Shown in pieces: positions 1-62,812 of a stretch of DNA of 62,812 nt. The notes under the pieces are model-generated. The model was not told the origin of the DNA, ran no database searches, and worked only from the letters and a program-made list of their open reading frames with translations. Both the position numbers and the translations under genes were made by a program. Positions within the stretch are counted from its first letter, which is position 1. Each line of letters opens with the position of its first letter. Source of the DNA: Planctomycetota bacterium (GTDB lineage Bacteria > Planctomycetota > Phycisphaerae > Phycisphaerales > SM1A02); the NCBI GenBank assembly GCA_022574595.1, contig JACZRS010000022.1:1-62812 (forward strand), written 5' to 3'.

Positions 1-419
1 CCAAGGCTGGTAAACTGATCGGTCTCAAAGTCGTAAAGAAAGCCTGCAGTACCCAATTCCAGTTTTGTATTGTCGAAGTTACCCACGATCTTCGAGCCGG
101 AGATCGCGTCAGCCTGACTTTGACTGGTACCGTTCGGCATAGGGATTAGTTGGAGCCCATCCTCGGGGGTCCACAACCAGGCAACTTTCGGCCCTATAAT
201 GCAGGCTCTAAACGATCCAACCATCCACCCCTGTTCATTCAAACCAAACGGCAGCATCGGTGGAAATCCCAACGGAGGACATTCATCAACCTGCACGATT
301 GCCGTTACTTCATATCCGCCACATGGAACCTGCGCGCAAACATTATTTGAAGCAGCCAGTAGGCATATCGCCAAGCTAACCAATGTTAGGATTAGATGTT
401 TGTTATTTGTATTACACAT
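1..419 (-). CDS. HAF-repeat secreted protein, 5' part only (window edge)
   Basis: Only the first 139 codons lie in the window; the 3' end runs off the left edge. The product starts with a signal peptide ending near NNVCAQ, followed by the conserved CGGYEVTAIVQ segment and the first HAF-type repeats (motifs such as LNEQGWMVG and ISGSKIVGNF). It is nearly identical to the gene at 1742-3019 at a constant offset of 2600 bp, with about 25 differences in 420 bp counted by eye, 17 of them in the last 120 bp at the gene's 5' end. There it shares bases with the middle paralogue (450-1712) instead. The start at 419 is preceded by ATG-headed heptamers carrying a GAGG Shine-Dalgarno-like core. By analogy with its copies it should end in a dockerin-like tail. 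The function of HAF-repeat extracellular proteins is unknown. Confidence 0.85.
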   Translation of the reverse strand, partial: MCNTNNKHLILTLVSLAICLLAASNNVCAQVPCGGYEVTAIVQVDECPPLGFPPMLPFGLNEQGWMVGSFRACIIGPKVAWLWTPEDGLQLIPMPNGTSQSQADAISGSKIVGNFDNTKLELGTAGFLYDFETDQFTSL

Positions 420-440
420 GGCTCATTCCTCATAACTCAT
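417..440 (-). repeat. ATG heptamer run at gene start
   Basis: On the minus strand an ATG occurs every 7 bases (CAT on plus at 417, 424, 431 and 438), with units of the form ATGAGNN. The last unit is the start codon of the HAF gene and the unit before the penultimate one supplies GAGG as ribosome binding site. The same arrangement precedes the other two HAF genes. Confidence 0.8.
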
Positions 441-449
441 AGCTCTATT

Positions 450-1712
450 TTATACCCAATTACTAAAGAGGATCAGAAGATCCAATGTTGAAACAGTGCA
501 ATCGCCATTTAAGTCGGCGGCACAATCACCGCAATCATCGCAAGGCCCCCACGAGGCAAATAGGATTAGAAGATCGGCCACACTTACTGCACAGTCGCCG
601 TTTAGATCTGCCAGCGGCCCTTTGATCGGCGTTAATATGACAGCTACTGTGTCATTATCCGCATTGAGCGCTCGGGCGACAATCTGGCCACTGTTGTTTA
701 TAGCAGAGGCTTCTCGGATGGTTATGCCAGCGCCCTCAGGAATAAGATCGTTGAGATTGATCATCACTCCTTTATTCCAGACATACGGTTGATTGCTGTT
801 GGGAATATCACTTTGGCCACATTCTCCAATAACAGTCGAGCTATTATTGATATCAATCGCTGCACAACTATCTAAGCCGGGCAGTGTGCCAAGATCGGTA
901 TATTGATTATTTTCCCAAAGGAAAGCCCGAACTAGTATTACTACATCATTCTTGACTACGCCGTAACCAACTACTTGGCGCAGATCATTTATAGCGCTAC
1001 CGTCACTCGTAGAACCTCCAGGAATCGGGGGTAGCAATGTCATTCTGCCAGCTTCCCAGATAAATGCTCTGGCATCAGTAAGTTGTGAATTTCCCATCCA
1101 ACCCACGACCACACCAGCTTCATTTATATCCCATGCAGCGCTTTTTGGTCCGAAGGTTGGTTCAATAATAGTCATTGCCCCATCTTCCCAGATGTAAGCT
1201 TTGCCAAATGGCGTACCATCTGCGGTAAGGCCAACGATTTGGCGTTGGTCGTTTAATGCTGCAACCGAACTAAACGTGCCATCATTAGGCGGGTGGATGA
1301 GGATCAAATCTTCGCCATCTATGAGGAAGGCGCGCGTTCCTCCTATATCACTAATATCGACAGTGCCGACTATCTGCCTATCTGGATGATTGTTAATATC
1401 AATAGCTCGGCTCTGGGAGCTGCCCGGAGGCATTTCAAGAAGTTCCAAACCACTCTCCGGCGTCCACAACCAGGAAACATCCGGACCAATCACACAAGCA
1501 TTGAAGTGGCCAACAACCCAGCCAAGGTCGTTCATGCCATCAGGCACCATACCTGGAAAACCAAACGGCGGACATTCATCACTCTGAATTATCGCCGTAA
1601 CTTCATATCCACCGCAGGGGACTTGCGCGCAAACACTATTTGAAGCGGCAAAGAGGCATATCACTAAACAGGCCGTTGTTAAGACTAGATGTTTGTTACT
1701 TTTATTACTCAT
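450..1712 (-). CDS. HAF-repeat secreted protein with dockerin-like tail
   Basis: A 420-residue predicted secreted protein. Residues 1-30 form a signal peptide ending in SVCAQ. Residues 35-350 hold about six HAF-type repeats, recognisable as INN or IND, then two or three residues, then VVG (for example INDLRQVVGYG) and LGTLPG-like segments; TIGRFAM names this family extracellular repeat, HAF family. Residues 370-420 carry two calcium-loop motifs (DLNGDCAVSVADLL and DLNGDCTVSTLDLL) spaced by GPCDDCGDC, a dockerin-like tail ending in SNWV. It is the middle and most divergent of three tandem paralogues, 30 bp downstream of the 1742-3019 gene on the same strand. ATG heptamers precede the start. 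The role is unknown; export and a calcium-dependent surface or matrix interaction are inferred from the domains. Confidence 0.9.
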   Translation of the reverse strand: MSNKSNKHLVLTTACLVICLFAASNSVCAQVPCGGYEVTAIIQSDECPPFGFPGMVPDGMNDLGWVVGHFNACVIGPDVSWLWTPESGLELLEMPPGSSQSRAIDINNHPDRQIVGTVDISDIGGTRAFLIDGEDLILIHPPNDGTFSSVAALNDQRQIVGLTADGTPFGKAYIWEDGAMTIIEPTFGPKSAAWDINEAGVVVGWMGNSQLTDARAFIWEAGRMTLLPPIPGGSTSDGSAINDLRQVVGYGVVKNDVVILVRAFLWENNQYTDLGTLPGLDSCAAIDINNSSTVIGECGQSDIPNSNQPYVWNKGVMINLNDLIPEGAGITIREASAINNSGQIVARALNADNDTVAVILTPIKGPLADLNGDCAVSVADLLILFASWGPCDDCGDCAADLNGDCTVSTLDLLILFSNWV

Positions 1713-1740
1713 GGCTCATACCTCATAACACATGGCTCAT
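1710..1740 (-). repeat. ATG heptamer run at gene start
   Basis: Five minus-strand ATGs lie at exact 7-base spacing (CAT on plus at 1710, 1717, 1724, 1731 and 1738). The innermost is the start codon of the 450-1712 gene. The unit ATGAGGT gives the GAGG ribosome binding site. The ATG 14 bases upstream opens a five-codon frame whose TGA overlaps the real start codon. Confidence 0.8.
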
Positions 1741-1741
1741 T

Positions 1742-3019
1742 TTATCCCCAATTGCCAAATAAAATAAGCAAATCGGTGGTGGAAACGGTGCAGTTGCCAT
1801 CGAGGTCCGCTGGACAATTACCGCAATCATCACATGGTCCCCAATTGCTAAATAGTAGAAGTAAATCTACGGTACTGACCTGACAATCTCCATTGAGATC
1901 ACCCAGAGTGCCTTTAATAGGGGTTAATAGAACTGCCACTGTGTCATTATCCGCATTGAGCGCTCTGGCGGCAATCTGCCCACTTTCATTTATCGCCTCA
2001 GCTCTTTTGATGTGAAGGTGTGACTCTGGTGGGAGCAGATCATCGAGCTCTGTCATCTCACCATCTCTCCAAACGAATGCTGTGTCAGGCAGTTTGTTGT
2101 TTTGAAGATCCCGGGACCAACCTACAATTGTTCCGTCATCATTTAGCCCTTTAAGTGCCAACGAGGCGTACCCGTCGAGCATCCCCACATCGGTCCACTT
2201 GCCAGCTTCCCAGAGAAATCCCCCGCTAATGAATCCAAGTGGATGGTCTTCATTGAACTGACCGGTGACGGCGAGTTGAAGGCTAGTATTGATTTCGTTT
2301 CCCTGGCTCCTAAATCCGCCGGGTATAGGTGGCAGCTCGATGACGTTTCCCTTATCCCAGATAAACGCATGAGCGTCTGTAATGAGTGAACTTCCCATCC
2401 AGCCTGTGACGATGCCATTGTCGTTGATATCTTTAGGGTCGCTATTGAGAGTTTTAAAGTCAGGGTTGATATCTATCATTTCTCCGTTGTGCCAGATGAA
2501 CGCTTGCGGTATTGGAACTTCGCCTCCTCCCCAGAAGCCTACAATTTCACCCTTATTATTTATTGCGCGAGCTTCTGACCTATTTCCGCCTGGAAGAATA
2601 CCAAGGCTGGTAAACTCATCGGTCTCAATGTCGTAAAGAAAGCCTGCTGTACCCAATTCCAGTTTCGTATTGTCGAAGTTACCCACGATCTTCGAGCCGG
2701 AGATCGCGTCAGCCTGACTTTGACTCGTACCGTTCGGCATAGGGATTAGTTGGAGCCCATCCTCGGGTGTCCACAACCAGGCAATTTTCGGCCCTATAAT
2801 GCAGGCTCTAAACGATCCAACCATCCACCCCTGTTCATTCAAACCAAACGGCAGCATCGGTGGAAATCCCAACGGAGGACATTCATCAACCTGCACTATT
2901 GCCGTCACTTCATATCCACCGCAGGGAACTTGAGCGCGAACATTGTTTGAAGCGGCTAGTAGGCATATCGCCAAGCTAACCAATGTTACGATTAGCTGCT
3001 TGTTACTTTTACTACTCAT
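1742..3019 (-). CDS. HAF-repeat secreted protein with dockerin-like tail
   Basis: A 425-residue predicted secreted protein. A signal peptide (residues 1-30, ending NNVRAQ) is followed by HAF-type repeats over residues 60-360 with cores such as INNKGEIVGF, INDNGIVTGW and LNDDGTIVGW, then a dockerin-like tail (residues 375-425) with two calcium loops, DLNGDCQVSTVDLL and DLDGNCTVSTTDLL, ending GNWG. It is the first gene of the tandem set and the near-identical partner of the partial gene at the left edge. The tail region keeps high nucleotide similarity to the 450-1712 paralogue while the repeat region differs more, as expected if recombination acts on the ends. Export is inferred from the signal peptide; biological function is unknown. 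Confidence 0.9.
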   Translation of the reverse strand: MSSKSNKQLIVTLVSLAICLLAASNNVRAQVPCGGYEVTAIVQVDECPPLGFPPMLPFGLNEQGWMVGSFRACIIGPKIAWLWTPEDGLQLIPMPNGTSQSQADAISGSKIVGNFDNTKLELGTAGFLYDIETDEFTSLGILPGGNRSEARAINNKGEIVGFWGGGEVPIPQAFIWHNGEMIDINPDFKTLNSDPKDINDNGIVTGWMGSSLITDAHAFIWDKGNVIELPPIPGGFRSQGNEINTSLQLAVTGQFNEDHPLGFISGGFLWEAGKWTDVGMLDGYASLALKGLNDDGTIVGWSRDLQNNKLPDTAFVWRDGEMTELDDLLPPESHLHIKRAEAINESGQIAARALNADNDTVAVLLTPIKGTLGDLNGDCQVSTVDLLLLFSNWGPCDDCGNCPADLDGNCTVSTTDLLILFGNWG

Positions 3020-3040
3020 GGCTCATACCTCATAACTCAT
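3017..3040 (-). repeat. ATG heptamer run at gene start
   Basis: Minus-strand ATGs at exact 7-base spacing (CAT on plus at 3017, 3024, 3031 and 3038), units ATGAGTT, ATGAGGT, ATGAGCC, then the start codon. The run abuts the dispersed palindrome at 3042-3066. Confidence 0.8.
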
Positions 3041-3041
3041 G

Positions 3042-3066
3042 TTGCTCGGAATCCGCCGAGGCGGGG
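3042..3066. repeat. Dispersed palindromic repeat, family P1
   Basis: Contains the core TTGCTCGGAATCCGCC followed by a partner arm (GAGGCGGGG). The same core occurs at 53216-53240 in direct orientation and at 8136-8159 in inverted orientation, always between genes. Confidence 0.7.
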
Positions 3067-3339
3067 CTTCCTCCAAGCCTCATCCTCAGGCAAATAGGGA
3101 AATGCTGTACTTATTCTACGAGAAACTGGGCTAATTAGGCTAACAAAAACATCTTTTTATAGATGAAATTATTTTGGCTTATCAATCAGGGATAACACTC
3201 AGATAACAAGGCTTCAAGGCAGTTTGTCAAGAAAACTGTCAGTAAAACCGTCAGTAAAAGCGTACGTAAAACTGTACCTAAACACTGACAAGAAGTTGAC
3301 AATCCCCTGGTTATTGAGGTGATTGGCGGGGATCCCTGC

Positions 3340-3375
3340 TTTGAACGCTTCCCTATCGGGGCGCGGCTAAACATG
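3340..3375. repeat. Dispersed palindromic repeat, family P2
   Basis: On the minus strand it reads GTTTAGCCGCG, a variable stem, then GAAGCGTT. Similar elements are at 10363-10398 (same orientation) and 52387-52422 (opposite orientation). The flanks are conserved and the middle varies, as in intergenic hairpin elements. Confidence 0.6.
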
Positions 3376-3438
3376 TTAATGCCAATATTGAATAGATTTT
3401 CTTAACTAATGCCTAGTGCCTTCTTCTCTAAGAACCCG

Positions 3439-3463
3439 CACGGATTGCTATCCGTGGGCGTCG
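3439..3463. repeat. Dispersed palindromic repeat, family P3
   Basis: CACGGAT, a TGCT loop, ATCCGTG, then GGCGTCG. An identical unit starts the tandem array at 41360-41475, and a half unit is present near 58404. Confidence 0.7.
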
Positions 3464-3610
3464 AAGGGTTGTTGCCGTGTTGCAATTTAAGAAACCCACG
3501 GATTGCCGGCCGGAATATGGCGGAGGGGATAAGAGAAGACCCTCACCTCGCCACGCCGAGTCCTCCATAAGGCGGATCTGCCTGAGGCATGATCGCCTAT
3601 GGAGACCTAG

Positions 3611-3631
3611 CCCTCTCCCATGGGGAGAGGG
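3611..3631 (-). terminator. Inverted repeat downstream of FG-GAP/UnbV gene, possible terminator
   Basis: CCCTCTCCC and GGGAGAGGG arms flank a very short loop, about 35 bases past the stop of the 3665-5377 gene on its transcript. There is no clear U tract, so it could equally be a dispersed inverted repeat. Confidence 0.35.
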
Positions 3632-3664
3632 GATAAGAAGTAGGGAGCCATGGGCGTCGGTTTG

Positions 3665-5377
3665 TTACTTACACGGACCCCAATTTCCGAAGAGTATTAG
3701 TAGGTCGTTTGTGCTGACGATTCCGTTCCCGTCGAGATCGGCTGGGCCATCTGTTCCCCATTGCGAAAATAGTACATTGATATCAATTAATCCTATGACA
3801 CCGTCGCCATTCAAATCGCCAATAGGTGCGCAATCGCTATGCCAAACGGTCAGAACTTGATCGGCCGCTACGTTTATTAGGGTTTGTTGAGTGCCGTCTG
3901 GCCAATTTATAGTTATGCTGTCCACTGAATCTGCTCTGCCAAGGCCGAACATTGCCTCGGCAGGCTCCTGGCCAAGGAAACTTGTTCCAGCGCTAATCAG
4001 ACGCATCATCGTGTGATTAGCTACGTCAGCGTGTACGGTTGTGCCGATCGCTCGACTATTAGGCCCGTACATTCTAGGTTTGATCACCAAATAATGATTA
4101 TTTCCAGCCTCTTGGCCCAGTTGGTTTTCCATTACTCGCAGTGGACCTTCGACACATGTTTGCACCAAGTCAAGATCACCATCGCGGTCAATATCTAGTG
4201 CGATTAGCGAGCTTCCGCTGTAGGTGTCGTCAAAGCCCACCTCGGCAGATACGTCTGCGAACGTGACTGGATCACCACCTTGATTAAGGAAGAACTTGGA
4301 TTCGTCATTAATCCATGGCCCATTAAAGTAACCATTGGTTACAGCAAGATCGAGTAACCCGTCATTATCACAATCGAGAAAAGTCGCTCCCCATCCAAAG
4401 GATGTGTCTTGGACACCCGCTTGTACTGCGACTTCGCTAAACGAGATAACATTGTCACTGTAATCATTGCGATATAGGAGGTTGTGTTTATCATTTGTAG
4501 TGATCTCGGTAACATAGATGTCTAGATCACCATCGTTGTCATAGTCGCCGATCACAACACCCATGTCATTCCATTCCTGATTAACTCCAGCATCAGCGGC
4601 TATGTCAATGAATGATAAATTCTGCTGGTTCAGCCACAAGTGGTTTTCATAGAAATCGATAGTCCAAAATAAGTCCATCCAACCGTCACGATTGAAATCG
4701 TGCGCGATCGGCTGCCAATGTCCGGCCGCCGCTCCGCCTATACCGCATGATAGGCTTATATCGGTGAAGGTCCCGTTCTGATTGTTTAAGAAAAGCCGAG
4801 CCTCTCCAGACCAAATTCCAGTGAACAAGTCAAGGTAGCCATCGTTGTTAATGTCGGCAGCGCAAAGCCCAGAGCGATGATGATTAGTAGTGAATATGAG
4901 ATCATCAGTAAAACCTGCTATGGAAGTTACATCCTCGAATTGCGCATTATCTGTTTGGCGATAAAGTCTAAGCGTCATGACATCAACGCAGCTTTCATCA
5001 CTTAAGTGATAGCAATCGCCGGTTACAAACAGGTCCAAGAGATGATCACCGTCATAATCAAGCCAAAGCGCAGCTCGATTATTTAAAATAGACGCTAGGC
5101 CTGCTTCTTTGGCGATCTCTTCAAACTGACCTCCACCGAGATTGCGATAGAGTTGATCGGGTACGCCTTGAGCATTCGGAACGAACAGATCAATGTCGCC
5201 ATCGTTATCGAAATCAGACGCTGCAACTCCCCCACCCAGCCCTTCTGCCATTTGATATGACAGTATCCCTCGTTCCTGCGCGTTTTCTATGAACGTCACC
5301 TGCCCCAGCGCATCAGGCGTAGGGCTGCAACAAATTGCAGCAACCACCATGATTCTATTACTCAACTTGAGCCGCAT
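3665..5377 (-). CDS. FG-GAP/VCBS and ASPIC/UnbV protein with dockerin-like tail
   Basis: A 570-residue predicted secreted protein. The frame is open upstream to 5485, but the ATG at 5377 is preceded by GGGAGAAAG at good spacing and begins a signal peptide (MRLKLSNRIMVVAAICC). Residues 25-400 hold repeated VCBS/FG-GAP calcium motifs of the type DFDNDGDIDLF, DYDNDGDLDIY and DIDRDGDLDLV, a probable beta-propeller. Residues 420-510 match the ASPIC/UnbV domain (RAIGTTVHA, then SAGTSFLGQE, then FGLGRADSVDSITINWPDG). A dockerin-like tail follows with two calcium loops, ending NWGPCK. It is a single-gene unit downstream of a fossil dockerin end. Such proteins are common and mostly uncharacterised in planctomycetes. 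Confidence 0.9.
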   Translation of the reverse strand: MRLKLSNRIMVVAAICCSPTPDALGQVTFIENAQERGILSYQMAEGLGGGVAASDFDNDGDIDLFVPNAQGVPDQLYRNLGGGQFEEIAKEAGLASILNNRAALWLDYDGDHLLDLFVTGDCYHLSDESCVDVMTLRLYRQTDNAQFEDVTSIAGFTDDLIFTTNHHRSGLCAADINNDGYLDLFTGIWSGEARLFLNNQNGTFTDISLSCGIGGAAAGHWQPIAHDFNRDGWMDLFWTIDFYENHLWLNQQNLSFIDIAADAGVNQEWNDMGVVIGDYDNDGDLDIYVTEITTNDKHNLLYRNDYSDNVISFSEVAVQAGVQDTSFGWGATFLDCDNDGLLDLAVTNGYFNGPWINDESKFFLNQGGDPVTFADVSAEVGFDDTYSGSSLIALDIDRDGDLDLVQTCVEGPLRVMENQLGQEAGNNHYLVIKPRMYGPNSRAIGTTVHADVANHTMMRLISAGTSFLGQEPAEAMFGLGRADSVDSITINWPDGTQQTLINVAADQVLTVWHSDCAPIGDLNGDGVIGLIDINVLFSQWGTDGPADLDGNGIVSTNDLLILFGNWGPCK

Positions 5378-5660
5378 ATGTCTTTCTCCCACATCGGCGA
5401 TAGCGCTTACGGCAGTTCTTGGCCGCTGGACACCCTTGTGCAATAAAGCCGGACAGATTTTACCTGTAGAAACCAGAAATAACAAAGAGATTTTGAAAAT
5501 TTGTAGAAAGCCTGCAAATAGCCTTAGGTAGCTAAATTAGAGCTCCGGATACCCATATACCTAAATGGAGTGATCGTCAACCTGCTATTGATTGGACATC
5601 ACTCCAGGCTAGGATGCCGTTGGAATCGGAAGTCCGCTACTCGATGCCATCCCCAATAAT

Positions 5661-5690
5661 GCCTAGTGCCTAATACCTAATGCCTAGTGC
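5661..5690. repeat. GCCTAAT/GCCTAGT heptamer repeat
   Basis: Four units with period 7: GCCTAGT, GCCTAAT, ACCTAAT, GCCTAGT, then a partial unit. A shorter version is at 3411-3420, and the first unit recurs in diverged form at 26190. Confidence 0.7.
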
Positions 5691-5700
5691 CTTCTTATTA

Positions 5701-5760
5701 TTAACACAGCCCCCAATTGGCGAAGAGTTTAACGACTTCCAATGGTAAACATTCGGCAAT
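5701..5760 (-). pseudogene. Fossil 3' end of a dockerin-tail gene
   Basis: Read on the minus strand, the frame ends KLFANWGLC followed by TAA, matching the LFANWGPC terminus of the intact dockerin-tail genes here. The plus-strand bases around 5708 (CCCCCAATTGGCGAAGAG) are the same as the 3' ends at 24538 and 58549. Upstream of this short match the frame shows no dockerin loop, so only the last dozen codons survive. It lies beside a heptamer run, suggesting insertion or recombination debris. Confidence 0.55.
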
Positions 5761-5897
5761 TTCACAGTGAGAGACCAATGCCCTTGCGAAATGAGCCTAT
5801 TGGGACTTATATCCAGCATACTATTGCGTGCAATCTGAAGGAGCTTTTGGATTCACCTTTATGTGTGTAGTATGTCCTTTCCCACAGGAGATGATCT

Positions 5898-6239
5898 ATG
5901 ACGTACATCGTTGCTGAGCCTTGCATCAAATGCAAATACACCGATTGCGTAGAAGTGTGCCCGGTTGATGCATTTCGCGAGGGGGCAAACTGTCTTGTAA
6001 TAGACCCTGATATATGCATTGACTGCGATCTGTGCGTACCCGAGTGTCCAGTCCAGGCGATATTCTCGGAGGATGATCTGCCCGAGAAGTGGACTGAATA
6101 TCTGGAGTTGAATGTTCGGCTTGCAACCGAATGGCCTGAAATCTCAAGCACCAAAGATGAGTTGCCGGAAGCGGATGAATTTAAGGATGTCGATGATAAG
6201 CGCCATCTCCTGGATGAAAGCCCTGGTAACGCGAGCTAG
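5898..6239 (+). CDS. fdxA: 7Fe ferredoxin (3Fe-4S plus 4Fe-4S), FdxA type
   Basis: A 113-residue soluble electron carrier. The first cluster region has C9, C12, C17 and C21-Pro; the second has C40, C43, C46 and C50-Pro, in the CIKCKYTDC and CIDCDLC contexts typical of FdxA/Azotobacter FdI ferredoxins. The family usually has VDCF after the first cluster; here it is VDAF, so the non-ligand Cys next to the clusters is Ala25. The acidic C-terminal half ([11 protein letters not shown]) also matches the family. An AGGAG lies just upstream of the ATG. It is followed 50 bp later by the pterin dehydratase gene on the same strand. A ferredoxin-NADP reductase gene is about 4 kb away, a possible redox partner by inference. 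Confidence 0.93.
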
Positions 6240-6289
6240 ACACTTCGAAGTGCAAACTCGCCCTGATGACAAAACGAAACGAGGTTTAC

Positions 6290-6637
6290 ATGACATCTGA
6301 ACTGGCCAGTAAGGAATGCGTACCCTGTAAGGGCGGCACACCGCCGCTGCCTCCGGACCAGATACAGGCACTCCTGGGTGAACTGGACGAATGGACGGTC
6401 CAACAGGAGTATCACCTCACCAAGTCATTTGACTTTCCCGATTTCGTAACGGCCCTGGATTTTGTCAATCGGATCGGAGAAATCGCGGAGCAGCAGCAGC
6501 ATCATCCTGACATCTTTCTCGCCTGGGGTAAAGTTAGAGTGGAGTTATGGACTCACAAGATTAAGGGACTGACCGAGAGTGATTTTATTCTTGCCGCCAG
6601 AGTCGATGCCGCGCTCGCGAAGTCCGACGCAGATTGA
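6290..6637 (+). CDS. phhB: Pterin-4a-carbinolamine dehydratase
   Basis: A 115-residue protein of the PCD/DCoH family, which dehydrates 4a-hydroxytetrahydropterin and so recycles the cofactor of aromatic amino acid hydroxylases. The family signature is visible: HHPD at residues 71-74 and WTH at 87-89, with the conserved KSFDFPDFVTALDFVNRI helix before them. The frame opens at 6266, but the ATG at 6290 has GAGG five bases upstream and matches family length. It lies 50 bp downstream of fdxA and may be co-transcribed. No hydroxylase is in the window, so the exact substrate context is not shown. It converges with the broken phosphatase gene. Confidence 0.9.
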   Translation: MTSELASKECVPCKGGTPPLPPDQIQALLGELDEWTVQQEYHLTKSFDFPDFVTALDFVNRIGEIAEQQQHHPDIFLAWGKVRVELWTHKIKGLTESDFILAARVDAALAKSDAD

Positions 6638-6729
6638 GCATAGTTTCGGCGACGACACGCGAGACTTGGGCCAAGAGTTTGACTTTCGTGCAACGCATAT
6701 TCTCCGCCATCTGCCAGATGAAACTTTGG

Positions 6730-7428
6730 TTAATCTTTGGAGACGGAGAGCGGCCCAGCGTCGTTGAAAAGTCCAGTTTGCAAATTCGGTGGCAGATGAC
6801 CGACGTCGCCCACGGAAAGGATTTTGAAACTCCCGTCCGCCTTGATGCGAATCACGGTGATGCTTCAGTTGCCCACGGACATCATGAGCCACGAATGTGG
6901 ATCGACACCCTGGACCCGGGTTACCAGATATCGAATCACATTGCCGTGGCACACAAGGATTTCGTGGCGGTCTTCTTCCGGCGACGGTACGAAGAACTCT
7001 TTGAATGCCTGTTCCAACTGAGCCTCGCATTCGGCAGCTTCTCCCGGTTCCAGCCCTTCCATGATGTCTTGGCGCCACGTGGTGGGCGTACACTCACGCA
7101 GTATGCGCGTTTTCTGCAAGTCGAGGTGAGGAAACTCTTGGTTAATCACACGTGCGGTCTGACGTGCGCGGGTCATGGTGCTCGCATACAGCGCGTCGAT
7201 CTCGACCGGCAGCCTGCGCAGTCTTGCACCCACCAGACGCGCCTGCGCCACACCCAGAGGCAACAGCGCCTTGCCAACATCGGGATCGGCATCATCTTTG
7301 TAATCGTAGAAACCGTGACGAACCAGGTAGATGGTGCGCACGCCATCGCCTTCGTCCTCGTCCTCGGTCAGCGACGGCACAGCACCCAACAACAACAGTA
7401 GCAAGAGCGTGATGGTTGTAATCTTCAT
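6730..7428 (-). pseudogene. Histidine phosphatase (PGAM5-like), interrupted by one in-frame TGA
   Basis: A phosphoglycerate-mutase-fold phosphatase. The reading frame from ATG 7428 (AGGA upstream) has a hydrophobic signal-like N-terminus, the catalytic VRHG motif near residue 37, and a second catalytic CHGN near residue 160. At codon 188 (6865-6867) the frame meets TGA, but in the same frame it continues for 44 more codons encoding SITVIRIKADGSF and VGDVGHLPP, the normal C-terminal strand and tail of PGAM5-type enzymes, ending at TAA 6730-6732. Homologues have Gly or Cys at the TGA position. So the gene has a single nonsense codon, a sequencing error, readthrough, or less likely a selenocysteine. 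The 187-residue product up to TGA keeps both catalytic histidines. Confidence 0.75.
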
Positions 7429-7560
7429 GCCAACATCCTAAGTGATTGTAGTAATGTGATCTACGGGTAACGCTCGGGCCTCCCAAAAATAAGCCTCTCA
7501 GGACTTGTTCCGTGTATACGGACCACGATGGGGCTGCGCGTGCCTGTGCGACTTCCTATC

Positions 7561-7953
7561 TCACAAAGTGTCGGGCTTGTCGCCTAAGGGCACTGCGTGA
7601 CGCTGAAGATCGTCCAGGTTCACGAACTCAATCGCCGAAATGTGCGTTGCCTCCAGCACCACCGGCGGCGCCACACCTGCATCAAGCGCCTCGCGCCAAC
7701 GATCTATGCATAGGCACCAGCGATCACCTGGCAGAAGCCCGGGAAATCCCATGTCGGGTGTCGCGGTTGTTAGATCGTTGCCCCCGGACTTGGTGAAATC
7801 CAGAAACTCCGCAGTCATCTCGGCGCAGATGATGTGTAGTCCGTGATCGTCAGGCCCCGTCGCACACCGCCCGTTTCGGTAGAATCCGGTCATGGGGCTG
7901 GTGCAGCAACATTGAAGCGGCGTTCCCAGAACATTGTGAGCTTTGCCGGCCAT
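7561..7953 (-). CDS. DUF2237 family protein
   Basis: A 130-residue cytosolic protein that closely follows the DUF2237 (COG3651) pattern: NVLGTPLQ, then CCxSPMTGFYRNGRC, GLHIICAEMT, GNDLTTATPDMGFPGL and PGDRWCLC, ending in VVLEATH and a hydrophilic tail. The recurrent Cys residues (CCCTSP, RCATG, WCLC) could bind a metal, but no function is established for the family. GAGGAG sits 6 bases before the ATG. It is transcribed toward the histidine phosphatase gene, with about 130 empty bases between them. Confidence 0.88.
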   Translation of the reverse strand: MAGKAHNVLGTPLQCCCTSPMTGFYRNGRCATGPDDHGLHIICAEMTAEFLDFTKSGGNDLTTATPDMGFPGLLPGDRWCLCIDRWREALDAGVAPPVVLEATHISAIEFVNLDDLQRHAVPLGDKPDTL

Positions 7954-8407
7954 TCGGTTCTCCTCATAATAGGTATCTTAGCCAACAGTCTATGCCTCGC
8001 CGCTACCATGAGTTGCCATCACAACAGCGTAGGTAGGCACGCCCAGATCACAGATATCGTAGCCGCGGGAATCCGGTCCGTCGTTGAGCGTGTCGAAGAA
8101 GCCGTTCGTGCAATCATTGCTCAAGGAGGATGTATCCCGTCTCGGCGGATTCCGAGCAATAAGAGGGATGAGTCCTGCGTAAAGCCGCGAACTTTTCCAT
8201 TGGCTTGGGGTCGCGTTCTTCGATTGTGATTGATTGCGATTTGTGAAGTGGATTTGTAAACATACAAGAGCCACGGAGTTAATTTATAAAGCCGTCCCGA
8301 ATCCATCGGGATGCATGGCACCCTGCCACGATGCCTTGATGCCTTCCTCTACCTTTCCCGCTATCCTATTGCAGTAGTCTTCAACTCACAAACTAACAGG
8401 GCAAGGC
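7954..8407. other. Intergenic region, no gene seen
   Basis: Holds an inverted copy of palindrome family P1 at 8136-8159. A weak hairpin, CCCGA with TCGGG, is at 8296-8309 in a context similar to the terminator at 21155. A GATGCCTT octamer pair is at 8331-8346. The frames open here are short and lack recognisable domains. Confidence 0.5.
8136..8159. repeat. Dispersed palindromic repeat, family P1 (inverted copy)
   Basis: Reverse complement of the 3042-3066 element (GGCGGATTCCGAGCAA on plus). It lies on the left side of the RhuM gene patch. Confidence 0.65.
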
Positions 8408-9430
8408 ATGGCCGATCTCGCTGAACAATATCCAAATGGTGAATTCTTGATGTACCAGACCGAAGGCGGCCAAACAAGAATTCGTTGTTTGGTACAAAAT
8501 GAGACGATCTGGCTGACACAACAGCAGATGGCAGAACTGTTCGATGTAGACAAGTCCGGTGTCAGCAGACACTTGCAAAATATATATGAGACTGGCGAAC
8601 TCTACCCAGATTCAACTGTTGCAAAAATTGCAACAGTTCAAACCGAGGGAAATCGACAGGTCGAAAGAGAGATCGAACATTACAACCTCGATGCGATCAT
8701 CTCGGTGGGGTATCGGGTAAACAGCGTTCGTGGCACACAGTTCAGAATCTGGGCAACGCAACAACTCAAGGAGTTCATGGTCAAGGGCTTTGTGCTCGAT
8801 GATGAACGCCTCAAGCAGGGCAAGGCACTCTTTGGGAAAGATTACTTTGATGAACTTCTTGAACGCATCCGCGAGATTCGTGCTAGTGAAAGGCGCTTCT
8901 ATCAAAAGATAACTGACATTTACGCATTGGCAGTTGATTATGATAAGAGTGCCCCGATTACCCGAGATTTTTTCGCAACCGTACAAAACAAATTGCATTG
9001 GGCGATAACAGGCAAAACTGCTGCTGAGACGATTCGTGATTCTGCGGATGCAACGCTTCCACATATGGGTCTTACAACCTGGCAGAATGCACCGGCAGGC
9101 AAGGTGCTAAAGAGTGATGTTTCGGTTGCAAAGAACTATCTTAATGAAGCCCACATCAAGGAACTCAACCGCATCATCTCGGCTTACCTTGATTTAGCGG
9201 AAAACCGTGCTGAGCGAGAACAACTCATGAAGATGCAGGATTGGGCAAACTTTCTTAATAGTTTTCTGGAACTGGCTAACTATCCAATTTTAGAAGATGC
9301 AGGCAAAGTGAGTGCGCTTGAAGCCAAACTCAAAGCCGAAGGTGAATACGAAGTATTCCGAAAGCAACAGGATAAGGATTACATTTCTGATTTTGACCGT
9401 GAAGTAAAGCGACTACAAGGTGGAGAATAA
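8408..9430 (+). CDS. RhuM family protein
   Basis: A 340-residue protein of the virulence RhuM family (Pfam Virulence_RhuM). An N-terminal helix-turn-helix-like segment at residues 35-65 (LTQQQMAELFDVDKSGVSRHL) is followed by the family core HYNLDAIISVGYRVNSVRGTQFRIWA, then a long helical C-terminal half rich in charged residues. These genes are typical of genomic islands and are often next to restriction or other defence genes, but their activity is not settled; the name comes from a Salmonella island gene. The next gene starts about 108 bp downstream on the same strand. No restriction, toxin-antitoxin or integrase gene is adjacent here. Confidence 0.88.
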   Translation: MADLAEQYPNGEFLMYQTEGGQTRIRCLVQNETIWLTQQQMAELFDVDKSGVSRHLQNIYETGELYPDSTVAKIATVQTEGNRQVEREIEHYNLDAIISVGYRVNSVRGTQFRIWATQQLKEFMVKGFVLDDERLKQGKALFGKDYFDELLERIREIRASERRFYQKITDIYALAVDYDKSAPITRDFFATVQNKLHWAITGKTAAETIRDSADATLPHMGLTTWQNAPAGKVLKSDVSVAKNYLNEAHIKELNRIISAYLDLAENRAEREQLMKMQDWANFLNSFLELANYPILEDAGKVSALEAKLKAEGEYEVFRKQQDKDYISDFDREVKRLQGGE

Positions 9431-9537
9431 TTTCGATTCAAACTGCGGTGAATTTTAGATTTTGGTTGGTGGCTTGGAAATTAAATCATCCTGATACTTT
9501 TTTCTATTTTCATTCTTATAGCGAGGCTTTTCAAGAC

Positions 9538-10311
9538 ATGAGTGATACTGACCTCAACTATATACAGGCTTCGAGGCTCAGACTCAATTGGGCAGCACGT
9601 TGTATAGAGAATCTCGCAGATGACTTTGACCTCTTCAAGGCCGGATTTCCATACTTCGTAGTAGTTAATCAGAAGATTGAACAGAAGAGCGGTTTTGTTC
9701 GACAAGACTATATCTTCCAATCCAAAGCTGTTTCTCCCCTTCTTCTTCGCTTCAAAGCTGGAGACGTGATTCATAATCTCAGAGCGGTTGTTGATAATCT
9801 CCTGTGGGGTGCAGGGCAGAAATTCGGAGCGCATGTAAGTCTTAGTTTCCAATTCACACCCACAAGAGCCGAATTCATGAAATATAGACGACGAACCAAA
9901 CTCAAGCGTCTCCCAAAGCCGATCCGCCATTGGGTCATGAGGGAACAATCGTGCTTTCGACCTGCTGAAGAACCAACACTTCTACGAATGATCAACCACC
10001 TATGGAGCGGTGACAAGCACAGGTCGCCCATGCTCATTGGAGGTGTTGTGAGCGACTTCCATGCGAGATTCAAGGGCATCCGGCACGGCGGGTTTGAGTA
10101 CGGTCCTACTTTAGGCCTCAAGGACGGCGACAAAATAGCGAATATCCTCATTCATCCTGACGACATAATTAAGTTCCAACCGAACTTTACAATGGATGTT
10201 GCGTTCGACCAAGATAAGTGTCCTACTCATAGCAGCGCAACTTTGTTCCTTCGACATGTACACAAGCACATACTCGAAGAAATATTCCCCATATTTGAAC
10301 CATTCTCATGA
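9538..10311 (+). CDS. Hypothetical protein downstream of RhuM
   Basis: A 257-residue protein of unknown function. The frame is open from a GTG at 9448, but ATG 9538 (GAGG 11 bases upstream) gives a more natural N-terminus, MSDTDLNYIQASRLRL. A helical segment AGDVIHNLRAVVDNLLWGAG near residue 90 resembles a motif in many scattered bacterial hypothetical proteins. Conserved-looking HLWSGDKHR and HGGF segments follow. No signal peptide or membrane helix is seen. Together with the RhuM gene it makes a two-gene accessory patch bounded by palindromic repeats at 8136 and 10363. Confidence 0.6.
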   Translation: MSDTDLNYIQASRLRLNWAARCIENLADDFDLFKAGFPYFVVVNQKIEQKSGFVRQDYIFQSKAVSPLLLRFKAGDVIHNLRAVVDNLLWGAGQKFGAHVSLSFQFTPTRAEFMKYRRRTKLKRLPKPIRHWVMREQSCFRPAEEPTLLRMINHLWSGDKHRSPMLIGGVVSDFHARFKGIRHGGFEYGPTLGLKDGDKIANILIHPDDIIKFQPNFTMDVAFDQDKCPTHSSATLFLRHVHKHILEEIFPIFEPFS

Positions 10312-10362
10312 GATCGCGGCCGGCGGTCGCGGCTTTACATGTACTTGATGCAATGATGCCAT

Positions 10363-10398
10363 CTTCAAACGCTCCCCTGTAGGTCGCGGCTAAACGGG
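10363..10398. repeat. Dispersed palindromic repeat, family P2
   Basis: Same layout as 3340-3375: AACGCT, CCCTGTAGG, then CGCGGCTAAAC on plus. It separates the RhuM patch from the ferredoxin-NADP reductase gene. Confidence 0.6.
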
Positions 10399-10403
10399 AA
10401 GAC

Positions 10404-11387
10404 CTAATACACCTCGACCATGCATCTTGGGGTTGGGCGGACATTGCGTTTGATTTCGGCCCAGGGCCAATCTTTGGGGTTTAGGTCTGCCCAATCATCT
10501 GCGATAGTTAGGTAGGCGTCACTTAGACCATTAGTTGCCAGGACTTGGTATAGGCCGGTTTGCATGCCTTGTATGCCGCAGATGTATATTAGTGTGCGCT
10601 CATTTTCTAGTAGAGGGCGGAAGGTTTCGATCTTTTCATCGATGCAGTGGTGGGTGTATATGCCGCGCGATCCATCGGGGCGTATTTCGCGGCTGATTGC
10701 TGTGTGATAGTGAAAATTATCATGCTTGGTGGCGAAATCGGCGAATAATTCGTCATAGAGAAGGTCTGTATCATAAGGGGCCCCCATCACTAGATGAATC
10801 TGACTCTTACATGGGCCTTCGGGGTTTTCCAGCAGCTCTTTTACCATTCCCCTGAACGGTGCGATGCCAGTTCCGGTGGCTAAGAATATGTAATCGTGAT
10901 CGGCAGTATTAGCTGGCAGTAGAAAGCGTCTACCAGCCGGGCCAGTTATCTGCACCTCATCACCTGGATTCAGATCACACAAGAAGTTACTGCACACGCC
11001 GATGAAAAGAGTGTGTCGAATCTGATCATCGGTTTTCTTCTGGGGCTTGTACTCTTCGAGGACGCGTTTGGGTGTTGTTGAAATGACATTGCCCTGGCCA
11101 TCTTCTCCCCATTTTGGGCAAGCGATAGAATAAAGTCGAACCTTGTGTGGCTTACCTTTTTCGTCAACGCCCGGGGCAATTACGCCGAACGATTGGCCGA
11201 CGATGAAATTCCCCGCTATGGCTGTGCCTGTGATATCGATTTCGGTGTGTCTTACGTAGCTATTGGATTTGCCCTTGAGGCACATGTCATTAGAAACCAC
11301 GCGCCCAGTTATTGGTGCTGAAGGCGGGGCGAGGTTCATCTTTACTTCAGGCAGGATCGGATCGGAGGTGGTTGTTGGGTTACTCAT
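10404..11387 (-). CDS. petH: Ferredoxin--NADP(+) reductase, plant/cyanobacterial type
   Basis: A 327-residue flavoprotein that transfers electrons between ferredoxin and NADP(H). The FAD-binding motifs are RLYSIAC (84-90) and GVCSNFL (130-136); the NADP-binding loop is TGTGIAPFRGM (171-181), followed by YICGIQGMQTG (268-278). It ends in the family-typical aromatic terminus CMVEVY, whose last Tyr stacks on the flavin. The open frame extends to a GTG at 11414, but ATG 11387 gives a better N-terminus; no strong Shine-Dalgarno is seen. There is no thylakoid-linker domain. A terminator at 11424-11454 isolates it from the upstream gene. Likely partners are ferredoxins such as the FdxA encoded at 5898 (inference). 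Confidence 0.92.
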   Translation of the reverse strand: MSNPTTTSDPILPEVKMNLAPPSAPITGRVVSNDMCLKGKSNSYVRHTEIDITGTAIAGNFIVGQSFGVIAPGVDEKGKPHKVRLYSIACPKWGEDGQGNVISTTPKRVLEEYKPQKKTDDQIRHTLFIGVCSNFLCDLNPGDEVQITGPAGRRFLLPANTADHDYIFLATGTGIAPFRGMVKELLENPEGPCKSQIHLVMGAPYDTDLLYDELFADFATKHDNFHYHTAISREIRPDGSRGIYTHHCIDEKIETFRPLLENERTLIYICGIQGMQTGLYQVLATNGLSDAYLTIADDWADLNPKDWPWAEIKRNVRPTPRCMVEVY

Positions 11388-11423
11388 AGCTGACACTGTA
11401 GTACAATAAACCACTAACGAAAA

Positions 11424-11454
11424 ATGGCTCGGACCAAATAAAGGTCCGAGCCAT
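11424..11454 (-). terminator. Intrinsic terminator after fibro-slime gene
   Basis: A 12-bp perfect stem (ATGGCTCGGACC with GGTCCGAGCCAT) and 7-base loop, followed on the minus strand by TTTTCGTT. It lies about 80 bases past the stop of the 11537-12457 gene and just before the reductase gene. Confidence 0.85.
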
Positions 11455-11536
11455 GAGAACGCAGGAGAAGAAGTTCGAATTTTCCGATGGAAGCGGCGGA
11501 GCGTTCCACTTGAGGCCCGGCGGCTTGATCGGAAAA

Positions 11537-12457
11537 TTAGTCAAACGCCATCGTTGTTGCTGGCAGATCCATGCTGACGATGGGCAAATTCGTTTGAATG
11601 CGGAAGTTTGATTGAGTTCGATGCCTCTCAGCAAAGAAGAAGGCGATCTCATAGGTATCACCTGAGTCCAATCCCAGACGATTTATATCCACATACTGAT
11701 CGTGTGCAGCATGCACACCACCAAGGTCGATCACCAATTCGCCGTTGATAAACACCCAAACATCATCATCGCCGGTGAACTTAAAGAACTGGTTGGCTGT
11801 GTCATCAAACACAAACTCGCCATGCAGTTCAAATGTGAAGTGGAAATTGTGATTCGGTGTACCGGGTGAATTTCCAAACAACTGTCCATCGATGGGGAAG
11901 AATCCGCCTAACTCTATATAGTCAGGATCCTCACGATCATCAAATACATATGTTCCATCATCCTGCAATTGAAACGCCAGGGTAAGCGGCGCCGAGATAT
12001 TCGTACCAGGATAATCATTATACCACTTGTTAAAGCTGCTAGCAGATGTAATACCACCATGACTTGGTTGAGCGAAGTTGCCTGCAACATCACCTTCCAT
12101 GTGATAGGTATTAAACATGTGATACGAAATCTGACGGAATTCAGAATCGCGCCATTGTGAAGCCACTTTTTTACCGTCACCTGTAAAGCCAGGTTTTCCA
12201 TCTTCACCTAATAAGGTGTCGATGTTGCCTGAGTAACGACCAAAGCCAGTGGCTGGTCTGTTTTCAAAGTCTTGATGGCCGCCAGGGACGGTCTTTTCCT
12301 TAAAATCACGAACAATACCAGTCAGGTAGATAACACTAGGCGGTCCGCCTTCTTGTGCTATTGTAGATGTGTCCAATACCACGAAAGAGGTTATTAGACC
12401 TGCGCATCCAAGCAAACCTACTGCTTTAAATGCCCAAGAGACACCAGACTTAAACAT
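11537..12457 (-). CDS. Fibro-slime domain secreted protein
   Basis: A 306-residue predicted exported protein. The frame extends upstream, but ATG 12457 has AAGGAG 7 bases before it and begins a signal/anchor segment (MFKSGVSWAFKAVGLLGCAGLITSF). The mature part starts with the fibro-slime opening (LTGIVRDFKE, then GGHQDFE) and contains a PA14-like core: FHFTFELHGEF, FTGDDDVWVFINGELVIDLGG and FFFAERHRTQSNFRIQT. The fibro-slime domain is named from Fibrobacter and Dictyostelium proteins; PA14-like folds often bind carbohydrate. Unlike most secreted proteins in this window it has no dockerin-like tail and ends shortly after the PA14-like core. It is a monocistronic unit with its own terminator. 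Confidence 0.85.
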   Translation of the reverse strand: MFKSGVSWAFKAVGLLGCAGLITSFVVLDTSTIAQEGGPPSVIYLTGIVRDFKEKTVPGGHQDFENRPATGFGRYSGNIDTLLGEDGKPGFTGDGKKVASQWRDSEFRQISYHMFNTYHMEGDVAGNFAQPSHGGITSASSFNKWYNDYPGTNISAPLTLAFQLQDDGTYVFDDREDPDYIELGGFFPIDGQLFGNSPGTPNHNFHFTFELHGEFVFDDTANQFFKFTGDDDVWVFINGELVIDLGGVHAAHDQYVDINRLGLDSGDTYEIAFFFAERHRTQSNFRIQTNLPIVSMDLPATTMAFD

Positions 12458-12994
12458 TATTGAACTCCTTCCAATCAACGAGAGTGGGCCTCCACTGACT
12501 GGAAGGTACGATTCAGGACTATTCAACCAAACCATGCAACAACAAACACAGCTTCTCATTGTGAAGCTGTATGGATTGCGCAGGGACAGCTATGCTCAAA
12601 GAGCTGTAGAGTTCGTTTGAAGACTGAATTGTTTGGCCACTGGCACTAAACCGGGCGACCGATAATCACGTTGAAAGTGATTTCAATATGTACATGTATG
12701 GGCTCCTCTTATTTTATAATTATCAGTACGTTTTAGAGGCATCTCAGACGCCCTTGGTGGGCTTTGAGCGGCTCATAAATACAAAGTACAATTCCCAACC
12801 AGATGCCCAAACAAGAGATGCAGGACTTTCTCTATTGCAAGCTACATCCACGCAATAGGCAATCTGCCTATGGCACAGCCAACAAGGTAATAATTAACGA
12901 TTGTGCGGCCTCAGCATTCGTTGGTCCAACTGATTGCCAATGGCCGATAACTTACCCTTGGAGCTTGAAGGACTCTTAGAGGGTAACCCGACTT
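12458..12994. other. Divergent intergenic region
   Basis: About 540 bases between the fibro-slime gene and murA, so it must hold both promoters. The only clear structure is a dyad at about 12664-12682 (AATCAC, seven bases, GTGATT) and a short palindrome ATGTACAT about ten bases further on. No promoter hexamers stood out and no gene was found. Confidence 0.4.
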
Positions 12995-14323
12995 ATGGAC
13001 GCGTTTCGAATTCAAGGCGGAGCCAGGCTATCTGGAAGAATAGCCATTGATGGTTCAAAGAATGCCAGTCTGCCACTCATGGCTGCGGCTCTACTTACTG
13101 ATGAGCCTATAACCCTTAGGCGCGTTCCCGATTTATCTGATATTTCAAGCATGATTAGGCTTCTGGGTGAGCTTGGTTGTCATGTCGAGGGTAAGCACGG
13201 AACCGTAACCATTACCAGCATGGATCCAGAGAAGACTCATGCTCACTACGACATCGTAAAGACAATGAGGGCAAGCATTTGCGTGCTAGGACCAATGCTT
13301 GCCAAGCGAAAAAGAGCGGTTGTTGCTATGCCTGGAGGTTGTGCATTTGGTGCCCGGCCAGTTGATCTACACCTCAAGGGTCTCGAAGCCTTAGGAGCAA
13401 CAATCGAGCTTAAAGGCGGCGACATAATCGCAACAGCGCAGCAGCTGACCGGGGCAACAATTTTCCTGGGCGGGCCCTTCGGATCTACTGTTCTTGGGAC
13501 AGCCAACGTTATGTCGGCTGCAACCCTAGCTAAAGGAACAACCACGATTGAATCCGCAGCCTGCGAGCCGGAGATAGTTGATCTTGCGAATCTGCTTAAC
13601 AGTATGGGCGCTAATATCCAAGGTGCAGGCACGCCAAGGTTAACAATCCAGGGCGTCGATGAACTAAGAGCATCTGATTACACGGTTATGCCTGATCGGA
13701 TAGTGGCTGGCACTTACGCAATTGCCAGTGCCATAACAAATGGGGATGTAATACTTGATGACTTCCCATACGACTGTTTGTTAAGTCTCGTCGAACTTCT
13801 CCAACAAATTGGAGTTAATGTAAAACGATTGCATAGTGAAAAACATTCACGCCGATGTACCGTGCAAATTACATCCGAACGCGTTCTTAAGCCAGTAATG
13901 GCTACTACTCAGCCATACCCAGGCTTTCCAACTGATCTTCAGGCGCAACTTATCTCACTACTGTGCCTGGCGCACGGCAACAGCATCATCACTGAAAAAA
14001 TCTACCCCGAACGCTTCATGCACGTTGCGGAATTAGCGCGCATGGGAGCCAAGCTTTACCGACAAGGCCCAACTGTTATGGTGCAAGGCGTATCCAAATT
14101 GATTGCAGCGCCGGTAATGGCAAGCGATCTTCGTGGGTCTGCGTGTCTAGTTCTAGCAGGACTTGTAGCAGAAGGCACCACTACTGTTAGCCGCGTATAT
14201 CACCTTGATCGTGGTTATACGAGAATGGAAGAAACACTCTGCGCACTAGGCGCAAAGATTGAGCGATTCTCTCTTGAAAGTGCTGCTGCGGGTATTAGTG
14301 AGCAGGAATTAGTAGCTCAGTAA
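12995..14323 (+). CDS. murA: UDP-N-acetylglucosamine 1-carboxyvinyltransferase
   Basis: A 442-residue enzyme for the first committed step of peptidoglycan synthesis, adding enolpyruvate from PEP to UDP-GlcNAc in the cytosol. The substrate-binding SKNA motif is at residues 21-24 and the active-site loop MPGGCAFGARPVDLH places the catalytic cysteine at residue 116, the form normally sensitive to fosfomycin. PDLSDI and the inside-out alpha/beta barrel repeats are typical, and the length is slightly above the usual 418-430. A GAGGG sits rather far upstream of the ATG. It converges with the mlaD-like gene 19 bp away. With murD at 18146 it supports a peptidoglycan pathway in this organism. Confidence 0.96.
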   Translation: MDAFRIQGGARLSGRIAIDGSKNASLPLMAAALLTDEPITLRRVPDLSDISSMIRLLGELGCHVEGKHGTVTITSMDPEKTHAHYDIVKTMRASICVLGPMLAKRKRAVVAMPGGCAFGARPVDLHLKGLEALGATIELKGGDIIATAQQLTGATIFLGGPFGSTVLGTANVMSAATLAKGTTTIESAACEPEIVDLANLLNSMGANIQGAGTPRLTIQGVDELRASDYTVMPDRIVAGTYAIASAITNGDVILDDFPYDCLLSLVELLQQIGVNVKRLHSEKHSRRCTVQITSERVLKPVMATTQPYPGFPTDLQAQLISLLCLAHGNSIITEKIYPERFMHVAELARMGAKLYRQGPTVMVQGVSKLIAAPVMASDLRGSACLVLAGLVAEGTTTVSRVYHLDRGYTRMEETLCALGAKIERFSLESAAAGISEQELVAQ

Positions 14324-14342
14324 GAAACTATTTAAGAACCAA

Positions 14343-15593
14343 TCACTTTGATTCTGTAAAAATTACATCAATAAGCCGTTGCTGCGCTTTTTCGTAATCT
14401 TCAAGTGAATCAATTAAATAGTCATTTAATCGCTGCAAAGTTTTGGGATCGGTAAGCGCTTTTTCACCGTGCCGGTCTAATACCCTCTGCATTGAACCTG
14501 CGGAAGCCTTAAGGTCGCTTGCAGCAGATGCAAATGATCTCGCAGCTGAATAAAGTAATTCATGCTCCACCTCGCTAGGAGTTGGCGTATATAATATCTT
14601 CCACGGGCTACGCCTTATTTCAATCAAGGCTAGCTTTGCCTGCTGCGCAGTTAATCTAAAGTTGGCAAGCATGTCATGAACATCAGGCATCCAGGAATCA
14701 AATTCACGGTTGACATTTTCAAGTACCGCCAATGCATTGTCCATTGATGCTTGACCGGTATCAAGTAAATCATGCAATTTTACCAGCGTTGTCGTGTTAA
14801 ATGTTTCTGTTGCAGATTCGATGTTATCAGCGATGTTGCTGATCTTGGGTCTATTATCTTCAAGTATCCCGCGACCGTTAACTAGTATCGCATCAAAATC
14901 ATCAGTCGCAGATGATGCCCAATCTAAAACACGGTCAACATTTTCGGACCACTTCGGCCAGTTATCATTACGAACCGTACTAGCAAGTCCTGCCATATCC
15001 CCCGTAGCGGACTCTGCGTTTTCAAGAATTGGAACAATACGCTGCTTATATTCATCAGGTAATGTTGCCATAAAACCCGTGAATTGCTTGGCATCGTTGA
15101 TCATGGCGTTAGCCTTACTGGCATTGCCCGGCCCCAATAATCCCGTAAGAACCCCTACACTTGCAACACCAATTACTCCATCTTCCGGTACTGGTCCTGC
15201 ATCAATCGTACCCACCGAAGGTATGTCAAGCCAGGCCTCAGATCCTATTAGCGATGATGTAACTAATATCTCAGCATTGGCAAAGATTTCAACAGGATTT
15301 AGGACTGAAAACTCTACTTCAATCTGCTCAAATGGCGAGCCTGCGCTAATACGAGGTTTGATAGATAACACCTTGCCAAAAGACATCCCACCAACTCGAA
15401 CTTCAGCGCCCTCTTTAAGATTCCTCACTCCGCTAGATATATCGTAAACAACAGTGTATTGGTTACTTGAGCTGAAGATACCTCGCCAGGCACTTGTGAG
15501 GATGAATACTGTCACAACCGCCATGAGCAGAGTCACAGAAACGAATATACCTGCTCGTACGTTGTTTCGCTGTCTTTCTGATTGGCCAGCCAT
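14343..15593 (-). CDS. mlaD: MlaD/MCE family lipid-transport protein
   Basis: A 416-residue protein anchored by one N-terminal membrane helix (about residues 14-33) with an MCE domain at residues 40-130 (YTVVYDISSGVRNLKEGAEVRVGGMSFGKV). In E. coli MlaD the MCE domain forms a hexameric ring in the periplasm that passes phospholipids. The long C-terminal half is mainly helical and could extend the ring into a tunnel or coiled coil (inference). AGGAG precedes the ATG at 9 bases. It is the last gene of a four-gene operon, 74 bp after the ATPase gene. Confidence 0.88.
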   Translation of the reverse strand: MAGQSERQRNNVRAGIFVSVTLLMAVVTVFILTSAWRGIFSSSNQYTVVYDISSGVRNLKEGAEVRVGGMSFGKVLSIKPRISAGSPFEQIEVEFSVLNPVEIFANAEILVTSSLIGSEAWLDIPSVGTIDAGPVPEDGVIGVASVGVLTGLLGPGNASKANAMINDAKQFTGFMATLPDEYKQRIVPILENAESATGDMAGLASTVRNDNWPKWSENVDRVLDWASSATDDFDAILVNGRGILEDNRPKISNIADNIESATETFNTTTLVKLHDLLDTGQASMDNALAVLENVNREFDSWMPDVHDMLANFRLTAQQAKLALIEIRRSPWKILYTPTPSEVEHELLYSAARSFASAASDLKASAGSMQRVLDRHGEKALTDPKTLQRLNDYLIDSLEDYEKAQQRLIDVIFTESK

Positions 15594-15667
15594 AATCGTT
15601 CACTCCTGATCTGTGTAGCTAATAAATCTGTTTAGAATCCTACTACATCTCTAGCCTGCACTCATCG

Positions 15668-16564
15668 CTACGCAATGCGCGTTGGCTCCACACAAGGCCC
15701 AACTCCGCTTTCCCAAGTTGATCCGCCAAGAAGATCTTCCGCATAATTCGTAGCAGCTCGCCGTTGCGTGATCGGACCTTCCGGATCTCCTCTTAAGAAC
15801 TGGCGAATGGTTTGCTCTCGCTCATCAAGGGAATCTATTTGATCATCGGGAAAATCACGTAGCTTTTTATAAGCCTGGCGATTATCAATCATCAACATGC
15901 GACCTTTATCAAGCATTGCCATGCGGTCTGCGATGGTAAATGCAGAGTCCATTTCATGGGTTACCACAACGGAAGTTACCCCAAGCTTCTTGGATAGATC
16001 CATCATTAGCTGATCTATTTCCGCAGATGTAACCGGATCAAGACCAGCGGATGGTTCATCATAAAAAAGAACCTTAGGGTCAAGCGATAAAGCTCTAGCT
16101 AATCCCGCACGTTTTTTCATGCCACCTGATATTTGTGATGGATATTTATCCGCGTGTTCGCGCAGACCAACCAATTCCAATTTAATTTTAACCTGGATCT
16201 CGATGATGTGGTGGTCAATTTCAGTATGCTCTTGTAACGGGAGAGCTACGTTTTCCGCAATTGTCATCGAGTTAAATAAAGCGCCGGACTGAAACAAGAT
16301 TCCGAACTTCTTGCGTACCTCGTTTAAGCCTTCTTCATCAATTTTATCTAAGCGTTTACCCAGCAAAGTAACATTGCCGGAGTCGGGTTTTAAGGATCCA
16401 ATCATGAGCCTAAGCAGCGTAGATTTGCCTGAACCCGATCCACCCATGATGACCATAGTTTCGCCTTCGAAAACATCGAGCGTTACTCCATCGAGTACGG
16501 TCTGGTCATCGAAACTTTTAACGAGATCACGAACTTGTATTATCGCATCAGTTGCCATTGTCAA
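15668..16564 (-). CDS. mlaF: ABC transporter ATP-binding protein, MlaF type
   Basis: A 298-residue ATPase. Walker A is GGSGSGKS (41-48), the Q-loop is FQSGALF (91-97), the signature is SGGMK (146-150) and Walker B is VLFYDEP (165-171). The SGALF, SGGMKKRAGLARAL and SAGLDPVTSAEID stretches are the form seen in MlaF/Ttg2A-type phospholipid transporters. A C-terminal extension of about 35 residues beyond the usual fold is present. Its start overlaps the end of the upstream DUF4190-like gene by 17 bp, implying translational coupling. The expected MlaE permease gene is not in this operon. Confidence 0.92.
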   Translation of the reverse strand: MTMATDAIIQVRDLVKSFDDQTVLDGVTLDVFEGETMVIMGGSGSGKSTLLRLMIGSLKPDSGNVTLLGKRLDKIDEEGLNEVRKKFGILFQSGALFNSMTIAENVALPLQEHTEIDHHIIEIQVKIKLELVGLREHADKYPSQISGGMKKRAGLARALSLDPKVLFYDEPSAGLDPVTSAEIDQLMMDLSKKLGVTSVVVTHEMDSAFTIADRMAMLDKGRMLMIDNRQAYKKLRDFPDDQIDSLDEREQTIRQFLRGDPEGPITQRRAATNYAEDLLGGSTWESGVGPCVEPTRIA

Positions 16565-17237
16565 TCTGCTCTAAACTCTCTAAGAAATTTCTTATTGCTT
16601 CCTCAGCTGAAGCAGGATAAATCAGATCACCTAACTCATCGTCTAAGATAATAATCCATTTGAATTTACCTGCAAACTTGCGTTGAGAAGGATCGATAAC
16701 CAGAAAATCGGCTAACGCGGACACCTGCTTTCTTTCAAATTCCAAGATGTATGAAATTTGTGGATTCAAGAGGTCTTGATCTTTGCTGATAGAGCTGTCG
16801 TTACTGCTCATTTGCTCAGCTGCGACAAAATTGCCGTACCTGTTGCGGAGGTTTGATATCAGTAGAGAGATTTCGCTATCGGGCGCATTAGCGCCATCTC
16901 CATAGAAACCAGATCTGAAGGCTGTGAAGTCATTTTGAAATCCCCCGCGCAATTCGTTTGAAGGTCCGTAGAGCATGGGCATTCGCACATTGGTGTTCCA
17001 CCAGTAGCCCGCTGCAGCATAACCAACCGTTACCAAGCACCCAATACATATTGCGATGATTGCGAGAATCTTTCCTCTCTGCTCTGGGTTATGGCGAATA
17101 CTGGATAACGCAATGATCGCCAATAAGGGGCCGAGCATAACTATGGGCAGTATAAGAATGCACAGACTACAAAGTATCGAAACAATCGCCCATCGATTTG
17201 TTCTAAGTGATACTTTAATTGGCTCGTTCATAGGCAT
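16548..17237 (-). CDS. DUF4190-like membrane protein B of the Mla operon
   Basis: A 229-residue protein. Two or three hydrophobic helices at residues 14-80 contain the DUF4190-like pattern (LGPLLAIIALSSIRHNPEQRGKILAIIAICIGCL), followed by an extracytoplasmic domain of about 140 residues. That domain shares conserved blocks with the upstream paralogue: FYGDGAN, then EISLLISNLRNRYGNFV, LEFE, DPSQRKF and LDDELGDLIYP. No function is known. Its position, overlapping the ATPase gene, suggests it acts with the lipid transporter, perhaps as an accessory envelope component (inference). Confidence 0.75.
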   Translation of the reverse strand: MPMNEPIKVSLRTNRWAIVSILCSLCILILPIVMLGPLLAIIALSSIRHNPEQRGKILAIIAICIGCLVTVGYAAAGYWWNTNVRMPMLYGPSNELRGGFQNDFTAFRSGFYGDGANAPDSEISLLISNLRNRYGNFVAAEQMSSNDSSISKDQDLLNPQISYILEFERKQVSALADFLVIDPSQRKFAGKFKWIIILDDELGDLIYPASAEEAIRNFLESLEQIDNGN

Positions 17238-17257
17238 GCTTTAAGGACACAAAATAA

Positions 17258-18016
17258 TTATTGTCCTTCACCTGTATCGGATTCACTAGGCGTATCAGAT
17301 TCGCCAGGGGAATCGGAATCACTAGACGAATCTGATGCACCGTCTTCTTCATCACTACTTTCGCCTTGTGCTTTAGGGAATTCAAGATCACCTAACTCCT
17401 CATCAAGCACCTTGATGAATCCCAGTTTGTTGACTAAGTTGCGTTGCACTGGATCCATTGAAATAATTTCGACTTCTGCATCAATCGTCGCATTTTCAAA
17501 AGTGAGTATGTAAGGAAACAAAAAAGTGGATTGACCTATAGTGGGTTGGGTCTGCGCCGCTTTATTTAAATGACTTTCAACAAACCCGCCATATCGATTC
17601 TGCAATTGATCGATAAACACCTGTATCTCATCGTCCTGAACATTAGCACCATCTCCGTGAAATGCTGCTCGCATTCCATCATAATCGCCTGCGAAACCTG
17701 CAGTCAGAGCATCCTCAGGCCCACTCTCAACCAATTTCAATGTATCTCGAATTACTCTATATGCTTGAGGATAGATTATGCCTTGACCAGCGGTGAAGAG
17801 GACTCCCAGAACGATTCCGGTGATTGCCAATCCCTTTCCTTTCTTGGCTGGATTACCGCTAATGGAGACAAAGGCACCTATTCCGAGCAATATTCCTGGA
17901 ATCGTCGTAAATGGAAGACAGCAGATCAAACTGCAAACAAGCGAAGCAATCGCTAGGCCGCTGGTTTTTTGTTCTACTACTGATTGTTCGCCAAATGTTG
18001 TATCAAATGCTGTCAT
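17258..18016 (-). CDS. DUF4190-like membrane protein A of the Mla operon
   Basis: A 252-residue protein. The frame opens at 18049, but ATG 18016 has GGAG 9 bases upstream. It has two hydrophobic helices with the DUF4190 pattern (IPGILLGIGAFVSISGNPAKKGKGLAITGIVLG) and an extracytoplasmic domain paralogous to the next gene's (FHGDGAN, NRYGGFV, LDEELGDLEFP). The C-terminal 40 residues are a low-complexity Ser/Asp/Glu tail (repeats of the SDSDSPGESDT type) that is absent from the paralogue. It is the first gene of the operon, divergent from murD. Function unknown. Confidence 0.75.
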   Translation of the reverse strand: MTAFDTTFGEQSVVEQKTSGLAIASLVCSLICCLPFTTIPGILLGIGAFVSISGNPAKKGKGLAITGIVLGVLFTAGQGIIYPQAYRVIRDTLKLVESGPEDALTAGFAGDYDGMRAAFHGDGANVQDDEIQVFIDQLQNRYGGFVESHLNKAAQTQPTIGQSTFLFPYILTFENATIDAEVEIISMDPVQRNLVNKLGFIKVLDEELGDLEFPKAQGESSDEEDGASDSSSDSDSPGESDTPSESDTGEGQ

Positions 18017-18145
18017 GTAAATCACTCCAAAGCCTTTAATGTGCCGCATACTAAACGCTGCTGCCCAATGACGCCACTAAGGCGAGTCTGGGAATGATTC
18101 CAGGGGAAGATCGAGTAAATTCCCCCTTGAGAGTAAACTTGTGCT

Positions 18146-19453
18146 ATGCGAATTGATCCAACAGGCAAAAACATCACCGTAATGGGCCTAGGAAGGTTCG
18201 GCGGAGGCGTCGGCGTATCACGCTGGCTGGTAGGTCAAGGCGCGAAGGTAACCATAACGGACCTACTTGCAGAGTCTGAACTTGCTGACTCGCTCGAGCA
18301 GATCTCCGACCTTGTCGAAGCTGGCTCAATAAAACTTCGCCTTGGCGAACATATCGAAACTGATTTCACTTGCTGCGATCTAGTGATTGCCAATCCTGCG
18401 GTGCCTAAACCATGGGAAAATAAGTTTCTTCAAGCTGCAACAAAAGCAAACATTCCAATCACAACCGAAATTCGTTTATTAGTTGAGCAACTTGATAGAT
18501 CACACACCATCGCCATCACCGGAACCGCTGGAAAATCAACAACCTCTGCTATGATCCATCACATTCTTTCACATTGCAAACTCAAAAGTCACTTCGGTGG
18601 AAATATCGGCGGATCACTGCTTAATGAACTTGACAACATAAAACCCAACGACTGGATCATCTTGGAGCTATCAAGCGCAATGCTATATTGGCTAGGTGAA
18701 GATGTTGGATATAAAGGTGCAGCCGGTTGGTCGCCACACATAGCAGCTCTTACAAATATCCAGGAAAACCATCTTGATTGGCATGGCTCATTCGCCCACT
18801 ACCAACAGTGCAAACAAAATATTTTTGCATATCAACAATCTGGCGATCATGCGATTAAAGGTGATGATCTCAAGCCAGCAGATGAACTCATCAAACTCAG
18901 TATTCCGGGGGCTCACAATCAAAGCAATGCTCAGCTTGCCGTTGCTACTATTTGTGCTGCAACTGATATCAATAAGATCGATGCAATCAATTCTCTTAAC
19001 AGTTTCACGGGTTTGCCGCACCGATTGCAGCTTGTGGCTTCGCACAACGGGCAACGCTTTTACAATGATTCCAAATCCACCACGCCCAATTCAACAGTAC
19101 TTGCTGTAGAATCATTTGATGAGCCTGAGAAAATTCATCTAATAGCAGGTGGCTACGACAAGGGCTCGGATCTTTCTCCCATAGCAGCAATAAGCACGAA
19201 AATTGCCGGCCTCTATACCGTCGGATCAACTGGAAAACAGCTAGCAAATAATGCCAATGCACCACATCGTGAATTCTGCCAAACCCTTGAAAATGCAGTA
19301 ACTTGCGCGCTCAAGCGCATGGGCCAAAACGACATTCTACTACTTAGTCCAGGTTGTGCCAGTTGGGATCAGTTTGATAATTATCAAATGCGAGGTGAGG
19401 CGTTTTACAAGCTCATTAACAAACACAGTTACTCACTTAACCTGACCAACTAA
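18146..19453 (+). CDS. murD: UDP-N-acetylmuramoyl-L-alanine--D-glutamate ligase
   Basis: A 435-residue cytosolic Mur ligase adding D-Glu to UDP-MurNAc-L-Ala. The P-loop is GTAGKST (126-132). The family blocks NIGGSLL, SSAMLYW, TNIQENHLDWHG (with the catalytic region ENHLDWH), YNDSKSTTPNST and GGYDKGSD are all present, and the C-terminus carries LLSPGCASWDQFDNYQMRGEAF. The N-terminal Rossmann fold starts GLGRFGGGVGV. The length is normal for MurD. Its 3' end overlaps the convergent pyrD gene by 21 bp. It is not in a dcw cluster here; neighbours are unrelated. Confidence 0.95.
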   Translation: MRIDPTGKNITVMGLGRFGGGVGVSRWLVGQGAKVTITDLLAESELADSLEQISDLVEAGSIKLRLGEHIETDFTCCDLVIANPAVPKPWENKFLQAATKANIPITTEIRLLVEQLDRSHTIAITGTAGKSTTSAMIHHILSHCKLKSHFGGNIGGSLLNELDNIKPNDWIILELSSAMLYWLGEDVGYKGAAGWSPHIAALTNIQENHLDWHGSFAHYQQCKQNIFAYQQSGDHAIKGDDLKPADELIKLSIPGAHNQSNAQLAVATICAATDINKIDAINSLNSFTGLPHRLQLVASHNGQRFYNDSKSTTPNSTVLAVESFDEPEKIHLIAGGYDKGSDLSPIAAISTKIAGLYTVGSTGKQLANNANAPHREFCQTLENAVTCALKRMGQNDILLLSPGCASWDQFDNYQMRGEAFYKLINKHSYSLNLTN

Positions 19454-20344
19454 CTCAGTTATCGACGAACAACCCTGGCGATTCACCCATTCAGTTAAAC
19501 CCTTCAACACTTTAATCGGCGATTTGGGATCAACAAACATAGCAGTCCCCATTCCAACCGCACTAGCACCTGCTAAAATAAACTCGGCAGCATCTTCCCA
19601 ATTCATTACCCCACCTAAGCCGATGATCGGAACTTGTGCGTCCTTAGCAACACTGCGATAAACCTCACTAACCATGCGCACAGCAATCGGATGAATGGCT
19701 GGGCCACTTAGGCCGCCTGCACCATTACTTAACCGTGGCTTACGACTTTCAACATCAATGGCCATGGCCGCAACAGTATTTATTAACGTCAGCGCATCCG
19801 CTTTGCCTTGGATAGCCACCTCAGCCATTTTTGCGATGTCGTTTACATTAGGTGAAAGTTTAACTATCATCTTTGTCTTGCTAAGAACTGGCCGAACTTC
19901 CGCCAGCAAATCGCGCAGCGCATCGGGATGTTCACCGAACTGTCTGCCATCACCTGTATTTGGACACGAAACATTAAGCTCAACCGCTGGCAGATGTTCC
20001 GCTTCATCAAACGCAGTTGCAACTTTCACGTAATCATCAATACTGCTTCCAGCAATTGATCCAATTATGGTTGTATTGATATCAGCAGCTGCGGGGAGTT
20101 TTTCTGAAATGAATACATCAAGCCCCACATTGGCCAAGCCTATGGCATTTAACATTCCACGCGGAACTTCGATGATGCGCCAAGGCGGATGGCCCTCACG
20201 CGGCTGAGCAGTTATCGACTTAGTAACAATCGCACCAAGCTTTGATGGATCGAGTACATCCGCAAGCTCCGCTATGTATCCGCTGGTTCCCGCTGCTGCG
20301 ATGATGGGGCTGTTTAGCTCCAAACCTGCCAAGTTGACTTTCAT
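19433..20344 (-). CDS. pyrD: Dihydroorotate dehydrogenase, class 1B type
   Basis: A 303-residue FMN enzyme of pyrimidine synthesis (dihydroorotate to orotate). The class 1 catalytic cysteine lies in NVSCPNT (about residue 127 from the chosen start) and the FMN phosphate-binding loop is GLGGVMNWEDAAEF followed by GASAVGMGTAMF. TKSITAQPREGHPPWRI matches the 1B family, which uses a PyrK electron-transfer subunit; no pyrK is adjacent. Two in-frame ATGs (20353 and 20344) are possible, neither with a good ribosome binding site; MKVNLAGLELNSP is the usual N-terminus. It overlaps murD tail to tail. Confidence 0.93.
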   Translation of the reverse strand: MKVNLAGLELNSPIIAAAGTSGYIAELADVLDPSKLGAIVTKSITAQPREGHPPWRIIEVPRGMLNAIGLANVGLDVFISEKLPAAADINTTIIGSIAGSSIDDYVKVATAFDEAEHLPAVELNVSCPNTGDGRQFGEHPDALRDLLAEVRPVLSKTKMIVKLSPNVNDIAKMAEVAIQGKADALTLINTVAAMAIDVESRKPRLSNGAGGLSGPAIHPIAVRMVSEVYRSVAKDAQVPIIGLGGVMNWEDAAEFILAGASAVGMGTAMFVDPKSPIKVLKGLTEWVNRQGCSSITELVGQVK

Positions 20345-20502
20345 GTCTACCATATATTTGTGTTTGTATCAGATTCAATACTTTGCAGTTGATCGTATGA
20401 TGTAGATGCCTGCTGGGCATGTGATAGAGCCCAAGGCAAGTTTCGCGTGCAAGAGTGTTAATCCCCTAATAAATAAGAGTTTTCCACAGAGATAGACATC
20501 AA

Positions 20503-21135
20503 ATGACTAGTACAACTGATCGAATCACGCAATTTGAGAATATGGCCAAGGAAGACCCGGACAACGATATGGCCCATTTCAGCCTGGGCAATGCATATCT
20601 TCAAGCAGGTAGGCCGCAAGACGCTGCGGTGAGCCTTCAAGCCTGTATCCAGATCAATCCTGATATGAGTAAAGCCTATCAGTTGGCCGGCCAGGCCCTT
20701 ATTGAAACCGATGAAAAAGTAGCGGCTGCGAAGGTACTTAAGCGTGGATATGAAATTGCGTCCAGTAGAGGCGATGTGATGCCCCGCGATGCCATTGCCC
20801 AGCTTCTTGAAAGTATCGGCCAGGATCTGCCAGAAGTTGCTATTGCCGAAGTAACGGATCAAACCGACGATGTCACTGGCGATTTTAATTGTAAAGCCAC
20901 CGGCAGGCGCACCAAACAACTTTCCGAACCGCCCATGCGCGGCAAGTTGGGTCAATGGATATATGATAATATCGGTGAAGAAACCTGGAAACAATGGATA
21001 GCGCAAGGCACGAAAGTAATTAATGAGCTTCGCCTGGATTTCTCCAAAGTAGAAGATCAAAAAGTTTACGATCAATATATGTGCGAGTTTTTAGGAATCG
21101 ATGAAGAGCTGCACGGACAATTAACACAAGAATAA
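20503..21135 (+). CDS. TPR protein fused to a YggX Fe(2+)-trafficking domain
   Basis: A 210-residue two-domain protein. Residues 5-110 contain tandem TPR-like helices (MAHFSLGNAYLQAGRPQDAAVSLQACIQINPDMSKAYQLAGQAL). Residues 126-200 match YggX: Cys130, RTKQL, LGQWIYDNIGEETWKQWIAQGTKVINELRL and the terminal FLG. YggX proteins are about 90 residues, bind or protect labile iron and Fe-S clusters under oxidative stress, and carry a conserved N-terminal Cys, which corresponds to Cys130 here. The fusion suggests the iron-linked domain is brought to a partner through the TPR (inference). No strong Shine-Dalgarno is seen; a good terminator follows. Confidence 0.85.
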   Translation: MTSTTDRITQFENMAKEDPDNDMAHFSLGNAYLQAGRPQDAAVSLQACIQINPDMSKAYQLAGQALIETDEKVAAAKVLKRGYEIASSRGDVMPRDAIAQLLESIGQDLPEVAIAEVTDQTDDVTGDFNCKATGRRTKQLSEPPMRGKLGQWIYDNIGEETWKQWIAQGTKVINELRLDFSKVEDQKVYDQYMCEFLGIDEELHGQLTQE

Positions 21136-21154
21136 TCTTTAGTTTTGAATTTAT

Positions 21155-21184
21155 AGCCGTCCCAATTCCTTAGGGACGGCTTTA
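21155..21184 (+). terminator. Intrinsic terminator after the TPR-YggX gene
   Basis: AGCCGTCCC, nine-base loop, GGGACGGCT, then TTAT, about 20 bases past the stop codon. The T tract is short but the stem is perfect. Confidence 0.75.
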
Positions 21185-21595
21185 TGCCCTTCGCTATATT
21201 AGATTGCAAGCCCTGTACCCATACTCTTTGCTACGGGAAGCATATGTGTTTTTTTAAATCCTTGGCCAAATAGTAATCAAATCATCAACAAACGGCATCC
21301 CAGGCAAATAATTATCCTTTTTCGCTTGCTTTAGCAGACCATACCGTTAAGCTTCACATAACGGTCAGCGGATATGTCATGTGTAGCATGGCCCGCATCA
21401 GTTTACAGGTCTAGGCCGTCATTTCTTTGACCTGTTTTAAGTTCAGCGTTTTTGTACTCAGGAGATCTCGCAGGAACATTTATCAGCGATAAGCGTTGCT
21501 TTCAAATGCGCGCCATTTCTTTTGTTTGTGCGGATAATTCCTAAATATTTAAAGCGCTTTCCGCAACGTGCAAGGCGTTGCAGAAGGGATTCGCT
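21185..21595. other. Intergenic region upstream of the 14-repeat gene
   Basis: About 410 bases with no recognisable gene or repeat. The GAAGGGAT ribosome binding site of the next gene lies at the right end. Promoter elements could not be assigned with confidence. Confidence 0.4.
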
Positions 21596-24109
21596 ATGCA
21601 TAAGCGATCACTAAACAGCAATTGGTGTTCTTTTTTGTTGGCGTTTGGTTTCACATGCACTTCTTATTCCCAGCAATGTGAACCATATTGGTCAGACCAA
21701 TTTCCGGAAGTTGGCCTAGATTCTGTCGTGTTTGCAATGACTTTCTTTGATGATGGATCTGCCAATGGACTGGAGCTTTATATTGGCGGAGTATTTGACT
21801 ACAGCGGCGATGTGATGCTCAACGGTATTGCAAAATTAGATGGCGGAGCTTGGTCGCCACTTGGCAGTGGCATGAGCAATACCGTTAGGGCATTGACAGT
21901 ATTTGATGATGGATCAGGAAACGGCTCTGAGCTGTATGCAGCTGGTGCGTTTTCATCTGCTGGCGGCAATAAGGTAAACCACATCGCTAAGTGGAATGGC
22001 AAAGCTTGGTTGGCGCTGGGTAAAGGCTTAAATAACTACGTGGCAGCAATGATAGTTTACGATGATGGTTCAGGAAAAGGACCGGCCCTATATGTTTCAG
22101 GTAGCTTCGAAACGACTGGTGAGGTTGAGGCTAGTAATATTGCTAAATGGGATGGGATGGTGTGGGCACATTTGGGTGATGGCTTGAATGGTCCTGCCCG
22201 CACTCTTTCTGTATTTGATGATGGGGCAGGTGCAGGGGCAGTGCTATATGCAGGTGGGTTGTTTTCCACGGCAGGTCGTGTTGAAGCAAATAACATTGCG
22301 CGATGGGATGGCATCAGCTGGTCTGCAGTTGGAGATGGTATGGATGCACAAGTTCGCGCTTTAGAAATCTTTAATGATGATGATGATGGAACATCACTCT
22401 ATGCTGCTGGGAATTTCCTAACAGCTGGAAACATATCAGCAAGCTACATTGCTCGCTGGGACGGTCTTCAATGGTCAGCCGTAGGAACAGGAACTGATAG
22501 TATTGTAACTTCACTGGCAGTTTACGATGATGGCAGCGAACAAGGACCTTCGCTCTATGCAGGAGGATCATTCCTCAATGCAGGTGAGACTAAAGCAAAT
22601 CGTGTCGCAAAGTGGGATGGGAAATCTTGGTCACCGTTAGGTTCTGGAGTTACAGGGACTATAATTTCCTTAGCTGCGTCTATAGGCAATTCACCTGTTG
22701 AATCAAAGTTATATGTTAGTGGGCTCTTCGATAATGCAGGTGAAGTCTATTCGCAAAATTTTGCTATGTGGGATGGAAAAGATTGGTTGGCAATAGGCAA
22801 CGGTATGCATGGCGAGCATACACCTGCGGTTGTCAGAGACCTTGAACCTTTCGATGATGAAATTGGTGATGACGAACAACTCTATGCAGCAGGCAGCTTT
22901 ACCTCAGCGGGAGGCATTGCTGCAAACTCAATCGCCAAATGGAATGGAAGCCAATGGTCGTCTGTGGGTGATGGATTTTCTGAAGAAGATAGCGTTGTTT
23001 ATGATTTGACTACTTTCGACGATGGCACTGGAAAGGCGTTGTATGCAGGAGGAATCTTTCAATTTGCGGGAGATGTGTCCGTAAACAGTATTGCCAAATG
23101 GGATGCTGAGAATTGGTCGCCACTAGGAGCAGGCACAGATGGTATGGTGTACGCTTTGGGTGTGTATGATGACAAGCTGGGACAAGGTGCAGCTCTATAC
23201 GTAGGAGGCCACTTCAATACTGCAGGAGAATTGCCTGCAAGCAACATCGCTAAATGGGATGGCTCAAAGTGGTCTGCACTAGGAAAGGGTATTTACAATA
23301 ATGTCTATGAATTCAGTGAGGTGTGGTCGATGGTCGTGTTCGATGATGGTTCTGATGCAGGTGAAGCTCTTTATGTAGGAGGTGAGTTTAAAAATGCAGG
23401 GGATATTGAGGCTAGTCACATTGCAAGGTGGGATGGAATTCAGTGGTCAAGCGTTGGAAATGGGTTGGATGAAGGCGAAAATAGTACTGTTTATGCACTA
23501 GCTGTATTTGATGATGGGAATGGACCAGTTCTTTATGCTGTTGGGACATTTGTCCATGCAGGACAAACAATCGTCTATGGTATTGCTAAATGGGATGGTT
23601 CCAACTGGTCAGCTGGCATTGAAGATGGTGGATTTAATGCGCCTGCAAGATCAGTTACTGTCTTTGAAGGTGGTGTCAACGAGCCAGCTTCATTGGTAGT
23701 AGGCGGTTCTTTTTCAACTGCTGGAAAAGTTGAAGTTAACGCAATTGTGAAATTCAATGGGAAAATATGGTCGCCACTGGGATCAGGGTTGAGCACAAGT
23801 GAGTATAACGGCGATCCTGCAGTTTGGTCACTAAAAGAATTCGATGACAACTCCGGCACAGGCCCTGCACTCTTTGCAGGCGGGGGGTTCACATTTGCTG
23901 GCGGCAATTCATCAGAACATATAGCGAAATGGATTATTTGTGATTCACAAATCCCAGGCGATCTCGACGGTGATGGAATCGTCAACGAAATAGATCTCGT
24001 CCTGTTGTTAAGTAATTGGGGAATGTGTGATGATTGTCCAGCAGACTTGGATGGAAATGGTTCGGTAGGTACGAGCGATCTACTAATTCTCTTTAGCAAT
24101 TGGACATAG
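21596..24109 (+). CDS. Secreted 14-repeat protein with dockerin-like tail
   Basis: An 837-residue predicted secreted protein. The frame extends to a TTG at 21578, but ATG 21596 follows GAAGGGAT and starts a signal peptide. Residues 45-785 hold 14 copies of a repeat of about 50-55 residues, each with LYAGGxFxxAG, then NIAKWDG, W-S-x-LG and a VFDDGSGxGP segment; these likely form beta-propeller-like blades (inference). The tail has two calcium loops (DLDGDGIVNEIDLV and DLDGNGSVGTSDLL) with CDDCPA between, ending SNWT. This repeat type is common in planctomycete and myxobacterial surface proteins of unknown function. The gene stands alone on the plus strand. Confidence 0.88.
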   Translation: MHKRSLNSNWCSFLLAFGFTCTSYSQQCEPYWSDQFPEVGLDSVVFAMTFFDDGSANGLELYIGGVFDYSGDVMLNGIAKLDGGAWSPLGSGMSNTVRALTVFDDGSGNGSELYAAGAFSSAGGNKVNHIAKWNGKAWLALGKGLNNYVAAMIVYDDGSGKGPALYVSGSFETTGEVEASNIAKWDGMVWAHLGDGLNGPARTLSVFDDGAGAGAVLYAGGLFSTAGRVEANNIARWDGISWSAVGDGMDAQVRALEIFNDDDDGTSLYAAGNFLTAGNISASYIARWDGLQWSAVGTGTDSIVTSLAVYDDGSEQGPSLYAGGSFLNAGETKANRVAKWDGKSWSPLGSGVTGTIISLAASIGNSPVESKLYVSGLFDNAGEVYSQNFAMWDGKDWLAIGNGMHGEHTPAVVRDLEPFDDEIGDDEQLYAAGSFTSAGGIAANSIAKWNGSQWSSVGDGFSEEDSVVYDLTTFDDGTGKALYAGGIFQFAGDVSVNSIAKWDAENWSPLGAGTDGMVYALGVYDDKLGQGAALYVGGHFNTAGELPASNIAKWDGSKWSALGKGIYNNVYEFSEVWSMVVFDDGSDAGEALYVGGEFKNAGDIEASHIARWDGIQWSSVGNGLDEGENSTVYALAVFDDGNGPVLYAVGTFVHAGQTIVYGIAKWDGSNWSAGIEDGGFNAPARSVTVFEGGVNEPASLVVGGSFSTAGKVEVNAIVKFNGKIWSPLGSGLSTSEYNGDPAVWSLKEFDDNSGTGPALFAGGGFTFAGGNSSEHIAKWIICDSQIPGDLDGDGIVNEIDLVLLLSNWGMCDDCPADLDGNGSVGTSDLLILFSNWT

Positions 24110-24260
24110 ACTAAGACTCTAGACATTTCTTGCAATGATAGGAAAAATTGATCTTCATATCTGCGGCTTTAAGATCGTTCGAGCAGTTAAACGAAGTTAT
24201 CGCAAGCTCCGCCAAGATTGTTCCGTTGTTAGGCCGGGCTCAAGCGCAACATATAAGCCC

Positions 24261-24497
24261 TTATGCTTGCAAGTCATTCGGGCCGGGCACATCGATGGTG
24301 AATTGACATTGAAAGAACGTAAACAGTTTCTTTTTTACAACAGCAGCCAACGAGCCGTCTCTGTAAATCTCGTAGGTAGGCCCCCAACTGAGCAACTTTT
24401 GTTTGATAAAGGCAAGTTCGTTGCCGTTGATATCTTGGAAGGACAATTTACCGCCTTGTGGTAGTAGCTTGCTCTTTACGAAAAATAATGAGGACAA
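24261..24497 (-). pseudogene. Truncated LURP-one-related (YxjI/LOR) gene
   Basis: The frame encodes about 79 residues matching the central part of LURP-one-related proteins: LFFVKSKLL, then KLSFQD, GNELAFIKQKLLSWGPTYEIYRDG, AAVVKKKLFTFF and FTIDVPGPNDL. The family is normally about 160-190 residues with a tubby-like C2 fold. The expected N-terminal strand pair is absent (the only initiator is a TTG at 24497) and the frame stops right after the DVPGPNDL motif, losing the C-terminal half. It sits just past the end of an FG-GAP dockerin gene, so the 5' part may have been lost when that gene arrived (inference). Confidence 0.7.
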
Positions 24498-24524
24498 TGT
24501 AGTAATCAGGGTGTCTGACCTATT

Positions 24525-25913
24525 TCATGGACACGGCCCCCAATTGGCGAAGAGGATGAGTAGGTCGGCTGTGCCGACAGCGCCGCTTCCATCGAAGTCG
24601 GCGGATCCTGCTGTACCCCACTGAGCAAAGAGTTCAAGCAGATCCGTGGTACCGACTTCACCACTCTTGTCGAGATCCCACGGGCATTTTCTGGAGGCGC
24701 CTGCATCAAAAAGGTATGCCGAGCCGGAGGCCTCGCCGTTGTCATCGTCTTGGTGGCCCCCGCCGATGGCGACTTCCTTTCCGAGGGCTCCGCTGATTGC
24801 GACGGAATTGCCGAACCAGTCAGCCTCCGCGCCGTCGTCGGGCAGGAACTTGGCGATCTGACGGCCCGTGGTTGTGTCAAAGAGGTAGGCAGAGCCGGAA
24901 ATGATGCCGTTGTCGTCGTCGTGATAGGCCCCAACGATGGCGATGGCCTTTCCGGGGGGGCCGCTGATTGCGACGGAACGGCCGAACCCGTCGAACTCTG
25001 CGCCGTCGTCGGCCAGGAGCTTGGCGATCTGGACTGGGTTATTCGGGTCGCTTATGTTAAAGAGATACGCGGAGCCGGAGTTGGTGCCGTTGTCGTCGTC
25101 TCGCCAGGCCCCGACGATCGCGGTTGTGCCGCTGATCGCAACAGAGATGCCAAACACATCATGCGCCGCGCCGTCCTTGGGACGGAGCTTCGCGGTCTGT
25201 ACGGGATTCGCGGGGTCAGAGATGTCGAAGAGGTAGGCCGAGCCGAACCATGTACCGTTGTCTCCGGGAGCCCCAACGATGACGATGGTGCCGCTGATCG
25301 CAACAAAGCTGAAGTAGTCGTCCGCCGCGCCATCGTCGGGCAGGAGCTTGGCGAGCTGGGTACCGGTTATGGTGTCAAAGAGGTAGGCCGAGCCGGAGTT
25401 GGCGCCGTTGTCATCGTCACGTATGGCTCCGACGATGGCGGTGGCGCCGCTGATTGCGACGGAGTTGCCGAACGACTCACCTGCCGCGCCATCTTCGGGC
25501 AGGAGCTTGAAGAGCTGGGTACCGGTGATGGTGTCGAAGAGGTAGGCTGAGCCGGAGTTGGCGCCGTTTTTGTCATGGTAACGTGCCCCGACGATAGCGG
25601 TTACCCCGCTAATGCCGACGGAAGAGCCGAATATGTCGCCAGCTGCGCCGTCGTCGGGCAGGAGTTTGAAGAGCTGCACACCCGTGGTAGTATCGAAGAT
25701 GTAGGCCGAGCCGGAGTTGTCGCCGTTGTCGTCGTCCCCGGGGGCCCCTACGATGGCGCTGGCGCCGCTGATTGCGACGGAGATTCCAAACTGGTCGTCG
25801 AACGAGCCGTCCTTGGGTAAGAGTTTAAAAAGCTGATCTCCGATGTCGGCGCAGACTGAACTCGTGCTCAGTACTGATGCTGTTACGGCAAGAACGGGCA
25901 TTAGATAATGCAT
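24525..25913 (-). CDS. FG-GAP repeat protein with dockerin-like tail, GC-rich
   Basis: A 462-residue predicted secreted protein. A signal peptide (MHYLMPVLAVTASVLSTSSVCAD) is followed by seven FG-GAP/integrin-alpha-like repeats of about 55 residues, with cores FGxSVAISGxxAIVGAxxDDDNGxNSGSAYLFDTTTG and LFKLLPDDGAA between them. The tail holds two calcium loops (DLDKSGEVGTTDLL and DFDGSGAVGTADLL) and ends NWGPCP. By eye the DNA is clearly more GC-rich than neighbouring genes, and the near-identical repeats create long open frames on the opposite strand. This may indicate recent acquisition or repeat homogenisation. Function unknown; surface binding is inferred. Confidence 0.9.
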   Translation of the reverse strand: MHYLMPVLAVTASVLSTSSVCADIGDQLFKLLPKDGSFDDQFGISVAISGASAIVGAPGDDDNGDNSGSAYIFDTTTGVQLFKLLPDDGAAGDIFGSSVGISGVTAIVGARYHDKNGANSGSAYLFDTITGTQLFKLLPEDGAAGESFGNSVAISGATAIVGAIRDDDNGANSGSAYLFDTITGTQLAKLLPDDGAADDYFSFVAISGTIVIVGAPGDNGTWFGSAYLFDISDPANPVQTAKLRPKDGAAHDVFGISVAISGTTAIVGAWRDDDNGTNSGSAYLFNISDPNNPVQIAKLLADDGAEFDGFGRSVAISGPPGKAIAIVGAYHDDDNGIISGSAYLFDTTTGRQIAKFLPDDGAEADWFGNSVAISGALGKEVAIGGGHQDDDNGEASGSAYLFDAGASRKCPWDLDKSGEVGTTDLLELFAQWGTAGSADFDGSGAVGTADLLILFANWGPCP

Positions 25914-26185
25914 TGTTAGTCTCCTGTATTATTGAGCTTTTCCCTATAAGATATGTTTTGCAAGGGGCCGCTCAGTTGATTTGCTGTTATCAGTATATCG
26001 CCTGATTTTGCGAATTCCAAGTCAAATTGCTTATCCATGGGTAATAAGTTGCGTTTTAAGTGTTTGGAAGAAGCCCCGAGTGTGTTCACCCAAGGCTAAA
26101 TGGGTTATATTGCACATGGCTTGTCGTTCACCCGGACCCCTCCAAAGGCGGATCTGCGACTTCGCAAGCCTCAGGTCAGGCTTTT

Positions 26186-27775
26186 CTAATGCCTGGTGCC
26201 ATCTTCCACTTTTTCTACAAGAGATAGATCATCGGTGGCTGAGAGCAGTGCTGATTGCTCTATGCTATTCGCTACATTGGATGCTTTTATTAATTGGTTG
26301 GCGAATATGGGGAGAATCACAATAGCGGCTGCGGTGATAATCGCGGCAACTCGTGGCCACACAACTGGTCGAGGAATAACAGTTTCGCTTTGCGGTGTGG
26401 ATTGTGCAAGCAATGGCAATGCCACTAGCTTTAGATAGTAAAACGCACTGATAGCGCTATTTAAGGCTGCAATAACTATAAGAGCGACGTGGCCGGCATT
26501 CATGCCTGCAATAAACAGATATAGCTTGGCTGCGAAGCCTAGTAGTGGAGGCATACCCATTAGTGAACCGGCTGCGATAGCCATGACCACCGCCATTACG
26601 GGATAACGACGGCGCAGGCCTGCAAGATCATCAAGCGATTCGATTTCCTGGCCACGCCTTTCAAACGCAGCAAGAACCGCAAAAGCAGCGGTATTCATTA
26701 AGCCATACGCCAGTAGATAAAACAGCACAGCGTTCAGGCCAAACGGTGGCCCTGCGATGAGGCCGATTATCAGATAACCACTGTGGGCAATAGATGAATA
26801 GGCAAGCATGCGCTTAGCTGAGCGTTGCAGCAGTGCGCCAACGTTGCCCAGCGTCATGGTCAGAACAGCAATCATCCACAATGTTGTAAGGATTTCGCGT
26901 GGCAGTCCATCAACATTAAAACCGTGATGATTGCTCCAACCAACCGTGCTTAATAATAGAATTAGTGCGACGGCCCCTGCGGTCTTTGGTACAAATCCTA
27001 AGAAAGCGGTAACGGGAGATGCCGCCCCTTCATAAACATCCGCTGCGTAAAAATGCATGGGAACCGCAACGATCTTAAAGCACAGGCCGATGATTGAAAG
27101 AATCATGCCCACGATTGCGAGACGACTTAGCCCGCCCTCGGATAGTGTTTGGTCGGTAAATGCATCGCGCAGTTCTGTAATTACGATTGTTCCGGTTGAC
27201 CCATACAGCAGGGCAAAACCATAAAGGAACATTGCAGATGACATTGCGCCCAGGAAGAAATATTTGACTGCTGCTTCCTGGGCTTTGGATGATGGTCTGC
27301 TGATAGCCACCATTATGTAAGTTGGCAATGATGCGAGTTCAAGAGCCAGGAAAAGCCAAATCAGATCGTTGGCATTGCAAACCAACATTACGCCTATGAG
27401 ACTCAATAGGAAAAATGCGAAGTACTCGCCTCTATTAACACGAATTGCATCGAAGCGCGTACGACCTTCAGCCATGGCCGCCTCAAGTGGTCGATCAAGC
27501 AAACCCACGCTAAGTAGCGCAAGCATAGTGCCCACAGCACAAACGATCATCTTGACATACTTGCCAAGCATGGGCATGAGAAGCGGCGCATCCGCAACAC
27601 GATCCGCACTATAAACAAAGGGCGTCATGATGAACGCAACAATCAGGAAAAAGCACGTTACAAAGGGTAAAGAGTCGCGCAGCGATTTTGATTTGGATAG
27701 CCCAATGATGGATAAAACCACCACGCCGACGAAGAGCCATATTTCCGGCAACAGGAACCAGAGTTTATCAGCCAT
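26186..27775 (-). CDS. nuoN: NADH-quinone oxidoreductase subunit N
   Basis: A 529-residue membrane protein with about 14 hydrophobic helices, one of the three antiporter-like proton-pumping subunits of complex I. Family landmarks include FLALELASLPTYIMVA, the SKAQEAAVKYFFLGAMSSAMFLYG helix with the conserved Glu/Lys, FKIVAVPMHFYAADVYEGAASPVTAFL and KRMLAYSSIAHSGY. Its ATG overlaps the TGA of nuoM (TGATG), with GGAGG a few bases upstream inside nuoM. It is the last gene of the nuoJKLMN block. Confidence 0.95.
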   Translation of the reverse strand: MADKLWFLLPEIWLFVGVVVLSIIGLSKSKSLRDSLPFVTCFFLIVAFIMTPFVYSADRVADAPLLMPMLGKYVKMIVCAVGTMLALLSVGLLDRPLEAAMAEGRTRFDAIRVNRGEYFAFFLLSLIGVMLVCNANDLIWLFLALELASLPTYIMVAISRPSSKAQEAAVKYFFLGAMSSAMFLYGFALLYGSTGTIVITELRDAFTDQTLSEGGLSRLAIVGMILSIIGLCFKIVAVPMHFYAADVYEGAASPVTAFLGFVPKTAGAVALILLLSTVGWSNHHGFNVDGLPREILTTLWMIAVLTMTLGNVGALLQRSAKRMLAYSSIAHSGYLIIGLIAGPPFGLNAVLFYLLAYGLMNTAAFAVLAAFERRGQEIESLDDLAGLRRRYPVMAVVMAIAAGSLMGMPPLLGFAAKLYLFIAGMNAGHVALIVIAALNSAISAFYYLKLVALPLLAQSTPQSETVIPRPVVWPRVAAIITAAAIVILPIFANQLIKASNVANSIEQSALLSATDDLSLVEKVEDGTRH

Positions 27776-29430
27776 CAGTTGGCACCTCCTGGTTCGGTTG
27801 ATTGCTGAATAAGGACAAAATCATCTGGCCGAGATTGAGATGCGTGATAGCGATTAACGATAGGTGGATACTGCGCGAGAATTTCATCTACCGGGGCTTG
27901 AATTGCATCAGTTAGCGGCTTAGGCTGAAGGCCGATGTATAAACATAGCACAGCAATTGGGGCTAATACGCATATTTCCCTAATGGAAAGATCCTTTGGC
28001 AACGGTTTATGATGCGAATCGTGGGAAACAGTTGGTTCTTTAAGAGCGCCAAAGACAACTTTGCCGACCATCATTAATAAGTACATTGCCGTAAGTATCA
28101 TTCCAACTGCTGCGAATGCTGCGTACCATGGGCCGAGGATACCGGGGTTGGCAGTGTTGTCCGCAGTTGCAACGAAGGTACCGATGAGGCAAAGGAACTC
28201 GCCAATAAAACCGTTAAGGCCGGGCAGACCAACGGATGCCAGAACGAAAAACACCATGAAGAACGCCCAGACAGGCATACTTTTAGAAAGACCGGAGAGT
28301 TTATCCATATCTCGCGTGTGATATCGCTCGTAGATCATTCCCACAAGGAAAAATAGTGCGCCGGTTGATAGGCCGTGGTTCAGCATGTAAAGGACAGAAC
28401 CTTGCATGCCCAAGGGATTAAGTGCGACAAGACCTAAGACACAAAAACCAAGGTGGCTTACGGATGAGTATGCAACGAGTCTCTTAATATCATCTTGCAC
28501 CCAGCAGATTAGAGCTGCGTAGATAATGGAAATTATTGCGAGAACCGCAATGAGTTGCAAGGGTATGAATGTCCAGCCGACCAACGGCAAAGTAACTTCG
28601 TAAAGCAAACCTTCGGGAACCATGGGTAAGATGAATCTATATAGGCCGTAGGTTCCGAGTTTTAGTAGGATTGATGCGAGGAGTACTGAACCAGCGGTTG
28701 GAGCTTCTGCGTGGGCAAGTGGAAGCCAGGTATGCACTGGAAAGAGCGGCACCTTAACTGCAAAGCCGGATATTAGTGCCAGCAGTACCCATGCCTGTTG
28801 AGAGGCGGTAAGTTCAGTAGACGCGAAGGTTGTTAATTGAGCAATATCAAATGACCAATCTCCAGAAGATATTGAGTACTGCCAGGCGACGTATAGTAAT
28901 CCTGCAAGTGCGATCATTGAGCCGGTGAAGGTAAACAGGAAGAACTTTATACAAGCTTTTGCGCGATTCTCACCTCCCCATATTGCTATGAGGAAGTACA
29001 TGGGGATTAGTGTGAATTCAAAGCAGATATAAAAGAAGATCAGGTCGCGGGCAATAAATACACCAACCATCGCGGCCTGAATTGCCAGCATCCAGCCGTA
29101 ATATTCCTTGACGCGCTCGGTTATTGCGGAAAAAGAACCCCAGATACAAAGCGGCATTAATAGTGTGCTAAGCATAACCAGCAGCAATGAAACCGAATCC
29201 ACTCCGACGCTGAGAGTTATGCCGAATTGCTCAAACCATTGGAACGGTTTTTCCGAAGCTAAGCCGAACTGTCCATCGGTCCAATGCTCAAATGACATTG
29301 CCAATGTAAGGCTATAGATAAAAATCCCTGTAGATATAAATAGTGCGATCCACTTTGCGTGCTTTGCTGGCGAAGCAATGATTGCTATTGCGCCGACAAG
29401 TGGGAGGATGAGCAATATAGCTAGAAGCAT
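27775..29430 (-). CDS. nuoM: NADH-quinone oxidoreductase subunit M
   Basis: A 551-residue antiporter-like complex I subunit. The open frame begins at 29463, but ATG 29430 overlaps the nuoL stop as TAATG, with AGGAGGTGG upstream, and gives the usual hydrophobic N-terminus MLLAILLILPLVGAIAI. Conserved blocks include YFICFEFTLIPMYFLIAIWGG, KFFLFTFTGS, KVPLFPVHTWLPLAHAEAPTAGSVLLASILLKLGTYG and KRLVAYSSVSHLGFCVLG, carrying the pumping-channel Glu and Lys residues. About 14 membrane helices. Coupled to nuoL and nuoN. Confidence 0.95.
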   Translation of the reverse strand: MLLAILLILPLVGAIAIIASPAKHAKWIALFISTGIFIYSLTLAMSFEHWTDGQFGLASEKPFQWFEQFGITLSVGVDSVSLLLVMLSTLLMPLCIWGSFSAITERVKEYYGWMLAIQAAMVGVFIARDLIFFYICFEFTLIPMYFLIAIWGGENRAKACIKFFLFTFTGSMIALAGLLYVAWQYSISSGDWSFDIAQLTTFASTELTASQQAWVLLALISGFAVKVPLFPVHTWLPLAHAEAPTAGSVLLASILLKLGTYGLYRFILPMVPEGLLYEVTLPLVGWTFIPLQLIAVLAIISIIYAALICWVQDDIKRLVAYSSVSHLGFCVLGLVALNPLGMQGSVLYMLNHGLSTGALFFLVGMIYERYHTRDMDKLSGLSKSMPVWAFFMVFFVLASVGLPGLNGFIGEFLCLIGTFVATADNTANPGILGPWYAAFAAVGMILTAMYLLMMVGKVVFGALKEPTVSHDSHHKPLPKDLSIREICVLAPIAVLCLYIGLQPKPLTDAIQAPVDEILAQYPPIVNRYHASQSRPDDFVLIQQSTEPGGAN

Positions 29431-31589
29431 TAGCCGCCACCTCCTAAGAGATTCCCCAGCCATTGCATTAAGTCAGGCATAACAATTACCAGGACAGCGA
29501 TGAGTCCTGCGCCACCAGCCATGGATACGCCATAGGATTGGAGTATGCCGTTTTGTAGTGGTTGGAAAACTTTGCCTAGCAATTTAGGTATTCGAGCGAT
29601 TCCATCTACGATCCCACGATCAACGAACCAAAGATCGAAAAGATTAAGTGCATGGCCGATGATCCATAGCGGCGCGCGAATGATTGCGTGATAAATCTCA
29701 TCGACATACCACTTATTCTCCATTGCGGTCGGCAGCCAGCGGGTCAAGGAGTTACCAAGCAGTGCATTCTTGAGGCTGTCTGCTGCTTTACGGTTTATAA
29801 GGTGCAGATACAGAGCGATTAAGATTCCAAATATTCCAATACCGCCTGATACGAAATACATGGCTGTGTGGGGATCCATTCCCAGCAGCGTTGCGTGCTG
29901 AGTTTCTGCCCCGGCAGCTTGATGTGGCAATCCGTGAATAGCACTGGAATCGTAGATCATCTCAGCGACCCACCCGCCATGTGCACCTTCGGTGGTATTT
30001 GCCATAAAGAAAGGTACTGCTGCAAGAACAGCACCAATTGTGATAACTATTAGCACGAAGTTGATAGCAAAACGAGGCGCATGTGGTTGGTTGCCATGGT
30101 GATCATCTCCGTGATGTTCATCGCCCATTTCAAACTGTACCGGGCCTGCACAGATACGGAACCAAACGCGGAAGGTGTAGTATGCGGTTAGGCCAGCTGT
30201 GATAATCGCAATCCAACCGAGGATCCTAAAACCATAACCGGGTGTAACAAATGCTTGTGCAAGGATTGCGTCTTTGGAAAAGAAACCACTTGTTCCCGGG
30301 AAGCCTGCCAGGCAGAAACAGGCGATTAACATGGTGTAGCTGACTATGCGCCAACCGGGCATGTTGCGTAAGCCTGAGATTTTACGTAGATCAAGTTGGC
30401 CGGCAAAGCCGTGCATTACCGCACCGGCTGTCAGGAACAGAACCGCTTTGAAAAATGCGTGTGTAAATACGTGGTACGCAGCTCCGAATGATGTAAGCAC
30501 ACCCAGGCCTAAGAACATATATCCAAGCTGGGAAATGGTTGAGTATGCGAAGATGCGCTTAATGTCGTGCTGCGCCATTGCGATTGTTGCTGCTAATAAT
30601 GCAGTGAGTCCACCTACCCACGCAACAATCGGCAATGCGTATTGATCGAGCAACATCACCGGATACATACGCGCCAGCAAATACACGCCTGCGGTGACCA
30701 TAGTTGCAGCATGAATCAATGCCGAGACCGGCGTTGGTCCTTCCATTGCATCGGGAAGCCAAACGAACAGGGGGATTTGTGCAGATTTACCAAACGCGCC
30801 CAGCATTAACAGGTAAGGAATTGCGTGGATCGACCAACCGCCCGCTTGTTGAGAATAACCATCACCATTTAAGATTTCAAATAGCACACTGTATTCAACT
30901 GTGCCGAAGTTATGCCAAATCAGGTATATACCAAGCGCTAACCCCAGATCGCCGATACGGTTTACTATGAAGGCCTTTTTCGCAGCTGCCACAGCCGAGG
31001 GCCTGGTGTAGTAGTAACCAATAAGCCAATACGAAGCAAAGCCCACACCCTCCCAGCCAAGGTAGAGCATGACAAGATTGTCGCCCATTACCAAAGCGGT
31101 CATAGCAAAGAGGAATATGCTCACGCCCGCAAAGAATCTTGTATACCCCTTGCCCACATCGCTTTCCATATATTCACTGGCATAAAGAGCGATTAGTGTG
31201 CCCAGACCTGTAACAAACAGCATCCAAAGCAGCGTCAGCGAATCTACATATAGCGAGAAGTTGGCTATGAAGTTGACGGATTGGCTGTTACTTGTCCAGC
31301 CTAAATTAAGCCAATCAAATATATGAACGATGGTTGGGCCTGAGTAATTTATGTATAGCAGCAGAGTCAGCACAAACGAAGTGCCCAGGGAAGCAACGGT
31401 TATCCATGCAGGTAGTTTGTTCTTGATCTTTAGAGCAGCACAAAGTCCGCAAAGCAAAGTTGAAAGCGCAGGTAGCCAAAGAATCATTGATGCCCAGGAA
31501 AATTGGTCATTAAGGCGCGCAACATTTACATGCTGTGCGTGTTCCGCCTGAGCAAGAATCATCGGCATGATTTGGTTCAGCAGCATCAT
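29430..31589 (-). CDS. nuoL: NADH-quinone oxidoreductase subunit L
   Basis: A 719-residue, about 16-helix membrane subunit, the distal proton pump of complex I. Conserved features are YLGWEGVGFASYWLIGYYY, KKAFIVNRIGDLGL, WLPDAMEGPTPVSALIHAATMVTAGVYLLAR, FAYSTISQLGYM and the C-terminal region holding the long amphipathic helix and last membrane helix. A His-rich cytoplasmic or loop stretch (DEHHGDDHHGNQPHAP) at about residues 495-510 is noteworthy. The start ATG overlaps the nuoK stop as TGATG. The protein is somewhat longer than the usual 610-660 residues. Confidence 0.95.
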   Translation of the reverse strand: MMLLNQIMPMILAQAEHAQHVNVARLNDQFSWASMILWLPALSTLLCGLCAALKIKNKLPAWITVASLGTSFVLTLLLYINYSGPTIVHIFDWLNLGWTSNSQSVNFIANFSLYVDSLTLLWMLFVTGLGTLIALYASEYMESDVGKGYTRFFAGVSIFLFAMTALVMGDNLVMLYLGWEGVGFASYWLIGYYYTRPSAVAAAKKAFIVNRIGDLGLALGIYLIWHNFGTVEYSVLFEILNGDGYSQQAGGWSIHAIPYLLMLGAFGKSAQIPLFVWLPDAMEGPTPVSALIHAATMVTAGVYLLARMYPVMLLDQYALPIVAWVGGLTALLAATIAMAQHDIKRIFAYSTISQLGYMFLGLGVLTSFGAAYHVFTHAFFKAVLFLTAGAVMHGFAGQLDLRKISGLRNMPGWRIVSYTMLIACFCLAGFPGTSGFFSKDAILAQAFVTPGYGFRILGWIAIITAGLTAYYTFRVWFRICAGPVQFEMGDEHHGDDHHGNQPHAPRFAINFVLIVITIGAVLAAVPFFMANTTEGAHGGWVAEMIYDSSAIHGLPHQAAGAETQHATLLGMDPHTAMYFVSGGIGIFGILIALYLHLINRKAADSLKNALLGNSLTRWLPTAMENKWYVDEIYHAIIRAPLWIIGHALNLFDLWFVDRGIVDGIARIPKLLGKVFQPLQNGILQSYGVSMAGGAGLIAVLVIVMPDLMQWLGNLLGGGG

Positions 31590-31930
31590 CAGTCCGTATG
31601 CTCCCGCAGATCACACCACACTTCAGCGCTAAGTGTTTGTTTGCGTCTATATAAAAGCACAACCAAGCCCAGCGCTAAGGCTGCTTCTGCTGCTGCTACT
31701 GTTAAAATAAATATCACAAACACCTGGCCGGAAACATCTAGATGAAATCTCCCAAATGCAATCATTGCTATGGCTGCGCCTTGGAACATTAATTCCGTGC
31801 AAAGAAACATAACGATTAAATTGCGTCTGCTGACAAAGCCAACCAGACCGATTACAAAAAGCAGCGCGCTTACCATTATGTAGTGGCTAAGTGTTAACGA
31901 ACCCATTGATTCTGTTACGGCAAGCATCAT
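31589..31930 (-). CDS. nuoK: NADH-quinone oxidoreductase subunit K
   Basis: A 113-residue, three-helix subunit of the complex I membrane arm. It shows the family pattern LTLSHYIMVSALLFVIGLVGFVSRRNLIVMFLCTELMFQGAAIAMIAFG with the conserved Glu of the proton path in CTEL and a second Glu in AAEAALALGLVVLLYRR. GGAGG lies 6 bases before the ATG, which overlaps the nuoJ stop (ATGA). Confidence 0.95.
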   Translation of the reverse strand: MMLAVTESMGSLTLSHYIMVSALLFVIGLVGFVSRRNLIVMFLCTELMFQGAAIAMIAFGRFHLDVSGQVFVIFILTVAAAEAALALGLVVLLYRRKQTLSAEVWCDLREHTD

Positions 31931-32916
31931 GCTGCACCTCCCTCAGAATCTGATGGAACTTTGGCAGCTTTGGATTGTCGCGCCTGAGCAGCTAATAATT
32001 TTTCTTCTTCCGATAGTTCGATTTGCCTTTGAGCAAGAACCACTGCTCCGAACATTGCCAGCAGGAGAATTATGCCTGCGACCTCTAAACTTGCGGGAAA
32101 TTTGTACACCAGCGCCCAACCAACATGCTGAACATTTTCAGGCATAGCTTCAATAGGTAGATCAACGCGCTGCTCAACACTTCCAGCCTCTCCAACCGCA
32201 CCTAGCACATAAGCACCGCTTTCATCTGTGAGGATATGCAAAGCCTTCTGTGCAGGAAAAATAAACTCTGGTTCAACTTCAAGCACACGTTCCTCAAAAC
32301 GTTTGGGCATTTGCTCGAGTTCATTCCATGCTTGTCGCTGCGCTTCTCTGACGGTATTAGCAGCAGGTATTTTACTTGCGCTGTTAAAAGCCATGTCCGT
32401 CAACAATGCCAGCATTACGAAACCAACCATTGCCGCAGCCGCCGGCTCTCTTGGGATGCGATCATATTCCGGCTGATGCTCAACCTTATCACCTAATGGC
32501 GTTTGCTGTGAAAGCATCAATACGAATACGTAAGTAATAAGTATCGCACCGGCATAAACGATCACCAGCGCAAAGGCCATGAACTCCGCTTCCAGTAATA
32601 GGAATAGCCCAGCTGAACTTAGCACGACCATCACAAAATAAAGGGCTGAATAAATCGGACGATGGTGTGTAATCATCCGCACCGCAGATGCGATTGCTAT
32701 CAAGCTGAAAATGAAAAAAAATACGCTTGGACGATCGGTCGAGTCAACCGTTGATTTAATGGACTCTAGAGTAAGCCACGCCAGCGCACCTAAACCCAGG
32801 ATAATTCCGAAAGCCTTGGCGCCACGTGGGCCTGGCCTTACCAATAGGTAAAGAGCTAATGCACCAATAACGCAAGCTGAGTAAAGAGTGAAAGGGGCCA
32901 TCCACGCGCTCACCAT
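31927..32916 (-). CDS. nuoJ: NADH-quinone oxidoreductase subunit J
   Basis: About 329 residues with five core helices of the NuoJ family (FFFIFSLIAIASAVRMITHHRPIYSALYFVMVVLSSAGLFLLLEAEFMAFALVIVYAGAILITYVFVLML). It is longer than the E. coli protein (184 residues) because of an N-terminal helical pair and an extracytoplasmic insert at about residues 180-260, before the last helix (VAGIILLLAMFGAVVLAQRQIEL). The frame opens at 32970; ATG 32916, with AGGA upstream, or ATG 32901 are both plausible starts. It is the first gene of the block; nuoA-I are not upstream, where pgsA diverges. Confidence 0.92.
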   Translation of the reverse strand: MVSAWMAPFTLYSACVIGALALYLLVRPGPRGAKAFGIILGLGALAWLTLESIKSTVDSTDRPSVFFFIFSLIAIASAVRMITHHRPIYSALYFVMVVLSSAGLFLLLEAEFMAFALVIVYAGAILITYVFVLMLSQQTPLGDKVEHQPEYDRIPREPAAAAMVGFVMLALLTDMAFNSASKIPAANTVREAQRQAWNELEQMPKRFEERVLEVEPEFIFPAQKALHILTDESGAYVLGAVGEAGSVEQRVDLPIEAMPENVQHVGWALVYKFPASLEVAGIILLLAMFGAVVLAQRQIELSEEEKLLAAQARQSKAAKVPSDSEGGAA

Positions 32917-33126
32917 CCGTCGCCGTCCTGGCACCGGCCAAGTCGCCCGGCCAGGCCGGTACGCCCTCAATTGGGCGGCGATTGATCGAAGATCCGCAGA
33001 ATATGGTCCAATGGCCGATTCTGCAACTTAGACTGTGCATAACTTCACAATCTTTTGCCAATTGCGGTCGCAAAACCCTAGTCTTTCTAGTCAGTCCAGG
33101 CCTTTGCTCGATACGATTTAACAGCT

Positions 33127-33804
33127 ATGTCCGAAGAATTCCGTCGAAGATTGCCCAATATGCTGACCTTGTTCAGGCTAGTCCTGGCAGTGGGATTTTT
33201 CGCTTCATTAAATGCTTATCGCTACCCCAGCGAAAATATCCTTTGGGCAGCAATAGCAATATTCATATTTATCGTGGCTGCAATCACAGATGCCTTTGAT
33301 GGATACCTAGCACGGAAATGGCAGGTAATTTCAACATTTGGCCGATTGATGGACCCATTTTGTGACAAAGTTCTGGTGCTGGGGGCTTTTATATATTTAG
33401 CCGGGCCTCGATTTTTGGTTCCCGAATGGGTCGAAGAGGGCAGCTTCTTCACCATGGCCACTGGCGTTTATCCATGGATGGTCGTTGTGATTCTCACCCG
33501 TGAACTATTAGTCACCGGCATCCGTGGCGTGATCGAGTCAATGGGAGTTAGCTGCGGCTCAAAATGGTCGGGTAAAGCCAAGATGATTCTCCAGTCAATA
33601 GTAATCCCCACAATAATATTTGTAGTGATCGTTTTCAGGCCGGGCCAACACCTTTGGGCGCTTCGGGTTTGTGATGTGCTGATTTATGCCACGGTAATAG
33701 TCACGGTCTGGTCGGGCCTGCCTTATGTGCTTGCCATGCGCGCTACACTGGCAAAGCTCAAGGAAATGGATGAAAAAGATAAAAAAGAAGAAGGTTCGGC
33801 TTGA
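33127..33804 (+). CDS. pgsA: CDP-diacylglycerol--glycerol-3-phosphate 3-phosphatidyltransferase
   Basis: A 225-residue integral membrane enzyme that makes phosphatidylglycerol phosphate. The CDP-alcohol phosphotransferase signature is complete: D55, D58-G59, A62-R63, G72, D76 and D80 in DAFDGYLARKW and GRLMDPFCDK. About five hydrophobic helices. The C-terminus is a short charged tail (KEMDEKDKKEEGSA). The stop overlaps the start of pgpA, which encodes the next enzyme in the pathway. It diverges from nuoJ. Confidence 0.94.
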   Translation: MSEEFRRRLPNMLTLFRLVLAVGFFASLNAYRYPSENILWAAIAIFIFIVAAITDAFDGYLARKWQVISTFGRLMDPFCDKVLVLGAFIYLAGPRFLVPEWVEEGSFFTMATGVYPWMVVVILTRELLVTGIRGVIESMGVSCGSKWSGKAKMILQSIVIPTIIFVVIVFRPGQHLWALRVCDVLIYATVIVTVWSGLPYVLAMRATLAKLKEMDEKDKKEEGSA

Positions 33805-34340
33805 TGAATATCCGTTTGCAATTGCTGACGGTGTTCGGACTTGGACACATGCGCATTGCATCGGGAACCTGGGGTTCGATGCCGGCTGTGGGTTTAGCGT
33901 TGGGGTTGGTGTTTGTGTTAGGACGAGATGATCTTAGCACCTTTGAGCATGTAACAATTAGCGTTTGTGTTGCTCTTGTGGGATTGCTCTTTAGTGTTGC
34001 GTGCGTGAAGTTTGGTAAGGAAGGTGAGCAAGCGTTCGGCAGAAAGGATCCCGGGCAAATCGTCGCAGACGAGATGGCGGGTCAATCAGTAGCCTTATTA
34101 GCCTTGCCCTGGCGAGCATTAAATGATCCGCAGGATTGGTATTGGAATCTAACCCTTGCAGCAACTGCTTTTTTAGCATTTCGCATTTTGGACATAATCA
34201 AACCACCGCCTGCATATAAGATTCAGAAACTAAAGGGAGGTTGGGGTGTGCTCGCAGACGATCTGGTCGCAGGGTTTTACGCGCTGATTATTGTGCAGAT
34301 TGTTGGACGGCTGGTTATGCCGGGGGTTGGCTGGTTTTAG
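33804..34340 (+). CDS. pgpA: Phosphatidylglycerophosphatase A
   Basis: A 178-residue membrane phosphatase converting phosphatidylglycerol phosphate to phosphatidylglycerol. Family motifs are GLGHMRIASGTWGSMP (12-27) and the metal/catalytic DPGQIVADEMAGQ (82-94), then FLAFRILDIIKPPP and GGWGVLADDLVAG. The start at 33804 overlaps the pgsA stop (TGATG) with AAGAAGG upstream; an in-frame TTG lies one codon earlier. It forms an operon with pgsA. Confidence 0.93.
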   Translation: MNIRLQLLTVFGLGHMRIASGTWGSMPAVGLALGLVFVLGRDDLSTFEHVTISVCVALVGLLFSVACVKFGKEGEQAFGRKDPGQIVADEMAGQSVALLALPWRALNDPQDWYWNLTLAATAFLAFRILDIIKPPPAYKIQKLKGGWGVLADDLVAGFYALIIVQIVGRLVMPGVGWF

Positions 34341-34609
34341 AGGCAATGGGAAGTGGACTCTGGACTATTCCCCCGATTGTGCCGTGATGAGGACCATAAA
34401 CGACCAATCGCCCCGATAGGGTCTACAAAGTGCTATTTTGGGGCAGGGCTCGCCGGCACTGTAGATCCGTGAAATGGATCATTTTTATTGACAGTCGGGA
34501 GGGGATGAAGTTACACTCGAGGTCGAAAAGCTCAGCGGTGGAGCTATGGTTGAGGGTGGATAGGTGAAAAGTCTGCGGTGAAGCGTAGAACAATCATTAG
34601 GAGAAAATC
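34341..34609. other. Intergenic region upstream of the metallopeptidase gene
   Basis: About 270 bases. A weak sigma70-like promoter is proposed at 34488-34517; the ribosome binding site AGGAG lies at its right end. No gene was recognised. Confidence 0.45.
34488..34517 (+). promoter_or_regulatory. Possible promoter of the metallopeptidase gene
   Basis: A perfect TTGACA (34488-34493) is followed after 18 bases by TACACT (34512-34517). The predicted leader to ATG 34610 would be about 85 bases. Based on hexamer matches only. Confidence 0.35.
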
Positions 34610-37372
34610 ATGCGAGGTATTACGAGACTTCCCGGATCCTTAAATTCGTTGGTTGCAGGTCGAGGTGCGGCTCGTTCGCTCATAGCCGGACGTCTGATCA
34701 TCATTGCCATAACTGTGTGCGTTCTGGGTGTTGGCCAAGCGAAGGCTTATGCGGAGTCTCCATTCACGATTACGCAAAAGGCAATAGCGAATGTTCATCA
34801 CAGTCCTTCGGTACTCAATGAAGTCATGGCAAGTTGGAGTCCATCCGCCTTTGATGCGATTGATGTCGGTTCATCTTTTGACATTCCACTTCCCGCTGGT
34901 GAATCGGTGCGCGCATTTATCTACAACACAGGCACAACTTTCGGCGGGGCAAATTACTGGATCGGCGAGCTGATAGATAGTCCAGGCTCCAGTGTGCTCA
35001 TCGTCACCCGCGCAGGAATGCTTGCAGGAGACATCCGTGATCCTGAATTTGGCGTGTTCTGGCTCAGACCGGCAGGAGATGATCGTCCTGGTGAGGTGCG
35101 CATACAACAAGTTGACCCGGATGCACAGTTCCAGTGTGGCGTGAACGCAGAGTTTATCGCCCAGCAACCAAAGGGCCAATCATATGGTGGGAACCCTCTT
35201 CTTGGCACACCAACAATCGACATCATTATTTTCTACACAGCGCAAGCGCGCGACGCAGCCGGTGGTACGTTGTCGATTGAAGTTGTCGCCGAATCGCATG
35301 TCCTCTGGTCGAATATGGCGTACTTCAACAGCAACGTCAACGCTGAGCTTCGTCTCGTCAAGATATCAGAAGTGGATTTAACGGAGGGCGGTAGTTTCAA
35401 TCAAATACTTACCGATTTTTCCGACAATGAAATACCTATGGGGCCAGGAGAGTTCGGCCAGACCGCTTGCCAGCTCGACTGGTACGGTGCGGATCTAGCC
35501 AGTCTGTTCGTGGCCAATTCAGATGGCAGTACGGTCGGGCTGGCTTTCACTTTGCAAGACCCCGATGGCGACAATGCTGCCAGCTTCAGCGTATGCGTAT
35601 ATGATGATCCAATCACGTTTGCCCACGAAGTCGGCCACAACCTCGGATGCTGTCACGAACATGGCAACGATTGTAATAGCGTATTTAGCTATTCAAAGGC
35701 CCACGGCTCCAACTCGCCGTTCTTTAGGACGGTGATGTGGTCCTCCCTATCAGGCGCGCAGATTCAGAACTTTTCCAATCCCGTTGTGGATTATCTAGGT
35801 GAACCGACCGGCGTACCCATCGGACAGTCAGGCGAGGCTCACAACGCAGCGACGATCAACACCACGGCTGGTCCGGTTTCCCAATACCGCGATGAGACCG
35901 GTCCCTGGAGTTACCAGGAACTCGCCCCACCGCCCTCACCGGTTGGTAACTGGGGTGCGGACATTCACATCGACGCGGCGGGGATCGCTGTGGGGACCGG
36001 ACCGATTGGAGGAAAGTTTTTTGGAAACTGTGGAAATTTCGGAATTCAGCTACCCACAAACGATGGTCAATTCGTTAGGCAAGTCGCCAAGAGCGGTAAC
36101 ACTAATATCCAGTCGGCAAGTAATAATGTCGGCACAGGCCAATTACAGATCTTCAATGGGACGATTCTCCAGGCCACATTATTTGACCCTGAACCATCGG
36201 CAGGTGACCGAATGGCTAGGTGGGATATCGACATTGATGGTGATGTCATCGTCGCCGGAGCAGGCCCGGCAAAAAATAGTGTACTAATCTTCCGTCATAA
36301 CAAGACGTGGGAATTCGAGACCGAGATAAACATTCCAAAAGGAGGTAACGGCGGAGTTGCTGTTCATGGTGATCGAGTGGCAGTAGCGATTACGACAATT
36401 GTTGACGCGTCAAGTGCAGAGGGAGTCAATGTCTATCGTTACAACCCTGCCTCGCTACAGTGGGAACTCGAGCAGCAGATGATTCGAAGCACTTCTATAT
36501 GGGTAGCGTCTGATGTGGACATGGATGGCGATCGAATAATCCTAAGCGCGCGAACACATTTTGGTGGGCCAAACGGTGCGACTATCTATCGTCTCAATCC
36601 AGATGCGCCTGATGGATTGAAATGGCGCTGGGAGGCCTTTATTGCGCAGAACATACTTGATAACGTACGTTTGAATGTCGGAATCGACGGCAACCTCGCG
36701 GTCATCGGACATCCTTTTGATACTGCGGTACGGGTGATGGAGTTCGACAATGACCTGCAGGCGTGGACCGTGGCACCGAGTATCTTAAACCCGAATCCTG
36801 GCGGCGAATTTAATAAATTCGGAGCAGCTGTGGCCGTGCATGGATCGACCATAGTGGCGTCTGACACAGGCAGCAACAGAGCTACGTGGAAGTTCCACAG
36901 GAATCCCGGGATCTCAAGCGCGATCCTGCCCTGCGACCTCAGCATCACCAGTGATCCTGTAGACACGGCAGTCGAGGCAGGCGAGGATGCCATCTTCAGC
37001 ATCACTGCATCGGGATTTCACGAAATAACCTATCGCTGGCGCAAGGATGGTGTGCAGATTAACGATTCTAACCCGGACCTCTACTCGGGGACGTCGACAC
37101 CCACGATGACAGTCGTGAGCGCGCATACAGAAGATCAGGGCAATTACGAGGCGCTGGTGTTTTTCGATGGCTGCCTGGTCGCCAGCGTTCCCGCAACGCT
37201 GACAATTACCTGCACCGGAGACCTCAATGGAAGCGGCAACGTCAGTACATCCGATCTACTCGAACTCTTTGCGCAATGGGGTACAGATGGACCAGCCGAC
37301 TTCGATGGAAGTGGTATAGTCGATACAGCCGATCTTCTCATCCTCTTCGCCAACTGGGGACCGTGTAATTAA
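34610..37372 (+). CDS. Secreted zinc metallopeptidase (reprolysin-like) with Ig-like domain and dockerin-like tail
   Basis: A 920-residue predicted exported protease. A signal segment ends near AKAYAE (residue 48). A prodomain-like region (50-190) is followed by a zincin domain with HEVGHNLGCCH at residues 339-349: H339, H343 and H349 are the predicted zinc ligands and E340 the catalytic base, as in reprolysin-like metzincins. Residues 430-770 resemble an FG-GAP-like beta-propeller (DIDIDGDVIVAGAGP, VDMDGDRIILSAR). An Ig-like domain (about 775-868) has YRWRKDGVQI and EDQGNYEALV. The tail has two calcium loops (DLNGSGNVSTSDLL and DFDGSGIVDTADLL) and ends NWGPCN. AGGAG precedes the ATG at 7 bases. 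Substrate unknown; a role in polymer breakdown or surface-protein processing is inferred. Confidence 0.88.
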   Translation: MRGITRLPGSLNSLVAGRGAARSLIAGRLIIIAITVCVLGVGQAKAYAESPFTITQKAIANVHHSPSVLNEVMASWSPSAFDAIDVGSSFDIPLPAGESVRAFIYNTGTTFGGANYWIGELIDSPGSSVLIVTRAGMLAGDIRDPEFGVFWLRPAGDDRPGEVRIQQVDPDAQFQCGVNAEFIAQQPKGQSYGGNPLLGTPTIDIIIFYTAQARDAAGGTLSIEVVAESHVLWSNMAYFNSNVNAELRLVKISEVDLTEGGSFNQILTDFSDNEIPMGPGEFGQTACQLDWYGADLASLFVANSDGSTVGLAFTLQDPDGDNAASFSVCVYDDPITFAHEVGHNLGCCHEHGNDCNSVFSYSKAHGSNSPFFRTVMWSSLSGAQIQNFSNPVVDYLGEPTGVPIGQSGEAHNAATINTTAGPVSQYRDETGPWSYQELAPPPSPVGNWGADIHIDAAGIAVGTGPIGGKFFGNCGNFGIQLPTNDGQFVRQVAKSGNTNIQSASNNVGTGQLQIFNGTILQATLFDPEPSAGDRMARWDIDIDGDVIVAGAGPAKNSVLIFRHNKTWEFETEINIPKGGNGGVAVHGDRVAVAITTIVDASSAEGVNVYRYNPASLQWELEQQMIRSTSIWVASDVDMDGDRIILSARTHFGGPNGATIYRLNPDAPDGLKWRWEAFIAQNILDNVRLNVGIDGNLAVIGHPFDTAVRVMEFDNDLQAWTVAPSILNPNPGGEFNKFGAAVAVHGSTIVASDTGSNRATWKFHRNPGISSAILPCDLSITSDPVDTAVEAGEDAIFSITASGFHEITYRWRKDGVQINDSNPDLYSGTSTPTMTVVSAHTEDQGNYEALVFFDGCLVASVPATLTITCTGDLNGSGNVSTSDLLELFAQWGTDGPADFDGSGIVDTADLLILFANWGPCN

Positions 37373-37445
37373 CAACGACAGGATTAACATCATAGGTACG
37401 ATTAAGCAGTTACTTGGCTGAATTAGAAACTCAAGTTCTAAGTGT

Positions 37446-37808
37446 CTAATGCGTAGGGGTTGCCACTAGTAGTTGTTGTAGATTGGTGGTGAATGCGCCG
37501 CGGGGCATTACATCGTCTGCGCCGGCTTGCTTTGCCTTGGCTAGTAGATCAACATTAACGTGCGGGCCGAAGGCTATTATTCTTGGTTTGGGTTGGGCGA
37601 TAAGGCAATAGGCGATCGCTTGGATTGGGTCTGCAGCGGTTGCTTCCAGGTCAATCATTACTGTTGTCGCAGGATTAGAAGTTAATTCATTTTCTAACTG
37701 CTCTAGAGTTCGAACGACTACTACAGTTGCGCCGACCGAATTTGCGGTTGCGGTGATCTTTGAGGAAAACATCAAATCAGAAACAAGAGCGATCGTGTGT
37801 GTAGACAT
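37446..37808 (-). CDS. Receiver-like (CheY-fold) protein, degenerate
   Basis: A 120-residue single-domain protein with the alternating pattern of a response-regulator receiver. An Asp (D53 in VMIDLEA) stands where the phosphoacceptor would be, but the usual N-terminal acidic pair is reduced to one Asp (SDLMFSS), the Thr/Ser strand reads IIAFGPHV, and the conserved Lys is replaced in MPRGAF. It may therefore be a pseudo-receiver working as a protein-binding module. It starts 5 bp after the SRPBCC gene and is the last gene of the lysA operon. Confidence 0.6.
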   Translation of the reverse strand: MSTHTIALVSDLMFSSKITATANSVGATVVVVRTLEQLENELTSNPATTVMIDLEATAADPIQAIAYCLIAQPKPRIIAFGPHVNVDLLAKAKQAGADDVMPRGAFTTNLQQLLVATPTH

Positions 37809-37813
37809 AAGTT

Positions 37814-38275
37814 TTATAGCGGCCTTACTTTGCGCATATCGTGCGATGATTCGAGTACGGATCGTAAATTACACAACTGCCAGCGCCAATTTGAAGCTTC
37901 CTCAGCCATGGTTATTAACGAATCGACATCTTCCATAAACGGCCCCTGCCTCAGCAGAACCTTGCAGCCTTGCTCCACATCAGGACTAACCGTCCAATAT
38001 ACTGGTGCATGCTGCTCGGAATGTGAAGCTTGCCAATCCCAGACAATTTTCCCACCAGCATCGTAATCGAGAATTGCTACGGTTGTGGTACGTGTAAAAT
38101 CTTTGTTCCAACTAAAAACTATTTTTCCGCCGGGCCTTAGATCAACCTTTGCTTCTATGGGAAACCAACGGGTCAGCCCGGTTGGAGTTGTAAGAAAACT
38201 GAACACTTCTTCGTAATGCGCAGCGATGGTTTCGTTGAGTTCGACCCATATACCATCATCTTCGCGCTTGATCAT
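37814..38275 (-). CDS. SRPBCC (AHSA1-like) protein
   Basis: A 153-residue protein with the START-like SRPBCC pattern of AHSA1-type proteins: an N-terminal strand, HYEEVFSFLTTPTGLTRWFP, then LRPGGKIVFSW, ILDYDAGGKIVWDW and a C-terminal helix (SNWRWQLCNLRSVLE). Such folds bind hydrophobic ligands or act as chaperone modulators; no specific ligand can be inferred. It begins 12 bp after lysA. Confidence 0.8.
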   Translation of the reverse strand: MIKREDDGIWVELNETIAAHYEEVFSFLTTPTGLTRWFPIEAKVDLRPGGKIVFSWNKDFTRTTTVAILDYDAGGKIVWDWQASHSEQHAPVYWTVSPDVEQGCKVLLRQGPFMEDVDSLITMAEEASNWRWQLCNLRSVLESSHDMRKVRPL

Positions 38276-38287
38276 TCCAATACTCTA

Positions 38288-39580
38288 CTAAAGATTAAGT
38301 TCGTGGCTGGTGAGATCATCATAGGTCTCGCGTCTGCGTATTAGTTTAGAGGAAGTTTGATCAACTAACACTTCAGCGGGCAAAGGCATTGAGTTATAGC
38401 GATTGCTCATCGACATTCCATAAGCGCCAGCACCAAATAGCGCTATAAGATCTCCACGCGATACAGGTGGCATCAATCTATCAATCGCTAGAAAATCGCC
38501 TGTTTCACAGATTGGGCCCACAACATCGACCATAATAAGGTCAGGCAGATCCATTTCCTTAGCTCTGCGCTGGGGTACGTGCTCGTCTTTTACGCTGCAT
38601 GGCCAAATGAAATGGAAAGCCCCGTAATGCGATGGCCGCATCATCACGTTCATCCCACCATCGCAGGTGACAAATGTTTTTTCACCCGAAGTTTTTATGT
38701 ATAAAACTTTAAGCAGCAATATGCCTGCATTTGCGGTTATGGTTCTGCCGGGCTCGAGGATAATTTTCATCCCCTTTGATGCGTGATCTTGCAGGAGAGG
38801 CACAATCTCCTTGGCATATTCGCTTGCAAGCGGCGTTTGATCTGATTCGTAATCAGCACCGAATCCACCGCCGAGATCGAGCATATTAATTTTTATTCCG
38901 CGTACATCTAATTCATCAATGAGGATCAGGATTTTTCTCAGACTGGTAACATAAGGCTCCGCCGAATAGATCGGCGAACCAAGATGAACGTGAATCCCAC
39001 AGAGGATGCAATGTTCATCATTGCCGTATTGTTCGAATACTGATTTAGCGCGCTCGATATCTACGCCGAATTTGGTTTCTTTCTTACCCGTAGTTGTGTA
39101 GCGATGAGTCTTGGGATCAACATCAGGATTAACGCGCAACGCTGCTTTGCAAATTAGGTTCATAGATTTTGCGATTGCGCTTACGTTTTCAAACTCTGCT
39201 TCTGATTCAATATTAAACCAGCCCACACCGGCTTCGAGAGATTGGCGTATTTCCGCGTCGCTCTTTCCAACACCTGCGTAAACACATTGTGCAGGATCCA
39301 CACCTGCGAGCTTAGCCCGGTGCAGCTCCCCCCCACTTACAAGATCCATACCCGCACCGCACTCTGCCAGCGTTTTACAAATCGAAATATTCGAGCAGCT
39401 TTTAATTGAATAGCATAAAAGCGGATCAAGCGGGGCAAACGCCTCTGCCAGCCTTGTGTAATGTTCAACTAACGTAGCTCTTGAATAGACATAGCAAGGC
39501 GTATCGAATTGCTCTGCGATCTGCGACATGGCAACGCCTTCGCAGTGCAGGTGGTTTGATTGGTAGTTAAAGTGGTCCAT
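38288..39580 (-). CDS. lysA: Diaminopimelate decarboxylase
   Basis: A 430-residue PLP enzyme converting meso-diaminopimelate to lysine. The PLP lysine is K60 in CYSIKSCSN. FGVDIERA, IHVHLGSPI, LDLGGGFGADY, EPGRTI and the catalytic Cys/Tyr region GPICETGDFLA plus GAYGMSMSNRYNS are all in the expected order. The frame opens at 39607, but ATG 39580 gives the family-typical N-terminus MDHFNYQSNHLHCE. It leads a three-gene operon with an SRPBCC protein and a receiver-like protein, neither a known lysine-pathway component. Confidence 0.94.
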   Translation of the reverse strand: MDHFNYQSNHLHCEGVAMSQIAEQFDTPCYVYSRATLVEHYTRLAEAFAPLDPLLCYSIKSCSNISICKTLAECGAGMDLVSGGELHRAKLAGVDPAQCVYAGVGKSDAEIRQSLEAGVGWFNIESEAEFENVSAIAKSMNLICKAALRVNPDVDPKTHRYTTTGKKETKFGVDIERAKSVFEQYGNDEHCILCGIHVHLGSPIYSAEPYVTSLRKILILIDELDVRGIKINMLDLGGGFGADYESDQTPLASEYAKEIVPLLQDHASKGMKIILEPGRTITANAGILLLKVLYIKTSGEKTFVTCDGGMNVMMRPSHYGAFHFIWPCSVKDEHVPQRRAKEMDLPDLIMVDVVGPICETGDFLAIDRLMPPVSRGDLIALFGAGAYGMSMSNRYNSMPLPAEVLVDQTSSKLIRRRETYDDLTSHELNL

Positions 39581-39672
39581 ATATGTAGATAGAAAAATAG
39601 TGGTCAAGGATTGTAGCGGGTTTGGTTAAGTTTGTTTGGAATCAGAGAAGATAACTTTATAAACGAAACAGT

Positions 39673-40116
39673 TTATCCGAATTCATTTGTGGAGATATCT
39701 TTATGTTTCCAAGCGCTTATGACTTCTCGAATTCCTGTGTATGAACCAAAGCCGTTCCACACAGCAAAGATAATCAGCAGAATCGCAGGAACCCCGCTGA
39801 AATACCCATTTGGATTTGTCCATTCCCATATTGCGACAATTGCAAAGATAACTGCTGTAAGTAGACCCACTACTGCGTACAAAAGCGGTCCGAATATGGA
39901 ACCAGTAAACGATATTAAAGCTGAGATTCCGAACGCAATTGCTCCGCCTTTTAACGACCACTCCAAAAGAACAACCATTGGAAGGAGTACAGGAGGAGTT
40001 GTAGTTGTGTATTGATGCGCCCAACTACTGCCGAACCCAAAGTATGCAAAAATCCCGCCACTGATAAGCATAAAGAACACTTGGGCTTTTGTATCAATTT
40101 GTCTTTGCTGGGTCAT
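39673..40116 (-). CDS. Hypothetical four-helix membrane protein
   Basis: A 147-residue protein with about four hydrophobic segments (residues 12-30, 42-58, 62-95 and 105-125) and a charged C-terminus (SAWKHKDISTNEFG). No family is recognised with confidence. It lies between lysA and the Gfo/Idh gene on the same strand, with about 40 bp separating it from the latter. Function unknown. Confidence 0.65.
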   Translation of the reverse strand: MTQQRQIDTKAQVFFMLISGGIFAYFGFGSSWAHQYTTTTPPVLLPMVVLLEWSLKGGAIAFGISALISFTGSIFGPLLYAVVGLLTAVIFAIVAIWEWTNPNGYFSGVPAILLIIFAVWNGFGSYTGIREVISAWKHKDISTNEFG

Positions 40117-40157
40117 TGAATAACCCCTTTACCGGATTATTGGAAAATTGCTAATCG

Positions 40158-41327
40158 CTATTTTACTTCACTCATTCTAACAGCTTGGCGCTTCTTTGCG
40201 GAAATCAGGGCTGCGTGCAAAATACGCTGGGTTTGATAGGCATCTTCGAAATCGGGCATGGGTACTATGGGTTTTTTGCCCGCAAGCATTCTAATAATGT
40301 CCGCAGCCTGGCTTGTAAAACCGTGTTCGTAACCGATTAAATGTGCAGGCGGCCAATATGCATCTATATATGGATGATCGCCCGCGTTGGTGCACATGAT
40401 TCTGCTCCAGCCACGCAATGATGAATCGAGAGTGTTGTCCCACCACTGCAATTCGTTCATGCGCTCAAAGTCGAATTTGATTGCGCCCTTTTCTCCGTTG
40501 ATTTCAATCTGGTTGGCGTTCTGGTTGCCGGTTGCGAGGCGGGTTGCTTCAAACGAACCGACAGCGCCGGATTTAAATTTTGTTAAAAACAGCACACAAT
40601 CATCAACTGTAGATTTGCCAAAGCGCTTTCGTGCAGACTTTTTAGTCGTAATAATTTCGCGCTGTTTGATGAAGGTTTCACTTACTGCGCCGCTGACTTC
40701 AACAATTTCATCCCCAGTAATGAATCGAGCCATGTCGATTATGTGTGCGTTAAGATCGCCATGCGCTCCTGAGCCTGCTAGTTTAGAGTCAAATCGCCAG
40801 GATAGTGGCGTATCAGGTCCTCCCCAGTCCTGCAGATACTTTGCACGAACATGATAGATTTTCCCAAGCTTACCTTTTTGAACTAATTGATGAGCGAACG
40901 CAACGGCTGGGCAGCGACGATAGTTAAACCACACGAAAGTTTGTATGCCTTTGCGCTTGGCCTTTCGTGCTGCATCACGCATTTTGCGCGCTTCATCAAG
41001 TGTGCCTGCCAAGGGCTTTTCACATGCAACATGCTTTGAAGCTTCAAGTGCGCTAATCGCTTGATCCGCATGAACATGGTTTGGCGTGCCTATATCTACC
41101 AGATCAATTTCACCATTATTAATGATGTCTTTGAAGTTTGTTGTTGAATTAAACCAGCCCCATTTCTTGGCAAACGCGCTCGTTTGCTTGGCGTTCTTAG
41201 CGCAAACCGTGTGCATCATTGCATCGCGTGGTAAATCAAAGAACTTGTTTACACTCATCCATGCGTTGGAATGAGCGCGCCCCATGAACTTGGAACCGAT
41301 GAGCGCGATGTTAATTGGCGTGGGCAA
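40158..41327 (-). CDS. Gfo/Idh/MocA family oxidoreductase
   Basis: A 389-residue NAD(P)-dependent dehydrogenase-like enzyme. The Rossmann start is IALIGSKFMGRAHSNAW (7-23), EKP of the conserved catalytic motif is at 103-105, and the C-terminal sheet domain carries SGAHGDLNAHIIDMARFITG with the conserved Asp-His region. The start is probably a TTG at 41327 with AAGGA 8 bases upstream; no ATG fits the N-terminus. Substrates of this family are mostly sugars and inositols; the specific one is not evident. The 30-bp repeat array lies directly upstream. Confidence 0.88.
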   Translation of the reverse strand: MPTPINIALIGSKFMGRAHSNAWMSVNKFFDLPRDAMMHTVCAKNAKQTSAFAKKWGWFNSTTNFKDIINNGEIDLVDIGTPNHVHADQAISALEASKHVACEKPLAGTLDEARKMRDAARKAKRKGIQTFVWFNYRRCPAVAFAHQLVQKGKLGKIYHVRAKYLQDWGGPDTPLSWRFDSKLAGSGAHGDLNAHIIDMARFITGDEIVEVSGAVSETFIKQREIITTKKSARKRFGKSTVDDCVLFLTKFKSGAVGSFEATRLATGNQNANQIEINGEKGAIKFDFERMNELQWWDNTLDSSLRGWSRIMCTNAGDHPYIDAYWPPAHLIGYEHGFTSQAADIIRMLAGKKPIVPMPDFEDAYQTQRILHAALISAKKRQAVRMSEVK

Positions 41328-41359
41328 AGGGGAATTCCTTTTTGTGACTTAGTTTACCC

Positions 41360-41475
41360 CACGGATTGCTATCCGTGGGCGTCGGGGGATAGGGATTTGC
41401 TATCCGTGGGCGTCGGGGATAGGGAATTGCTATCCGTGGGCGTCGGGGGATAGGGATTTGCTATCCGTGGGCGTC
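41360..41475. repeat. Tandem repeat of about 30 bp containing palindrome P3
   Basis: Four copies of GCTATCCGTGGGCGTC start at 41368, 41399, 41429 and 41460 (spacing 31, 30 and 31), joined by GGGGATAGGGATTT-like linkers. The first copy is the complete P3 palindrome also found at 3439. The array fills the gap between gcvPB and the Gfo/Idh gene and ends at the gcvPB stop codon. Confidence 0.85.
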
Positions 41476-43005
41476 TTATTCCCAGATCAGCATGGGTTTT
41501 CTTGCAGCTGCAACTTCATCAGCTCTGCGGATCGTTGCATCGGTTGGCGCATCTGCTAGCGAACTTGCATCCTCATTTATCTGCTTTGCGATATTCAGCA
41601 TAACACTCACAAACCGATCGAGCGTTGGTTTAGACTCAGTTTCGGTTGGCTCAATCATCAAACAATCATGCACCGGCCAGTGCATGGTCGGCGGATGCAC
41701 ATCATAATCAATCATCCTTTTTGCAATATCATTTAACGTTACACCCTTGGCCAGCAACTTCTCAGGAACAGTTACAAATTCGTGAGCACAAAATCGTCCA
41801 TTCTCCGGATCAAAGTATGGCATTTCATATACATCGCGCAATTTCGCCGCCAAATAATTCGCATTCAGCACAGCTTTTTCCGCAACGTTTCGCAGACCTT
41901 CTGGGCCGCATGCGGATATATAAGTCCAGCAGCGTACTAACACGCCGAATTGACAAGTGAAGCTGCGCACTTTACCGATGGATTTTTGTCTATCTCTATC
42001 AAGTGAAAATGAACCATCATCAGCCATGATTACCTGGGGGATTGGTAGGTAAGGCGCGAACTCTTTGCGAACAGCTATTGGACCAGCGCCCGGTCCACCA
42101 CAACCGTGCGGTGTTGAAAATGTTTTATGCGTATTAAAGTGCATAAGATCTGCACCAAAATCTGCGGGCCGCGTTTTACCTAAAATTGCATTCATGTTTG
42201 CGCCATCTAGATATAGCTTTGCGCCCGCATCATGAATGATATCTGCTGCTTCTGCGATTTTGCTGTCAAACAGCCCAGCGGTGTTGGGGTTTGTAATCAT
42301 AAACGCCGCAATGTTTTCTGCTCCGTGTTTATCGATTTGTCTGCGAAGATCATCGAGATCGGTGTAACCTGATATTGATTTGACCATGTTTACACTACAC
42401 CCACACATGGAGCAACTAGCGGGGTTTGTGCCGTGTGCGTTATCCGGTGCTAATACGATATTGCGCTGTGGTTGGCCATTATCCTTAAAGTATGCGCGTA
42501 TTATTTTTAGAGCGGTGTATTCACCATGTGCGCCTGCTGCTGGTTGCAGGCAGACTTCATCCAGGCCGGAGATTTCTTCGAGGAAGCATCGGGTTTCATA
42601 TAGGAGGCGTAATGCGCCTTGAATTTGTGTGTCATCTTGCAATGGGTGTAATGATGCCAGGCCGGGCAAGGCAGCTGCCCATTCATTTATGCGCGGGTTA
42701 TGCTTCATGGTGCATGAACCCAGCGGATAAAAATTCCCATCAACCGAAAAGTTGCGGTCAGATAGATGTGTGTAATGCGTCATAAGATCGTGCTGGCCGA
42801 TCTCTGGCAGGTTAATGCCATCACCCAATAATTCCTCAGGCAAGTCCGCATGCGGAACATCAAGCGGCGGCAAGTCAACCGCGCGCTGACCCGCAACCGA
42901 TTTCTCAAAGATCAACGGCTCAACAGCCCGTGCACCACGCACAACTGCGTTTGATTTGCTATCGCCTTGCGATGTTGTTGGCTTTATTTCCATAAAAGTG
43001 GTCAC
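41476..43005 (-). CDS. gcvPB: Glycine dehydrogenase (decarboxylating) subunit 2
   Basis: A 509-residue C-terminal-half subunit of the split glycine decarboxylase (P protein). The PLP lysine is K294 in NTHKTFSTPHGCGGPG. DNAHGTNPASCSMCGC, YLDGANMNAILGKTRPADFGAD and the C-terminal HPPTMHWPVHDCLMIEPTETE are characteristic. The start is most likely GTG 43005, which overlaps the gcvPA stop as GTGA with GAGGTAGG upstream; ATG 42993 is an alternative. Works with GcvPA plus GcvT, GcvH and Lpd, which are not in the window. Confidence 0.95.
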   Translation of the reverse strand: MTTFMEIKPTTSQGDSKSNAVVRGARAVEPLIFEKSVAGQRAVDLPPLDVPHADLPEELLGDGINLPEIGQHDLMTHYTHLSDRNFSVDGNFYPLGSCTMKHNPRINEWAAALPGLASLHPLQDDTQIQGALRLLYETRCFLEEISGLDEVCLQPAAGAHGEYTALKIIRAYFKDNGQPQRNIVLAPDNAHGTNPASCSMCGCSVNMVKSISGYTDLDDLRRQIDKHGAENIAAFMITNPNTAGLFDSKIAEAADIIHDAGAKLYLDGANMNAILGKTRPADFGADLMHFNTHKTFSTPHGCGGPGAGPIAVRKEFAPYLPIPQVIMADDGSFSLDRDRQKSIGKVRSFTCQFGVLVRCWTYISACGPEGLRNVAEKAVLNANYLAAKLRDVYEMPYFDPENGRFCAHEFVTVPEKLLAKGVTLNDIAKRMIDYDVHPPTMHWPVHDCLMIEPTETESKPTLDRFVSVMLNIAKQINEDASSLADAPTDATIRRADEVAAARKPMLIWE

Positions 43006-44357
43006 TGCCCTACCTCTTGTAAAACTTCAACTAATGCATCCATTTCTTGTTTGGTGCGCTTTTCGGTTACTGCTATTAGTAAATCGTTGGGGTCACCGAT
43101 GCGGCCCATGCGTCTGCCATGTGGCGCTACGCCTGCAAGAATCCCGCGTCGTTTTGCAGCTTCGATAACTTCCGTTACTTCCTTGGGGCAAGTAACACAG
43201 AACTCGTTAAAAAACGGTCCATCGTACTTGAGCGCATAACCATCTAAGGCTGCAATCGCATCCGCAAGGTAATGAGCTTTGTGATAACACTGCTCAGCCA
43301 TCTCCTTTAAGCCTTCTTTGCCAAGCGCGGTCATGAACATTGTTGCGCGCAGTGCGAGCAGCCCTTGGTTTGTGCAGATATTTGATGTGGCTTTAGCGCC
43401 GCGGATGTGTTGTTCACGGGTTTGCAAAGTTAAGCAATACGCAGGTCTGCCTTCAGTGTCAGTTGTTCTACCAATTAGTCTGCCGGGCATTTTTCTTGTG
43501 AACTGTTTTTTTGCAGCAAAGAGTCCAAGGTATGGCCCGCCAAAGCTCATGGATACGCCAAGCGGTTGACCTTCGCCGGCCGCTATATCAGCTCCACATG
43601 AGCCTGGGTTTTTTAATAGTGCACAAGCGATAGGATTAAAAACCGCAATCGCAACTGTTTTATCTTTTTCGTGTGCAGCTTTGAAGCAACCTTCCCAATC
43701 TTCGATTAACCCCCATATATTTGGCGATTGAATTACAACAGCTGCGGTGTCATCATCAAGCGCATCGCGCAAGGTTGCTTGGCTAATACATCCATTTGTA
43801 GCATCAAGCTGAACCACCTCAGCGGGCAATTCATCAAGGTATGTATTGATTACCGCTCGATATTCTGGATGCAAAGTCGCAGCAACAAGCACACGGTTCT
43901 TGCCCGATGTATTTATCGCCATCAACACCGCTTCTGCGACCGCGGTTGCTCCTTCATACATACTTGCGTTGGCTACATCCATGCCGGTCAACCGCGCGAT
44001 CTGTGTCTGAAACTCGAAGAACGCCTGGAGTGATCCTTGTGAAGCTTCAGCCTGGTAAGGCGTATATGCGGTGAGATATTCGCCTCGACTTATGAGTTGA
44101 TCGATCAGAACCGGATAAAAATGGTCATAGGCACCAGCCCCCATGAAGCAGGCCATATTGTGTGGACCCAGGTTGTGGGCCGCCATTTCCGATAGATCCC
44201 GTTGAAGCTCCAGCTCCGATTTAGCTGGTGGCAGGTCAAGCAAGTCGTTAAAGCGGATGGCCTCGGGTATGGCGGAAAACAGCTCATCAATGCTACCTGC
44301 GCCAATGGCCTGAAGCATTTGAGTCTGTTCATCGGGAGTGATTTGTGTGTAATCCAT
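43002..44357 (-). CDS. gcvPA: Glycine dehydrogenase (decarboxylating) subunit 1
   Basis: A 451-residue N-terminal-half subunit of the split P protein. Diagnostic blocks include FMGAGAYDHFYPVLIDQLISRGEYLTAYTPYQAEASQGSLQAFFEFQTQIARLTGMDVANASMYEGATAVAEA and YLGLFAAKKQFTRKMPGRLIGRT followed by TLQTREQHIRGAKATSNICTNQ. ATG 44357 follows an in-frame TTG; no purine-rich ribosome binding site is visible. It overlaps gcvPB by 4 bp. No glycine-riboswitch core was seen in the 180 bases upstream. Confidence 0.95.
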   Translation of the reverse strand: MDYTQITPDEQTQMLQAIGAGSIDELFSAIPEAIRFNDLLDLPPAKSELELQRDLSEMAAHNLGPHNMACFMGAGAYDHFYPVLIDQLISRGEYLTAYTPYQAEASQGSLQAFFEFQTQIARLTGMDVANASMYEGATAVAEAVLMAINTSGKNRVLVAATLHPEYRAVINTYLDELPAEVVQLDATNGCISQATLRDALDDDTAAVVIQSPNIWGLIEDWEGCFKAAHEKDKTVAIAVFNPIACALLKNPGSCGADIAAGEGQPLGVSMSFGGPYLGLFAAKKQFTRKMPGRLIGRTTDTEGRPAYCLTLQTREQHIRGAKATSNICTNQGLLALRATMFMTALGKEGLKEMAEQCYHKAHYLADAIAALDGYALKYDGPFFNEFCVTCPKEVTEVIEAAKRRGILAGVAPHGRRMGRIGDPNDLLIAVTEKRTKQEMDALVEVLQEVGQ

Positions 44358-44540
44358 CAATAAATACGCGAAAAGGGAGGGTTAAATAAAGGCCAGCCCA
44401 ATTGCTGGTGGGCAGAACTATATTCACAAGTAGGAAATCGAGCAACGATCGGGGGCCTGGCATGGTAGACTTTAACTTGAGGCTTTGATGCCTGTCCCCC
44501 ACTTTATCTTTCAGAAGATAGATCATAGACGGAGCTATTG

Positions 44541-46688
44541 ATGCTTGACATTTCACGCCTGAGACGTATGCCCTGGATGATTGCATCTGTTACTTGTTTG
44601 ACCATCGCATTCATTGGATGCCAATCACAGACGGAAGACCCGTTATCGCTGGGCCTAAAGGGAACTCTCTCAACTGAAGCTGTGCCAAAGACTGATAGCG
44701 ATATTTCGCTCGCAGATGTCGTCAAGGAAACCAAAGGCACAATTGTCGATGCTCCTTCGAATTTACGAGCCTTTAACCCAGCCGAATCTCTAACGGAAGT
44801 TGATGCGAGCAATATCAATTTGCGAAAAGTCTTTGAAGACCTAGGTGATGATACAACGCTTTGGTATCAGCACGTGCAAACGCTGGGCAATGAATTCTTT
44901 GAAGGACGCAAGGCTGGCACACGCGGCTTTGAGCTTGCGACAGAATATCTCGAATTTTACATGAAGCTGTATGGACTTACCCCAGCGTTTGAAAGCGAAG
45001 ATGATGAAAGTGAAGGTGAATTGAGCTACAAGCAGCCGTTTGGCTATGGAGGTAGGCCGAGGTTGACCTTTGATCTTCAAGATAAGCAGTTTGCGATCAA
45101 TGATGAAGAACTTAAATACAAAGAAGATTACGTTGTATTAGCACCGTCCGGCGGCCAGAGTGTAACAGCACCAGTTACATTCGTCGGCTATGGGATCGAA
45201 AAAGCGGATGATGGCTACAGCAGCTTTGATGAAGAAACAGATTTAACTGGACGCGTTGCTTTGCTGCTTCGGTATGAGCCACTTAACGAAGAAGGCACAA
45301 GCCAGTGGGCCAACCAGAATTTTTCGCGTCATGCAGCAATTAGAAACAAAGTCCAATCTCTAGTTGATCGAGGTGCAGTTGCGATAATTCTTGTTAATCC
45401 TCCGGGAGCTGTCGGTGGAAAGTTGAAATTTGAATCCTTAACTTCAAGCAGTAGGTTTGTTAGCAGAGATCGTGCCACTCTAGAAATTCCTTTTGTTCAG
45501 GTAACTCCCAAAGTTGTAGAACGGATTCTGGAAATCGCAGATGTTGCTGGCCGGGATTTAGCGACATTACGCAGCCTGGCAGATGCGGGTGAGATTAAAA
45601 TGGCTGCCTTGACTGATGAATTACTAATCACTGTTTCAGGTAAGGCGAATATGAAGAATGAAAGCAAGCAGAATCCAAGTGCAAACGTAGCGGGAATACT
45701 TGCAGGCAAAGGTGATTTGGCGGATGAGTGGATTGTGGTCGGAGGGCATTTTGATCATGTAGGTTATGGCCGCAATAAAACGCTTCATCCTGGAGCGGAC
45801 GACAACGCATCAGGTACTGCGGGCATGTTGATTCTGGCAAAGCGCTTCGCTATGCAGTACGCAGGGGCGGAAGAAGATGCAAACCTACGATCGATTTTGT
45901 TTATGGGCTTTGGCGCGGAAGAAGCGGGCCTATTAGGATCTGCTCACTTTGTTGAAAACCCCGCAATCCTACTTGATGATATTTCCCTGATGGTAAACAT
46001 GGACATGATCGGCAGAGTCAGAAGCGATTCGCTGATGATAGGCGGAACAGGTACCGCAGATGAATTTGATGAGATGCTGCCGCGCCTTGTAGCAAACTCG
46101 CAGCTAACAATTCACGCAGCACCAAGAGGTCGTGGGCCATCGGATCATGCGAATTTCTATAAAAAAGATATGCCTGTACTGTTCCTGTTTAGTGGGATGC
46201 ATAGTGAATATCACCGCCCGGGCGATCATTCATATACGGTAAATCCAACCGGCGCTATTATGGTTATTGATTTAGTGGAATCTATTGTTAGTGAAGTTGC
46301 AGCTATGCAAGCTCCATTGACGCTTTCATCTTCTAGTGAGCAGGCATCCACTGAAGGAAGACGTCGCGGCAGAAGAAGCCCTGATAGATTTGGAAGAAAC
46401 GTAAGGCTTGGCGTTATCCCGAAGTATTCTAGTCAGCGTGATACGGGTGTATATGTTGATGGTATTACAGAAGGATTGCCAGCTGCTATTGCAGGAGTTC
46501 AAGCTGGCGATGTGATGCTTGAATGGAATGGCGAGGAGTTAACGGGACTGAATCGTATGATGCAGTTGCTTAGAGCATCAGAAGCTGGCGAAGTTGTGAA
46601 ACTCACTATCGATCGAGAAGGCTCGGTAATGTGGTTCGAAGTGGAACTGGTTGGCCCTGTTTCTGAGGAAGATGAATCGGAGCCTTAA
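44541..46688 (+). CDS. M28 family metallopeptidase lipoprotein with PA and PDZ domains
   Basis: A 715-residue predicted lipoprotein (lipobox AFIGC, Cys27) acting at the cell envelope. A PA-like insert (about 195-330) is followed by the M28 catalytic core with zinc ligands H403 (GGHFDHVGYG) and D420 (GADDNASG), the Glu pair in GFGAEEAGLLGS, NMDMIGR, and a terminal His near SGMHSEYHRPGDH. Residues 615-705 form a PDZ domain (LGVIPKY, IAGVQAGDVMLEWNGEEL). GGAG lies 7 bases before ATG 44541. M28 enzymes are mostly aminopeptidases. It converges on the rnpB terminator. Confidence 0.9.
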   Translation: MLDISRLRRMPWMIASVTCLTIAFIGCQSQTEDPLSLGLKGTLSTEAVPKTDSDISLADVVKETKGTIVDAPSNLRAFNPAESLTEVDASNINLRKVFEDLGDDTTLWYQHVQTLGNEFFEGRKAGTRGFELATEYLEFYMKLYGLTPAFESEDDESEGELSYKQPFGYGGRPRLTFDLQDKQFAINDEELKYKEDYVVLAPSGGQSVTAPVTFVGYGIEKADDGYSSFDEETDLTGRVALLLRYEPLNEEGTSQWANQNFSRHAAIRNKVQSLVDRGAVAIILVNPPGAVGGKLKFESLTSSSRFVSRDRATLEIPFVQVTPKVVERILEIADVAGRDLATLRSLADAGEIKMAALTDELLITVSGKANMKNESKQNPSANVAGILAGKGDLADEWIVVGGHFDHVGYGRNKTLHPGADDNASGTAGMLILAKRFAMQYAGAEEDANLRSILFMGFGAEEAGLLGSAHFVENPAILLDDISLMVNMDMIGRVRSDSLMIGGTGTADEFDEMLPRLVANSQLTIHAAPRGRGPSDHANFYKKDMPVLFLFSGMHSEYHRPGDHSYTVNPTGAIMVIDLVESIVSEVAAMQAPLTLSSSSEQASTEGRRRGRRSPDRFGRNVRLGVIPKYSSQRDTGVYVDGITEGLPAAIAGVQAGDVMLEWNGEELTGLNRMMQLLRASEAGEVVKLTIDREGSVMWFEVELVGPVSEEDESEP

Positions 46689-46711
46689 TCTTACTGCTAC
46701 AAAAAAGGTCA

Positions 46712-46737
46712 CGGGCGAGCCCTTTCGGACTCGCCCG
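46712..46737 (-). terminator. Intrinsic terminator of rnpB
   Basis: CGGGCGAG and CTCGCCCG arms with a ten-base loop, followed on the minus strand by GTGACC and TTTTTT. It lies directly past the 3' end of RNase P RNA and before the M28 gene end. Confidence 0.75.
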
Positions 46738-46744
46738 TCATAGG

Positions 46745-47202
46745 CCGCGTGTGGACATAAGCCGAATTCTGTCCCCCAGAACTGCCGAGGCAATTTCCGG
46801 GGTGATGACCATTCATCTGTGTTTGCCGTTGCCGACAACCTTTAGCACGCTACCCGCCCTCACTCCACGGACCATGGATGCTGGATCTTGCGGAGTCCAG
46901 CGGAGGACTGCTTGCGCTTGCACCCGGTGGGGTTTACCTTGCCTTAACTGTCACCAGCTAAGCGGTGCGCTCTTACCGCACCATTTCACCCTTACCCCCC
47001 CGGAAGTTGTTAAGTGCAGTTTGCTGAGTAGTTGTGCATTACTGCAAATAACAACTTCCGGGGGTGGCGGTATATTTTCTGTGGCACTAGCCCTAGCCCC
47101 GCGACCGAGGCCGGTGGGCGTTACCCACCACCGTGTCCTGTGGTGTTCGGACTTTCCTCCATCTAAGACAAGTCTCAAACAGCGATCATCTGTCCACGGG
47201 GA
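46745..47202 (-). ncRNA. rnpB: RNase P RNA, bacterial class A
   Basis: The minus strand shows the conserved RNase P RNA core: GAGGAAAGTCCGAAC (P4 5' side) near 47160, GGGTAACGCCCACC, ACAGAAAATATACCGCC, GGTAAGGGTGAAATGGTGC, GTAAGAGCGCACC, AGGTAAACCCCACC, and at the 3' end GACAGAATTCGGCTTATGTC. The P1 helix is supported by GTGGACA near 47195 pairing with TGTCCAC near 46752. A long hairpin built from GGAAGTTGTT arms (46999-47064) is the P12 arm. The exact ends are estimated from P1. The coding frames predicted on either strand here are spurious. Confidence 0.95.
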
Positions 47203-47231
47203 AGTATAGCTGCAAAGGTGTCAGGAGTCAG
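47203..47231 (-). promoter_or_regulatory. Probable rnpB promoter, -35 inside the heptamer array
   Basis: On the minus strand TATACT (47208-47203) lies just upstream of the predicted 5' end of rnpB. CTGACT (47231-47226), 17 bases further upstream, is a 4/6 match to the -35 consensus and is formed by the first heptamer units. Confidence 0.5.
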
Positions 47232-47374
47232 GAGTCAGGAGTCAGGTGTCAGGTGTCAGGTGTCAGGTGTCAGGTGTCAGGTGTCAGGTGTCAGGTGTCA
47301 GGTGTCAGGTGTCAGGTGTCAGGTGTCAGGTGTCAGGTGTCAGGAGTCAGGAGTCAGGTTTCAGGTGTCAGGTG
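47221..47374. repeat. Heptamer array (TCAGGTG), 22 units, upstream of rnpB
   Basis: 154 bases of exact period 7: three TCAGGAG units, 14 TCAGGTG, two TCAGGAG, one TCAGGTT and two TCAGGTG. Read on the minus strand each TCAGGTG junction makes CTGACA, a 5/6 match to the -35 hexamer. Related heptamers in inverted orientation follow at 47453-47481. Confidence 0.95.
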
Positions 47375-47452
47375 CCAGCAAAGATAGGAGGGGAATATAG
47401 CTATCAGCTTCTGGCTAAAAGCAGACTGCAATTCTATTTCCTATCTTCTCCC

Positions 47453-47481
47453 CCCTGAAACCTGACTCCTGACTCCTGATG
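47453..47481. repeat. Inverted heptamers (CTGACTC)
   Basis: Units CTGAAAC, CTGACTC, CTGACTC and CTGATGC are the reverse complement of the GTTTCAG/GAGTCAG types in the 47221-47374 array, so the two could pair as a long imperfect hairpin. Confidence 0.7.
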
Positions 47482-47538
47482 CCTATTCTCCCATCTAGTT
47501 GAACGCTTCTTCCTAAATCCTGTAAACTACTTCCAACA

Positions 47539-48495
47539 ATGAGTGAAACTGCTCGACTAATAATCTGGGCTCATGCCGACCAGCAGATGTTGATAAAAGA
47601 TATGCTGCGCAAGTCCAAGGCTGAGCTTATTGCGGTTGGCTCTCCACAATCTACGGATGCAGCTGAACTTGCAGAAAATCTAAAAACTGATCGCCTTAAA
47701 AATTTGCGCGAAGCTATCCTTCACGAAAAAGCCAACTTGCTGTGGCTTGCTGCTCCGTCGCGGCTTGAAGTAGATGAACGAAGGCTCATTCGTGAAGTTG
47801 GCATCACTACTATAAGCAGCGAACCTCGTCCAGGATCAATATCAGAACTAACTGATGATCCCGACGAAGCAAAGACCGCAAGATTCGTTGCGTTAATGAG
47901 ACAAAGCCCCGGTTATCGAGCTGCACAAGAAGTATTTGATCAACTTGGACCAAGGCAATGTGTAAATGTTTCAATGCGCAGCGGAGCAGGCCAAGGCACA
48001 CTGTTCGCCCGCTTGTTTGATGCAATCGACATGATCGATACACTATGTGGAGACGCCCAGCTAATAGATGCATCCTTGGCAGGCCTAGTTGGCGCTACAC
48101 CTGAATCGCTTGCAGGCCTGCACGGGCATATGACTTTGAATATGCGTTTTTCAAATAATTGCTGCGCTTGTGTTGCGTTAAGTGATTGTGCCGGTTCGTG
48201 GTTTCGAGGCGTAACCATCATGGCTGAGGGTGGATGTTTGAGGCTAGACGATGCTGGCTTTGAATGGACTTCTCAAGATGGTGACATTCTAGATTCACAC
48301 CGAGAGAAAAAGGCATTAAGCCCCGGCCAGCTTATAGCCATTGCCACTACGCGCCTTATTGACAAGCACAATACAGCCGAAGCGCCGCCTGATAATGCCA
48401 AGCTCTTAGCAGTTTGCGAAGCTGCACGATTAAGTTGCCGCACAGGACAGGGTGAAGCGCCGCGCAGAATGTTGGAAATGCTAAGTAGGCCTTAA
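47539..48495 (+). CDS. Hypothetical protein, weak Gfo/Idh/MocA-like features
   Basis: A 318-residue cytosolic protein of uncertain family. The N-terminus (LIIWAHADQQMLIKDMLRKSKAELIAVG) and the C-terminal PPDNAKLLAVCEAARLSCRTGQGEAPRRML segment resemble the ends of Gfo/Idh/MocA oxidoreductases, but there is no glycine-rich nucleotide loop and no EKP motif. It could be a degenerate, non-enzymatic relative. No ribosome binding site is obvious before the ATG. It is a single gene bounded by the heptamer region and a glycosyltransferase. Confidence 0.6.
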   Translation: MSETARLIIWAHADQQMLIKDMLRKSKAELIAVGSPQSTDAAELAENLKTDRLKNLREAILHEKANLLWLAAPSRLEVDERRLIREVGITTISSEPRPGSISELTDDPDEAKTARFVALMRQSPGYRAAQEVFDQLGPRQCVNVSMRSGAGQGTLFARLFDAIDMIDTLCGDAQLIDASLAGLVGATPESLAGLHGHMTLNMRFSNNCCACVALSDCAGSWFRGVTIMAEGGCLRLDDAGFEWTSQDGDILDSHREKKALSPGQLIAIATTRLIDKHNTAEAPPDNAKLLAVCEAARLSCRTGQGEAPRRMLEMLSRP

Positions 48496-48681
48496 GACTG
48501 CTATTTCTGGTTTATTCGCATAATAGGCTGCTATTTCAAGTAATTTGGTGAACACCATAGCAATTCAGAGTGGCTGTACTATTATATAGGTTGACCCGGG
48601 CACACGATCTCAACCTCCCTAGAACACATGCGTGAAAAGGCTGTACAAAATTCTTAGTTGCCAGGTCCAAGAAGTCACGGT

Positions 48682-49875
48682 ATGAATCGTTTGGTCACAA
48701 TCAATTTGAACGGACTGGATCGGGCAGGGCTGCCTCCAGAACACCCAGAGCCGGGCGGTCCAACACGGATGCTGTTTCTCACGATCAACGCGGTGGGCTT
48801 CAAGACGCTGGCCGGCAAGCTCGCAACGGCCACCGCCGACCGAGACGACATTGACGCAATACATATGCGCATCAAGCCGACGTTCGGGATGCGGTTGTTA
48901 GGTGCCCAGTTACAAGTCTTTCGCGGCTGGGACATGGCTGCCTACCGCCGCCTTATGTTGTGGCGCAGCGTACTGCGACGCTGGTTTAGACGTCACCTGA
49001 TGCTGAATAGGTTCGACGTGGTTCACTTCTGCACGCAACAGTACGCTCCGGCCCTCTTCGACGTCGGCGGCGAGCGGCGCCCTGCCGTGGCAGTTAACAT
49101 TGACGCGACGACCAAAAACGGTGTTTACAACAATGCATCGGCGGCTTCCCTCAAGCCTATGATTGCCAAGGAACAGCGCATTTTTTCTCAAAGTGATCTG
49201 GTGTTCGCCATGAGCCGCCAGGCGGGGGATTCAGTCATTAACGACTACGGCATCGCTGCGGATCGAGTGGCCATCCTGCCGCCTTCCGTTGCACCCATGA
49301 CCCCCGACGTGCCTGAGTCGCCCAATCATAACGGCGCGGTGGTTAAAATGGTGTTCGTCGGCATGGCCTTTGCGCGCAAAGGCGGCCCGGACCTGCTGCG
49401 CTGGCATCAAAAACATCTGAGCGATCTGGCCGAACTGCACATCCTCTCCAGCCAGGCGAAACCCGATAGGTCGGCCAAACGGGTCTTCTGGTACAAGTCG
49501 ATGCCCAACGAACAGGTGATGAGCCAGTTCTTGCCGAGCATGGACATACTCGTGCTGCCATCACGCGCGGATCTGTCGCCGTGGGTATTGGTCGAGGCGG
49601 CGGTGGTAGGCCTGCCCGTGATAGCCAGCCGGGTCGGCGCGGTGCATGAACTGACTCTCGACGGCCAGACCGGGCTGCTGGTACCACCGGGCGATGAAAC
49701 CGCGTTCGTTGACGCCGCCAAGAAGCTCATCGGTGATCCTGCTTTGCGCCAGCGCATGAGCGTGGCGGCGAGGCAGCACGCCACCGAGCATCTCAATGCT
49801 CTTCGCAATTACGATCATATGCTCGATCGCCTGATCGAACTGGCCAGACAACGGCAGTTGGTTTTAGCGTCATGA
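48682..49875 (+). CDS. Glycosyltransferase family 4-like protein
   Basis: A 397-residue GT-B enzyme. The N-terminal Rossmann half contains FDVVHFCTQQYAPALFDV and SDLVFAMSRQAGDSVINDYGI; the C-terminal half contains VVKMVFVGMAFARKGGPDLL, LPSRADLSPWVLVEAAVVGLPVIAS and GAVHELTLDGQTGLLVPPGD, the typical GT4 sugar-nucleotide site with its conserved Glu (VEAA). The frame opens at a TTG (48658); ATG 48682 is preferred. The DNA is visibly more GC-rich than its neighbours and no other polysaccharide genes are adjacent, suggesting acquisition. An 11-bp tandem repeat lies just downstream. Confidence 0.85.
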   Translation: MNRLVTINLNGLDRAGLPPEHPEPGGPTRMLFLTINAVGFKTLAGKLATATADRDDIDAIHMRIKPTFGMRLLGAQLQVFRGWDMAAYRRLMLWRSVLRRWFRRHLMLNRFDVVHFCTQQYAPALFDVGGERRPAVAVNIDATTKNGVYNNASAASLKPMIAKEQRIFSQSDLVFAMSRQAGDSVINDYGIAADRVAILPPSVAPMTPDVPESPNHNGAVVKMVFVGMAFARKGGPDLLRWHQKHLSDLAELHILSSQAKPDRSAKRVFWYKSMPNEQVMSQFLPSMDILVLPSRADLSPWVLVEAAVVGLPVIASRVGAVHELTLDGQTGLLVPPGDETAFVDAAKKLIGDPALRQRMSVAARQHATEHLNALRNYDHMLDRLIELARQRQLVLAS

Positions 49876-49966
49876 TCTAACCGTCAGAGGCATTTTTCGA
49901 CTTGCTCTGAAACGACCTCAGCTGATTAAACACCGCTACCGCTGCTTCGGCCGCCTGCTCGACAGC

Positions 49967-50006
49967 AAGCGCCAGCTAAGCGCCAGCTAAGCGCCAGCTA
50001 AGCGCC
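49967..50006. repeat. 11-bp tandem repeat (AAGCGCCAGCT)
   Basis: Three full units plus a partial unit between the glycosyltransferase stop and the end of the DUF418 gene. No coding frame is associated. Confidence 0.9.
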
Positions 50007-50071
50007 TTGATGATATCGCGGTCCATAAGCGGCCTGTTCAATCTTTCGCCGAAACTTACGGTCAGACCAAA

Positions 50072-51595
50072 TCACGGCGTCGTCGTCGAAGCCCGTCGAA
50101 GTATCGGTTGAAACTTGAGATACGTCAGCGAGCGCCACAGCCATTCAAATGGACCTATAGAAAATACTTGTAGATAAAGCACACTCAACACGAGTTGGCA
50201 GCAATAAACGCCGACGACAATCGCCATTTGCTGCGGTCGACTTACATCATTAAACATCCCTAACCCCCACCAATACATAATGTAAGTTGCGACGATCGTT
50301 TGAAGCAGATAATTGCTAAGGGCGGTTCGTCCCACACAAGACATGGCATATGTAAGCCAGCGCAATAGGCCCGCTTGTACGAGAAGCGTAATAGCTCCGA
50401 TATAACCAAAGCAAAGGAAAAAGCTTGTAATCTGATGCAGTGACTCGGCAGCCGCCCAACCGTAATTAATCTTGTGCTCGGTAAGGTATAGGATAGCAAT
50501 AACAGAAAGCTCGCCCAAGACGCCTATAATGGTCCCGAAAACGCAGAGTCTCACATGCCAACGCTTGTGTTTCTGGTCGAAGAAGTTCAACTTCATCAGC
50601 GCAACACCAAACAAGAACATAGCTAGCACACGCAGTCCAAACCCACCTAATAGCCCGGCGAAAACCAACATGCCGCCAAACGTAATCGCACGCATGATTA
50701 GCGTCGCCAGCATCGGACCTTCCTTGTAGGCAATGACTTCCGCTCTATCCCAATCATTCGGATCATTCCCTTTGAGGCCTGGCAATAGCACATCATAAAA
50801 TCTATCCATCTCATCAATTGGTTCTGTGTCATGCTCGACAGCTGATTCGGCGTTGAGATCTTCGGTTGACTCCGGGACTGAAACTTGTGAGTCATCAGTA
50901 AAATCTAAAGAATCAGTATCTGTCGTAATCGTATTATCACTTTCTTCGTTCAGCGAATCTCCATCAACCGTAGATTCGACGGACTGCGCTGACGGCGCGG
51001 ACATCCCTGTGAAGAAAACAGAAAGAAAGTTTACAGTAGAACCTTCTAACACTGATAAGACCAGCGCGCCTGTAGCGAACCACAACATTACTTTGGGCCG
51101 AATCTCACGCATGAGTAAAACTATGATTACGACTAATAATGCAACGAACGAATAGATGAACAGAATGTCTCCGTACCAAAGCAACAACCCGTGTATAGCT
51201 CCCATTGCCATGAGTAGGAACGTCCGCCGCAGATAGAGTCCAACGAAGGGCCTGTTGCGTTTAGCAGCTCGGTTCATCTGAATAACAAGACCCATGCCGA
51301 ATAGCAGAGAGAAAGTTGACACAAATTTGAACTCGAAGAAAGCCTTGACAACAGAATGTACCGCGAGATCGATGGTGGATTCCTCGCCAGCACGTTGACC
51401 AATGGCGTTGGCCAAAGGCATCGCGAAAAAGGCGATGTTGACCATGAAGATGCCGAAGATGGCGAATCCGCGAAGTACATCAAGTGTGTAAATTCGCTCT
51501 GTTGCAGCAACGGGTTTCAATGACTCGCCAACTACCATTGAGGGTAGATCAGCAGTAGGCTCCGTAGGTGGTACGCTTTGAACTTCATCAACCAT
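50072..51595 (-). CDS. DUF418 (YeiB-like) membrane protein with acidic insert
   Basis: A 507-residue polytopic membrane protein. It opens the DUF418 way with RIYTLDVLRGFAIFGIFMVNI (residues 34-54) and ends with the family block TALSNYLLQTIVATYIMYWWGLG, then FEWLWRSLTYLKFQP. About ten membrane helices. Residues 199-262 are an unusual Ser/Asp/Glu/Thr-rich low-complexity insert in a loop (DSLNEESDNTITTDTDSLDF region). GGAG lies 9 bases before the ATG. DUF418 proteins are often called transporters or acyltransferase-like but have no assigned reaction. Confidence 0.88.
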   Translation of the reverse strand: MVDEVQSVPPTEPTADLPSMVVGESLKPVAATERIYTLDVLRGFAIFGIFMVNIAFFAMPLANAIGQRAGEESTIDLAVHSVVKAFFEFKFVSTFSLLFGMGLVIQMNRAAKRNRPFVGLYLRRTFLLMAMGAIHGLLLWYGDILFIYSFVALLVVIIVLLMREIRPKVMLWFATGALVLSVLEGSTVNFLSVFFTGMSAPSAQSVESTVDGDSLNEESDNTITTDTDSLDFTDDSQVSVPESTEDLNAESAVEHDTEPIDEMDRFYDVLLPGLKGNDPNDWDRAEVIAYKEGPMLATLIMRAITFGGMLVFAGLLGGFGLRVLAMFLFGVALMKLNFFDQKHKRWHVRLCVFGTIIGVLGELSVIAILYLTEHKINYGWAAAESLHQITSFFLCFGYIGAITLLVQAGLLRWLTYAMSCVGRTALSNYLLQTIVATYIMYWWGLGMFNDVSRPQQMAIVVGVYCCQLVLSVLYLQVFSIGPFEWLWRSLTYLKFQPILRRASTTTP

Positions 51596-51626
51596 GCTGT
51601 AATTACTCCAGTTACCAGTAATTGTA

Positions 51627-52328
51627 TCAAATCGAAGCTTTTCTTGCAGGCCTAAGCATCCACTTAACTAGTAGTTGGGTATCTGATAAATCAATTACCA
51701 GCAAATCAGGTTCATTGGCCGCTAATTTATCCGCGGGACAAAAGCCGGTTGATACAGCTATTGATCGACATCCATTGGCTTTAGCGCAATCTATATCGTG
51801 CAGCGTGTCGCCGATTATCACTACATCGCTTGGGGCGATTGCTTGTCCACAATGTGCTTCATATTGCGCCATGGCAACAAGTGGCAATTCGCGTCTATGC
51901 GAACCATCCGTCCCCCAGGCTGCTACCTTAAATATAGATGGATCGATCCCTGCTGCTTGGAGTTTCAATAAGCCTGTTTCGGGGTAGTTGCCTGTAACCA
52001 AACCGAGTGTGACATCCTCTTCGACAATAAGAGCGCTCAGTAAATCAACAACGCCCGGCAGGACTTGCACGGTAGGGTTATTTGCAAGTCGATCCTCAAA
52101 GTGCTGCTTATAGGCTGCACGAAAACGGTCGTGGTGCGATGCCGGATCTTCTATGCCGTTTGCAGTTGCGACCGCATGCCAAATTATTGGATCAAGCCAA
52201 CCGCCCATTTCAATTCCATCAAAGGTAAAATGGTGGCCGAATAACTCTTGAGCTGCTGCTTGCATGGCAGCAGTCCCCGCACGCTGTGTTAATAAAATAG
52301 TCCCATCAATATCAAAAAGAATCAGCAT
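51627..52328 (-). CDS. HAD-family hydrolase, phosphoglycolate phosphatase-like
   Basis: A 233-residue haloacid dehalogenase-superfamily phosphatase. Motif I is FDIDGT (D6 nucleophile, D8 acid/base), motif II is the Thr in LGLVTGNY, and motif IV is IGDTLHDIDCAKANG with the metal-binding acidic residues. The helical cap lies at residues 20-90. The substrate is not evident. It sits 31 bp upstream of the DUF418 gene on the same strand and could be co-transcribed. Confidence 0.88.
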   Translation of the reverse strand: MLILFDIDGTILLTQRAGTAAMQAAAQELFGHHFTFDGIEMGGWLDPIIWHAVATANGIEDPASHHDRFRAAYKQHFEDRLANNPTVQVLPGVVDLLSALIVEEDVTLGLVTGNYPETGLLKLQAAGIDPSIFKVAAWGTDGSHRRELPLVAMAQYEAHCGQAIAPSDVVIIGDTLHDIDCAKANGCRSIAVSTGFCPADKLAANEPDLLVIDLSDTQLLVKWMLRPARKASI

Positions 52329-52562
52329 GAACGATCATAGCTGCAAAGAAGGCATCAAGGCATCAAGGCATCAAGGCATCAAGTTTGACCCGTTTAGCCG
52401 GCGGGCTTGACCCGCTGCGTTATGGAAGAAGGCACTTGGCACTTGGCACTAGTGTAGATGGCATCATGGCATGTCTTCATTTCATACAATACGGACATTT
52501 CAAACGCAGCTTGCTATTTCCGGGGGGGCTAAGATGTAGTAAACTCCCCGGAGGATATTTCC
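52329..52562. other. Intergenic region with octamer and heptamer repeats
   Basis: Four GGCATCAA octamers (52351-52382), then a family P2 palindrome (52387-52422), then three GGCACTT heptamers (52431-52451). The ribosome binding site GGAGG of the PH-domain gene lies at the right end. No gene seen. Confidence 0.7.
52387..52422. repeat. Dispersed palindromic repeat, family P2
   Basis: CCCGTTTAGCCG, stem arms GCGGG/CCCGC, then TGCGTT. Opposite orientation to 3340-3375 and 10363-10398. Confidence 0.6.
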
Positions 52563-53192
52563 GTGATTACTATCGAATGTGATGATTGTGAACGAACCTT
52601 TGAAATTGAAGATGAACAGGCTGGCGGTAAAGTTGCGTGTCCATATTGCGGCGACATGAATCGCGTACCCGAAGCCCAAGACTCTATAACAAAAGGACCA
52701 GAAGCTAAAGGTTTACCACCCGATGCAGGTCCCGAACAGGATATTTGTACAATTCATCCTGCGATGTTCTGCGCCCATCCCTTTAAATTTTCTGCCATTG
52801 TGATTCTTGTTTTAGGTGGAGTGACTTTGGCGATTGCTGCCAAGGTTTCTGACAATGTTGCAAACTGGCTGAGTTGGCTTGGTATTGTTTTGACAGTTGC
52901 AGGCGCTCTTTGGTGGATGTATTGGTATGTCGCTTCACATTTGTGGATAAAGTTGACTATTTCCAATAAGCGAACAATTCGTCACGAGGGCATTATTCGC
53001 CGCCACACTTCTGAGGTGCTGCACGATCATGTTCGCAACGTCGAGATTCGCCAAAGTCTGCTCCAGCGGATTCTTAAGGTCGGCTACATAGGAATCTCAA
53101 GTTCGGGCCAGGACGGCATCGAAATCGAAGTGAAAGACATACCTCGCCCCTACGCAATCAAAGCTCTAATTGATGAGTATCGGGATATGTAG
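52563..53192 (+). CDS. Zinc-ribbon plus bacterial PH-domain membrane protein
   Basis: A 209-residue protein. Residues 5-32 form a zinc-ribbon-like module with two Cys pairs (ECDDCE and ACPYCG). Two membrane helices follow (about 78-96 and 100-122), then a bacterial PH-like domain: LWIKLTISNKRTIRHEGIIRRHTSEVLHDHVRNVEIRQSLLQRILKVGYIGISSSG, typical of YdbT/DUF304-type proteins. The start is GTG 52563 with GGAGG about 9 bases upstream. Function unknown; a membrane-bound adaptor is inferred. Confidence 0.82.
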   Translation: MITIECDDCERTFEIEDEQAGGKVACPYCGDMNRVPEAQDSITKGPEAKGLPPDAGPEQDICTIHPAMFCAHPFKFSAIVILVLGGVTLAIAAKVSDNVANWLSWLGIVLTVAGALWWMYWYVASHLWIKLTISNKRTIRHEGIIRRHTSEVLHDHVRNVEIRQSLLQRILKVGYIGISSSGQDGIEIEVKDIPRPYAIKALIDEYRDM

Positions 53193-53215
53193 GGGAGAGG
53201 TGTCAGGCATCAGGT

Positions 53216-53240
53216 TGCTCGGAATCCGCCTATGGCGGGA
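53216..53240. repeat. Dispersed palindromic repeat, family P1, inside heptamers
   Basis: TTGCTCGGAATCCGCC, TAT, GGCGGG. It is flanked by GTGTCAG/GCATCAG units on the left and GAGTCAG/GTTTCAG units on the right, so the palindrome appears embedded in a heptamer run. Confidence 0.7.
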
Positions 53241-53351
53241 GTCAGGTTTCAGGGGTAGGAGGGGAGGGAGAGCAGACTTATGATTTTGACGCTATCCTGT
53301 TTATAACAAAATCAAAACATTTTCTTAGACCATCTAGTAGTAATTCCTCCT

Positions 53352-54557
53352 ATGAAAATTCACGAATACCAAGCACGTGACCTTCTCGCTGATGCGGGTA
53401 TACCAGTTCCATCAGGCAAGATGGTCCAAACCATTGAAGAAGCGGAACAACAAGCCAAAGTATTGTTTGATGCAGGCAATACCAAGATCGTGATCAAGGC
53501 CCAGGTTCACGCAGGCGGCAGAGGCAAAGCTGGATTTGTAAAACTCGTTAGCTCAGTAGATGAAGCACGCGAAGCAGCAAAGTTCATGCTTACTAATCGA
53601 ATGGTCTCGCCACAAACCGGCGAAGATGGCCTGGAAGTTAAACGCCTTCTTCTTGCTGCTGGAGTTGAAATCGAAAAGGAATACTACCTGGCAATAACTG
53701 TCGATCGAACTAACAACACCTCGACAATGATCGCATCAGCAGAAGGTGGTGTGGAGATCGAAGCGGTCGCGGAAAGTAATCCCGATGCGATTCACAAAAC
53801 GCCCATGCATCCTCTGCTAGGCCTCGAACCATACCAAGCTCGACAATTAGCGTTTAAGCTAGGTTTCGTTGGTAAACAAGTTGGCCAGGCGGTAAACATT
53901 ATGATGCGCTTAGCCAAGCTGTTTATTTCAAGCGATGCCAGCCTTGCGGAAATCAATCCGCTAATTGTTACGCCGCCCACAGATGAACATCCCAACGGGC
54001 TGGTGCTAGCGATTGATGCCAAGTTCAGCTTTGATGACAACGCCATGTTCCGCCAAAAGCACATTGCGGATATGTTCGATCCAGCTGAGGAAAACCCCGC
54101 TGAAATGCGCGCTAATAAATTTGATCTGAGTTATGTTGCACTTGATGGCAATATCGGTTGTCTGGTAAATGGGGCCGGCCTGGCCATGTCCACTATGGAT
54201 ATTGTCAAGCTCCATGGCGGTGAGCCTGCAAACTTCCTGGATGTAGGTGGAAGCGCAACCGAAGAAGCGGTAACCGAAGCCTTTCGCATTATCCTTTCAG
54301 ATAAACGTGTGCAAGGAGTATTAGTAAACATCTTCGGCGGAATAATGGAATGTGACAAAATCGCCCGCGCCATAGTCGCATCAGCAAAGGAAGTAGGTTT
54401 TGAAGTCCCGTTAGTTGTTCGTCTCGAAGGAACCAACGTAGCTGCTGCCCGCAAAATCCTGGAAGCAGCCCGCAGTGAAATCCCATCAATGACAACAGCA
54501 ACCGACCTAGCCGACGCCGCCAAAAAGGTTTGTGCTGCGGTTACTGTCGCTGTATAG
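53352..54557 (+). CDS. sucC: Succinate--CoA ligase [ADP-forming] subunit beta
   Basis: A 401-residue ATP-grasp subunit of the TCA-cycle enzyme forming ATP or GTP from succinyl-CoA. The N-terminus MKIHEYQARDLLADAGIPVPSG is canonical; the ATP-grasp region has IKAQVHAGGRGKAGFVKL, and the C-terminal ligase domain has NGAGLAMSTMDIVKLHGGEPANFLDVGG and VNIFGGIMECDKIA. No Shine-Dalgarno is visible before the ATG. The partner gene sucD usually follows directly, but here the next gene is on the other strand. Confidence 0.96.
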   Translation: MKIHEYQARDLLADAGIPVPSGKMVQTIEEAEQQAKVLFDAGNTKIVIKAQVHAGGRGKAGFVKLVSSVDEAREAAKFMLTNRMVSPQTGEDGLEVKRLLLAAGVEIEKEYYLAITVDRTNNTSTMIASAEGGVEIEAVAESNPDAIHKTPMHPLLGLEPYQARQLAFKLGFVGKQVGQAVNIMMRLAKLFISSDASLAEINPLIVTPPTDEHPNGLVLAIDAKFSFDDNAMFRQKHIADMFDPAEENPAEMRANKFDLSYVALDGNIGCLVNGAGLAMSTMDIVKLHGGEPANFLDVGGSATEEAVTEAFRIILSDKRVQGVLVNIFGGIMECDKIARAIVASAKEVGFEVPLVVRLEGTNVAAARKILEAARSEIPSMTTATDLADAAKKVCAAVTVAV

Positions 54558-54612
54558 TTTATATAGAGTGATTTGCTTCGAAGTATTGAGATTCCCCACC
54601 CGGAATACCTTT

Positions 54613-57021
54613 TCACTTATCCCGTTGCTTGTACAATTGCTCAATGTACTCCAAAGAAGGTATCTGCCACTTATAGCTTCCAGAAGTCCCGCGGGCCATT
54701 GCCAAAGCATTGCGCCCCTTATTATCTATAGCATCAAGATCAGCGCCTGCATCTATCAGGATCTTAATTCGATCGGTAACATGCGACATAGCTGCGTACA
54801 TCAGAGGTGTCATCAGCTCTTTATCGCGGGCCTCTAGATTTGCACCAAGATCAAGCAACCGCTGAATTAATGAATTCAGTGAAGGAGCATCGTCAGTCCT
54901 GTTTGAAACGCCAGAATCCAGTGCATACATAAGCACTGTGCGGCCTATGTTGTCGGCTGCATTTACATTTGCTCCCTTATCAAGCAAGAATTGTGTCGTA
55001 TTAAGCTGCTGTGACTCGTAGTAGCTCCTAAACCAACCATCAGCATTAAACGCATGCATGAGAGGTGTTAGACCGACACTATCCGGGGTGTCAATTTGCG
55101 CACCATCATTAAGGAGTGATCGTACACTCAGTATGTCGCCAGCCATAGCGGCCAAGCAAAGCGCAGGCAAGTTGTTAATGCCAGAAATTTCTGCAATTGC
55201 ATTTGAATCAGCTCCAGCGTTTAGCAACATTTCAACTGCATTTGGATTCTCGAAATCTATAGCTACACCTAATGCGGAACGTCTCGTCTCCCACTCAATA
55301 TCCCACCATTCTGTGCTAACAACACTCGGATTTGCGCCAGCATCTAATAACAACTGAACAGCTTTTGGATGCTCGGACCTGATAGAGAATATAAGCGCTG
55401 TTTCTCCCGATGGTGTTGCTATATCTACCTCAGCTCCATGAGCTAACAAAGATTGGACAGCGTCCTCCCCGGTTTGCTTGCATAAAAAAGTGGAGCTTGC
55501 GCCACGATTTGCAACATACATCAGAGGGGTCATGCCTTTTTGTCCTTCACGATAGGTTGATCCATTTTCACCCTTGATTGGGCCGCCATCAACTACGTTC
55601 ACATCTGCTCCTGCAGTAGTAAGCACCTGCATAGCATTCATATTTCCAGTGCGTGCAGCTATCAATAGTGCTGTGGTCCCATCTCTTAGTTTGATATCAA
55701 TTTCTGCGCCAGCTTCCAGCAATAACTTTATCTTCTCAGATGATTCATGATGACTTCTCGCGGCAAGGATTAGGGCTGTTGGTTGTAAGCGCTCATTAGA
55801 ACGTCTCTCAATATCAAAGTTGTGCTCAAGCAGCATCTTCAGTGCATCAGCTGACCCAGATCTAGCAGCGAGAATAAGGGCGGAGTTACCTTTGCGATCA
55901 AAAACGGTCGGATCGGCACCAGCTTCCAGCAGAATGGTTGCTGCTCTTCCCCCAAAGGATGATAGCAACGGCCTTCTACCATTGCGGCCTAAACTGTTAG
56001 GATCTGCTCCGGCATCTAGCAGCAGTCTTACTTTCTGATCTGCATCTTCCTCAGAGCTTGCAGCTTTACACAGCAGGTCTCCTCCATTCTTGTCTAGATT
56101 GATATTATTTGCTTCTATTGATGCTGTGAGTAACTGCGCAAACATCTCGCTATTGCCGTATAGCGCAGCTACCAAAAGTGCATTCCAGCCATACTTCGTC
56201 TTAGGTGTAAAATCTGCACCAGCATCAAGCAAAAGCCGTATTCGCTGCGAGTCTGAAGTCGATGCTGCTTGCATTAGTATCGTTTTGCCATTCCTGTTTC
56301 TTGCATTGGCATTAGCGCCTGCCTCAATCAAAGTAGCTAAACGATGTGCATCGCCTTGGCGTGATCTAACAACACGGTTTGGTACAAGCCAAGAAAGGCC
56401 GATCGCACCACCAAAATGAGGGCGAATGTAGCTTCTCATTGATTCGATTCGATATTTCTCAGTGAGCAACTCTTTGCGCGGGTACTCTAGTGGTGATGCG
56501 TCGCCACAAGCATAAAACATAGCAGTGCGACCTCGACCGTCGCTGGTTTCTATATCCGCTCCTGCTTCAATCAGGATTTTAACACAAGGAAGTAGATCAC
56601 TTCCAATAGTTGGGATTGTTCCGATTGCAACCATGAGAGGTGTGATGCCATACTTTGCTTTGGCATTGATATCTGCACCAGCCTTAATCAAAAAACGGGC
56701 TGCCTCTGGCTTCCCACGCGAAACCGCCCACATTAGAGGCGTGGCATCACGATGTGTATTTGAATAGTGCAGATCTTCTACTTTAAGATCTACCGGTACA
56801 CCCTCTGCAAGCTCTGCGCGGATGGTTTCTATGTCGCCGCGCATGGCGGCCATATGAATAGGCGCAAATTCACGGTAATGGTCGTTTACGGCTATCTCTT
56901 GATACCCAACGCCATCATTACTTGAATGCTCATACTCGTACACTTCACCTTGCTGGGCCAAACATAATCCTGTGAAACATTCAGCCAAAGTGAAACCGAG
57001 TGTAAATGCTAATAATCGCAT
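54613..57021 (-). CDS. Secreted ankyrin-repeat protein
   Basis: An 802-residue protein with a signal peptide (MRLLAFTLGFTLAECFTGLCLAQ) and roughly 20 ankyrin repeats over residues 50-800, recognisable by TPLMWAVSRGKPEAARFLIKAGADIN and many LLDAGADP variants. Bacterial ankyrin proteins bind other proteins; export suggests a periplasmic or extracellular scaffold (inference). The repeats do not end in a dockerin-like tail. It converges with sucC and diverges from the hydrolase at 57234. Confidence 0.9.
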   Translation of the reverse strand: MRLLAFTLGFTLAECFTGLCLAQQGEVYEYEHSSNDGVGYQEIAVNDHYREFAPIHMAAMRGDIETIRAELAEGVPVDLKVEDLHYSNTHRDATPLMWAVSRGKPEAARFLIKAGADINAKAKYGITPLMVAIGTIPTIGSDLLPCVKILIEAGADIETSDGRGRTAMFYACGDASPLEYPRKELLTEKYRIESMRSYIRPHFGGAIGLSWLVPNRVVRSRQGDAHRLATLIEAGANANARNRNGKTILMQAASTSDSQRIRLLLDAGADFTPKTKYGWNALLVAALYGNSEMFAQLLTASIEANNINLDKNGGDLLCKAASSEEDADQKVRLLLDAGADPNSLGRNGRRPLLSSFGGRAATILLEAGADPTVFDRKGNSALILAARSGSADALKMLLEHNFDIERRSNERLQPTALILAARSHHESSEKIKLLLEAGAEIDIKLRDGTTALLIAARTGNMNAMQVLTTAGADVNVVDGGPIKGENGSTYREGQKGMTPLMYVANRGASSTFLCKQTGEDAVQSLLAHGAEVDIATPSGETALIFSIRSEHPKAVQLLLDAGANPSVVSTEWWDIEWETRRSALGVAIDFENPNAVEMLLNAGADSNAIAEISGINNLPALCLAAMAGDILSVRSLLNDGAQIDTPDSVGLTPLMHAFNADGWFRSYYESQQLNTTQFLLDKGANVNAADNIGRTVLMYALDSGVSNRTDDAPSLNSLIQRLLDLGANLEARDKELMTPLMYAAMSHVTDRIKILIDAGADLDAIDNKGRNALAMARGTSGSYKWQIPSLEYIEQLYKQRDK

Positions 57022-57182
57022 GAAGTACCTCCATCATTTCCTGGCATCCAACGCATCAATGGTGAGATCCATGAATTCCCAGAAATTTATCTTATTCCAG
57101 CCACGTAGCGTATTCCTTTGCTGACTTGTCAAAGTTGATGGTCTCTCAAATGTTTCCATCCATAAATCTAATTACAGCACGC

Positions 57183-57188
57183 TATAAT
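57183..57188 (+). promoter_or_regulatory. Possible -10 element of the hydrolase gene
   Basis: A perfect TATAAT 45 bases before the chosen ATG at 57234. No good -35 hexamer is found at the normal distance. Confidence 0.35.
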
Positions 57189-57233
57189 AGACGCATCACA
57201 CCATCAGTAAGTTCGCATTCCTCGGAGAAAAAG

Positions 57234-58373
57234 ATGTACCCCAAACTACTCTGCTTTGTATTTTCGCTCGCAATTACCGCATTTTCAGCAGCGCAGAATG
57301 CACATGAATACTACACACTTGATCTTAATGATGGATCGCGCCTTCTTTACGCACTGGTGTTACCTGATGATTTTGATGCGGATAATACCTATCCCGCATT
57401 GCTTGCAATGCCGCCCGGTCAGCAGACATACCAAATGGTCGAGTCAGGCTTACTGCGATTTTGGGGTAAGCAGGCAGCAAAGAGTGGCTGGATCGTGGTA
57501 AGTCCCGTTGCGCCCGATGGCGTACTGTTCTTCCGTGGATCTGAAGTACATATTCCACAACTGCTCGATCATATTCAAAGCAAATACAAGATCGAACAAG
57601 GCAAATTCCATATAGCAGGCGCATCCAACGGCGGGCGCAGCTCCTTTAGAATTGCTGGCCTATACGCCGAGCATTTTCTCTCACTAACGGTACTACCCGG
57701 TTTCCCGCCAAACGAAGATGATGTTAAACGTCTAAGCAAACTAAAAGATATGCCTATCAATATGTTTGCGGGAGGCGATGATATTCGCTGGGTTAAGAAA
57801 ATGAACGAAACAAAGCAGATGCTGAATGAACTCGGCATCATCGAAGTAACAACAAAGATATTTACCGGTGAAGGGCACGTCCCCCAAAGCTTGGAAGGGC
57901 TAGTCATCATGGACTTGCTGGACACAATCCGAAAAGGAATTGCGCCTGCTTCTGTTGATGAGCAAGCGGTTGGGTACGCACTCGATCAACTTCACGATGC
58001 AGCCTCCAAAGCTGATGGCGAGCGTTACTTTAAACTGTTCGCACCTGATGCTGTGTTTCTAGGCACAGATGCGAGCGAGCGTTGGTCAATCGAGCAGTTC
58101 AAAGCGTACGCCAAGCCGCATTTTGAAGCAGGAACCGGATGGACATATCAAATGCGCCAGCGCAATATCTTCATTGATTCAGATTCCAACACAGCCTGGT
58201 TCGATGAAGTCTTGCACAATGATAAGTATGGAAAATGCAGAGGAACAGGTGTGCTTGTCAAGCACAACGATGGTTGGAAGATCGTGCAGTACAACCTGAT
58301 GTTCCCAATTCCCAATGATATAGCCAAAGATGTAATAAAGATGATCAAAGAGCACGAAGAATCCAAGCCTTGA
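57234..58373 (+). CDS. Secreted alpha/beta hydrolase fused to an NTF2/SnoaL-like domain
   Basis: A 379-residue protein. The frame opens at 57126, but ATG 57234 has GGAG 6 bases upstream and begins a signal peptide (MYPKLLCFVFSLAITAFSAAQ). Residues 25-245 are an esterase-type alpha/beta hydrolase with nucleophile S131 in GASNGG, an acidic candidate in FAGGDDIRW and the catalytic His in GEGHVPQS. Residues 255-375 resemble an NTF2/SnoaL-like (DUF4440-type) domain: SKADGERYFKLFAPDAVFLGTDASERW and NDGWKIVQYNLMFPIPND. NTF2 domains often bind small ligands. Substrate unknown. Confidence 0.85.
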   Translation: MYPKLLCFVFSLAITAFSAAQNAHEYYTLDLNDGSRLLYALVLPDDFDADNTYPALLAMPPGQQTYQMVESGLLRFWGKQAAKSGWIVVSPVAPDGVLFFRGSEVHIPQLLDHIQSKYKIEQGKFHIAGASNGGRSSFRIAGLYAEHFLSLTVLPGFPPNEDDVKRLSKLKDMPINMFAGGDDIRWVKKMNETKQMLNELGIIEVTTKIFTGEGHVPQSLEGLVIMDLLDTIRKGIAPASVDEQAVGYALDQLHDAASKADGERYFKLFAPDAVFLGTDASERWSIEQFKAYAKPHFEAGTGWTYQMRQRNIFIDSDSNTAWFDEVLHNDKYGKCRGTGVLVKHNDGWKIVQYNLMFPIPNDIAKDVIKMIKEHEESKP

Positions 58374-58430
58374 TTCCATCTTCAAGATGACCGCATGTAT
58401 TAATATCCGTGGGCGTAGCTTCGGCCTTTA

Positions 58431-58460
58431 ATTACACGGCCCCCAGTTAGTTGGCGAGCA
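58431..58460 (-). pseudogene. Fossil 3' end of a dockerin-tail gene
   Basis: On the minus strand CTCGCCAAC, an extra TAA triplet, CTGGGGGCCGTG and TAA recall the LANWGPC terminus of intact dockerin genes. It lies just outside the terminator of the intact 58534-59949 gene, next to a half P3 repeat (58404). Only the last few codons remain. Confidence 0.5.
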
Positions 58461-58477
58461 TGGTGGTGGATGAAAAA

Positions 58478-58501
58478 CCCCCGGCCGATGAGGGCCGGGG
58501 G
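58478..58501 (-). terminator. Intrinsic terminator of the 58534-59949 gene
   Basis: CCCCCGGCC, six-base loop, GGCCGGGGG, followed on the minus strand by TTTTT. About 33 bases past the stop codon. Confidence 0.85.
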
Positions 58502-58533
58502 CGTTATGGTTAGAGGTGTTGGGCGAACGTTAC

Positions 58534-59949
58534 TTATTTGGCGCACGGCCCCCAATTGGCGAAGAGGATGAGGAGGTCGGATACGCTGACGAAGCCGTCG
58601 CCGTCGAAGTCGGGCGGGTCGGGAGTCGGGACAGGGCCCCAGGCTGCCAGCAGCACGAGAAGATCGGACACGCCGACTTCTGCGTTGTTATCAAGGTCCC
58701 ACGGGCACTTTCCAGGCGTACCGGCAGCATCAAAGACGTAGGCTGAACCGGAAGAGCTGCCATTATCATCATCACCTCGTGCGCCAACAATGATTGTATC
58801 GTTATCGAAGGCAACTGCCGCACCAAAGTTGTCGTTGTTGCCAGCATCAGATTGCAGCAGCTTGGCGTGCTCGGACCAGATACCACGGGCATCGCGAGTG
58901 AAGATGTGTGCGGAACCACTGGGAGCGTCGTGGCTGGCACCGACAACAAGCGTGTCGCCCTGGATGGCTACGGAAGCGCCGAAGTTGTCGGGTGAAGAAT
59001 TACCGTCGGGATCCAGTACCTGCTGCATCAACCAGTCGCCCTGCTCGTTGCGGTCAAATATGTACGCCCGGGAAACTGAGAATGTCAACGAGCCTATGAC
59101 GAGGGTGTTGCTATCAAAGGCTACGGAACCGCCGAAGAAATTGAAGGACTTTACGGGATTGGGATCGAGTAACTGTGCCTGTTGCGCCCAATTGCCATTT
59201 TCATCACGGGTGAAGACGTACACTGCGCCAAACGTGGTCTGCTCAGGATCATCAAGGCCAAAAAAGGGCGCACCGACAATGATCGTGTCGCCTTGAATGG
59301 CTAGCACGTCAGTGGCGTTCGTACCCGGCGCGGATAGTGTGGATTCATGCGACCAATGGCCGTTTTGATCGCGGACGAATATGAAGACCTCCGGAATGTT
59401 GCTGGAGATCAAGCCGACGACAGCCGTATTCCCTTCGAGCGCAACAGACCCTCCTAGATTCGTGATTCGGGGATCGGAGACCATTAGTTTGGCCTGTTGT
59501 GACCAGTCGCCTTGCTCGTTACGTGTAAAGATATAGGCAGCGCCATCGATCTCACTATTCGCAGCGGCTGGCGCACCGACAATGATCGTGTCTCCGTCGA
59601 TACTGACTGCTCTACCAAATCCATCGCCACACGCTGCATCGCACACCACAAGATTTGCATGCTCAACCCAATTACCTTGAGCATCTCTATTATATATATA
59701 GACCAACCCAGGTCCTGTGGGTTCCGGCACATAGTTTGGTGCACCGACTACTAGCGTGTCACCATCAATCGATACTGATTTGCCGAACCTCCCAAGTTCA
59801 ATGCCCGGGACAGGGAGCAGCTTGGCGATCTCATTCTGTTCTGGAGGATCTGCGTGAATGGGCGCGGTGCCCAAGGCGAACAGTGTCGCGCCTGCAAATA
59901 AGAATGTAGAAAACAAACGGCCAGTTTTAGGTGAGTGTTGCTGATTCAT
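58534..59949 (-). CDS. FG-GAP repeat protein with dockerin-like tail (copy 1)
   Basis: A 471-residue predicted secreted protein. ATG 59949 has GAGGAGG upstream and starts a signal peptide (MNQQHSPKTGRLFSTFLFAGATLFALGTAPIHA). Seven FG-GAP/integrin-like repeats follow (FGKSVSIDGDTLVVGAP, FGRAVSIDGDTIIVGAP and so on). The tail has two calcium loops (DLDNNAEVGVSDLL and DFDGDGFVSVSDLL), the first followed by a PTPDPPDF linker, ending NWGPCAK. It is the downstream copy of a tandem duplication with the gene ending at 60122; the start codons are 1579 bp apart and the upstream regions are also similar. Function unknown. Confidence 0.92.
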   Translation of the reverse strand: MNQQHSPKTGRLFSTFLFAGATLFALGTAPIHADPPEQNEIAKLLPVPGIELGRFGKSVSIDGDTLVVGAPNYVPEPTGPGLVYIYNRDAQGNWVEHANLVVCDAACGDGFGRAVSIDGDTIIVGAPAAANSEIDGAAYIFTRNEQGDWSQQAKLMVSDPRITNLGGSVALEGNTAVVGLISSNIPEVFIFVRDQNGHWSHESTLSAPGTNATDVLAIQGDTIIVGAPFFGLDDPEQTTFGAVYVFTRDENGNWAQQAQLLDPNPVKSFNFFGGSVAFDSNTLVIGSLTFSVSRAYIFDRNEQGDWLMQQVLDPDGNSSPDNFGASVAIQGDTLVVGASHDAPSGSAHIFTRDARGIWSEHAKLLQSDAGNNDNFGAAVAFDNDTIIVGARGDDDNGSSSGSAYVFDAAGTPGKCPWDLDNNAEVGVSDLLVLLAAWGPVPTPDPPDFDGDGFVSVSDLLILFANWGPCAK

Positions 59950-60016
59950 CTGCGTTGCCTCCTCGCTAAGACTATGCACTCACAGGAATCGTCTGTGTAA
60001 CGCATATGGTAAGCGA

Positions 60017-60022
60017 ATTATA
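60017..60022 (-). promoter_or_regulatory. Probable extended -10 promoter of copy 1
   Basis: TGTATAAT on the minus strand, about 70 bases before ATG 59949. The corresponding site upstream of copy 2 reads TGTATCAT (61595-61600), so the promoter region was duplicated with the gene. No good -35 is visible, but the TG extension could compensate. Confidence 0.5.
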
Positions 60023-60121
60023 CATCAATGAATATAACCTGCGACCTGCCCGCAGCAGGCCCTTTCATATTTATGTCCATGCAGAGGTCTGATCTTGCAG
60101 AAATCCAGATACTTTCTTCCT

Positions 60122-61528
60122 TCAGGAACACGACCCCCAATTTGCGAAGAGGATTAGAAGGTCAGCCGTTCCGACGATTCCATTGTCATCAAAGTCGGCT
60201 GAATTGCAGGGATTCGATCCCCATGCTGCGAACAATGCCAGGAGGTCCGAGGTACCGACGCTACCATCAGCATCGAGATCCCACGGGCATGTTAAAGGTG
60301 GAAGAATATCAAAGATGTAGGCTGAGCCGGAGGAGCTGCCATTGTCATCATCAGCTCGTGCGCCAACAATGATTGTTTCGTTATCGAAGGCAACTGCTGC
60401 ACCGAAGACGTCGTTGCTGCCAGCATCAGATTGCAGCAGCTTTGCGTGCTCCGACCAGATTCCACTCGCATCTCGAGTGTAGATGTGTGCAGAACCACTG
60501 GGAACGTCGTGGCTGGCTCCGACAACGAGTGTGTCACCTTGAATGGCTACGGAAGTGCCAAAGTTGTCTGATGAAGAGTTACATTCGGGATCTAGTACCT
60601 GCTGCATTAACCAGTCACCCTGCTCGTTGCGGTCAAAAATGTAAGCCCGGCTAACTCCGTATACCAACGAGCCTATGACGACAGTGTTGCTATCAAAGGC
60701 TACGGAAGAGCCGAAGAAATTGAAGGGCATTTCGGGATTGGGATCGAGCAGCTGTGCCTCTTGCGTCCAATTACCATTTTCATTGCGGGTGAAGATATAC
60801 ACTGCGCCAAACGTGGTATGCTTATCATCATCAATGCCAAAAGCTGGCGCACCGACAATGATCGTGTCGCCTTGAATGGCTAGCGAGTTAGTGGAGTTAG
60901 TACCCGGCGCCGTTAGCGTGGATTCATGCGACCAATGGCCGTTTTGATCGCGAAGGAATATGAAGACCTCCGGAATTTCGGTAGAGATCATGCCGACTAC
61001 AGCCGTATTCCCTTGGAGCGCAACAGACCCTCCTAACTTAATAATTAGAGGATCGGCAACCTCGAGTTTGGCCTGTTGTGTCCACTCACCTTGCTGGTTT
61101 CGCGTAAATATATAGGCAGCGCCTATGATCTCACTATTGGCAGCTGCAGGCGCACCTACAATGATCGTGTCTCCGTCGATACTGACTGCTCTACCAAATC
61201 CATCGCCACACGCTGCATCGCACACCACAAGATTTGCATGCTCAACCCAATTACCTTGGGCATCTCTATTATATATATAGACCAACCCAGGCCCTGTGGG
61301 TTCCGGCACATAGTTTGGTGCACCGACTACTAGCGTGTCACCATCAATCGATACTGATGTGCCGAACTTCCCAAGTTCAATGCCCGGGACAGGGAGCAGC
61401 TTGGCGATCTCATTCTGCTCTGGAGGATTTGCGTGAGTAGGCGCAGTGTTCACCGCGAACAGAATCGCGCAAGCAAGTGAGAATGTAAAGAGCAAGCGGC
61501 CAGTATTAGGTGTGTGTTGTTGATTCAT
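60122..61528 (-). CDS. FG-GAP repeat protein with dockerin-like tail (copy 2)
   Basis: A 468-residue predicted secreted protein, the tandem paralogue of the 58534-59949 gene. The open frame reaches 61762, but ATG 61528 has GAGGAGG upstream and aligns with the start of copy 1 (MNQQHTPNTGRLLF). Seven FG-GAP repeats are followed by a tail with loops DLDADGSVGTSDLL and DFDDNGIVGTADLL, ending NWGSCS. The repeat region is very close to copy 1, while the junction to the tail (ILPPLTCPWDL) and the tail differ more. Function unknown. Confidence 0.92.
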   Translation of the reverse strand: MNQQHTPNTGRLLFTFSLACAILFAVNTAPTHANPPEQNEIAKLLPVPGIELGKFGTSVSIDGDTLVVGAPNYVPEPTGPGLVYIYNRDAQGNWVEHANLVVCDAACGDGFGRAVSIDGDTIIVGAPAAANSEIIGAAYIFTRNQQGEWTQQAKLEVADPLIIKLGGSVALQGNTAVVGMISTEIPEVFIFLRDQNGHWSHESTLTAPGTNSTNSLAIQGDTIIVGAPAFGIDDDKHTTFGAVYIFTRNENGNWTQEAQLLDPNPEMPFNFFGSSVAFDSNTVVIGSLVYGVSRAYIFDRNEQGDWLMQQVLDPECNSSSDNFGTSVAIQGDTLVVGASHDVPSGSAHIYTRDASGIWSEHAKLLQSDAGSNDVFGAAVAFDNETIIVGARADDDNGSSSGSAYIFDILPPLTCPWDLDADGSVGTSDLLALFAAWGSNPCNSADFDDNGIVGTADLLILFANWGSCS

Positions 61529-61594
61529 CTGCGTTGCCTCCTCGCTAAGATATGCACTCACAGAAATCGTCTGTATACAGCATATGTTAAGCGA

Positions 61595-61600
61595 ATGATA
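61595..61600 (-). promoter_or_regulatory. Probable promoter -10 of copy 2
   Basis: TGTATCAT on the minus strand in the same position as the site upstream of copy 1. The region further upstream, up to the preceding gene's stop, including a GC-rich inverted element around CCTGCGACC/GCAGCAGG, is conserved between copies. Confidence 0.45.
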
Positions 61601-61694
61601 CATCAATAAAATAACCTGCGACCTACCCGCAGCAGGCCTTTTCATAATTATGTCCACGCACAGGTCTGATCTTGCAGAAATCCATGTATTTTCT

Positions 61695-62354
61695 TCAGGA
61701 ACACTGCCCCCAAAAGGAAAAGAGGATGAGAAGATCAGCCGTTGCAACTTCTCCGTTGCCATCTAAATCAGCGGGGTGACCAGGGTTGGGGCCCCATGCG
61801 CCGAATAGCAGGAGTAAATCGCCTGTAGTAACCATGCCGTCGCCATCAAAGTCAGCAATGCAAGGCGCACAAGAAGAATCCTTACATGCGACACCATCAC
61901 CTTGGTATATGCCGCCAAATACATTCGCACAAGAACTTTGTGAAGTTACAAAGCAGTCATCATCGGGATCACAGCATGCGCCGAGTGGGGGGCATGTAAA
62001 GGTTCCGCAATCTTGTCCGGGCGCCCAAATGACGCCACCAAGTATGGTACATTCTTGGATAGTTGAGACTACGCAAATATCAAAGGGGATGCAGCATGCT
62101 CCGAGTGGGGCGCACACAGCATCATCGCACGTGACATCATCGCCCTGGTATATGCCACCGTCAGTCTGGCATTGCGATTCCGTAACAACGATACACAAAC
62201 CATCGAATAGACAGCAGGCTCCCGTCGGATCCCTCTTGGGATCCCCCTTCGGCTCCGCCATCGGATCAGCGCGACCGGAGATACAAAGTATTGCAATGGC
62301 AAGAGTTGCCAACGTGATTTGTCGAATCGACCTATTTGTGATTACAACTTTCAT
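61695..62354 (-). CDS. Secreted GACC Cys-repeat protein with dockerin-like tail
   Basis: A 219-residue predicted secreted protein. After a signal peptide (ending near ISGRA) and a short Lys/Asp/Pro segment, three repeats of about 37 residues begin GACC, with two further Cys near the end of each (GACCLFDGLC, GACCIPFDIC and GACCDPDDDC), likely disulfide-bonded. The dockerin-like tail has loops DFDGDGMVTTGDLL and DLDGNGEVATADLL, ending FWGQCS. It lies between the FG-GAP copy 2 gene and another dockerin gene on the same strand, with almost no gap to the latter. Function unknown. Confidence 0.88.
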   Translation of the reverse strand: MKVVITNRSIRQITLATLAIAILCISGRADPMAEPKGDPKRDPTGACCLFDGLCIVVTESQCQTDGGIYQGDDVTCDDAVCAPLGACCIPFDICVVSTIQECTILGGVIWAPGQDCGTFTCPPLGACCDPDDDCFVTSQSSCANVFGGIYQGDGVACKDSSCAPCIADFDGDGMVTTGDLLLLFGAWGPNPGHPADLDGNGEVATADLLILFSFWGQCS

Positions 62355-62368
62355 AGTTTAGCACCGAG

Positions 62369-62812
62369 TCAGGGACACGGCCCCCAGTTGGCGAAGAGGA
62401 TTAGTAGGTCTGATGTGTTTACTATGCCGTCGGCGTTGAAGTCGGCTGATCCGGCTGATCCCCATTGTGCGAACATCATGAGTAGATCGCCGACGCCGAC
62501 GCTGCCGCTGTTGTCCATATCCCATGGGCAGGGTGGTTGATCACACTCATCAGGTAGGCCGTTGTTGTTTTTGTCTGTTGCGTTGCCATCTGCGATGTCG
62601 CAGATATCGATTATGCCGTTGTTGTTGCAATCACCCAGTCCGCCGAAGATGAATGCTGCTCCTGCCTCGCTGTGGCCGTCAATGATCGCGAAATTAGCAC
62701 CAACTATGACGTTCTCGCCATCGGTGTTGGCGTGTGTGCCAAAGGCCTCGGCCCCATCAAACTCAGATGCATAGAGCTTGGCGGTTTCGTTCCACTGTTG
62801 GGAATCGAATGT
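62369..62812 (-). CDS. FG-GAP dockerin-tail protein, 3' part only (window edge)
   Basis: The last 147 codons of a gene whose start lies beyond the right edge. The visible part has an FG-GAP-like repeat (FGTHANTDGENVIVGANF), a linker with CNNNGIIDICDIADG and NNGLPDECDQ (a thrombospondin type 3-like calcium motif), then the dockerin-like tail with loops DMDNSGSVGVGDLL and DFNADGIVNTSDLL, ending NWGPCP and TGA. The stop is 14 bp before the start of the GACC gene, so they probably form an operon. Confidence 0.85.
   Translation of the reverse strand, partial: TFDSQQWNETAKLYASEFDGAEAFGTHANTDGENVIVGANFAIIDGHSEAGAAFIFGGLGDCNNNGIIDICDIADGNATDKNNNGLPDECDQPPCPWDMDNSGSVGVGDLLMMFAQWGSAGSADFNADGIVNTSDLLILFANWGPCP

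Follow-up and report, generated by a model that had tools for sequence, protein, structure and literature searches.

Why does an ATG recur at exact steps of 7 nt in front of three neighbouring genes, with the start codon itself as the last unit? The question is raised by one end of the window, by which we mean the whole stretch of 62,812 nucleotides that was analysed. Three HAF/DUF3466 genes are arranged there in tandem, all on the minus strand, with starts at 419, 1712 and 3019 (Table 1).

The ATG arrays of the three HAF genes

The periodicity that had been described before all three starts is real: the ATGs are part of (ATGAGNN)n runs that end on 419, 1712 and 3019. Upstream ATGs are found at −21, −14 and −7 for the starts at 3019 and 419, and at the same positions plus −28 for 1712. 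The window contains eight occurrences of ATGNNNNATGNNNNATG, seven of them at HAF starts; 100 shuffles gave a mean of 1.23. Only 29 nt separate the stop of gene 1 from the start of gene 2, and this spacer is almost entirely array 2; the spacer between genes 2 and 3 is mostly array 3.

'HAF' is the name used by the sequence-only reading; in Pfam the family is called DUF3466. Gene 1 has an N terminus that, judged by eye, is signal-peptide-like, and a C terminus that resembles dockerin-type ends present genome-wide. A dockerin domain had no Pfam match in gene 1, and in gene 2 Dockerin_1 reached 21.4 bits, which is below the cut-off of 22.9. The fragment of gene 3 gave no match in the Pfam search; it is 93% identical to gene 1 over the residues that align to gene 1 residues 3-139.

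Table 1 Positions of the HAF genes, their arrays and the candidate leader elements in the window
Feature	Position	Strand	Remark
HAF gene 1	1742..3019	-	425 aa; Pfam PF11949 (DUF3466), E 2.9e-10
HAF gene 2	450..1712	-	420 aa; PF11949, E 1.9e-8
HAF gene 3	1..419	-	truncated at contig end
Array 1	3017..3040	-	ATGAGTT ATGAGGT ATGAGCC ATG(start)
Array 2	1710..1740	-	ATGAGCC ATGTGTT ATGAGGT ATGAGCC ATG(start)
Array 3	417..440	-	ATGAGTT ATGAGGA ATGAGCC ATG(start)
Likely ribosome site, gene 1	3027..3031	-	GAGGT in the −14 unit; read from sequence
Likely ribosome site, gene 2	1720-1724	-	GAGGT; read from sequence
Likely ribosome site, gene 3	427-431	-	GAGGA; read from sequence
Dispersed core	3041..3065	-	CCCGCC-TC-GGCGGATTCCGAGCAAC; left edge of array 1
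17-codon uORF at presumed ancestral start position	3023..3076	-	stop ends 3 nt before HAF start
Putative ancestral ribosome site	3083..3087	-	GAGGA; aligns with GGAGGA of two array-free paralogs
Presumed -10 box	3113..3118	-	TAGAAT; leader alignment

As had been proposed, one unit of each array, with GAGGT (3019, 1712) or GAGGA (419) 7 nt upstream of the start, qualifies as ribosome binding site. The 3′ end of the 16S rRNA was found in the same genome and reads GGATCACCTCCTTT, containing CCTCCTTT; therefore, pairing with the GAGG of the array is plausible. Apparently, the ribosome site is likely to be one heptamer (GAGGT/GAGGA) and the start codon the last ATG. In all four HAF genes that start at an array, GAG is followed by G in the −14 unit, and the −7 unit reads ATGAGCC. 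These common forms could reflect selection on the initiation region, but shared descent explains them too.

The short reading frames opened by the upstream ATGs had also been described correctly. At 3019 and 1712, ATG(−14) opens five codons with a TGA that lies within the ATGA of the start; before 419 it opens 13 codons, not five, and the start unit there is ATGTGTA. ATG(−21) opens five codons with a stop that ends 3 nt before the start, and ATG(−7) opens four. However, a tandem of period 7 reads ATG AGN NAT GAG NNA TGA, so that every ATG followed by enough units must give a five-codon ORF, and since these micro-uORFs are forced by the unit they are no independent evidence for a function. This is a trap of a more general kind: a heptamer that contains ATGA automatically yields spaced ATGs and tiny uORFs that resemble design.

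Heptamer repeats and a palindromic core across the genome

The arrays are not a device specific to HAF genes. Four ATGs at 7-nt spacing gave 20 matches at 13 places of the genome, whereas the reversed-pattern control gave 0. A related HAF gene starts at the last ATG in four of the 13 places; at the other nine there is probably no gene start, and in eight of these the last ATG opens just 3-97 codons. The locus L007/L118, with a 501-codon frame from its last array ATG, was considered as a fifth array-start gene and rejected; its likely start is ~180 nt downstream, behind AGGAG and ahead of a signal-peptide-like stretch.

A strict count of tandem runs in 790 kb ranked period 7 first, with 20 runs of at least 11 matches, followed by the multiples of 7, 21 (11 runs) and 14 (9 runs). 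ORFs of at least 100 aa cover 88% of 853 kb, yet 29 of the 31 period-7 arrays there lie between genes; the gene models are simple ORF calls made with no gene finder, and the intergenic and start counts are approximate. Heptamer units of the genome include ATGAGNN, CCTGACT, GAGTCTT, GCTGATA and TGCCTAR, and several families repeat TGA every 7 nt. As in intergenic heptanucleotide tandem repeats, the units are direct 7-nt tandems above chance, dispersed and with a bias to non-coding DNA. A literature search found no paper on heptanucleotide or intergenic tandem repeats in Planctomycetes.

ATG spacing as a general start signal was also considered and rejected. In a set of 486 ATG-start genes (853 kb; starts picked by a simple ribosome-site score, gene 3 excluded as it runs off the contig), 11 have an ATG at −7, and the profile of offsets is without clear period (range 1-18, with the maximum of 18 at −14, including three HAF genes). 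ATGs at both −7 and −14 are present in three of the 486, all HAF. At dockerin-type gene ends, a sense TGA array lies within 80 nt at 3 of 28 usable loci (L073 and L075 excluded). In other bacteria, among the matches listed (at least 116 array stretches, all 116 listed used), 10 of 131 last array ATGs open an ORF that reaches 100 aa, compared to 871 of 4598 comparison ATGs, which include ATGs within genes.

Relatives that keep the HAF genes but show no ATG periodicity had been named as the case that would speak against a role of the runs. Indeed, periodicity was found in 0 of 12 HAF homologs in relatives (some starts of this set are uncertain, and L160 and L162 are in long fused frames). The 60 related genomes used belong to other genera of the family or order.

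Inside or beside some heptamer arrays lies a conserved palindromic core of 25 nt; array 1 has it on its left edge. Its 16-mer has 28 genome matches with at most two mismatches, 20 of them exact, and the reversed control has 0. NTGA follows immediately after the core in 24 of the 28 matches, and six, including three non-HAF cases, are no more than 40 nt away from an ORF start according to simple ORF calls. The 16-mer is identical among leaders whose proteins share only ~44% identity, and therefore constraint or gene conversion is possible. The core was absent from the 60 relatives when searched in its 3-nt-loop form alone, a form that recovers only 10 copies in the own genome. Folding of the leader RNA gave nothing unusual for the three core-bearing leaders (z-scores −0.53, 0.04 and 1.63).

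Array-free paralogs and the origin of the array starts

Two of five array-free paralogs, C9_107k and C23_373k, have a promoter and leader that align with those of the array-bearing genes. The alignment runs through GGAGGA to an ATG, and exactly there the extra piece of the array-bearing leaders starts, which consists of the palindromic core and heptamers. The presumed -10 box upstream of gene 1 (TAGAAT) was not reported by a consensus promoter scan; it is TATAAT in three of the four other aligned leaders. The remaining array-free paralogs (C4_78k, C4_130k and C23_100k) have different upstream DNA and are outside the alignment; a heptamer array of CCTGACA precedes C4_78k. In all three core-bearing HAF leaders the old ribosome site and start possibly persist as a 17-codon uORF, which starts with TTG in gene 1 and with ATG in C18_238k and C18_54k.

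With a probability of roughly three in four, the ATG runs are a genome-wide intergenic heptamer repeat that reached the ancestral HAF start and now supplies it. Among the options raised by the sequence-only reading, this supports the last, that the start was simply hit by a heptamer repeat, because copies are found across the genome, mostly at a distance from starts, and because two paralogs share promoter and leader but have no array. The (ATGAGNN)n runs would be members of the genome-wide intergenic heptanucleotide tandem repeats, and a piece of core plus heptamers would have been inserted right after the ancestral HAF start codon, thereby separating the old site and start from the remaining coding sequence. 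An array unit (GAGGT/GAGGA) would then have become the ribosome site and the last array ATG the start codon, and gene duplication would have propagated the arrangement. The tandem copies of the window may have arisen by unequal exchange between flanking arrays, which fits the window spacers being little more than an array. We infer insertion rather than loss, and a single insertion. C18_54k has an array, its likely start beyond that array and a second array after the gene stop; in the tree this gene groups, weakly (78/92), with the array-free C4_78k and C23_100k, and several insertions, or losses, are therefore possible. The array GAGG and the last ATG are presumably in use, and the extra ATGs are probably tolerated, not regulatory. 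The HAF genes would thus show concretely, through paralogs within a single genome, how a dispersed simple repeat can lie at a start codon and probably give both ribosome site and start. A gene would have survived an insertion expected to break it, by means of a start that the repeat supplied.

The sequence also leaves room for regulation. It is possible, but doubtful, that the old site and start direct translation of a 17-codon leader peptide and that ribosomes ending there reinitiate on HAF; a formerly plain start would then have become coupled through the insertion, which is compatible with an origin by heptamer insertion. The uORF is present in 3/3 core-bearing HAF leaders, preceded by a match to the ribosome site (GGAGG in C18_238k and C18_54k, GAGG in gene 1), and in gene 1 and C18_238k it terminates 3 nt short of the HAF start. 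However, the TTG start in gene 1 speaks against coupling, as does C18_54k, where the uORF finishes 19 nt short of the likely start, or else its stop overlaps an in-frame ATG at −30 that is an alternative start. Moreover, genes 2 and 3 are without a 17-codon uORF, and the peptide is mostly the dispersed core, so that its likeness across paralogs is no sign of coding constraint. Of the reinitiation proposed earlier, the version with micro-uORFs of the array builds on what the unit enforces in any case, whereas the uORF from the ancestral start keeps another version open. That the heptamer ATGs capture ribosomes and that termination at the overlapping ATGA sets HAF expression is very unlikely. 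The stops of the −21, −14 and −7 ATGs are indeed near the HAF start, but this is forced by the unit, and the same runs are present at nine places where a gene start is unlikely. In the scan of the leaders for uORFs, just two array ATGs had a ribosome-site match, −7 in C18_238k and −23 in C18_54k; ATG runs are absent before 12/12 HAF homologs in relatives, and among the 486 starts there is no excess of ATGs at −7.

An insulating function, with TGA every 7 nt stopping all three frames between neighbouring genes, is highly improbable. Among triplets that recur every 7 nt, TGA (or TCA, when read on the opposite strand) is the most frequent, with 21 arrays in 853 kb. Between co-directional genes of this first 853 kb, 13 arrays are sense versus 3 antisense, but a second set of arrays had 14 sense versus 10 antisense, and a sense array captures incoming reading frames, which gives such a bias without any function. 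The pooled ratio of 27:13 (p 0.04) includes the discovery set, and the idea was not upheld; this test excluded C49 and C54 of G045, C64 and C72 of G053 and other genomes with matches, and G000 was used for listed places only. It is scarcely credible that the arrays are the slip-prone tract that had also been suggested, in which gain or loss of units between GAGG and start would alter their spacing and switch expression. The number of upstream units does vary among copies (3 versus 4), and another heptamer repeat is reported to differ among strains by indels in steps of 7 nt (PMC4679880). However, the units are few and imperfect, the two start-proximal units do not differ in form among the four genes that start at an array, and neither frame nor spacing is affected by changes that lie farther upstream than the GAGG unit.

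The capture of a start by a heptamer repeat may belong to a wider picture, which we put forward only tentatively: many genomes of the order would have their own families of TGA-anchored heptamer arrays, here with an embedded palindromic core, that spread between genes, and at HAF the element would have become a new initiation region, the old start a coupled 17-codon leader peptide, and the arrays a driver of tandem duplication. Examples in the order are TGANNGG in G045, TGANNGA in G053 and TGANNNC in G009, and there are several in the own genome. Heptamers of this degenerate kind, anchored by TGA and with a core embedded, merit a separate survey.

Relation to known repeats

Short intergenic palindromes in tens of copies resemble REP elements, and Y1_Tnp genes are present in the genome (seven Pfam matches, six above the cut-off). 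GGAG is a tag type of REP palindromes. GTAG is another, and REP elements occur with REP-associated Y1 transposases, as described in PMC2817692 and PMC3733652. In contrast to these elements, the copies read here have no GTAG/GGAG tag directly 5′ of the palindrome, CCCGCC being mostly preceded by ACT, AGT or GC. No Y1 gene is flanked by the core, the nearest core on the same contig being ~18 kb away, and most cores adjoin heptamers.

GGGNATC-type heptamers of Xanthomonas and Nostoc are likewise dispersed and enriched in non-coding DNA (Rehm 2015, PMC4692102), and the same paper cites earlier heptamers in Calothrix; they are G-rich and quadruplex-forming, whereas the units described here have another sequence. 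Close, too, are the intergenic direct repeats of TAACTGA type (MacGregor 2015, PMC4679880). They share the 7-nt unit, the intergenic bias, the multiple copies per site and the stops forced in forward orientation, and in one genome most sets immediately precede start codons and cover the ribosome site. The units found here are, however, ATGAGNN/TGANNNN in several families, and TAACTGA is not among them. Here, start use is seen in only one gene lineage, in which the array itself would supply start codon and GAGG and a palindromic core is embedded. Intergenic heptanucleotide repeats are thus known already; new is the captured start with its embedded core.

The heptamer repeat at the HAF starts and across the genome

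The sequence-only reading had described an ATG recurring every 7 nt up to the start of each of three HAF genes (Pfam DUF3466), and this is borne out: three upstream units at this spacing precede genes 1 and 3, and four precede gene 2. ATGNNNNATGNNNNATG matches 8 times in the window against a shuffle mean of 1.23, with 7 of the 8 at the HAF arrays. The description of the micro-ORFs, ATGA overlap and GAGG unit holds as well; the ATG at -14 before gene 3, absent from those claims, opens 13 codons, not 5. Since an ATGAGNN tandem inevitably reads ATG AGN NAT GAG NNA TGA, the micro-ORFs hold no independent information.

A whole-genome search for four ATGs at 7-nt spacing gave 20 matches at 13 places (reversed pattern, 0). 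Four of these are HAF starts, the three in the window and C18:238808. At eight of the nine non-HAF places the last ATG opens only 3-97 codons; the ninth, where a 501-codon frame runs from it, was rejected as a case because the likely start lies ~180 nt downstream, behind AGGAG. Two non-start arrays (L004, L015) begin 9 nt past the stop codon of a same-strand gene. Among 486 starts, the offsets of upstream ATGs show no general period.

In a strict count of tandems over 790 kb of the genome, period 7 came top with 20 runs of at least 11 matches, followed by periods 21 (11), 14 (9) and 12 (7), of which 21 and 14 are multiples of 7. Under less strict criteria, applied to 853 kb, it was again top (31), with periods 6, 12, 14 and 9 close (25, 24, 23 and 21); after block shuffling, 5, 2 and 1 period-7 arrays were counted. 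All except two of the 31 are intergenic, though ORFs of at least 100 aa make up 88% of the sample. The heptamer families are CCTGACT, GAGTCTT, GCTGATA, ATGAGNN and TGCCTAR, and different families can succeed each other in phase within one array (L040, L064). The commonest triplet at 7-nt spacing is TGA (TCA on the opposite strand). A function of TGA arrays as stops in all frames is not claimed, because the bias of sense over antisense weakened from 13:3 in the first set to 14:10 at later loci, and open frames running into a sense array are captured regardless.

HAF genes (in their order on the minus strand), extra core copies and other tandem arrays in the window
Feature	Coordinates	Strand	Remark
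HAF gene 1	3019-1742	-	
HAF gene 2	1712-450	-	
HAF gene 3	419-(contig end)	-	
Core copy	53214-53229	-	
Core copy	8145-8160	+	one mismatch
Period-7 array	47216-47378		AGGTGTC x23
Period-7 array	47461-47479		CCTGACT x2.7
Period-7 array	52431-52450		GGCACTT x2.9
Period-7 array	5657-5692		TAATGCC x5
Longer tandem	41366-41475		31-bp unit, 3.6 repeats

The palindromic core and the HAF paralogs

Array 1, upstream of gene 1, is directly adjoined on its left by CCCGCC-TC-GGCGGATTCCGAGCAAC, a dispersed palindromic core, whose final 16 bases match the genome 28 times (20 exactly, 5 with one mismatch, 3 with two; reversed sequence, 0). According to simple ORF calls, 23 of the 28 are intergenic and 6 have an ORF start at most 40 nt away, namely three in HAF leaders, the rejected 501-codon case, and L115 and L126. 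By our own count NTGA directly follows 24 of the 28, as CTGA in 17; for most cores, therefore, the adjoining heptamers are from other families. A second palindrome, GCCGCGACC...GGTCGCG, stands after several heptamer arrays or cores (L003, L004, L007, L128).

Ten HAF genes of this genome were compared. An ATG array lies upstream of five (genes 1-3, C18_238k and C18_54k); the other five are without. Promoter and leader are common to the array-free C9_107k and C23_373k and to gene 1, C18_238k and C18_54k. The alignment reaches GGAGGA plus ATG, after which the latter three have an extra piece of core and heptamers. The alignment covers these five genes; upstream of the remaining array-free C4_78k, C4_130k and C23_100k the DNA is different, with a CCTGACA array before C4_78k. 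A Y1_Tnp match (PF01797; C4:130305-130655) adjoins the paralog at C4:130786-132009. In C18_54k the likely start lies past the array, so a start in the last array unit is not constant among the paralogs. A further array immediately follows the stop codon of this gene; exchange between such flanking arrays would yield tandem copies with spacers of little more than array, as in the window.

A single insertion followed by duplication is likely, though not proven. Genes 1 and 2 group with C18_238k in the tree (support 99/99), but C18_54k is placed, weakly (78/92), with the array-free C4_78k and C23_100k. The promoter and leader DNA of the paralogs (L071, L072, L074, L077, L079) is much more alike than the proteins (~33-44% identity between groups), which suggests that they may form a shared regulon or undergo gene conversion. 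Gene 1 has 135 genome-wide matches, mostly to its C-terminus alone, and judged by these, proteins ending in a dockerin-like stretch appear to be very numerous in the genome.

Translation initiation in the HAF leaders

The 16S 3' end located in the genome reads GGATCACCTCCTTT; the 16S rRNA matches are divided among three contigs (C4:65-942, C1:11377-11782 and C31:9285-9444). The -14 unit carries GAGGT in genes 1 and 2 and GAGGA in gene 3, at 7 nt before the start. This is a usual distance, and for this reason initiation on the last array ATG is the simplest reading predicted from the sequence. The old ribosome site and start position persist in all three leaders that bear the core, where they open a 17-codon uORF, starting with TTG in gene 1 and ATG in C18_238k and C18_54k. 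The stop of this uORF ends 3 nt upstream of the HAF start in gene 1 and C18_238k; in C18_54k its distance to the likely start is 19 nt. Translational coupling to HAF through this uORF is possible. However, its codons are mostly those of the dispersed core, so its conservation cannot count as evidence of coding constraint. All three leaders have an identical core 16-mer, and the palindrome of C18_54k differs by one change. No unusual RNA structure was found in the HAF leaders.

Distribution and relation to known repeats

Three ATGAGNN units followed by ATG occur in 3 of 61 genomes, this one included; the other two, G036 and G023, belong to different genera within the same family. Among 8 array places read in these two relatives, two (L024, L030) begin 8-9 nt past the stop of a long ORF, and at two (L022, L025) an array ATG opens a putative 105- or 115-codon frame. 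The sequence-only reading would have taken homologous HAF loci without ATG periodicity as refuting it, and this is what the relatives show: none of 12 homologs from 6 of 40 relatives (E 1e-30 or better) has an ATG run within 400 nt upstream, some starts being uncertain. GTDB species genomes hold at least 131 arrays in at least 116 stretches, from cyanobacteria, Bacteroidetes and many others. An ORF of 100 aa or longer starts at the last ATG in 10 of the 131 arrays listed; for other ATGs the figure is 871 of 4598, inflated by ATGs inside genes. Five TGAs at 7-nt spacing match in 18 of 61 genomes, and the letters between them are often particular to the genome; since the reversed control also matches in many of the same genomes, this pattern detects arrays in general. 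The relatives G045, G053, G009 and G026 carry heptamer arrays anchored on TGA whose inner letters are specific to each genome.

Intergenic heptanucleotide repeats are already known. TAACTGA repeats are described from Beggiatoaceae, cyanobacteria and Bacteroidetes; they force stops, and in one genome most stand immediately upstream of start codons (PMC4679880). Another known type is GGGNATC (PMC4692102). We found no literature on such repeats in Planctomycetes. By the features tested, the HAF-start arrays belong with these repeats; the pattern is real and instructive, and a known kind of repeat explains most of it. Size and palindrome make the core similar to REP elements, from which it differs in having neither the tag nor a neighbouring Y1 transposase. 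Three things set the present case apart from the heptanucleotide repeats described in these papers: the start codon and probably also the ribosome site come from the unit itself, there is an embedded palindromic core, and among paralogs the leader can be seen both with the extra piece and without it.
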